The notes beneath the pieces were generated by a model that saw only the letters and a program-made list of their open reading frames with translations, searched no databases and had not been told where the DNA came from. A stretch of DNA of 34,662 nucleotides from Dongia mobilis (GTDB lineage Bacteria; Pseudomonadota; Alphaproteobacteria; Dongiales; Dongiaceae), in the NCBI RefSeq assembly GCF_945906275.1, contig NZ_CAMDRA010000019.1, positions 1 to 34,662 of the forward strand, written 5' to 3'. Made by a program: the position numbers and the translations under genes. The first letter of the stretch is position 1. Each line of letters begins with the position of its first letter. Positions 1-34,662 of the stretch are shown in pieces.

Positions 1-35
1 TGGCGAACCCGTCCATATAACTCCACGCCCTTCAT
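1..35 (-). CDS. istA: IS21-family transposase IstA, N-terminal fragment (runs off window)
   Basis: Only the first 11 codons are present, reading MKGVELYGRVR. This strongly resembles the usual start of alphaproteobacterial IS21 transposases, a short stretch of the type MKxVELYxxVR that precedes a helix-turn-helix. A purine-rich AAGGCGGAGGG stretch lies directly upstream of the ATG and can serve as ribosome binding site. The family product is a DDE-type transposase that acts with the ATPase IstB. The identification rests on few residues plus the IS21-like terminus at 146, so it is probable rather than certain. Confidence 0.65.
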   Translation of the reverse strand, partial: MKGVELYGRVR

Positions 36-77
36 CCCTCCGCCTTCCGCCAATCAGGCAAAAGGCTATCTGCTGCC

Positions 78-141
78 GGACTTTTACTCCGGCGCAACCA
101 GATTATCCGGCCGCTTCAGTGAGGGATTATTGCTCCGGCGC
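78..141. repeat. Subterminal direct repeats of the IS21-type end
   Basis: Copies at 124-141 and 78-95 share the core CTCCGGCGC on the plus strand and differ at three positions. In the inner copy, GCCGGA (75-80) and TCCGGC (88-93) also form a small dyad. Repeats of this kind in IS21-family ends are thought to be transposase binding sites. Confidence 0.6.
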
Positions 142-1344
142 TTACAGATAGGCCAGGAGCGGGCCGGGATGCATGCCGAGATCCAGGAACATCCGGGCCA
201 CGGGCACTTCCACCAATGTCGGAAAATACATGAACACGCCGAAGACCACGGCCGTGGCATTGGCCAGCAGATCGTTGCGGCCGGCCAAAGCCTCGATCCA
301 TTCTGGCTGGATCAACTGGCGGATGACGCCGACCGCAAACACGCCGATGACCAGCAGCAGGAAAATCTGTTTCACGAATCGCCACGATTCCCACAGCCAG
401 GCCTGCCAGTCCGCCGGATCAAGGCGCCTTGCATAGTGACCGATGGCGAGGAGCGCCAGGCCGACCGCGATCACACGGCCGGTGACGGCGATCTCCAGCC
501 TGCCGTCGAGCGCGGCGAAGCGCAGGGCCGCCACCAGCAGGGTGGTGGCGGCTAGGCCCAGGGTGACCCAGGTCCAGCGGTTGGCGCCCTCGACAATATT
601 CTCCATGCCCTTATAGGCCGTGGCGCCGATCAGGATCAGCAGCGCGATGAGCAGCGAGCCCTGCACGCTCACACCCTCCTCACCCTTGGCGGCGTCGAAC
701 GGCACCCACTGGAACAGCATCGCCTGCCACGCCTCGACCCAGGGCAGCTTCAGGCTGACGATTGTCAGGGTTTCGGTCAGCGGCCACAGCCTGAGCGTGC
801 CAGCGATCAGCAGGGCGACCAGCGACAGGAGGACACCGATGGCGGCCCGGTTGATGCTGGCCTTGTCGGCAAACAGGGCATCGGTCTGTGCATCGTGGCT
901 GGCATCGTCGCGCCGGAACAGCAGGGCCATCAGCATCCCGATGCCGATGCCGAACAGAAGGCACAGCAAAACGCGCGCGACGGCAAACTCCACCCCGAGG
1001 ATGCTGCCGGTATAGGCCAGCGCCATGACGTTTCCCGCCGGCGCGAAGAACAGGAAGGTCATGGCCGGCCCGATGCCGGCGCCCTTGCGGTAGATGCCGG
1101 CGAACAGCGGCACGATGGTGCATGAGCAGACCGCCAGCAGCGAGCCGGCGACAGCCGCCGCCGGATAGGACACATGACGTGGCGTGGTGCGTCCGAGCCA
1201 GCGCGTGATGCTGGCCTTCGGGATGAGGGCCGCCATGGCACCGGCGATGAAAAACGCCGGCAGCAGGCAAAGCAGCACATGGGCCGCGAGGTAGGCGGCA
1301 AGGTTGCCGACGCCACCGTTCAATAATTGCAGGACAAGGCTCAT
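142..1344 (-). pseudogene. ArsP_1/DUF318-family permease, 3' end cut off by IS21 insertion
   Basis: This is a polytopic inner-membrane permease of the ArsP_1 (DUF318) family, whose members include organoarsenical exporters and permeases of unknown substrate. The family core is clear at about residues 73-105: CSCTIVPLFAGIYRKG followed by a GP..TFLFFAPAGN segment. A second core lies near the C-terminus, with VFMYFPTLVEVP and a GMHPGPLLAYL stretch. Relatives continue after this point for roughly 40 residues, with a serine-proline-rich turn and a last helix. Here the frame stops at once, because the TAA at 142-144 belongs to the IS end that begins at 146. I read it as a truncated gene giving a 400-residue product without its last transmembrane segment. 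It lies 70 bases downstream of guaA on the same strand. Whether the shortened protein works is unknown. Confidence 0.75.
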
Positions 1345-1414
1345 GGCCAGACTCTACCACAAGCGATCCGGCAGCCGAGCCGGATTCGACCCAACGGAGC
1401 CAGCGCTTATTGTC

Positions 1415-2962
1415 TCACTCCCATTCGATGGTTCCGGGCGGCTTCGACGTGTAGTCATAGACCACACGGTTGATGCCTTTGACCTCGTTGACGATGCGGG
1501 TGGCGACACGGCCCAGGAACGCCGGTTCGAACGGGTAGAAATCCGCCGTCATGCCGTCGGTCGAGGTCACCGCGCGCAGTGCGCAGACGAAATCATAGGT
1601 CCGCCCGTCGCCCATGACACCCACCGTGCGTACGGGGAGGAGCACCGCGAAGGCCTGCCAGATCTTCTCGTAAAGCCCGGCCTTGTCGATCTCCTCGAGA
1701 TAGATCGTGTCGGCCTTCCGGAGGATGTCGCATTTCTCTTTTGAAACCGCGCCCGGGATTCGGATGGCAAGGCCGGGGCCGGGGAAGGGATGGCGGCGGA
1801 TTATCTTCTCCGGCAGGCCCAGCTCGCGGCCGAGCAGCCGCACCTCGTCCTTGAACAATTCGCGCAAGGGCTCGACCAGCTTCATGCGCATGCGTTCCGG
1901 CAGGCCGCCGACATTGTGATGGCTCTTGATGGTGACCGACGGCCCGCCGGTGAAGGAGACACTTTCGATGACGTCCGGATAAAGCGTCCCCTGCGCCAGG
2001 AAATCGGCGCCGCCGATTTTCTTGGCTTCCTCCTCGAACACCTCGATGAACAGGCGCCCGATGGTCTTGCGCTTGGTCTCGGGGTCCGAGACGCCGTCAA
2101 GTTGCCCCAGGAACATGTCTGAGGCATCGCGGTGCACCAGCGGAATGTTGTAGCTGTCGCGGAAGAGGGCTACCACCTGGTCCGCCTCGCCCGCGCGGAG
2201 CAGGCCATGATCGACGAAGATGCAGGTGAGCTGGTCGCCGATCGCCTGGTGGATGAGCACCGCCGCCACCGCTGAATCGACACCGCCCGAGAGGCCGCAG
2301 ATCACCTTGCCCTTGCCCACCTGGGCGCGGATCTTGGCGATCTCCTGGTCGCGGAAGGCGGCCATGGTCCAGTCGCTCTTGCAGCCGCAGATCTTGTGGA
2401 CGAAGTTGGAGAGCAGCTTCGCCCCGTCCGGCGTATGCGCCACCTCCGGGTGGAACTGCACGGCGTAGCGCTTGTCCTTCACATTGGCGATCGCGGCGAA
2501 GGGGGCCCCTTCCGAGACCGCCACCACTTCGAAGCCGGCGGGGATGGCGGCGACACGGTCGCCATGGCTCATCCACACCTGGTACGAGCCGCCCTTCACC
2601 CAGACGCCCTCGAACAGCGGTACTTCCTTTTGCACATGAAGTTCCGAGCGGCCGAATTCCCGATGGTCCGAGCCCTCCACCTTACCACCCAACTGCGCGC
2701 ACATGGTCTGCTCGCCATAGCAGATGCCCAGCACCGGCAGCTTCGATTCCCAGACATAGTCCGGCGCCCGCGGCCCATCATCCGTCGTCACCGAATGCGG
2801 CGAGCCGGAGAGGATGAAACCCTTGGGATCAAACGCCTTGATACGGGCGGCATCCGCGCTGAACGGAAAGATCTCGCAATAAACCCCGGCCTCGCGCAGA
2901 CGCCGCGCAATCAACTGCGTCACCTGCGAGCCGAAATCGAGAATAAGAATTCGGTCGGTCAT
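1415..2962 (-). CDS. guaA: GMP synthase (glutamine-hydrolysing)
   Basis: Converts XMP, ATP and glutamine to GMP in cytosolic purine synthesis. At 515 residues it has the usual family length. The N-terminal class I amidotransferase domain (about 1-195) shows the nucleophile Cys81 in GICYGEQTM and the partners His171 and Glu173 in FHPEV. The ATP-pyrophosphatase domain follows, with the P-loop CGLSGGVDS near residue 224. The C-terminal dimerisation domain ends in the family signature PPGTIEWE. The ATG at 2962 is preceded by a strong AAGGAG at 2968-2973 with five bases between, which fixes the start. It is probably transcribed alone or with the permease downstream. Confidence 0.98.
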
Positions 2963-3009
2963 TCGGTCTCCTTACTTACCATTCGAGTGGATGAGAGTTG
3001 CGTTCCTCA

Positions 3010-3040
3010 CCCCGTCCCCTCTACCGCAAGGGGCGAGGGG
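3010..3040. terminator. GC-rich imperfect hairpin between the GNAT gene and guaA
   Basis: CCCCGTCCCC at 3010-3019 faces GGGGCGAGGGG at 3030-3040 across a ten-base loop. It lies just past the GNAT stop codon on the minus strand and before guaA. No clear T-run follows, so it may instead be a member of a dispersed GC-rich intergenic repeat family. It could end the methyltransferase-GNAT transcript. Confidence 0.4.
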
Positions 3041-3053
3041 CTTGTTCAATCTT

Positions 3054-3608
3054 CTACACGCGCGCTCTTTCGCCGAGCGGCAAAATGGTTGCGTCTGTCA
3101 ATCTCGTCAAATCCCGCCAGCCATAGGCGATGTCGGGAATGCCGTCATCGATGCCGTGCGCGATGAGCTCGCCACCGATGCGTTCGTAGAATTTGCGGTA
3201 GGCATTGTCGGCATAGGCCCAGAGCATCAACGCCGTGCGACCTTCAACAGCCCAATGCGCGGCGGCGGCGCTGATGAGCGCGCGGCCCAGTCCTTTCCCT
3301 TGCGTCTCGGCGCGGCAATGGAGCGAATAGATCTCGCAGTCGAAGCCGCCGAGGTGGCCTTCGGTGATCTCGTGATCCTTGACCGGCCCGCCCAGCACGA
3401 AGCCGTCAATGCCGCTGCTGATACTGCCCACCAGAATGAGTTTCTTGGGATCAGCCAGCCAGCCCTGCCACAGCGGCAGGCGGCGTTCCGGCTGCATGGC
3501 GGCCAACTGGTCTTCCGGCATGAAGGCACCATAGGCCAGGAGCCAGCCCTTGAGGTGAATCTCGGCAATCTCCGGGAGGTCAGCTACGGTGGCGGGGCGG
3601 ATCTTCAT
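3054..3608 (-). CDS. GNAT-family N-acetyltransferase
   Basis: A 184-residue single-domain protein of the Gcn5-related acetyltransferase fold, which moves an acetyl group from acetyl-CoA to an amine. The N-terminus MKIRPATVADLPEIAEIH is the typical beta1-alpha1 start. The acetyl-CoA pyrophosphate loop is visible as ETQGKGLGRAL, followed by ALMLWAYADNAYRKFYERIGG, the usual motif B region. Its ATG overlaps the stop codon of the upstream methyltransferase as ATGA, so the two are translationally coupled. The substrate cannot be told from sequence. Confidence 0.9.
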   Translation of the reverse strand: MKIRPATVADLPEIAEIHLKGWLLAYGAFMPEDQLAAMQPERRLPLWQGWLADPKKLILVGSISSGIDGFVLGGPVKDHEITEGHLGGFDCEIYSLHCRAETQGKGLGRALISAAAAHWAVEGRTALMLWAYADNAYRKFYERIGGELIAHGIDDGIPDIAYGWRDLTRLTDATILPLGERARV

Positions 3609-4378
3609 GACGGTTTCCGTCCCCAGATCACCACCAGCCGATGCGGCACCGGCACGGGATCGCCGGGGAAATTTCGGGCGAGCATGGCCGCGAGTTCCCC
3701 GTCGAACTTTTCCACCTCGGCAGCTCCCAGGCTCGCCGCAATCCCGGCCGAGCCGCGGATGCGGCCGCGCCAGGCCTCGGGACTGTAGGGGATGTCATAG
3801 TCGACCGCCGCACTTTCGCGCGCCGTGAAGCCGCCGTCGATGAGATCGCGCTGCTGGTCGGCATAGTGTCCTTCCCAGCCGCCGAGATGCCAGGCCGGAT
3901 TGTGCGCCAGGATGAGGGCCTCGGTCTGCGCAACGACATTGCCGGGCAGGGGCAGCCAGATGAGATTAGCAATGACCAGATACCCGCCGGGCTTCAGCAG
4001 CCGCATGACTTCCGCCATCACCTTCGCCCTGTCGAACCAATGCCAGCAGGTGCCGGCACTGATGAGGTCGAAGCTGGCGTCGGGCAGGCCAGTCGCCTCG
4101 GCCGGGGCGACGAGATAGGGGATGGTGACGCCGGCAGATTTATCCAGGGACTTGGCCGCTTCCATCATGCCGGGGGCGAGATCGAGACCGGTGACCGCGG
4201 CGCCGCGCAAGGCCAGGCCGCGGGCGAGGGTGCCGGTACCGGTGCCGATATCGAGAATCCGGGAACTGGGGCGAAAAAGCCCACGTTCAGCCATCCGCTC
4301 AAAGAACCAGTCTGGAAAGCCGGCCCGGTGTCGGGCGTAATCTGCGGCGGTCCTGTTCCAATCGGGGGCCAGTTTCAT
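3605..4378 (-). CDS. Class I SAM-dependent methyltransferase
   Basis: A 257-residue soluble protein with the Rossmann-type methyltransferase fold. Motif I is ILDIGTGTGTLARGLA at about residues 41-56, followed by the acidic strand end VTGLDLAPGMM. The motif around residues 100-115 (FDLISAGTCWHWFD) and LLKPGGYLVIAN are typical of the Methyltransf_11 group. Small molecules are the usual substrates, but none can be assigned here. It is the first gene of a two-gene unit with the GNAT protein. Its start is 52 bases from the divergent UbiH-family gene, so the two promoters must share a very short region. Confidence 0.88.
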   Translation of the reverse strand: MKLAPDWNRTAADYARHRAGFPDWFFERMAERGLFRPSSRILDIGTGTGTLARGLALRGAAVTGLDLAPGMMEAAKSLDKSAGVTIPYLVAPAEATGLPDASFDLISAGTCWHWFDRAKVMAEVMRLLKPGGYLVIANLIWLPLPGNVVAQTEALILAHNPAWHLGGWEGHYADQQRDLIDGGFTARESAAVDYDIPYSPEAWRGRIRGSAGIAASLGAAEVEKFDGELAAMLARNFPGDPVPVPHRLVVIWGRKPS

Positions 4379-4430
4379 GCGGCCTTATAGCCGCTGGACA
4401 GCGCGCCCGTAAACCGGGATTGTGCGGCCT

Positions 4431-5765
4431 ATGAGTACAACGTCTTTAACCCAGAATTCTCAAGCACATATGCTCGAAACCGAGGTGCTGATCGTCGGTG
4501 GCGGCATGGTCGGCATGGCCATGGCGGCGGCTTTGGGCGGTGCCGGGATCGAGACTCTGCTGGTCGAGGCGGAAAAGCTGCCCGACATGGCCGAACCCGG
4601 GTTCGACGGCCGTTCCTCGGCCATCGCCTATGGCTCGCAGCAGGTGCTCTCGGGCATCGGCGCCTGGGACTATCTGGCCCCCGCGGCCGAGCCGATCCGC
4701 GACATCCGCGTTTCCGACGGCGGCTGGCAGTTCAGGGAAGCGAGCCCCTTCTTCGTCCATTATCATTTTGCCGATTTGCAGCCCCAAACCATTCCCGGGA
4801 CCATTCCGGGCGCCGAGGGCCGGCAGCCGCCCTTTGGCTGGATCATCGAGAACCGCGCCGTGCGCCAGGGTCTCATCCGCCGGCTCCAGGAACTGCCCTT
4901 CGTCACCCATATCGCGGCCATGAGTGTGACCGCGATCGATTTCCAGGGGACGAGCAACCTCGCCACCTTGAGCGACGGGCGGCAGGTGCGGGCACGCCTG
5001 GTCATCGGTGCTGATGGGCGGCAATCCGCCGTGCGCCGCATGGCCGGCATCGGCGCCCGCGAGCTTGGCTACAAGCACAGCGCCATCGTCTGCACCGTCA
5101 GCCATGAATTGCCCCATGACGGGGTGGCCCATGAGCATTTCCTGCCCATCGGCCCCTTCGCCATGCTGCCGATGAAGGATGATGTGGATGAAGCCGGCAA
5201 CATCCGCCACCGCTCCTCGATCGTCTGGACCGAGGATGCGCGCATCATCCCGATGCTGCTGGGTCTCAGCGACGCCGATCTCGGGCGGGAGATCGAGCGG
5301 CGCTTCGGCCACACGCTGGGCCGCATACGACCCATCGGCCCGCGCTTCAACTATCCGCTCAAGATGGTGCTGGCCGATACCTACATCAAAGAGGGCCTGG
5401 CACTCACCGGCGACGCCGCCCACGGCATGCATCCCATCGCGGGGCAGGGCTTCAACATGGGTGTCCGCGATGTGGCGGCCCTGGCTGAAAAGCTGGTCGA
5501 TGCCCACAGGCTCGGCCTCGATATCGGCAGCCTTGCCGTGCTCGAAGGCTATGCGCGCTGGCGCCGCTTCGACAATCTGATGATGGTGCTGGTGACCGAC
5601 GGCCTCACACGCCTCTTCTCCAACGATCTGCCGCCGGTACGGCTGCTGCGCGACATCGGCTTCTTCCTGTTCAACAAGGCCAAGCCCCTGAAGCGCGTCG
5701 CCATGCGCCACGCCATGGGCATCGTCGGCGACCTGCCGCGGCTCGTGCGCGGACAACGCCTTTAG
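4431..5765 (+). CDS. UbiH/UbiF/VisC/COQ6-family FAD-dependent hydroxylase
   Basis: A flavoprotein monooxygenase, probably one of the ring hydroxylases of ubiquinone synthesis at the inner membrane. It has 444 residues from ATG 4431. The FAD-binding GxGxxG motif is VLIVGGGMVGMAMAAAL at about 19-35. The middle motif is VIGADGRQSAVRR, and the second FAD motif LTGDAAHGMHPIAGQGFN is the family hallmark. A GTG at 4422 and an ATG at 4470 are other possible starts, and the last would give an N-terminus directly before the Rossmann strand. Which ring position it hydroxylates cannot be decided from the sequence. Confidence 0.9.
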   Translation: MSTTSLTQNSQAHMLETEVLIVGGGMVGMAMAAALGGAGIETLLVEAEKLPDMAEPGFDGRSSAIAYGSQQVLSGIGAWDYLAPAAEPIRDIRVSDGGWQFREASPFFVHYHFADLQPQTIPGTIPGAEGRQPPFGWIIENRAVRQGLIRRLQELPFVTHIAAMSVTAIDFQGTSNLATLSDGRQVRARLVIGADGRQSAVRRMAGIGARELGYKHSAIVCTVSHELPHDGVAHEHFLPIGPFAMLPMKDDVDEAGNIRHRSSIVWTEDARIIPMLLGLSDADLGREIERRFGHTLGRIRPIGPRFNYPLKMVLADTYIKEGLALTGDAAHGMHPIAGQGFNMGVRDVAALAEKLVDAHRLGLDIGSLAVLEGYARWRRFDNLMMVLVTDGLTRLFSNDLPPVRLLRDIGFFLFNKAKPLKRVAMRHAMGIVGDLPRLVRGQRL

Positions 5766-5926
5766 CAGGCCCTCAAAACTCTCAAATATTGTAGGGGCTT
5801 AAGGTCAGGTTCCCCGCCTGCCGCCTTGGCAGCGCCGGAGTCGGTCACTTATGGTCGCAGGAGCCCGCCCCTCGGCGGTTGCCAGACTGCGGACCGCTTG
5901 TGGCCGCACCGAAAAGGGATCCCACA
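5766..5926. promoter_or_regulatory. Intergenic region upstream of the DoxX gene
   Basis: These 161 bases separate the hydroxylase stop from the DoxX start. They hold a locally AT-richer stretch (about 5775-5800), a candidate promoter region, and the ribosome binding site AAAAGGGA at 5912-5919, seven bases before ATG 5927. I see no clear operator or hairpin. Confidence 0.35.
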
Positions 5927-6325
5927 ATGGCACTTCGCGACACCCTCAACCCCTATGCGCCGCGTGTCCTGAGCCTCGTGCGCATCGTCTCCGGCCTCAT
6001 CTTCATGGCCCATGGCACTGGCAAGCATCTTAACTTCCCGCCCCTCGGCATGGACATGCCGGCGACCTCGCCCGGCGCCATCGCCGGCTGGATCGAACTC
6101 ATCGCCGGCGCCCTCATCGCCCTCGGCCTCTTCACCCGACCGGCGGCCTTCATCGCCTCGGGTACCATGGCCGCGGCCTATTTCATGGCGCACGCGCCCA
6201 GCAGCTTCTTCCCGGTCCTCAACCAGGGCGATGCCGCCATCCTTTATTGCTTCATCTTCTTCTATTTCGTCTTCGCGGGCCCCGGCCCGTGGAGCCTTGA
6301 TGCCAAGCTCGGCAAGGATCGCTGA
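5927..6325 (+). CDS. DoxX-family membrane protein
   Basis: A 132-residue integral membrane protein with about four hydrophobic helices. The family pattern is visible: LSLVRIVSGLIFMAHGTGK at the start, the GWIELIAGALIALGLFTRPAAF helix pair in the middle, and an end rich in aromatic residues (YCFIFFYFVFAG). DoxX proteins are widespread and poorly understood. Some are linked to thiosulfate:quinone oxidoreductase or to redox stress. The ATG at 5927 is chosen over an in-frame ATG at 5879 because AAAAGGGA lies seven bases upstream and homologues begin near here. Confidence 0.88.
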   Translation: MALRDTLNPYAPRVLSLVRIVSGLIFMAHGTGKHLNFPPLGMDMPATSPGAIAGWIELIAGALIALGLFTRPAAFIASGTMAAAYFMAHAPSSFFPVLNQGDAAILYCFIFFYFVFAGPGPWSLDAKLGKDR

Positions 6326-6342
6326 TCAAGCACGTGCGAAAC

Positions 6343-6451
6343 CATCCCTCCCCCTTCAGGGGGAGGTTAGGTGGGGGCGCAAGTGATGGCTCTAGCTGAG
6401 CGAGACTTAACCCAGCCCCCCTCCCAACCTCCCCCCTGAAGGGGGGAGGGG
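6343..6451. repeat. Pair of inverted GC-rich intergenic repeats between convergent genes
   Basis: A CCCTCCCCCTTCAGGGGGAGG-type unit lies at 6343-6378, and a copy in inverse orientation at about 6414-6451. A related copy occurs at 30319-30356. Each unit is an imperfect hairpin. Placed between the ends of the DoxX (+) and Nudix (-) genes, the pair could act as a two-way transcription stop. The minus-strand unit is not followed by a T-run, while on the plus strand CTTCTTTT follows at 6452-6459. Confidence 0.6.
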
Positions 6452-6458
6452 CTTCTTT

Positions 6459-6947
6459 TCAGACCATCTGGAACTGGCCCGTCTTGCGGTAGCGCAGATA
6501 GGCGGCGACGCTGACCGGCGTCGAGGGCATGATCTCGCGCGGCAGATCATCCGGCGCGAACCAGCCGAACTCGAAGGATTCCTCCGACGTTACCGGCACG
6601 GCACCTTCCGGCCATTCGGCATAGAACATCATGGCGAAGAACTGGCACTGATGCCCGTTGGGAAAGGTGATGCGCTTGGTCGCGGGATCGGAGCCGAAGC
6701 CATAGGGGATGACCTGGTCGATGGCGAGGCCGGTCTCTTCCAGCATTTCGCGGCGGATCGCCGTGAAGATGTCCTCGCCCGGCTCCGGGCTGCCGGCGGG
6801 AATGCCCCAGATGCCGAAATCGCTGCGCCGCTCCAGCATGACCCGCCCCGCGGCGTCGACAAACAGGCAGGAAGCACCCGGCAGCAGCAGCAGATCGTTG
6901 CCGACCTTCTCGCGCAGCTTGGCGACATAGCTGTCGGCGAAACTCAT
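6459..6947 (-). CDS. Nudix hydrolase
   Basis: A 162-residue hydrolase of a nucleoside diphosphate linked to another moiety. The Nudix box fits the consensus perfectly, starting at Gly in GSPEPGEDIFTAI and ending REMLEETGL, with the metal-binding REXXEE glutamates present. The substrate is unknown. The start at ATG 6947 (MSFADSYVAKLREKVG) is preferred to upstream frames, which would run into regA. It begins only eight bases past the regA stop, so it is the third gene of the regB-regA operon, which is an uncommon partner for this pair. Confidence 0.92.
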   Translation of the reverse strand: MSFADSYVAKLREKVGNDLLLLPGASCLFVDAAGRVMLERRSDFGIWGIPAGSPEPGEDIFTAIRREMLEETGLAIDQVIPYGFGSDPATKRITFPNGHQCQFFAMMFYAEWPEGAVPVTSEESFEFGWFAPDDLPREIMPSTPVSVAAYLRYRKTGQFQMV

Positions 6948-6955
6948 CCTGTGGG

Positions 6956-7513
6956 TCAGGCCCTGGGCGCGTATTTGGCCAGGATCCGCTGCAGGGTCCG
7001 CCTGTGCATGCGCAGGCGCCGCGCGGTTTCCGAGACATTGCGGTCGCATTGTTCATAGACCCGCTGGATATGTTCCCAGCGCACCCGGTCGGCGGTCATC
7101 GGCTGCTCGGGCGGCGGCGGCAATGCGTCGCGGTGCTCGAGGAGCGCTGCTTCCACCTGGTCGGCATCGGCGGGCTTGGGCAGATAATCGATGGCGCCGG
7201 ATTTGATGGCGGCGACCGCGGTCGCGATATTGCCGTAGCCGGTCAGGATGACGACGCGGCAATCCGGCCGGCTCTTCTTGATCTCCGGCACGACGTCCAA
7301 CCCGCTGCCGTCGGCCAGGCGCAGATCGACCACGGCATAGCGCGGCGGATGGGCCTTGGCGCTCGCGATGCCGGCCTCGACGCTCTCGGCCTGGGCCACC
7401 TGGAAGCCGCGCTTTTCCAGCGCCATGCTGAGGCGCTGGCGATAGGGCGCATCATCGTCGATGATCAGCAGCGACTTCTCCACAGCCTGGGCTTTGTCCG
7501 GCATATCGTTCAT
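6956..7513 (-). CDS. regA: RegA/PrrA/ActR-type response regulator
   Basis: Global redox response regulator, 185 residues from ATG 7513. The receiver domain has the acidic pair in LLIIDDD (about 18-21), the phospho-acceptor Asp63 in VVDLRLADGSG and Lys113 in YLPKPAD. A short proline-rich linker (PPPPEQP) leads to a Fis-type helix-turn-helix. The stretch CDRNVSETARRLRMHRRTLQ is nearly invariant in this family. Its relatives control respiration, nitrogen fixation and other energy functions according to redox state. It follows regB by 20 bases on the same strand. Confidence 0.96.
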   Translation of the reverse strand: MNDMPDKAQAVEKSLLIIDDDAPYRQRLSMALEKRGFQVAQAESVEAGIASAKAHPPRYAVVDLRLADGSGLDVVPEIKKSRPDCRVVILTGYGNIATAVAAIKSGAIDYLPKPADADQVEAALLEHRDALPPPPEQPMTADRVRWEHIQRVYEQCDRNVSETARRLRMHRRTLQRILAKYAPRA

Positions 7514-7533
7514 TGGTGCTCGACCCTCATTCC

Positions 7534-8946
7534 TTATGCCGCCTCGCCGGTGAGGGCGCTGCGCGGCCAAATCACTTTGACTTCGGCGCCGCCGAAATCA
7601 TTGTTGCTGAACTGGACGGTCCCGCCCGACCGTTCCAGCAGATTCTGGGCGATAAAGATGCCCAGCCCCATATGATCCCCTTCGCGCCGCTTAGTGGCCC
7701 GGCGCGCATTCTGGCGGCCGCTGGACGATACGCCGCCGCGCCCCACCAGTTTGCCACCATACCGCCCCAGGGCGGCGGAGATATAGGGGTCCCCCAGCCG
7801 ATCGAGCAAATCCGGCGGAAAACCGACTCCGTCGTCGGTGATCGTGACGCTCAGCTCCTGCCGGGTCCAGGCGATGGCGACGCGGACCTCCTCCTTGGCG
7901 AACTCGATGGCATTTTGCAGCAGATTGCCCAATCCGTGCATGATTTCAGGCCGGCGGGGCATCACCGGCGGGTCCTGTTCACCCTCCCCGGGATGGGCCT
8001 CGATGCGCAGTGCGACCGATGGGCGCAGGAAGGGTTCGGCCGCCACTTCCACCAGAAGGGGGGCCGGCAGGACATGAAAATGGTCCTTGGAGGATTGTTC
8101 CGGCCTGGCCGCGATCTCGGCCAGGATGTGGCGGCAGCGGTCGGCCTGGCTCAGCAGCAGTTCGGCATCCGGCCGATAGGGCGAATCGGCCGGCAGGTCG
8201 CGGGTCAGCTCCTTGGCGATGAGCGAGATGGTACCCAAGGGCGAGCCCAGTTCATGGGCGGCGGCGGCGGCCAGCGCGCCTACTGAGGAAATGCGCTGCT
8301 CGCGGTCGAGGGCCGATTGCACCGCCATCAGCGCATCAGCGACCCGGCGCGATTCCTCGGCCACCTTGAACACGTAGACGGATATGAACACGGCCGCCAG
8401 GCCGAGAGCGATGGCGAGGCCGAACACGAAGACCGGCGGCAGGTCGAACTGCGCCATCGGCCAGGGCAGCGGCAGGTGGAAGAGGGCCAGGATGTTGATG
8501 CAGGTGATGGCCAGCGCCGTCAGGCTCAGCGTGCTGCGATAGCTGAGTGCCGCGGCCGAGACCGTGACCGGCGCCAGCAGCAGCAGCGAGAAGGGATTAT
8601 GGAGTCCGCCGGTCAATGCCAGCAGCGCCGTCAGCTGCACCATGTCGAAGGCGAAATAGAGCGCCGATTGCCGGTCGCTGAGGCGGGCACTCGATTTGTG
8701 GCGCAGCTGCGGCACCAGGGTCGCCACCGCCAGCGCCGCCACCACCAGGATCGCGGGGCCGAGCGGGATCGGATAGCCCAGCACCAGATCGACGAACAGC
8801 AGGGAAGCGGCCTGGCCAACCACCGCCACCCAGCGGATGGCGAGCAACGTGCGCAGGCGCACGCGGCCGCGTTGCGGCCGGCGCCGGGCGTCGAATTGGC
8901 CCCCTTCCGGGGGCATCGGCAGCGATGGGGTAATAACCTCACTCAT
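7534..8946 (-). CDS. regB: RegB/PrrB/ActS-type redox sensor histidine kinase
   Basis: Membrane sensor kinase, 470 residues from ATG 8946. About six hydrophobic helices lie between residues 33 and 195. The quinone-binding motif GGLHNPF is at 113-119. The H-box AAAAHELGSPLGTI holds the phosphorylated His231. The redox cysteine is conserved as Cys271 in QADRCRHIL. The ATP-binding region shows NLLQNAIEFA, DDGVGFP and MGLGIFIAQ. A basic, glycine- and serine-rich insert of about 30 residues lies between PYISAA and the last glycine box, longer than I expect for the family. It heads the regB-regA-Nudix operon and is divergent from an ABC exporter. Confidence 0.95.
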   Translation of the reverse strand: MSEVITPSLPMPPEGGQFDARRRPQRGRVRLRTLLAIRWVAVVGQAASLLFVDLVLGYPIPLGPAILVVAALAVATLVPQLRHKSSARLSDRQSALYFAFDMVQLTALLALTGGLHNPFSLLLLAPVTVSAAALSYRSTLSLTALAITCINILALFHLPLPWPMAQFDLPPVFVFGLAIALGLAAVFISVYVFKVAEESRRVADALMAVQSALDREQRISSVGALAAAAAHELGSPLGTISLIAKELTRDLPADSPYRPDAELLLSQADRCRHILAEIAARPEQSSKDHFHVLPAPLLVEVAAEPFLRPSVALRIEAHPGEGEQDPPVMPRRPEIMHGLGNLLQNAIEFAKEEVRVAIAWTRQELSVTITDDGVGFPPDLLDRLGDPYISAALGRYGGKLVGRGGVSSSGRQNARRATKRREGDHMGLGIFIAQNLLERSGGTVQFSNNDFGGAEVKVIWPRSALTGEAA

Positions 8947-9070
8947 GGCGGGGCATAAAGGGCATTTCCGGGCCAATTTGCAACCGGTCTATTTTACACA
9001 AGACCGGTGAATCGGCTATCAAGGGCTGCCACCGACTCCCCCCGACCGACCGACCGAGCAATCTCCCCCC
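8947..9070. promoter_or_regulatory. Divergent regB / ABC exporter promoter region with a perfect dyad
   Basis: ACCGGTC at 8983-8989 and GACCGGT at 9002-9008 form a perfect seven-base inverted repeat with a 12-base AT-rich centre (TATTTTACACAA). The centre is the only AT-rich part of this region. A TTGCAA at 8979-8984 and, on the minus strand, TTGTGT over the centre are possible -35 elements. The arrangement suggests an operator or overlapping promoters. It does not match the FNR box or the known RegA consensus. Confidence 0.4.
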
Positions 9071-9844
9071 ATGAATGCCGCCCCGACAATCGTCCGCGTC
9101 GAACAGCTGGAAAAGCATTTCGGCACGGTGAAGGCCGTCGATGGGGTGAGTTTCACCGTGGAAGCCGGCCGCACGGTGGCGCTGCTGGGCGGCAACGGGG
9201 CCGGCAAGACCACCACCATCTCGATGCTGCTGGGCTTGCTGGTGCCGAGCGCCGGCCGCATTTCGCTGTTCGATCACGACATCGCCCGGCACCGCTACAA
9301 GGTGCTGGGGCGGATGAACTTCTCCTCGCCCTATGTCGACCTGCCGCACCGCTTGTCGGCGCGCGAGAACCTCATCATCTTCGCCAAGCTCTACGGCATC
9401 AAGGATGTGGCTGGCCGCATCAAGGAGATGGCCAAGGTGCTCGATCTCGACGGGCTGCTCGACCGGCGCACGGGCTCCCTCTCCGCCGGGCAGAAGACGC
9501 GCGTGGCCTTGGCGAAGGCGCTCCTCAACCGGCCGGAACTGCTGCTGCTGGATGAACCCACGGCTTCCCTCGATCCCGATACCGCCGATTGGGTGCGCCG
9601 CTATCTCCAAAACTACCAGCGCGACCAGGGGGCGGCGATCCTCCTGGCGTCCCACAATATGGGCGAGGTCGAGCGCCTGGCTGACGAGGTGCTGATCCTG
9701 CGCAAGGGCCGCATCGTCGACAAGGGCACGCCGGACGATCTCATCTACCGCTTCGGCCGCCAGACTCTCGAAGAAGTGTTCCTCGACATCGCCCGCGACC
9801 GGCGCGTCGGCGATGCGGCGGGTTCGACCGGGACCGTGCCATGA
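9071..9844 (+). CDS. ABC transporter ATP-binding protein (ABC-2 exporter type)
   Basis: Cytosolic ATPase subunit of 257 residues. Walker A is LLGGNGAGKTT, where the usual proline before Asn is replaced by glycine. The signature is LSAGQKTRVALAKAL, and Walker B is LLLLDEPTASLD followed by the switch histidine in LASHNMGEVE. The sequence is of the NodI/CcmA-like DrrA branch (COG1131), which works with ABC-2 permeases in export. The substrate is unknown. Its stop overlaps the permease start as ATGA, so the two subunits are made together. Confidence 0.92.
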   Translation: MNAAPTIVRVEQLEKHFGTVKAVDGVSFTVEAGRTVALLGGNGAGKTTTISMLLGLLVPSAGRISLFDHDIARHRYKVLGRMNFSSPYVDLPHRLSARENLIIFAKLYGIKDVAGRIKEMAKVLDLDGLLDRRTGSLSAGQKTRVALAKALLNRPELLLLDEPTASLDPDTADWVRRYLQNYQRDQGAAILLASHNMGEVERLADEVLILRKGRIVDKGTPDDLIYRFGRQTLEEVFLDIARDRRVGDAAGSTGTVP

Positions 9845-10641
9845 CGAGCTTCTCCTTCAACCGTGTCGGCGCCATCTGCCAGCGGCATTTTTATGTGCTG
9901 CGGCGCTCCTGGCCGCGCCTGGTCGAGATGGCCTATTGGCCGACCATGCAGATGGTGATCTGGGGCTTCCTCTCCCAGTTCCTCGCCAGCAACAGCTCCT
10001 ATATCGCCGGCGCCTTCGGCGTGCTCATCTCCGGCGTCATGCTGTGGGACGTGCTGTTCCGCGGCCAGCTCGGCTTCTCGCTCTCCTTCATCGAGGAGCT
10101 GTGGTCGCGCAATCTCGCCAATCTCTATTGCTCGCCCTTGACGCCGCTCGAACATATCGTGGCGCTGGTCGCCATGTCCTTCGTGCGCGCCGTGATCGGC
10201 GTCGTGCCGGCGATGCTGCTCGCCATCCCGTTCTACGATTTCTCGATCTTCACTTTGGGCGTGCCGCTGCTCGCCTTCTTCTTCAACCTGCTGTTCATGG
10301 GCTGCGCGCTGGGTCTCATGGTCACCGCCATGATCCTGCGCTACGGCCTTGCCGCCGAGAACATGGCCTGGTTCCTGGTCTTCTTCCTCGCCCCCTTTTC
10401 CTGCGCCTATTACCCGATGACCTCGCTGCCCGGCTGGGCGCAGGTCTTTGCGCTGGCGCTGCCTTCGACCCATGTCTTCGAAGGCATGCGCGCGGTGCTC
10501 TTCCACGGCACTTTCCTGTGGCATCATTTTTTCCTGGCGACGGGGCTCAACGCTTTCCTCTGCCTCATCGGCATCGGCGCCTATCTCGTCAGCTTTGCGC
10601 GGGCGCGCAGGATGGGCCTGCTGCTGCAGGTTGGGGAATAG
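9841..10641 (+). CDS. ABC-2 type transporter permease
   Basis: Membrane subunit of 266 residues with about six helices. The sequence includes the ABC-2 features YWPTMQMVIWGFLSQFL near the first helix, the amphipathic LYCSPLTPLEHIV, and the late FSCAYYPMTSLPGWAQ-type loop with ALPSTHVFEGMR typical of the family. It pairs with the ATPase directly upstream through a four-base overlap. Its last 53 bases overlap the 3' end of the histidine kinase on the other strand. It probably exports a small molecule, lipid or glycan, but none can be named. Confidence 0.9.
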   Translation: MTSFSFNRVGAICQRHFYVLRRSWPRLVEMAYWPTMQMVIWGFLSQFLASNSSYIAGAFGVLISGVMLWDVLFRGQLGFSLSFIEELWSRNLANLYCSPLTPLEHIVALVAMSFVRAVIGVVPAMLLAIPFYDFSIFTLGVPLLAFFFNLLFMGCALGLMVTAMILRYGLAAENMAWFLVFFLAPFSCAYYPMTSLPGWAQVFALALPSTHVFEGMRAVLFHGTFLWHHFFLATGLNAFLCLIGIGAYLVSFARARRMGLLLQVGE

Positions 10642-11884
10642 CTGCGGCCATCATCGATTGCGGCGGCAGGGTCATGATGGCGACCGTGCCGTGGCCCAGG
10701 CGCGAACTCAGCCGCAATGCGCCACCATGCAGCGCCATGATCTGGCGCGACAGCGGCAACCCCAATCCGGTGCCGTCATTCTTGCGGTTGAGATGGTTCT
10801 CGACCTGCACGAAGGGTTCAAACACGCGGTCGATATCTTCCGCCTTGATGCCGATGCCGCGATCCTCGATCTCGATCACCGGGGAGCCGGCAAGGTCGCA
10901 ATGCGCGCGCAAGGTCACCACCGCCTCGTTGGGCGAGAATTTGATGGCGTTGGAGAGCAGGTTGATCACCACCTGACGCAGCCGCCGCTCGTCGGCCAGC
11001 ACCGAGATGGGCGCCGTGGGGGCAAGCTCCAGATGCACATTGCGCGAAGCGGCCTGGCCACGTGTCACCCCCAGGGCCGATTGCAGCATCTCATCCAGCT
11101 GGAACGTGACGGCGTTGAGCGTCAGTGCGCCTGCCTCCAGCTTCGAATAATCGAGAATGTCGTTGATGAGGCCCAGCAGATGCTGGCCGCTCTGGCGGAT
11201 ATCGCCGATATAGTCGGGCAATTGCGGCGCATCGCGCCCGGCCCCCGGCAGGCCCAGCAGCAATTCCGAAAAGCCGATGATGGCGTTCAAAGGCGTGCGC
11301 AGTTCATGGCTCATGGTGGCGAGGAACTTCGCGCGCGAGCTTGCGGCGAATTCGGCGGCGTGGCGCGCCTCGTCCAATTGCTCCAGACGGCGCTGCGCCT
11401 GTTCGACGGTCAGCTCCAGCAGTTTCGCCATGGTGCCGATGCCGCTGAAGCGCCCGCCGCGCGTCACCAGGAAGCCGGACTGGATCGCGTCGGGATGGCT
11501 GGCCGTAATGAGCCGCTTGATCTCGTCGAGCGGCGTCTCTTCATCCACCACCAGCGGCTGCCGGTTCATCAGCGCCTGGATCGAGCGTTTGAAATAGACG
11601 TCGAACCACAGGGGCTGCGCGAAGACCGACAGCAGCCGGTCGCGCTCGACCGCGCCATAGACGACACCCTCGGCATCGGTCACGGCGAGGAGCGGCAAGG
11701 CGGTGTTGCTGCGGAACAGCTCCAGCACCCTGGCGCCGGTCGTTTCCGGCCCGATCGCGGGCGCGTCCGACGCCAGATGCTGCGCCGTCAACGTGAAGGC
11801 CTGCACCTTCAACGGCTGGTCCGTTGCCGCGATCTCCGCCGGGCGCAGCTCGGCTTCGCTCCGTTCCTGCGGCTCCGGCTTCAT
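10589..11884 (-). CDS. CBS-like domain sensor histidine kinase (soluble)
   Basis: A 431-residue kinase without transmembrane helices. The N-terminal part (about 38-160) reads as a tandem CBS pair, with AVTDAEGVVYGAVERDRLL and the second repeat FLVTRGGRFSGIGTMAKLL. The HisKA domain carries His193 in MSHELRTPLNAIIGFSELL. The ATPase domain shows the N-box LLSNAIKFS, DRGIGI and GTGLGLPLS. CBS pairs usually bind adenosine nucleotides, so this may be a cytosolic energy or nucleotide sensor. ATG 11884 is preferred because AAGG lies five bases upstream. ATG 11905 is possible but lacks a binding site. No response regulator lies beside it. It overlaps the ABC permease end by 53 bases. Confidence 0.85.
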   Translation of the reverse strand: MKPEPQERSEAELRPAEIAATDQPLKVQAFTLTAQHLASDAPAIGPETTGARVLELFRSNTALPLLAVTDAEGVVYGAVERDRLLSVFAQPLWFDVYFKRSIQALMNRQPLVVDEETPLDEIKRLITASHPDAIQSGFLVTRGGRFSGIGTMAKLLELTVEQAQRRLEQLDEARHAAEFAASSRAKFLATMSHELRTPLNAIIGFSELLLGLPGAGRDAPQLPDYIGDIRQSGQHLLGLINDILDYSKLEAGALTLNAVTFQLDEMLQSALGVTRGQAASRNVHLELAPTAPISVLADERRLRQVVINLLSNAIKFSPNEAVVTLRAHCDLAGSPVIEIEDRGIGIKAEDIDRVFEPFVQVENHLNRKNDGTGLGLPLSRQIMALHGGALRLSSRLGHGTVAIMTLPPQSMMAAAIPQPAAAGPSCAPAQS

Positions 11885-11992
11885 ATCCACCTTCGTCTGC
11901 AACATGGGGAGATATGTGCCACACCATGTGTGACAGTGGGATGACAGGCTGGGGATAGAATCACATTGGAGAGTGCGGTCGGCGGGATTCCG

Positions 11993-12283
11993 TCAATCGC
12001 AGCAGGCGTTTTTAGCCGCTGGATCGCCGAGCGCCTCCGCGACCGACGCATGTAGCTGCGGTTCCGTTGTCGCTTGCTTCGGCACCAGGTCAAGCGGCCC
12101 CGCGCTGCCGGCACCCTCGAACTGCCCATCGCGCCGCCAATGGCAGGGGCCCACCATCGGCACGATGCCACTGATGCGCCCGGTTTCCGCGTCGACCGAG
12201 GTCACGGTCACATCCCGCCGGTCGCGCGTGCGAAGGCTCACGCCAGCCTGGGCGAGCGCCGCGATGTCGCGGGGGTCACCCAT
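11993..12283 (-). CDS. Small conserved-looking protein of unknown function, coupled to ycaQ-like gene
   Basis: A 96-residue protein I do not recognise. It starts MGDPRDIAALAQAGVSLRTR, continues with a beta-rich stretch including VTSVDAETGRISGIVPMVGPCHW, and ends in NACCD with two adjacent cysteines. Its ATG lies inside the end of the YcaQ-family gene: the two share eight bases (ATGGGTGA), a typical sign of translational coupling. The codon use is like that of its neighbours, and no other frame in the region looks better. I think it is a real gene but cannot assign a role. Confidence 0.65.
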   Translation of the reverse strand: MGDPRDIAALAQAGVSLRTRDRRDVTVTSVDAETGRISGIVPMVGPCHWRRDGQFEGAGSAGPLDLVPKQATTEPQLHASVAEALGDPAAKNACCD

Positions 12284-13457
12284 CGATCATCCCCACCAGC
12301 CCGGTCCGCAGCGCCTTGGGGATGCCGCGATTGCCGGTGACCTTGCTGCACCCGGCGATGCGCGCAAAGCGATGCACCGCCGCGCGCAACGCGTCGACCG
12401 GCACCGGCGCATGGAGATCGAGCCCGGTGATGCGCCACTCCTCGCCTTCGCGTTTGCCGTCGATGAGCCCCACCGCCTTGTCGCGGTAGAGGAGGGGCAT
12501 GGCGAAATAAAAGCGCCGCTCGGCTTCCGGCGTATAGGCCTCGAACTTGTAGGTGAAGCCGAAGAGTTCCGTAAAGCGCCGGCGGCTGAACATGAGATTG
12601 TCGAGCGGCGGCACCAGGCGCACGGTCTCGTCCTGCGGCTGGAAGCTCGTCTTGAAATGATCGAGATCGGATTTCAGCGCCAGGAAGCGGTGATGCGTGT
12701 CGCCTTCCAGCGCCTCGATCCAGTCGATCAACTGGTGATCAAGCGCCACCTCGATCAATTTGCGCGCGACCGGCAGGCCGCCGCCGCGCCAGCTGCCCAC
12801 ATGATGCGAGACGCGTTCAGCCAGTTGCTGCGGTGTCGCCAGCTTGAGGACCGAGAGCGCCGAATGCACGAAGAACTCCTTGTGCCGCTTGGCATAATCC
12901 GCCATCGGAATCATCAGTTCCGGCGCCACGCGCTCCGTGAGATCGAACAGGCGGTGGAAGTTCTTCGACCGCCCGCTGATCTGCACCTGTCCCGTATGAT
13001 AGAGATATTCCAGCGCCCTTGTGGTCGCCTTGATGGTGTTGAAGCCGCCGATGACCCGCTCGGAGTCGAGGTCGGCCGGCGAGACCGGGCCGTTCGCCGC
13101 GATATGCTGCTTCACCTTGCGCATCATCGGGCGCATTTCCTTCAGGCGCTCCTGGTTGACCGCCTTGCCGAAGTCTTTGAGGAAAAACGGCACCCAATCG
13201 CGCCTGGTCGCAAACAGCGGATAATGCGTCTCCAGCATCAACCGGTCGCGGTAATAGACATCGTAAAGCTGCGCGATGGGCGCATCGGTGCGCGCCGCCC
13301 AGGCGATCTCGTGATTGCGCAGGCCCGTCGAGCGGATGCTGTCGATCTGCATCATGCCGAGGCCGACAGCGCGTTTCGCGGCCTCAGCTTCCGGCCAGAA
13401 AGCCCCGCGCAGACCCAACCGATCAAGCAGAAACGCGCGGGCGAGATCCTGGGACAT
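12276..13457 (-). CDS. YcaQ/AlkZ-family winged-helix DNA glycosylase-like protein
   Basis: A 393-residue protein of the HTH_42 family, whose studied members (E. coli YcaQ, Streptomyces AlkZ) unhook interstrand DNA crosslinks or remove bulky alkylated bases. The family landmarks are present: LGMMQIDSIRSTGLRNHEI near the start, where the catalytic QxD motif falls at Gln37 and Asp39; the YPLFATRRDWVPFF segment; and the late FGFTYKFEAYTP and FYFAMPLLYRDKAVG strands. The ATG at 13457 is used. The small unknown gene follows with an eight-base overlap. Activity on a given lesion is inferred from the family only. Confidence 0.88.
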   Translation of the reverse strand: MSQDLARAFLLDRLGLRGAFWPEAEAAKRAVGLGMMQIDSIRSTGLRNHEIAWAARTDAPIAQLYDVYYRDRLMLETHYPLFATRRDWVPFFLKDFGKAVNQERLKEMRPMMRKVKQHIAANGPVSPADLDSERVIGGFNTIKATTRALEYLYHTGQVQISGRSKNFHRLFDLTERVAPELMIPMADYAKRHKEFFVHSALSVLKLATPQQLAERVSHHVGSWRGGGLPVARKLIEVALDHQLIDWIEALEGDTHHRFLALKSDLDHFKTSFQPQDETVRLVPPLDNLMFSRRRFTELFGFTYKFEAYTPEAERRFYFAMPLLYRDKAVGLIDGKREGEEWRITGLDLHAPVPVDALRAAVHRFARIAGCSKVTGNRGIPKALRTGLVGMIDG

Positions 13458-13481
13458 GTTGGCGCGCTATCCTCCAAAAAA

Positions 13482-13572
13482 CGTCATGCCCGGGCTTGAC
13501 CCGGGCATCAGCAAGCAACCGAAGGACAGAGCCCAGTCGAACCTGATCCCCGGGTCAAGCCCGGGGATGACG
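13482..13572. repeat. Inverted pair of 28-base palindromic repeats (REP/BIME-like)
   Basis: Units lie at 13482-13509 and 13545-13572 in opposite orientation. Each is itself a hairpin of the form CCCGGGcttgaCCCGGG. In the first unit, the outer C-G pair is replaced by G-C on both arms relative to the second unit, a compensatory change that keeps the stem. The same repeat occurs at 32895-32978. It lies between the upstream end of ycaQ-like and the 3' end of cobT. Confidence 0.85.
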
Positions 13573-13601
13573 AAGCCCGGGGGATGACGAATTGGCGTGA
13601 C

Positions 13602-14627
13602 CTACCCCTTATCGCTCACCCCGGCTTCGGCGAAGGTCGCCATGCCGCTGTGGCAGAGGGCCGCCGCGCGCAGAATCGGGATGCACAAGGCAGCGCCGGA
13701 ACCCTCGCCCAGTCGCATGCCGAAATCAAGCAGCGGCTTTTTGGCAATTTTCTCCAACAATTTCCGGTGCCCCGGTTCGGCCGAGCAATGCGAGACGACG
13801 CAATGATCGAGGGCGTGCGGATCAAGCTTCAACAGCACCGCGGCAGCAACCGTGCTGGCAAATCCATCGAGCAGCACGGGGACGCGGGCCACGCGCGCGG
13901 CGATGACGGCGCCGGTGATGGCTGCCAGCTCATGACCGCCGAGGCAGGCCATGATCGCGAACGGGTCGTCGAAGCTCGCCCGGTGCCTGGCCAAGCCCAG
14001 ATCGATCACCTCCGCCTTGCGGGAAAGCTGGGCACCCTGGACACCGGTGCCGGGCCCGGCCCAATCCGTGCCGGTGCCGCCGAAGAGCGCTGCCGCCAGG
14101 GCGGCGGCGGCTGTGGTGTTGGCAATGCCCATCTCACCCAGGCACAGGAGATCGATGCCCGGCTCCACCGCCATCATGCCATAGGCCATGGCGCGGGCGG
14201 CATCGACTTCGCCCAGGGCCGGTTCTTGCGTGAAATCCCGGGTCGGCTGATCGAGCGACATTTCATAGACGCGGAGATCCGCATCGGCGTTCTTGCACAG
14301 CTGGTTCACCGCGGCGCCGCCATGGGTGAAGTTCAAGACCATCTGCCGCGTCACCTCCGCCGGAAAGGCCGAGACGCCCAGCGCCGCCACACCATGATTG
14401 CCGGCAAAGACCGCGACGCGCGGATGGTTGATCGCCGGCGGCGCCTTGCCCTGCCAGGTCGAGAGCCACAGCGCCAGTTCCTCGAGCCTTCCCAGGGCGC
14501 CGGCGGGCTTGGTCAACTGCCCCTCGCGTGCGCGCGTGGTCGTGGCGGCGTCACGATCCGGTCCCGGAAACTCCGCTACAATGCGCCGCATCTCGGCGAA
14601 ACTGGCAATCGACTTGTTGTCCAACAT
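13602..14627 (-). CDS. cobT: Nicotinate-nucleotide:dimethylbenzimidazole phosphoribosyltransferase
   Basis: Forms alpha-ribazole phosphate for the lower ligand of cobalamin from nicotinate mononucleotide and dimethylbenzimidazole, in the cytosol. Its length of 341 residues is typical. Family landmarks are LTKPAGALGRLEELA near residue 40, VFAGNHGVAALGVSAFP near 73, LLCLGEMGIANTTAAAAL in the middle and the catalytic Glu308 in MRLGEGSGAAL. It is divergent from cobS, with 137 bases between the starts. I saw no clear cobalamin riboswitch in that gap. Confidence 0.97.
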   Translation of the reverse strand: MLDNKSIASFAEMRRIVAEFPGPDRDAATTTRAREGQLTKPAGALGRLEELALWLSTWQGKAPPAINHPRVAVFAGNHGVAALGVSAFPAEVTRQMVLNFTHGGAAVNQLCKNADADLRVYEMSLDQPTRDFTQEPALGEVDAARAMAYGMMAVEPGIDLLCLGEMGIANTTAAAALAAALFGGTGTDWAGPGTGVQGAQLSRKAEVIDLGLARHRASFDDPFAIMACLGGHELAAITGAVIAARVARVPVLLDGFASTVAAAVLLKLDPHALDHCVVSHCSAEPGHRKLLEKIAKKPLLDFGMRLGEGSGAALCIPILRAAALCHSGMATFAEAGVSDKG

Positions 14628-14764
14628 CAGGCGCTACTCCAAAATCGGCGCCGTTCCGGGCCGATGCATGATCAAATTCAGCCCGTCCTATACCCCGGCC
14701 GCGCCACTTGTTACAACGTCACCCAGTCCAGACCAACTGAGCCCAGAGTGGAACCGAGCCAGCC
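14628..14764. promoter_or_regulatory. Divergent cobT / cobS promoter region
   Basis: These 137 bases must hold promoters for both cobT (-) and cobS (+). I see no B12 box or long conserved stem of a cobalamin riboswitch. Nothing else stands out. Confidence 0.4.
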
Positions 14765-15610
14765 ATGAGCGACGCCAACCAGTCACCGCCCCCGGACGAA
14801 CCGGCCGCCCCCGCTGGGGAAGCACCCGGTCCGGAAAAGCCCGCATCCATGCCCCCCACGTCGATGCCCTGGGCGAACTGGCTGCGCGATTTCTGGCTGG
14901 TGCTGGGCTTCTTCACGCGCCTGCCGGTGGTCTCGGTGACCGGGCATCTCGGTGAAGCCGCCCGGGCCTTTCCCCTAGCCGGGCTGGTGGTGGGTCTGAT
15001 CGGTGCCTTCGTCTATTTTGTGGCCATGGAGATCGGCCTCTCTGGCCTGCTCGCGGCATTGCTTGCCGTGGCCGCGACCGGGATCGTGACCGGCGCCCTC
15101 CACGAGGATGGCTGGGCCGATGTCTGCGATGCGCTGGGCGCCCGCGGCGGGGTGGAAAAGCGCCTCGAAATCCTGCGCGACAGCCGCCTTGGCTCCTTTG
15201 GTGGCCTCGCCCTCATCTTTGCGACCTCGATCAAGGTCGCGGCCATCGCCAATCTCGGCGCCCCGGAACTGGTGGCGGGCGCCCTGGTGGCCGCTCACAC
15301 GCTGGCGCGCGGTGTCCTGCCGCTGGTGATGAGCCGCATGACTCTGGCGCGCAGCAACGGCCTAGCCGCCGATGCCGGCCGCCCGACCCAATCCGCCGCC
15401 AACTGGTCGCTCATCATCGCCCTCCTCTTCGCCGTGCTGGCGGTGGCGCCGATCGCAGCCCTCGTGGCGCTGCTCGCGGCCCTTGCCGCCACCTGGCTGG
15501 TGGGGAAGCTCGCGCAGAAGAAATTCGGCGGCTATACCGGCGACGTGCTCGGCGCCGTCGAGCAGGTCGCGGAGATGGCGATCCTCATCAACCTCGTGAC
15601 GCTGACGTGA
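14765..15610 (+). CDS. cobS: Adenosylcobinamide-GDP ribazoletransferase (cobalamin synthase)
   Basis: Integral inner-membrane enzyme, 281 residues, that joins adenosylcobinamide-GDP to alpha-ribazole (phosphate). After a proline-rich hydrophilic extension of about 40 residues, the family start WLVLGFFTRLPV appears. The conserved acidic core follows: ALHEDGWADVCDALGARGG and the RLEILRDSRLGSFGGLAL stretch, then several hydrophobic helices. The extension is longer than in many homologues, and an in-frame ATG at about 14848 is a possible alternative start. It is followed after 11 bases by a phosphatase gene of the same pathway. Confidence 0.95.
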   Translation: MSDANQSPPPDEPAAPAGEAPGPEKPASMPPTSMPWANWLRDFWLVLGFFTRLPVVSVTGHLGEAARAFPLAGLVVGLIGAFVYFVAMEIGLSGLLAALLAVAATGIVTGALHEDGWADVCDALGARGGVEKRLEILRDSRLGSFGGLALIFATSIKVAAIANLGAPELVAGALVAAHTLARGVLPLVMSRMTLARSNGLAADAGRPTQSAANWSLIIALLFAVLAVAPIAALVALLAALAATWLVGKLAQKKFGGYTGDVLGAVEQVAEMAILINLVTLT

Positions 15611-15621
15611 AGTAGCTGTCG

Positions 15622-16245
15622 ATGGATCACACCGAAACCAGATTATGGCTGGTGCGCCACGCGCCGGTCATCGGCTCTCTCGGCCGCATCTACGGCCAGG
15701 ACGATCTCGAAGCCGATTGCTCCGACGCGCCTGCCTTCCAGGCGCTGGCGGGCTTCCTGCCGGTGGCGCCCATCTGGGTGGCGACACAGTTGAAGCGCAC
15801 GCACCAGACCCTGGCCGCCGTCCATCGCGGTCGCGGCCTGGAGCCCATCCAGCCGCAGATCGAGCATGACCTCGTCGAACAGCATTTCGGCGATTGGCAG
15901 GGCCTCACCTATGCCGAGCTCGACGCCAGCCGCGACGGCGCCTATCACCGCTTCTGGCACGCGCCCGCGACCGAGCGTCCACCCAACGGCGAGAGCTTTG
16001 CCGATGTGGTGGAACGCGTGGAAAAGGCGCTGCTACGCCTGACGTTGGCGCATGCGGGGCATGACATCGTGGTGGTAGCCCATGGCGGCTCGATCCGCGC
16101 AGCCTTGGCCGCCGCCCTCAACATCGAACCCGAACGCGCACTGGGCTTCTCGGTCGACAATCTCTCGGTGACCCGCCTTGATCACATCGAAGGCAAAAGC
16201 TCGGGCGCCGCCTGGCGCGTGGCGTTTGTGAATAGGCGGCTGTAG
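15622..16245 (+). CDS. cobC: Histidine phosphatase family protein, probable alpha-ribazole phosphatase
   Basis: A 207-residue phosphatase of the phosphoglycerate-mutase-like superfamily. The catalytic RHA motif is at residues 12-14 (LVRHAPV), and the second histidine is in VVVAHGGSIRAAL. EQHFGDWQGLTYAEL and PNGESFADVVERV are the usual family stretches. Its place directly after cobS suggests that it is the CobC-type enzyme that removes phosphate from alpha-ribazole phosphate or adenosylcobalamin phosphate. The family alone would not prove that. The symbol is given by context. Confidence 0.82.
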   Translation: MDHTETRLWLVRHAPVIGSLGRIYGQDDLEADCSDAPAFQALAGFLPVAPIWVATQLKRTHQTLAAVHRGRGLEPIQPQIEHDLVEQHFGDWQGLTYAELDASRDGAYHRFWHAPATERPPNGESFADVVERVEKALLRLTLAHAGHDIVVVAHGGSIRAALAAALNIEPERALGFSVDNLSVTRLDHIEGKSSGAAWRVAFVNRRL

Positions 16246-16263
16246 AGCACAAGAACACCGTCA

Positions 16264-16372
16264 TGGTCCGCCGTCGGCGAAGGCCGACATTCGTCGGCTG
16301 TGGCGGACCACCCACGAATTTCTATCCGTCACGAAGAAAGCAACTCGTGGATGGTCCGCCTGCGCGGACCAT
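16264..16372. repeat. Two GGTCCGC-type inverted repeats downstream of the cobC-like gene
   Basis: TGGTCCGCC at 16264-16272 pairs with GGCGGACCA at 16302-16310, and a smaller inner stem GTCGGC/GCCGAC lies within. A second compact dyad, ATGGTCCGC (16351-16359) with GCGGACCAT (16364-16372), has a four-base loop. Both share the core GGTCCGC, so they belong to one repeat type. They sit between convergent genes and may end transcription, although no T-run follows. Confidence 0.65.
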
Positions 16373-16386
16373 GGCGAACTGGGAAG

Positions 16387-16809
16387 CTACGCCACCGCGA
16401 ACACCTGGCTTGGATCCTCGAAGGATTTGAACTCCAGCGCGTTGCCGCTGGGGTCGAGGAAGAACATGGTGGCCTGCTCGCCCACTTCGCCCTTGAAGCG
16501 CACATGGGGCTCGATGATGAACTTCACCTTGGCCGCCTGCAGCTTCTCGGCCAGCCGATGCCAATCGCCCCAGGGCAGGATGGCGCCGAAATGGCGGACC
16601 GGCACATTGTCGCCGTCGACCTGGTTGGTGCTGGCGGCGCGCGTCTCCTCGGGCTTGAGATGCGCCGAGATCTGGTGGCCGAAGAAATAGAAATCGATCC
16701 ATTTGACGTCGCGCCGGCCGATCCGGCAGCCGAGCAGCCCGGCATAGAAGGCTTCGGTCGCGGGAATGTCATGGACCGGGAAGGCAAGATGGAACGGGGG
16801 AATCGACAT
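16387..16809 (-). CDS. VOC (glyoxalase/bleomycin resistance/dioxygenase) superfamily protein
   Basis: A 140-residue protein of the vicinal oxygen chelate fold. The start [25 protein letters not shown] is the first beta-alpha-beta module with its metal-ligand position (His in FHLAF). The second module carries RHFGAILPW and the end [15 protein letters not shown], where the glutamate is the usual last metal ligand. The metal sites look intact. The substrate is unknown. It stands alone, with 80 bases between it and the DUF1810 gene upstream. Confidence 0.9.
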
Positions 16810-16883
16810 GGACAGAACTCTCCGTGGGGCGTTGCATTTGAGGCGAGCTTAGCGCGCCCGGCCGCGCACGGCGAGGGGGCGCA

Positions 16884-17303
16884 TCACAACAGAGCCAGTG
16901 TCGCCGGGTCCGGTTCGCCGCCGAAATATTTGTCGAGCGCTGCCTGGAACAGGGCCTGCTCCGGGGCGGCGGCGCGGAACAGCGTCACCGAGGAGCGGAA
17001 TTTGAGATCGTCGGGACTGCCGAATATCTCATGGACCGAGCGTCCCTCGATTGCGTTCACCAGCTCCACACAGTGGATGAGGCGCTGCCCCAGCAAGGGA
17101 TGCGCGAGATAGGCCCGCGCCTCATCGAGACCGGTGATGGCATAGAAGCGCGCCGTCCCGCTGCGGCCGAGCCCGGCCAGCTGCGGGAAGATGAACCACA
17201 TCCAATGGCTGGCCTTGCGCCCGGCGCGCAACTCCGCCTCGACCGCCGCCAGGACCGGCGCCTGGGCTTCCACGAAACGCTGCAGGTTGAAGGGATCGGG
17301 CAT
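16884..17303 (-). CDS. DUF1810-family protein
   Basis: A 139-residue soluble protein of the DUF1810 family, whose role is not known. The landmarks are PFNLQRFVEAQ at the start, GRKASHWMWFIFPQLAGLGRS (a tryptophan-rich stretch nearly invariant in the family), DEARAYLAHPLLGQRL and a late FGSPDDLKFRSSVTLF. The ATG at 17303 matches the family start. A much longer open frame upstream on this strand (to 18221) is only the antisense of the Ada-like gene. It is divergent from that gene, with 108 bases between starts. Confidence 0.9.
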   Translation of the reverse strand: MPDPFNLQRFVEAQAPVLAAVEAELRAGRKASHWMWFIFPQLAGLGRSGTARFYAITGLDEARAYLAHPLLGQRLIHCVELVNAIEGRSVHEIFGSPDDLKFRSSVTLFRAAAPEQALFQAALDKYFGGEPDPATLALL

Positions 17304-17411
17304 GGACCATCTAACCGCGCAGCTTGGGCGCACCGCAAGGGCCGGATAGCGGGGTGGTGCGGCGGGGTTTATCTCTTTCCCACAAGACCCGCTAGAATGG
17401 GACCGCAACAG

Positions 17412-18356
17412 ATGATGCCGAATCCGATTATGCCAGATCGAAAAGCAGCCAAACGCCCAGCCGCCAAGGTACCCGCCAGTGTCACGTCCGCTGTGCGCCG
17501 CGCGGTCGCCTTTATCGACGCGCGCCAGCAGGACGAGGCCGACGGGCCGATCACGCTCGAGGAATTGGGGCGCCATTGCGGCCTCTCGCCCTGGCATCTG
17601 CAGCGCCAGTTCAAGCGCGTCATGGGCGTTTCCCCACGCGATTACGAGGAAAGCCTGCGTCTTGTGCGCTTCAAGAAGGGCCTGCGCACCGGCGCCGGTG
17701 TGGCGGCCGCGACCTTCGATGCGGGCTTCGGGTCCTCGAGCCGGGTCTATGAGCGCGCCGGGACAGCCATGGGCATGACACCGGCGAGCTACGCCAGCGG
17801 CGGCAAGGGGGCCGCCATCCGCTATGCGCTCGCCCCCTCGACCCTCGGCCAGGTGCTGGTGGCAGCGACGGGGAAGGGCCTCTGCCGGGTCGAGATGGGC
17901 GCGGATGCGGACACCCTCATCGAGGATCTCACCGCCGAATTCCCGGAAGCCGATTCCATTGACCGCGACGACCGGGCATTGGGGCCTTATCTCACCGAAA
18001 TCCTCCGCCGCATCGCCGGCAAGGCGCCGCTGGCCGAGCTCCCCCTCGACATCCGCATGACCGCCTTCCAGCGCCAGGTCTGGCAGGCGCTGAGCCGGAT
18101 CCCCACCGGCGAGACCCGCACCTACGGCGCCATCGCCGCCGCCATCGGCCAGCCGGGTGCCGCCCGCGCGGTCGGCAATACCTGCGGCCGCAATCCGGTC
18201 GCCATCGCCATCCCCTGCCACCGAGTTTTGCGTAACGATTGGGCAATTGGCGGTTACGCTTGGGGTTCCGAGCGAAAACAGGCTCTTATCAGGGCGGAAT
18301 CCACTTCGTTAACGACGCATAGCCGCCCTGCTGGCAAAAAAAGAGTAACCGGTTGA
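17412..18356 (+). CDS. Ada-like protein: AraC-type DNA-binding domain plus O6-methylguanine-DNA methyltransferase
   Basis: A 314-residue two-domain protein. Residues 24-128 form an AraC/XylS helix-turn-helix region (LEELGRHCGLSPWHLQRQFK). Residues 138-297 form the MGMT domain, with the acceptor Cys269 in IPCHRV and the wing region TAFQRQVWQALSRIPTGETRTYG. It repairs O6-alkylguanine by suicidal transfer. The N-terminal zinc domain of E. coli Ada, with its phosphotriester-sensing cysteine, is missing, so the usual Ada switch cannot operate. The start may also be ATG 17397, 17415 or 17430. The choice of 17412 follows the GGGA nine bases upstream. Confidence 0.92.
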   Translation: MMPNPIMPDRKAAKRPAAKVPASVTSAVRRAVAFIDARQQDEADGPITLEELGRHCGLSPWHLQRQFKRVMGVSPRDYEESLRLVRFKKGLRTGAGVAAATFDAGFGSSSRVYERAGTAMGMTPASYASGGKGAAIRYALAPSTLGQVLVAATGKGLCRVEMGADADTLIEDLTAEFPEADSIDRDDRALGPYLTEILRRIAGKAPLAELPLDIRMTAFQRQVWQALSRIPTGETRTYGAIAAAIGQPGAARAVGNTCGRNPVAIAIPCHRVLRNDWAIGGYAWGSERKQALIRAESTSLTTHSRPAGKKRVTG

Positions 18357-18437
18357 AAGGGACGCTAAGGGGGCCGTAAAGTGGTCGCCAGGGGAATTTG
18401 GGTAACCCTGGGGATATGTGGATTGTTTTTGACCACC

Positions 18438-19235
18438 ATGCGGAAAGTAGCGAAAAATCTGGCTAAGTCGTTAACCGGCGCAAGTTCGGCTGCGGTTGAT
18501 AAGGCGCGTGTAAAACGCAAGCGCATGGCCGAGGCGAGCGACATTCACATGCTCTCTTTTGCGACCCGCAAGGTGCCGCTGGTGTTCAAGCCGAACAAGC
18601 GCGCACAGCGCATCATCCTGCGGCTCGATCACGGCAATTCCTCCATCATCGTGGTGCTGCCGAAACGCACTTCGCGCGATGAAGGCAAGCGATTTGCGTT
18701 AAGCAACAAGGATTGGATCGAGCAGCGTCTCGACCAGCTGCACGAGCCGGTACCCTTCCTCCACAACAATATCATTCCCATCCTGGGGACGCCGCACCGC
18801 ATCCGCCACAAGCCCAATGCGCGCGGTGTCGTCTGGTGCGAATCCGAAGAGATCAACGTCGCGGGGCACGAGGAGCATGTGCCGCGCCGGGTCCAGGACT
18901 GGCTGAAGATCGAGGCCAAGCGCGAGATCGAACTGCGCGCCCATCAGAAGGCCGAGATGGTCGGCAGGAAGATCAAGAAGATCACCATCCGCGACACCAA
19001 GAGCCGCTGGGGCTCCTGCACCAGCGAGGGCGAGCTCGCCTTCTCCTGGCGCCTGATCTTCGCCCCCCGCCACGTCATGGACTATGTCATCGCCCATGAA
19101 GTGGCCCATCTGCGCGAGATGAACCACGGGCCCAAATTCTGGAAACTCTGCGGCGAGATCTGCCGCCAGGTGGAACCAGCCAGGCTCTGGCTGGAGAACC
19201 ACGGCACCGATCTTTATCGCTACGGGCGGTTCTAG
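18438..19235 (+). CDS. YgjP/DUF45-type zinc metallopeptidase (M48-like)
   Basis: A 265-residue protein of the SprT/YgjP-like metallopeptidase group. The zinc site is HEVAH at 220-224, with a third ligand expected at His230 in MNHGPKFW. The family motif RDTKSRWGSCTSEGELAFSWRL precedes it. The physiological substrate is unknown. The frame also stays open to a GTG at 18381, which has AAGGGGG seven bases upstream (18367-18373) and would add 19 mostly hydrophobic residues. I prefer ATG 18438 but the GTG is a serious alternative. It lies 81 bases past the Ada-like gene. Confidence 0.85.
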   Translation: MRKVAKNLAKSLTGASSAAVDKARVKRKRMAEASDIHMLSFATRKVPLVFKPNKRAQRIILRLDHGNSSIIVVLPKRTSRDEGKRFALSNKDWIEQRLDQLHEPVPFLHNNIIPILGTPHRIRHKPNARGVVWCESEEINVAGHEEHVPRRVQDWLKIEAKREIELRAHQKAEMVGRKIKKITIRDTKSRWGSCTSEGELAFSWRLIFAPRHVMDYVIAHEVAHLREMNHGPKFWKLCGEICRQVEPARLWLENHGTDLYRYGRF

Positions 19236-19238
19236 GGC

Positions 19239-20216
19239 CTAACCCGGCGCCGCCGCGCGGTTCAGCCGGTCGTTGATCGCGATCCCCAATCCCGTCATCG
19301 GCACCGGCATCACGGCGATGCCGCTGATATCCGGCCGATCCAGCTCCCGCAGCATGGCAAAGAGATTGGCCGCGGCCTCGTTGAGGTCGCCCGTGGCACT
19401 GAGGTTGCACATCACCTTGGCCGGCGGCACTTCAGGCCCGAAGGCCAGCAGCGCCTCGCCGGGTGCGGCCGAGACGGCATTCAATCGCACCGGCCGATCG
19501 GGCGCATAATGGCTGAGCAGCCGGCCCGGCCCCTGCAGCCCGGCCTCGATATCGCCCACCGCCGGGGCGATCTCGACGCGGCGCCCCAGCAGGCCCGCGA
19601 TCTCTTCCGCGCTGATGCCGCCCGGGCGCAGCAGCGTGGGCGTGGCGTCGAGCAGGCTGATCACCGTGGATTCGACACCGATCCGGCACGGCCCGCCATC
19701 GAGGATCATGGCGACCTTGTCGCCCAGCCCCTCTTCGACATGTTGCGCCGTGGTGGGGCTGATGCGGCCCGACTGATTGGCGCTGGGCCCCGCCAGCGGC
19801 CGCTCGGCCAGCATGAGCAGCGCCTGGGCCGTCGGATGCGCCGGCACGCGAAGGGCCACACTGTCCATCCCCGCACTCACCAGCAGCGAGAGGCGGCAGT
19901 CCCGTCGTCGCGGCACCACCAGGGTCAAAGGCCCCGGCCAGAATTTCCGCGCCAATGTCACCGCGTCCGGCGACAGGTCGGCGAACGCCGCCGCCGCCGA
20001 CAGGCTGCCCACATGGACGATGAGCGGGTTGAAGCTCGGCCGCCCCTTGGCCTCATAGATCGCCGCCACCGCGCGGTCGTTGGTGGCGTCGCCGCCCAGT
20101 CCATAGACCGTCTCGGTCGGGAAGCTCACCAGCAATCCCTGCTGCAGCGCCTTGGCGGCTGCCGTGATGTGCTGGAGATCGGCCGGGAAAATCCGGGAGG
20201 GCACGATTTTCGACAT
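19239..20216 (-). CDS. tsaC: L-threonylcarbamoyladenylate synthase (Sua5 type)
   Basis: Makes threonylcarbamoyl-AMP from threonine, bicarbonate and ATP for the t6A37 tRNA modification, in the cytosol. At 325 residues it is the long Sua5 form. The YrdC domain (about 1-200) shows SFPTETVYGLGGDA, the substrate-binding KGRPSFNPLIVHV and LAGPSANQSGRISPTT. The C-terminal Sua5 domain starts after SPGRLLSHY-like GPGRLLSHYAPD. The start at ATG 20216 lies two bases after the cysQ stop, so the two genes form one operon. The name sua5 is equally used. Confidence 0.95.
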   Translation of the reverse strand: MSKIVPSRIFPADLQHITAAAKALQQGLLVSFPTETVYGLGGDATNDRAVAAIYEAKGRPSFNPLIVHVGSLSAAAAFADLSPDAVTLARKFWPGPLTLVVPRRRDCRLSLLVSAGMDSVALRVPAHPTAQALLMLAERPLAGPSANQSGRISPTTAQHVEEGLGDKVAMILDGGPCRIGVESTVISLLDATPTLLRPGGISAEEIAGLLGRRVEIAPAVGDIEAGLQGPGRLLSHYAPDRPVRLNAVSAAPGEALLAFGPEVPPAKVMCNLSATGDLNEAAANLFAMLRELDRPDISGIAVMPVPMTGLGIAINDRLNRAAAPG

Positions 20217-20218
20217 CG

Positions 20219-21001
20219 CTATGGAATTCCGCGCGCGATGAAATGCGGGTTGCGGAAGCCTGGCTTGCCATAGGTGAGCGGGGCGCCATCCAGCGTCGTC
20301 ACATTGCCGCCAGCCGCCAGCAGCACGGCATGGCCCGCCGCCGTGTCCCATTCCATGGTGGGGCCAAAGCGCGGATAAAGATCGGCCGACCCTTCAGCGA
20401 TGCGGCAGAATTTCAGCGACGAGCCGGCGACTACGGTGCCCGCCACATGCTCGCCCAGCATCTCCACCTTCACCAGCTCGCGCGCGGCATGGGAGCGGCT
20501 GATGGTCATGGTGGCGCCTTCCGCCGGCAGCGACCTTGCGCTGATCCGCTCCTCGGCCAGGCCGCGACGCCTGATCGCGACATTGCCAGACCCGGCATAC
20601 ATCTCATCCAGCACCGGCAGATAGACGACACCCAGGACCGGCACGCCATCCTCGATGAGCGCGATATTGACGGTGAACTCGCCGTTGCGGGCGATGAACT
20701 CCTTGGTCCCGTCCAGGGGATCGACCAGGAAGAAGCGGCGCCCGATCGAGGGCGGCAAGCCCACCGCCGCCGCCTGTTCCTCCGCCACCACCGCGATCTC
20801 CGGCGCGTGGCGCGCAAGCGCTGCCAGGATCAGTTTTTCGGCGGCGACATCGGCCGCGGTGACCGGCGAGCGGTCGGCCTTGTGGCTGCTGGCGAAGTCG
20901 CTGGCATAGACCGCCATGATGGCGGCTCCCGCCTCATAGGCGGCCCGGATCAGCGCATCGCGGAGCGGCAGATAGGATATGGCGGGTTGGTCGACAGGCA
21001 T
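20219..21001 (-). CDS. cysQ: 3'(2'),5'-bisphosphate nucleotidase CysQ
   Basis: Hydrolyses PAP, the by-product of sulfate activation, to AMP. It has 260 residues and belongs to the inositol monophosphatase superfamily. The metal-binding signature is LVDPLDGTKEFIARNGEF at about residues 92-109, preceded by the acidic VVAEEQ. The second signature EWDTAAGHAVLLAAGG is near the C-terminus. ATG 21001 (MPVDQPAISYLP) is preferred to a frame extension upstream. It heads the cysQ-tsaC operon. Confidence 0.95.
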   Translation of the reverse strand: MPVDQPAISYLPLRDALIRAAYEAGAAIMAVYASDFASSHKADRSPVTAADVAAEKLILAALARHAPEIAVVAEEQAAAVGLPPSIGRRFFLVDPLDGTKEFIARNGEFTVNIALIEDGVPVLGVVYLPVLDEMYAGSGNVAIRRRGLAEERISARSLPAEGATMTISRSHAARELVKVEMLGEHVAGTVVAGSSLKFCRIAEGSADLYPRFGPTMEWDTAAGHAVLLAAGGNVTTLDGAPLTYGKPGFRNPHFIARGIP

Positions 21002-21126
21002 GATCCGGGCGGCTTTCGGCAGCGGGCGATATCGCCGCCTTCCTAGCCTGTTTGCCGGGAAAGCGCCACTCGGACCCATGATTTTAGCAGTGATCTTACC
21101 ACTGGCCTTACCGGGCCGCGCACCCC

Positions 21127-24084
<2,958 letters not shown>

Positions 24085-24313
24085 TCGGCCCTCTGTTCTC
24101 TCGCCACGCCTGGGCCTGCCAGATCGTCGCGATATTGGCCGCGCCGCCGCGACGCCGCCCGGCCGAGATGGCCGTTCATGTGAATATCAGCCGCATTGTC
24201 GGCAAAGATGATGAAGTAATGGTTAAGAGACTGCGCAATCGCGCATGCGTAACACGCTGAAATTACGGGCTTATTGTCATACCAATCAACGCTGGCCGCC
24301 ACTTGGGCCAGGC
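24085..24313. promoter_or_regulatory. Intergenic region between ccmI and the hybrid kinase
   Basis: These 229 bases follow the kinase start and precede the ccmI stop, read on the minus strand from ccmI towards the kinase. They contain a small perfect hairpin, TGCGC-AATC-GCGCA at 24232-24245, and an AT-richer stretch (24205-24230) that could carry the kinase promoter. I find no gene here. Confidence 0.35.
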
Positions 24314-25681
24314 TCAGGGCAGCAGGGAATCCAGTTCTTTCAGCAACTCTGCGCGCTGCGGCGCATCCGGCGGCAATTGCTCCAGCACCTCGGTCCACAG
24401 CCGGCGCGCCTCGATCTTGTCGCCGGCGACGCGGGCGACGAGGCCGCCATAATAGAGGCCGAGCGGGTTCTTCGGGTCGAGTGTCCGCACCCGTCCCACC
24501 GCCTCGACGAATTCCGGCGGCAGGTAGCGGTCGAGGTCGGAGCGCCCGGCGATGATCGCATCGGCATAATCGAGCTGCACGTCGAGCCGGGCCGGCGCCA
24601 GCGCCGCGGCCTTGCCCCAGGCCGCCCGTGCCTCTTCCGTGCGGGCGAGGACCTGGTAGGAACGCGCCAGACGCACCCAGCCCTCGAGATCGTCGGGATT
24701 GTCCTTGAGCTTCTCGGCGAGGCGCCCGACCATGTCGTTGACGAAGGCCGCCTGCTGTTCCGGCGTCATCGTCGCCGCGGCGGCGATCTCGGAATCGCTC
24801 GGCCCAGTTGTGGATCTGGTGGCGGAATCGGCGGCCACCGCATCGTCCAAGCTTGCCGGCGTTTCCTTGCCCAGGCGCTGTGACGCCTTGGCGATGTGAT
24901 CGACCAGCGTCGCGCGCCAGGGCGCATCCTGCGGCGTGTCCTTCTCCAGCGCCATCCAGTCGGTGAGGGCACCCTCGACATCGCCCGCCTGCGCCTTGCC
25001 CAGCGCCAGGAAGAAGCGCGCGGTCGGATTGCTGGGCTCGACCGCCAGCGCCCGGCGGAACACATCGCCCGCGGCCTCGTTCATCTCGCCCTGGTTGGCA
25101 AGCAGCAACGCTTGGCCGAAGGCTGCGAGCGTGGTGCCGTCCTGGGCGCCCAGGGCTACAGCCTTGCCATAGGCGGTGGCCGCATTCTTGGCGCGACCGG
25201 CGGCGTCATAGCCGGCGGCAAGCGCCGTCCAGGCCCTGGCATCGGTCGGCCGGGCATGGACTTCTGCCTCGAGGGCTGCGAGTTCGGCGCTGACCGGGGC
25301 CGTTGCCGCGGCCGTCGCGCTGAAGGGCTGGCCCGGCAGGGCCTGTTCGCCCAGCTTGAGGTAAAGGCCGAAGCCGAGCAGCGGCAGCACCACCGCCGCC
25401 GTGATCAGCATGCCATGTGACGGCGCCCTGCCGGGCTGCCATTGCGGGCTCTCGGTCAAGGCCAGGATGCGCCGCTCGATTTCGATCTGCGCCGATTTCG
25501 CCTCGGCGGCGCCGATCAGCCCGGCCTCGGCATCGCGGTTGAGTTCCTGCATCTGGTCGCGATAGACGGCGAGCGCGAACACCGCCTCGTTCTTCACCTT
25601 GCGCGTATAGAACAGCGGCAAGGCCAGCAGCACCGCAGTCGCCAATGTCATCGCGGCAAAGACCAGCCAGACCAGAATCAT
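24314..25681 (-). CDS. ccmI: Cytochrome c maturation protein CcmI
   Basis: Membrane-anchored apocytochrome c chaperone, 455 residues. Helix one is at the very start (VWLVFAAMTLATAVLLALPLF), followed by the family stretch YRDQMQELNRDAEAGLIGAAEAKSAQIEIERRIL, which resembles a cytosolic coiled coil. A second helix lies near residue 100 (MLITAAVVLPLLGFGLYLK). The periplasmic part is made of TPR-like repeats, with AWTALAAGYDAAGRAKNAATAYGKAV and GWVRLARSYQVLARTEEARAAW. These bind the C-terminal helix of apocytochrome c. Its ATG overlaps the ccmH stop as ATGA. It is the last gene of the ccm run. Confidence 0.93.
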   Translation of the reverse strand: MILVWLVFAAMTLATAVLLALPLFYTRKVKNEAVFALAVYRDQMQELNRDAEAGLIGAAEAKSAQIEIERRILALTESPQWQPGRAPSHGMLITAAVVLPLLGFGLYLKLGEQALPGQPFSATAAATAPVSAELAALEAEVHARPTDARAWTALAAGYDAAGRAKNAATAYGKAVALGAQDGTTLAAFGQALLLANQGEMNEAAGDVFRRALAVEPSNPTARFFLALGKAQAGDVEGALTDWMALEKDTPQDAPWRATLVDHIAKASQRLGKETPASLDDAVAADSATRSTTGPSDSEIAAAATMTPEQQAAFVNDMVGRLAEKLKDNPDDLEGWVRLARSYQVLARTEEARAAWGKAAALAPARLDVQLDYADAIIAGRSDLDRYLPPEFVEAVGRVRTLDPKNPLGLYYGGLVARVAGDKIEARRLWTEVLEQLPPDAPQRAELLKELDSLLP

Positions 25682-26208
25682 GCGCCACTCCCGTGATCCG
25701 GTCTTGTCGCCGGTTCGCCAGTTTCTTGCAAGGCTGCGGTGACACGGCGCAGCTCCTCTTCGCTCAAGGTCGCGGGTGGCGCGGCACGCGCGCGGCGGCG
25801 GAAGAACAGCACCATGGTGACGCCGCCCAGCCCCAACAACAGGAAGGGGCCTGCCCACAGCAAGGCGGTCGATACCTTGAAGGGCGGCTTGAACAGCACG
25901 AAATCGCCATAGCGGTCAGCGAGGAACCGGCGGATCTCGTCATCCGACTTTCCGGCAGCGATCTCGACGCGGATCAACTTGCGCATGTCGCTGGCGATGC
26001 CGGCATCGGATTCGGCGATCGACTGCGCCTGACATACGACGCAGCGCACATCCTTCATCAGCTGGCGCGCGCGCGCTTCCATCACCGGGTCAGCGAGCGG
26101 CTGGTCCGGCTGTTCGCTCTGCGCCAGAGCCGGCTGCGGCGGCAGCGTCAGGGCGGCGCCGGCCATGAGGCACAGCAGCAGCAGCGCGATGGACGGCCAC
26201 CTCCTCAT
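25678..26208 (-). CDS. ccmH: Cytochrome c maturation protein CcmH (CycL-type thiol-disulfide oxidoreductase)
   Basis: Reduces the haem-binding cysteines of apocytochrome c at the periplasmic face. It has 176 residues. A signal peptide ends near PALAQ (residues 28-30). The active motif is RCVVCQ with Cys56 and Cys59, followed by the usual AQSIAESDAGIASDMRKLI stretch and DRYGDFVLFKPPF. A transmembrane helix lies at about 115-135. It overlaps ccmG upstream and ccmI downstream by four bases each, so all three are coupled. Confidence 0.96.
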   Translation of the reverse strand: MRRWPSIALLLLCLMAGAALTLPPQPALAQSEQPDQPLADPVMEARARQLMKDVRCVVCQAQSIAESDAGIASDMRKLIRVEIAAGKSDDEIRRFLADRYGDFVLFKPPFKVSTALLWAGPFLLLGLGGVTMVLFFRRRARAAPPATLSEEELRRVTAALQETGEPATRPDHGSGA

Positions 26209-26738
26209 TGCGTGAGATCCAGGAGCAGCGGTGTCAACTCGTCCTTGAGGCGGCCGGGATCGAGCGGCTGCGCGAGGCGATAGCGGATGATGCCGTCGCG
26301 ATCGATGACATAGGTCTCCGGCACGCCGGTGAGGCCGAACTCCATGCCGGCGCGGCCGGTCTCATCGACCCCGATCGCGGCGTAAGGATCGCCCAGTTCG
26401 GCGAGGTACTTTTCCGAATCCACCGGCACATCCTTGAAGGTGATGCCGACCACGCGTACGCCGGGCATGGCCGCCAGTTCCTGGATCAGCGGATGCTCGG
26501 CGCGGCAGGGTGCGCACCAGGAAGCAAAGAAATTGAGCACCGTGACATCGCCCGCGAACTCGGCGGTGTTGATGCCGGGGCGCGCGCCCAGGCCGGGCAG
26601 GTTCACCGCGGCGATCTTTTTGCCGATGAGGACCGAGGGCAGGCTCGATGGATCGCGCGCCGGGTCGAGCCCGCGCCAGAACAGCACCACGAGAGCTGCA
26701 AGGCACAGCAAGGGCAGGATGAAGAACAGGCGACGCAT
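26205..26738 (-). CDS. ccmG: Thiol:disulfide interchange protein CcmG/DsbE
   Basis: Membrane-anchored periplasmic thioredoxin-fold protein, 177 residues, that keeps CcmH and apocytochrome c reduced. An uncleaved N-terminal anchor is at residues 3-21. The redox motif WCAPC has Cys75 and Cys78 in FFASWCAPCRAEHP. The cis-proline region is TGVPETYVIDRDG, as in the CcmG group, and the GVDETGRAG acidic stretch is present. It lies 18 bases past ccmF and overlaps ccmH by four bases. Confidence 0.96.
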   Translation of the reverse strand: MRRLFFILPLLCLAALVVLFWRGLDPARDPSSLPSVLIGKKIAAVNLPGLGARPGINTAEFAGDVTVLNFFASWCAPCRAEHPLIQELAAMPGVRVVGITFKDVPVDSEKYLAELGDPYAAIGVDETGRAGMEFGLTGVPETYVIDRDGIIRYRLAQPLDPGRLKDELTPLLLDLTQ

Positions 26739-26756
26739 GACTCGTTCTGCCTCCAG

Positions 26757-28742
26757 CTATTCGCCGGCCGCGGGCAGGGCCTGCGCCACATGGCTGCGGC
26801 TGGGTGCGCCGACGCGGTAGCGCCGGTCGCTGAGCGAGACGATGCCGCCCAGCACCATCAGCAGGCAGCCCGACCAGATCCACGGCACCAGCGGCTCCTC
26901 ATAGATGCGCACGGTCCAGGCGCCCTTGCCGTCACCCTCGCCGACCACGGCATAAAGATCGCCGATCAGATGCGATTCGATGGCGGCCTCGGTGGTCGGC
27001 ATCGGCTGCACCATATATTGCCGCCGCTCCGGATAGAGGTCGGTATAGAAAGCGCCGTCCTTCATCACCTTGAAATGCGCGCGCTCGGCGATGTAATTCT
27101 CGCCGCGCGCCGGCGTCACACCCTGCAGCACATAGCTGAAGCTGCCGATAGTGAGGCTGTCATTGGGCTTCATCTGGCGCACCTCCTCGCTCTTCCAGGC
27201 GGAAGAGGCCGTGATGCCGATGATGGCGACGGCAAGGCCCGCATGGGCAAGGCTCATCCCATAGGCCGCGCGCGGCAGATGGACGGCGCGCCGCAACGAC
27301 GCACCCAGGCCGATGCGAAACAGGCGGATGCGCTCGGCCCATTCGGTGAAGGTCGCAGCCAGCATCCAGGCGCCGAGGCCGATGCCGGCCGCGGCCAACG
27401 CCTGCTTGCCGAAATCGATCCACAGTGCCACCCCCATGGCGGCGATGGCGAAGCCGCCCGCCAGCCACAGCCGGTGCAGAGCACCTTTGAGGTCGCCGCG
27501 CTTCCAGCCCAGCAGCGGGCCGATGCCGGCAAGGGCGATAAGCGGCATCGCCAGCGGCACGAAGGTCGCCGTGTAATAGGGTGTCCCCACCGAGACCGAC
27601 CCGCCGCCCAGGATATCGAGGGCGAGGGGATAGAGCGTGCCCAGCAGCACCGTGGCGGTCGCCGTCGCCAGCAGCAGATTGTTGAGCATGAGCGCGCCTT
27701 CGCGACTCACCGGCGCGAACAGGCCGCCAGCTTTCAGGGTCGGCGCCCGCCAGGCAAAGAGGGTGAGCGATCCGCCGAGCGCCAGCGCCAGGATGCCGAG
27801 GATGAACAGGCCGCGCGCCGGATCCTGCGCAAAGGCATGGACCGAGGTGATGACGCCGGAGCGCACAAGGAAGGTGCCGAGCAGCGAGAAGCCGAAGGTG
27901 AGGATGGCGAGCAGCAGCGTCCAGGCCTTGAGCGCATCGCGCTTCTCGACCACGATCGCCGAATGCAGCAGCGCCGTCCCCATCAGCCAGGGCATGAAGC
28001 TTGCGTTCTCGACCGGATCCCAGAACCACCAGCCGCCCCAGCCGAGCTCGTAATAGGCCCAGCGCGCGCCGAGCGCGATGCCGCCGGTGAGGCACACCCA
28101 GGACAAGAGGGTCCAGGGCCGTACCCAGCGCGCCCAGGCGGCGTCGATCTTGCCTTCGATGAGCGCCGCCACGGCGAAGGAGAACGCCATCGAGAAGCCG
28201 ACATAGCCGATGTAGAGCATGGGCGGATGGAAGGCGAGGCCTGGATCCTGCAGCAACGGGTTGAGCTCCTGCCCCTCAAGCGGTGCGGGCGAGAGGCGCG
28301 CGAACGGGTTCGAGGTGAACAAGGCGAACAGGATGAAGGCGCTGCCGATCATCGCCTGCACGGCGAGGGCGCGGGCTTTGAGGCGCGGTGGCAGATTGTC
28401 GCCGAAGAACGCGACCAGCGCGCCGAAGAAGCTGAGGATCAGCACCCACAGCAGCAGCGACCCTTCATGCTGGCCCCAGGCGGCGGCGATCTTGTAGATG
28501 AGCGGCGTCTGCGAATGGGCATGCTGATAGACCACCAGCACCGAGAAATCAGCGACCACGAAGGCGTGGATCAGCGCGCCATAGGCAATGAGCAGAAAGG
28601 CGAACTGGCCGAGGGCTGCCGGCTTTGCCAGCGCCATCCAGGCGCGGATGCCGCGCTGGGCGCCGATCAGCGGCAGGGTCGCCTGCGCCAGGGCCAGCAC
28701 CAGTGCCAGGACCAAAGCGAAATGGCCGATTTCGATGATCAC
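26757..28742 (-). CDS. ccmF: Haem lyase / cytochrome c maturation protein CcmF
   Basis: Large membrane protein, 661 residues and about 15 helices, that joins haem from CcmE to apocytochrome c. The WWD haem-handling region is GWGGWWFWDPVENASFMPWL (about 234-253). Other landmarks are AAWGQHEGSLLLWVLIL near residue 90 and FHPPMLYIGYVGFSMAFSFA near 171-190. The C-terminal periplasmic part carries RRQYMVQPMPTTEAAI. Four bases of overlap join it to ccmE upstream. Confidence 0.97.
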   Translation of the reverse strand: MIIEIGHFALVLALVLALAQATLPLIGAQRGIRAWMALAKPAALGQFAFLLIAYGALIHAFVVADFSVLVVYQHAHSQTPLIYKIAAAWGQHEGSLLLWVLILSFFGALVAFFGDNLPPRLKARALAVQAMIGSAFILFALFTSNPFARLSPAPLEGQELNPLLQDPGLAFHPPMLYIGYVGFSMAFSFAVAALIEGKIDAAWARWVRPWTLLSWVCLTGGIALGARWAYYELGWGGWWFWDPVENASFMPWLMGTALLHSAIVVEKRDALKAWTLLLAILTFGFSLLGTFLVRSGVITSVHAFAQDPARGLFILGILALALGGSLTLFAWRAPTLKAGGLFAPVSREGALMLNNLLLATATATVLLGTLYPLALDILGGGSVSVGTPYYTATFVPLAMPLIALAGIGPLLGWKRGDLKGALHRLWLAGGFAIAAMGVALWIDFGKQALAAAGIGLGAWMLAATFTEWAERIRLFRIGLGASLRRAVHLPRAAYGMSLAHAGLAVAIIGITASSAWKSEEVRQMKPNDSLTIGSFSYVLQGVTPARGENYIAERAHFKVMKDGAFYTDLYPERRQYMVQPMPTTEAAIESHLIGDLYAVVGEGDGKGAWTVRIYEEPLVPWIWSGCLLMVLGGIVSLSDRRYRVGAPSRSHVAQALPAAGE

Positions 28743-29248
28743 GGGCTGTTTCCTTCGCCGCCGGTATCGGAACTTGCGCCGGGTACAATGGCCGGGCTCG
28801 CTGCGGTGCCGGCGCCTTCCTGCCAGCGGCCCGAAGCCTTCAACGCCTTGGCCACTTCCGGCGGCAGGTAATTCTCATCGTGCTTGGCCAGCACTTCGCT
28901 GGCGACGAAATTGCCGCTCTCGTTGAAGGTGCCCTGCACCACGACGCCCTGTCCCTCGCGGAACAGATCCGGCAACACGCCGCGATAGGCGATCGAGGTC
29001 GAGGCCTTGAGGTCGGTGATGCGGAAGCTGAAGGTGGCGCCGTCGCCGAGCTTGGTGACGCTGCCCGTTTCGACCAGGCCGCCCAGTCGGATGATGCGAC
29101 CGGGTGCCGGCTGCTCGGCGGCGATTTCGCTCGGACTGAAGAAGAACACCAGCTCGCGGTCGAACGCGTTCAACACCAGCGCGGTCGCCGTGCCGAGCAG
29201 GCCCAGGCTGATGAGGACGAGATAAAGCCGCAGCGTTTTGCGCTTCAT
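28739..29248 (-). CDS. ccmE: Periplasmic haem chaperone CcmE
   Basis: Carries haem covalently from CcmC to CcmF. It has 169 residues. A single anchor helix lies at about 8-28 (LYLVLISLGLLGTATALVL), followed by the OB-fold. The haem attachment motif HDENY is at 123-127, with His123 as the covalent ligand. The C-terminal tail is rich in glycine, serine and alanine, and flexible. The gene overlaps ccmF by four bases and lies 37 bases past ccmD. Confidence 0.97.
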   Translation of the reverse strand: MKRKTLRLYLVLISLGLLGTATALVLNAFDRELVFFFSPSEIAAEQPAPGRIIRLGGLVETGSVTKLGDGATFSFRITDLKASTSIAYRGVLPDLFREGQGVVVQGTFNESGNFVASEVLAKHDENYLPPEVAKALKASGRWQEGAGTAASPAIVPGASSDTGGEGNSP

Positions 29249-29285
29249 GGGGCCTGGTACTTCATGGGGTCTGGCGCTTCATTGA

Positions 29286-29459
29286 CTAAGCATCATTCTC
29301 GCGGGATTGGGCAACGGCCTGCAGCGCGCGTTCGACGGCGCGGCGCCGGCGCAGGCCATCGAACCAGACCGCCGCCAGGATCACGACGCCGGCGCCATAG
29401 GCCGGCCAGACATAGGCAGCATAACCGCCCATCGCAAGGAAGCTGCCGAGATCGATCAT
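29286..29459 (-). CDS. ccmD: Haem exporter protein CcmD
   Basis: A small membrane protein of 57 residues that helps release haem-loaded CcmE from the CcmABC complex. The start MIDLGSFLAMGGYAAYVWPA is the family signature, followed by a hydrophobic helix (AGVVILAAVW) and a basic stretch GLRRRRAVERAL at the cytosolic side. The stop is TAG at 29286-29288. It lies 27 bases past ccmC and 37 bases before ccmE. It is easily missed in annotation because of its size. Confidence 0.95.
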   Translation of the reverse strand: MIDLGSFLAMGGYAAYVWPAYGAGVVILAAVWFDGLRRRRAVERALQAVAQSRENDA

Positions 29460-29486
29460 CAGCCAATCCTCATAAGCCGGTCCTCA

Positions 29487-30224
29487 TCAGAATGGCTCCG
29501 TCTGGACGCGGTCGAACGCGGCGAGGCGCTGGTTGCGCAACTTCGCCTCCAGCAGCAGCGTGCGCATGCGCTCGATGAGGACCGCCAGCAGAAAAACATG
29601 GAAAGCCGCCGCCATGGTGAACAGCGGCCACAGCATGGAAGGATCGATGCTGGGCCCGTCCATGCGCGCGATCGAGGCCGGCTGGTGCAGCGTGTTCCAC
29701 CAATCGACCGAATACTTGATGATCGGCAGGTTGATGAGGCCAACCAACGCCAGCACCGCGGCCGAGCGCTGGCCGCGGCCGCGATCATCGAAGGCGCCCA
29801 GCAGGGCCATGTGGCCGAGATAAAGGAAGAACAGCAGCAGGAACGAGGTGAGGCGCGCATCCCAGACCCAATAGGTGCCCCACATCGGCTTGCCCCAGAG
29901 CGAACCGGTGATGAGGGCGAGGAGCGTGAAGGCGGCACCGATCGGCGAAATGGCCTCGGCCGCGATATCGGCCAGCGGATGCCGCCAGATCAGCGCCGAG
30001 GCGCTGGCGAGGCCCAGGATCAGATAGGCCAGCAACGCCATCCAGGCAGAGGGCACATGGATATACATGATGCGGACCGTCTCGCCCTGCTGGTAATCCG
30101 GCGGCGACCCGATCAGGGCCAGATAGAGCCCAAGCAAAAACCCCAGCGCCGTCAAGGCTTTGAGCCAGGGCTGGATCCGATTGGCCAGGCGCAGGAACCG
30201 GCCGGGATTGGCGAAACGATGCAT
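29487..30224 (-). CDS. ccmC: Haem exporter / cytochrome c maturation protein CcmC
   Basis: Polytopic membrane protein, 245 residues and six helices, that delivers haem to CcmE. The WWD motif reads MWGTYWVWDARLTS (about 114-127). The two periplasmic haem-ligand histidines expected in the family are seen as His56 in IMYIHVPSAWM and His180 in WWNTLHQPAS. It is the first gene of the ccmCDEFGHI run on this strand. The preceding lipoprotein gene separates it from ccmAB. Confidence 0.96.
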   Translation of the reverse strand: MHRFANPGRFLRLANRIQPWLKALTALGFLLGLYLALIGSPPDYQQGETVRIMYIHVPSAWMALLAYLILGLASASALIWRHPLADIAAEAISPIGAAFTLLALITGSLWGKPMWGTYWVWDARLTSFLLLFFLYLGHMALLGAFDDRGRGQRSAAVLALVGLINLPIIKYSVDWWNTLHQPASIARMDGPSIDPSMLWPLFTMAAAFHVFLLAVLIERMRTLLLEAKLRNQRLAAFDRVQTEPF

Positions 30225-30318
30225 GGCGGCGGTTATACAAGGCCCCGGACTCCAGTGCCAGAGGCAGTGTGGCGCAGGGGAATGAGGGAAACCCCTTATG
30301 GGCCGGTCCGTCCATCAC

Positions 30319-30356
30319 CATCCCACCCACCTTCAGGGGGGAGGCTAGGAGGGGGC
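30319..30356. repeat. GC-rich intergenic repeat, copy of the 6343-6378 unit
   Basis: The sequence matches the unit at 6343-6378 through the core CCTTCAGGGGG and a following AGG-TAGG-GGGGGC block, with a few base changes. It lies between ccmC and the lipoprotein gene. Confidence 0.6.
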
Positions 30357-30445
30357 TTGGGTGATGACTTGATGGGATTCGGACTGAGAGCGGCCCGTCG
30401 GTTGGTGGGGAAGCACTCAGCTGGAGAGCCCTTGCCCCACAAACG

Positions 30446-30477
30446 CCAGGGGCGCCACCTTGCGGTGACGCCCCTGG
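30446..30477 (-). terminator. Rho-independent-like terminator of the OmpA-family lipoprotein gene
   Basis: CCAGGGGCG at 30446-30454 pairs perfectly with CGCCCCTGG at 30469-30477, and CACC/GGTG extend the stem around a TTGC loop. It lies about 50 bases beyond the lipoprotein stop. On the minus strand a short CGTTTG follows, a weak T-run. It would separate the lipoprotein transcript from ccmC. Confidence 0.7.
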
Positions 30478-30529
30478 TTCAACACTTCAACCGAAAGACC
30501 CAGAAAGGTCTGGTCGGATCGTCGTGCGC

Positions 30530-31258
30530 TTACATGCCCTTGTTATAGGTACCATGCGGCTGCACGATGATGTCGACGCGACGGTTTTCCTGGCTCTCCG
30601 TGTTGTCGGTGCCTTCGGCTTCGCCAACGGCCTTGACCGAGACGTCGGCCGCGAGCGGCACGCCGGCATCTGACATGGCATCCATGACGGCCTTCGCACG
30701 ACGCTTGGCCAACGCAGCGTTGGAGTTCGTCGAACCGACGGTGTCGGTGTAGGCGTCGATCTGGACGTGGGCGATCGGATACTGGCTGAGGAAGTTGCCG
30801 GCATCGGTCATCGCCGCGGCTTCGCTCTCACGGATCTTGGCGCTGCCGGTGTCGAAGTAGACCGAAGTCTTCTGCGGGCCGACATCCTGCGGAACGTGCA
30901 GCGATTCGAGATAGGCGAGACGGGCGCGGATCGGGTCGAGGAAGCGGTTGAGCGCAGCTTCGGCCTTGGCGCGAAGCTCGGCGGCTTCTTCCGCGAGCTG
31001 GACGCCTTCCTGACGCAGCGGCAGGTTGGTGTAGAGATACGGCGCATCGGCATCGATGCTCGCCTTGATTTCCTCAGCCGTGCGGGCCTTGTCGCCAGCC
31101 TGGTTCAGGTTATAGAGCAAATCGCCGAAATCGCCTTCATAGGTCTTGTCGACATTCGCCTGAATGTTCGACAGGTCCGGTTCGCGGTTCGGTGCGGCGC
31201 AAGCGGTGACGGCAAGCAGAGCCGTGCCGAGCAGCGCGAGTTTGAAATAACGGTTCAT
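30530..31258 (-). CDS. OmpA-family lipoprotein
   Basis: A 242-residue outer-membrane lipoprotein. The signal peptide ends in the lipobox LLAVTAC with the lipidated Cys20. Residues about 100-150 look helical and charged (EEAAELRAKAEAALNRF). The C-terminal OmpA domain (about 145-235) contains VYFDTGSAKI, the peptidoglycan-contact Asp in DAYTDTVGSTNSN, the Arg in LAKRRAKAV and the closing NRRVDIIV. It likely links the envelope to peptidoglycan. It is not a standard Pal and has no tol genes nearby. It has its own terminator and AT-richer upstream region, and sits between ccmB and ccmC. An extension to 31468 has no basis. Confidence 0.9.
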   Translation of the reverse strand: MNRYFKLALLGTALLAVTACAAPNREPDLSNIQANVDKTYEGDFGDLLYNLNQAGDKARTAEEIKASIDADAPYLYTNLPLRQEGVQLAEEAAELRAKAEAALNRFLDPIRARLAYLESLHVPQDVGPQKTSVYFDTGSAKIRESEAAAMTDAGNFLSQYPIAHVQIDAYTDTVGSTNSNAALAKRRAKAVMDAMSDAGVPLAADVSVKAVGEAEGTDNTESQENRRVDIIVQPHGTYNKGM

Positions 31259-31538
31259 GGTTTGAAACACCCTGGGACGTTCACGTGAAGAGGTGCGATG
31301 ACAGCGGATCGCGACCGCCCGACATTTGGATGCCGGATGATTAAGCATATGCCGATTCAACTTAAGGAATCCACGTTGATTCGGGGTCTTTACGCAACCT
31401 GTGTCAAAATGCCCGCATCTGTTGCAGATAAGCCACAAAGATCGGCATCGAACGGTTTGTCGTCCCATTGCACGCGGGGTTCAACAGGGAACAACTTCCT
31501 GTGCGCGTCGTCACACCGGCGGCCAAGCGAGTGCGGCT
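31259..31538. promoter_or_regulatory. Promoter region of the OmpA-family lipoprotein gene
   Basis: A 280-base gap between ccmB and the lipoprotein gene. The stretch 31335-31412 is clearly AT-richer than its surroundings. On the minus strand TTGACA (31402-31407) is a perfect -35 hexamer, but a matching -10 is not obvious. I see no open frame or structured RNA of note. Confidence 0.45.
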
Positions 31539-32204
31539 TTAGCGCAACAGTTGGCGCAGCGCCATGGCCATCGCCCAGGGCACCAGCGCCAGGAAGGCAA
31601 GGTCGAGGGCGAGCAGCAGCTGCAGGGCGCTCAAGGGGCTCTCACCCTGGGCCACGGCGCTCACCGCCCCCATGCCCAGGATCAGAATAGGAATAAATAG
31701 CGGCAGAATGACGAAGGCCAGCAGCAGCCCGCCGCGCCGCGCCCCCAGGGTCAGGGCCGCCCCCAGCCCGCCCAGCAGTGAAAGGGCCGGTGTCACGGCC
31801 AAAAGCGCCAGCAGCAGGATGGGATAAAGGGACGCGGGCAGGTTGAGCAGCAGGCCGAGGAGCGGGGCCGCCACCAGCAGCGGCAGGCCGGTCATCAGCC
31901 AATGGCTGACCACCTTGGCAAGGCCCACCAGTTCCAGCGACAAAGGCGACAAGGCCAGGCCATCGAGGCTGCCATCCTCAAGGTCGCCGGCGAACAGCCG
32001 GTCGAGGGAGAGGAGGGAGGCCAGGGCCGCCATCGCCATGACGATCCCGGCGGCGATCCGGGCAAGCAGCTGCGGTTCCGGCCCCAGCGCGAAGGGGAAC
32101 AGGGCGCCCGCCGCCAGGAAGAACAGGACCACAACCAAGGCGTCAATTCCTTGACGGAAACCCAGACGCAAATCGCGGCGCAGCAGGGCAAAAAATGCGT
32201 TCAT
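31539..32204 (-). CDS. ccmB: Haem exporter membrane subunit CcmB
   Basis: Membrane subunit of the CcmAB ATPase, 221 residues with six helices, which uses ATP to free haem-CcmE from CcmC. The family start is FFALLRRDLRLGFRQGIDALVVVLFF, and SLDRLFAGDLEDGSLDGLALSPLSLE is the conserved cytosolic stretch. LLGGLGAALTLGARRGGLLLAFVILPLFIPILI is the typical last region. Its ATG overlaps the end of ccmA by four bases. Confidence 0.96.
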   Translation of the reverse strand: MNAFFALLRRDLRLGFRQGIDALVVVLFFLAAGALFPFALGPEPQLLARIAAGIVMAMAALASLLSLDRLFAGDLEDGSLDGLALSPLSLELVGLAKVVSHWLMTGLPLLVAAPLLGLLLNLPASLYPILLLALLAVTPALSLLGGLGAALTLGARRGGLLLAFVILPLFIPILILGMGAVSAVAQGESPLSALQLLLALDLAFLALVPWAMAMALRQLLR

Positions 32205-32860
32205 GCCGAGCCGCCCCCACCGAATTTTCCAGGGCTGGCCAATCCGGTGCCGAGGACCAGGGTCGTGACCTCGGGCAGGGCCAGATCGTCATGGCTCGAG
32301 ATGATGGCGATGCCGCCCGCCGCGCGGTGCCGGGTGATGAGGTCGAGGGCGAGCCTCTGCCCCGATGCATCAAGCGCCGTGCTGGGTTCGTCGAGCAGCC
32401 AGATCGGCACGGGCTTGAGCAGCAGGCGCGCAAGGCCAAAGCGCCGCTTCTGCCCGGCGGACAGATGCTGGGCCGGAAACGCGGCGCAGGGACCCAGGCC
32501 CACCTTGGCCAGCGCGTTCTCGACCGGCACCGTGGCGCCGACGAGATCCGCCCAGAATTGCAGATTTTCCAGCACCAGCAATTGCGGCTTCAAGGCATCG
32601 AGATGGCCCATATAGGCAAGGTCGCTGCGATAGCCGGCCCGGTCCGCCCGCACATCCTTGCCGCGCCAGGTGAGCTGCCCCGCTTCAGCCGGCAGCAACC
32701 CCGCGAGCAGTCGCAGCAGGCTCGACTTGCCGCTGCCATTGGGCCCGCGCAGCAGCAGCGCCTGCCCCGCTTGCAGCGTGAAATTGAGATCGCGGAACAG
32801 AAGCCGCTCCGCCCGCCGGCAGGCGATGCCTTGGGCGATGAGCTGATGGGAAGGCGTCAT
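32201..32860 (-). CDS. ccmA: Haem exporter ATP-binding subunit CcmA
   Basis: ABC ATPase of 219 residues. Walker A is GPNGSGKSS (39-47), the signature is LSAGQKRRFGLARLL, and Walker B is IWLLDEPSTALD. The family-specific YMGHLDALKPQLLVLENL replaces the usual Q-loop context. It opens the ccm locus, followed at once by ccmB. The upstream region holds an inverted palindromic repeat pair and the end of pmbA's downstream side. Confidence 0.96.
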   Translation of the reverse strand: MTPSHQLIAQGIACRRAERLLFRDLNFTLQAGQALLLRGPNGSGKSSLLRLLAGLLPAEAGQLTWRGKDVRADRAGYRSDLAYMGHLDALKPQLLVLENLQFWADLVGATVPVENALAKVGLGPCAAFPAQHLSAGQKRRFGLARLLLKPVPIWLLDEPSTALDASGQRLALDLITRHRAAGGIAIISSHDDLALPEVTTLVLGTGLASPGKFGGGGSA

Positions 32861-32894
32861 GCTGCGGTTTGATGGAACGGGGCCAAATAGAACC

Positions 32895-32978
32895 CGTCAT
32901 CCCCGGGCTTGACCCGGGGATCAGCTTCAACTGCCGTGCTGTCGCCGGCAGATCCCCGGGTCAAGCCCGGGGATGACG
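32895..32978. repeat. Inverted pair of identical 28-base palindromic repeats
   Basis: Units at 32895-32922 and 32951-32978 are exact reverse complements of each other over 28 bases, with a 28-base spacer. Each is itself a seven-base hairpin CCCCGGG-cttga-CCCGGGG. They belong to the family seen at 13482-13572. They lie between pmbA and ccmA, which are on the same strand. The pair can form a very stable large stem in transcripts and may stop transcription from pmbA. Confidence 0.9.
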
Positions 32979-33028
32979 AAAAAAGGTGCTCAATCATCTG
33001 CGCTTCCCCCGCGCGGACTATAGCAGGA

Positions 33029-34369
33029 TTACGCCCCCGCGAGGGTCATGCCGTCGATGCGGAGTGTGGGTGCGTTGGTGCCGTATTTGAAGGTGAGGTC
33101 GTCGGCCGGCGTCACATGCTGGAAGATCTCTTTGAGATTGCTGGCCAGCGTCACCTCCGAGACCGGATAGGCAAGCTCGCCATTCTCGATCCAGAAGCCG
33201 GCCGCCCCCCGGCTGTAATCGCCGGTCACACCATTGACGCCCGACCCGATCATCTCTGTCACATAGAGCCCCTGTTTGATCTCGCCGATCAGCTGCTGTC
33301 GGCTGATCTTGCCAGCCGCCATATGCACGTTGCTGGGGGCGGGCGACGGCGGGCTCGACGTCCCGCGCGAGGCATGGCCGTTCGACACCAATCCCAATTG
33401 CCGCGCGGACCGGCAGTCGAGTAGCCACATGGTGAGGCGCCCATTGTCGATGAGCTTGGCCATCGTTGTCGGCAGCCCCTCGCCGTCGAACGGGCGCGAG
33501 CGCAGGCCCCGATGGCGGTGCGGATCGTCGATAATGTCGATGCCGGCGGCAAAGATATCCTTGCCCAGGCTGTCTTTCAGGAACGAGGTGCCGCGCGCGA
33601 TGCCGGCCCCGTTGATGGCGCCAACAAGATGGCCGACGATCGAATTGCTGATCCTGGGATCGAGCACCACCGGCACCACCGCCGTCTTGGCCTTACGGGG
33701 ATTGAGCCGCCGCACAGCCCGCTCGCCCGCCGATCTGCCCAGCTTCACCGGGTCTTCGAGGTCGGCAAGATAGACGGTCGAGCTGTAATCGTAATCGCGT
33801 TCCATGCCGGTGCCTTCGCCGGCCAGCACCGAGACGGAGAGGCCGAAATGGCTGCTGGAATAGGCGCCCTGGAATCCGTTGCTGGCGGCGATGGCGACAT
33901 CGGAGCGGCCATAGCCGGCTTCCGCCCCTTCGGAATTGGTGACGCCCTTGACACTGCGCGCCGCATCCTCCGCCGCGCGCACCATCTCGGTGAGCTGGGC
34001 TTCCGAGGGATCGGTATCGTCGCACATGTCGAGGGTCGGCCAGTTTTTCGCCAGCTGGCTCGCATCGGCGAGGCCGCAATGCGGGTCTTCCGGCACGGCC
34101 TTTGCCATGGCGACGGCGCGGGCGGTGAGTTCGGCCAATGAGCCGGTCGCGAAATCGCTGGTCGAGACGATCGCCTGACGCTTGCCGACGAAGACCCGCA
34201 GGCCCAGATCCTGGCTCTCCGCCCGCTCCAGCTTCTCCTTGGCGCCGAGGCGTTCGCCCAGGGACAGGGAGATGCTGCGGCCGATCAGCGCGTCGGCGGA
34301 GTCGGCGCCGGCGGCCTTGGCCTTGGTAAGCACGGTCTCGAGAAGGGCAAGCTGATCGGAACTAGACAT
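33029..34369 (-). CDS. pmbA: TldE/PmbA-family protein (metalloprotease partner)
   Basis: A 446-residue protein of the TldD/PmbA family. TldE (PmbA) works with TldD to cut peptides such as microcin B17 precursor. Only TldD carries HExxxH, and no such motif is visible here, which supports TldE. Family stretches include SLGERLGAKEKLERAESQDLGLRVFVGKRQA near residue 33, YDYSSTVYLADLEDP, PVVLDPRISNSIVGHLVGAINGAGIARG, and the late GVNGVTGDYSRGAAGFWIENGE. The ATG at 34369 is preceded by AAAGAG. The frame runs upstream to 34561 into IS sequence, but this extension is not coding. No tldD is in the window. Confidence 0.94.
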   Translation of the reverse strand: MSSSDQLALLETVLTKAKAAGADSADALIGRSISLSLGERLGAKEKLERAESQDLGLRVFVGKRQAIVSTSDFATGSLAELTARAVAMAKAVPEDPHCGLADASQLAKNWPTLDMCDDTDPSEAQLTEMVRAAEDAARSVKGVTNSEGAEAGYGRSDVAIAASNGFQGAYSSSHFGLSVSVLAGEGTGMERDYDYSSTVYLADLEDPVKLGRSAGERAVRRLNPRKAKTAVVPVVLDPRISNSIVGHLVGAINGAGIARGTSFLKDSLGKDIFAAGIDIIDDPHRHRGLRSRPFDGEGLPTTMAKLIDNGRLTMWLLDCRSARQLGLVSNGHASRGTSSPPSPAPSNVHMAAGKISRQQLIGEIKQGLYVTEMIGSGVNGVTGDYSRGAAGFWIENGELAYPVSEVTLASNLKEIFQHVTPADDLTFKYGTNAPTLRIDGMTLAGA

Positions 34370-34520
34370 AAGCTCTTTCGCAGATTGGGGGGAGGCGGGC
34401 ACCTGATAGATGGGCCCCGCCACAAGGTTCCGCAAGCTGGGACAAAGACGCGCAAAAGACAAGCCCCGCTTGCCAGAGCAGGGGACGGTCGCGTTAAAGG
34501 GATATACGCCCCAATCGTCA
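34370..34520. promoter_or_regulatory. Region between IS110-type transposase end and pmbA
   Basis: These 151 bases hold the pmbA ribosome binding site AAAGAG and presumably its promoter, and the outer non-coding end of the IS110-type element. A hairpin-like pair, CCCCGCT and AGCAGGGG, lies at about 34462-34483. IS110 elements often lack clear inverted repeats, so the border cannot be placed. Confidence 0.35.
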
Positions 34521-34662
34521 TCAACTCTGTTGTGCTTTGAGGTCGTCTCTGAGGCGCGCATTGAGGATGACGATCATTTTGCGCATGAGGGCGGTAAGAG
34601 CGACTTTCTTTCTTTTGCCGCGCTGTAGCAGAGAATTGTACCAATCCTTGAGAGGACCGTTG
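34521..34662 (-). CDS. IS110-family transposase, C-terminal fragment (runs off window)
   Basis: The last 46 codons of a transposase, ending at TGA 34521-34523. They read NGPLKDWYNSLLQRGK, then RKKVALTALMRKMIVILNA and RLRDDLKAQQS. This matches the usual C-terminus of IS110/IS116/IS902 transposases, with the pattern Y..L...GK..KVALTA.MRK.L.ILNA..RD. IS110 enzymes are DEDD transposases with a serine in the C-terminal domain. The serine region and the N-terminal part are beyond the window. Confidence 0.85.
   Translation of the reverse strand, partial: NGPLKDWYNSLLQRGKRKKVALTALMRKMIVILNARLRDDLKAQQS

Follow-up and report, generated by a model that had tools for sequence, protein, structure and literature searches.

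Why does the reading frame of an ArsP-family permease gene in Dongia mobilis stop short of the length of its relatives, close to the end of a contig, and what lies beyond its stop codon? We hold with high confidence that an apparently foreign permease gene 3' of guaA has been broken at codon 400 by a multi-copy IS21-type element. This is an ordinary and recent disruption of a gene by an insertion sequence (IS), the mechanism of which is textbook.

Gene order at the contig end

The window, i.e., the whole 34,662-nucleotide stretch of DNA that was analysed, opens contig C19 of genome G000 (3.72 Mb in 271 contigs), and the contig stops inside the IS end, at window position 1. On the minus strand the order is guaA (2962-1415), a 70 bp gap, the ArsP-family permease gene (1344-142), and the IS end (146-1). 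The gene at 1415..2962 is taken to be guaA from its sequence. The features are as follows.

1..146, minus strand: IS21-type left end, within which the contig begins; 26 genome copies including the window's
1..35, minus strand: istA-like transposase start (MKGVELYGRVR...), read from the sequence and cut by the contig end
82..95, minus strand: inner terminal repeat GCGCCGGAGTAAAA, from the repeat search
128..141, minus strand: outer terminal repeat GCGCCGGAGCAATA, from the repeat search
142..1344, minus strand: arsP-like permease, C-terminally truncated (400 codons; PF03773)
147..152, minus strand: expected 6-bp target duplication CCTATC, its length deduced from the flanks of four other left/right pairs
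1415..2962, minus strand: guaA-like GMP synthase, 515 aa, matched at E<=1e-60 in 17 of 20 other genomes

A scan of window positions 1-1600 for promoters and terminators returned no promoter-like site and one terminator-like site, and shuffled sequences give as many.

The permease frame ends inside an insertion sequence

The permease frame is open for 400 codons without a frameshift and ends ...MHPGPLLAYL-TAA. Its match to PF03773 (ArsP_1) is strong (E 5.7e-53, 180.4 bits vs. a gathering score of 32.3) and covers profile positions 6-251 of 294, so that positions 252-294 (43 positions) are missing; the full-length relative L038 spans positions 5-293. The CSC motif, invariant in a 15-sequence alignment, is retained. 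The TG of codon 400 (the last Leu) and the entire TAA are IS sequence, and the permease side contributes only the C at position 147. The preliminary description of this DNA had proposed precisely such a truncation of an ArsP-family permease by an IS21-type element, and the sequence beyond the stop, which might have turned out to be something other than an IS, is indeed a multi-copy IS end. Between the window permease and L038, dN/dS is ~0.15 over the 400 codons, which indicates purifying selection on the gene's lineage, as an average over the whole divergence that dates nothing.

IS21 elements have termini that start with TGT and end with ACA, carry several internal terminal repeats, and duplicate 4-8 bp of their target. 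The left end described here starts TGTAAGCGCCGGAG at window position 146 on the minus strand and holds two GCGCCGGAG(T/C)AA repeats (82-95 and 128-141), and an IstA-like start runs from 35 to 1 on the minus strand, just as had been noticed at the outset. Since at least two such repeat matches also arise in 8 of 100 shuffled sequences, it is the multi-copy end, and not the repeats, that is strong evidence for an IS.

A search that tolerated no more than two mismatches over 26 bases located 26 copies of the left end in the genome, the window's included, and the flanks outside it differ among the copies. For the 25 other matches, the alignment reaches its limit at query base 146 in 18, at 147 in five and at 149 in two. 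Sixteen of these 25 equal the window's left end over all 146 bases, those on contigs C55, C96 and C218 show no difference from it in the 38-117 bases present, those on C97, C105, C144 and C216 differ by one base each, and that on C80 differs by four; the C6 match has diverged. This last, at C6:42695-42751 (L119 ~1196-1252), is 89% identical over 57 bp, lies away from a contig end, and is possibly an older solo end or part of another element. The longest left end, on contig C144 (L118), has an IstA-like frame that stays open for 58 codons (L118:2-175, minus strand); this 58-aa N-terminus, a short fragment, matches NF033546 at E 1.8e-5, below the cut-off.

Elsewhere, the IS end was not found in any of the six congeners searched, and 54 further genomes gave only two matches, each of 22-23 bp. 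A 286-base left end searched against 72,556 plasmid records matched 10, at 68-75% identity over 44-91%. One IS21-type element has apparently undergone a recent burst in this genome. The insertion into the permease gene looks recent because 16 of the 25 other left ends are identical over 146 bases, and on this point the preliminary description holds up; the loss of function that it coupled to the event is something we infer.

Right ends and the target duplication

The right end of the element reads ...CTCCGGCGTACC...CTCCGGCGTTGACA. Contig C11 opens with an IstB-like C-terminus, followed by the TTGACA end; the 40-aa C-terminus, again a short fragment, matches PF01695 at E 5.1e-5, below the cut-off. 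The TTGACA right end has 15 occurrences in the genome in a search that required the last 20 IS bases to be in the contig, which shorter right ends would escape.

When the flanks of the 26 left ends were paired with those of the 15 right ends, four exact 6-bp matches were obtained (left/right: C80/C195, C165/C17, C213/C33 and C97/C141), whereas 394 shifted controls averaged 0.12 such matches and never gave more than 2. Matches at 4, 5 and 7 bp numbered 1, 1 and 0, i.e., the control level, and the 4- and 5-bp flank matches C28/C178 and C256/C45 were therefore not counted. The four 6-bp pairs, set against this control, show that both ends belong to one element, which duplicates 6 bp of its target. 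We would like to note that the left and right ends are joined here by pairing statistics, no contig with the whole element having been seen. A literature search on IS21 duplications returned no match.

No 6-bp partner was found for 22 of the 26 left ends and 11 of the 15 right ends; either the assembly lacks many of the partners, or there has been recombination among some of the copies. In the former case, by simple capture-recapture arithmetic (26 x 15 / 4), the genome may contain nearly a hundred copies of the IS.

The lost C-terminus

The species-genome scan for the permease retained the best 80 of 425 relatives, and 79 of these 80 were compared at the truncation point, L112 being excluded as its match ends at residue 355. 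The nearest homologues, L038 and L085, are 85% identical to the window permease over 400 aa and come from records titled Nitrosovibrio and Rhodoferax. In the best 80 of the 425, most record titles carry betaproteobacterial names; Pseudomonas is among the remainder, with a small number of other genera.

None of the 79 homologues ends naturally at LLAYL, an observation that bears out the truncation. Beyond GPLLAYL, the segment DPELSLQS is present in all 79 homologues (among the best 80 of 425) that reach this point, in 72 of them in the form MADPELSLQS, and in the 15-sequence alignment the columns D403-S410 have at least 90% identity, with the window's own gap counted. The extension past the truncation amounts to at least 70 residues (the span examined) in 74 of the 79; four end 49-53 residues past it, and one is cut by its own contig end after 35 residues. 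Seven homologues were read as complete sequences, with lengths of 482 aa in six and 481 aa in one, i.e., 81-82 residues past the truncation, and so ~82 residues are missing from the window permease.

In the structure predicted for L038, helices in the lost part lie at 408-418, 420-445 and 450-479 (two long, one short); the prediction is mediocre (mean pLDDT 65.3) and served for a rough helix count alone. The loss had been put beforehand at roughly 40 residues with one final helix. That figure suits the four of 79 homologues that end at 49-53 residues and the 43 positions lacking from the Pfam match, but it is too small for the near relatives, where 81-82 residues in seven of seven and three predicted helices would be gone. 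A search of PDB sequences gave no relative at E<=1, and a PDB fold search gave nothing at E<=0.001. L038 residues 78-140 and 380-442 align without gaps and in register, as a possible internal repeat that would put the IS inside the second repeat unit; with an hhalign probability of 0.8% and P 0.073, this repeat lacks significance and was rejected.

A gene for a small CxxC protein starts just behind the permease gene in all seven homologues read whole, and of the 77 loci with at least 250 nt beyond the permease stop, 75 have a CxxC motif of this kind in the first 400 nt. In L056, this gene encodes 78 aa and matches TIGR00412 (MTH895/ArsE family thioredoxin-like).

The guaA site and the origin of the permease

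No match to the permease was found in six congeners, and its matches in 11 of 60 relatives are all at most 33% identical. In blastn comparisons of the window with five congeners, the alignment ends in all five at window position 1414, one base past the guaA stop codon; guaA was not found in the sixth congener. Three congeners have common DNA behind guaA, the distance to its start being ~1.6 kb for G005, 6.6 kb for G001 and 12.0 kb for G006; closer to guaA, two shorter pieces are also common to G001 and G006. In G003, a piece in common with G001 and G005 does not start until 13.3 kb, and G004 has nothing in common with the other congeners across 14.2 kb. The zone directly behind guaA is thus, judged by these alignments, variable in the genus. 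When congener DNA from behind guaA was searched in the genome studied here, only the guaA end matched.

The permease gene was most likely gained laterally at this variable site, given the missing match in the congeners, the alignment break at the guaA stop and the variable zone behind guaA. As the guaA C-terminal motif was not found in any of the 80 homologue loci (the best 80 of 425), the guaA-arsP neighbourhood is seen in this strain alone. The guaA 3' end is not repeated, in the manner of an att site, anywhere in the window, and in the 205 loci examined the guaA 3'-end pattern occurs in 24, once per locus. PMC7775301 describes the guaA 3' end as a site of genomic islands.

The far side of the insertion and alternative explanations

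The remainder of the permease gene may lie, or may have lain, beyond the IS. The expectation that it would be met past the element found no confirmation: none of the 15 right-end flanks starts with CCTATC, and the permease C-terminus (82 aa of a relative) was not found in the contigs of this genome, whereas the same query was found in six of six other genomes, all known carriers, which served as positive control. The duplication of 4-8 bases that was to be looked for is accordingly seen as 6 bp at four other copies, but a partner for the window's copy was not found. For the thioredoxin-like neighbour, this genome gave a chance-level match alone (E 0.456), and a search of viral contigs for the permease C-terminus yielded no relative.

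Absences of this kind would also be expected had the remainder and its thioredoxin-like neighbour been deleted or moved, e.g., by recombination between IS copies, an explanation that we consider possible if rather doubtful. It could draw on the many near-identical IS copies, and the 22 of 26 left ends unpaired at 6 bp are what rearrangement between copies would give as well. Nevertheless, the last contig in the assembly's numbering measures 3,013 bp, with C270 at 3,076 and C260 at 3,300, which suggests that contigs under ~3 kb were left out of the assembly; if so, a technical cause would suffice for the absence of a short piece flanked by two IS copies. That left IS ends outnumber right ones (26 vs. 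15) likewise shows the assembly to lack far sides anyway. A broader version of the same idea, in which the recent spread of an IS21-type element is taking apart a metal(loid)-resistance island at a guaA hotspot, the permease having been cut and the rest of the island lost or dispersed as IS copies recombined, strikes us as a little more doubtful again.

It is quite unlikely that the 400 residues still function as a permease, for which the IS merely provides a stop codon. What is left of the frame contains neither a further stop nor a frameshift and keeps the CSC motif, but a recent insertion leaves no time for decay, and the intact frame is therefore weak evidence for such a permease; the strong conservation of the lost segment, with DPELSLQS in every homologue compared, speaks against it. 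Least probable, to the point that we give it hardly any weight, is an assembly artefact in which the permease was misjoined to an IS end. The contig does end within a repeat, where misjoins are common, yet the junction, 146 bases from the contig end, coincides with an IS terminus that recurs at 25 further places, and the permease side matches its homologues to the last base before the IS.

Proposed course of events and comparison with known systems

Under the preferred reading, i.e., disruption of a foreign permease gene by the IS, an ArsP-family permease gene, the nearest relatives of which are mostly betaproteobacterial by record titles and have an ArsE-type thioredoxin-like gene behind them, would have come to lie directly 3' of guaA, at a variable site. 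The multi-copy IS21-type element would then have inserted into codon 400 of ~482, with gain of the permease probably preceding the insertion. The reading frame now runs two bases into the IS and stops at the TAA at its very end, giving a product from which the conserved DPELSLQS and the helices that follow it are missing, and transport by the truncated permease would probably be lost. The locus illustrates cleanly how an expanding IS can break an efflux-type gene that was apparently gained horizontally, and it cautions against annotating the strain as having this permease.

Among known permeases, the window gene matches the ArsP_1/PF03773 family well above the cut-off, but truncated. The NCBIfam models for SO_0444 Cu/Zn efflux and SaoE are weak neighbours, and the window permease falls under both equivalog cut-offs (74.9 of 300 bits and 56.6 of 325 bits), as does the full-length L038 (90.4 and 67.9 bits). 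ICERspD18B, described in PMC7775301, is a guaA-associated island that brings arsenic resistance; the name 'arsP' does not occur in the main text of that paper. The window resembles it in having congener-absent DNA right at the guaA 3' end. Islands of this type sit at the guaA 3' end between direct repeats and carry an integrase; on the side covered by the window no integrase was seen, and the guaA 3' end occurs there only once. The element itself agrees with the IS21 family (istA/istB), from which no substantive difference was seen: it likewise has TGT...ACA ends and repeated terminal motifs, an IstA-like start near the left end and an IstB-like end near the right end (both as fragments), and a short direct target duplication, here of 6 bp at four other copies.
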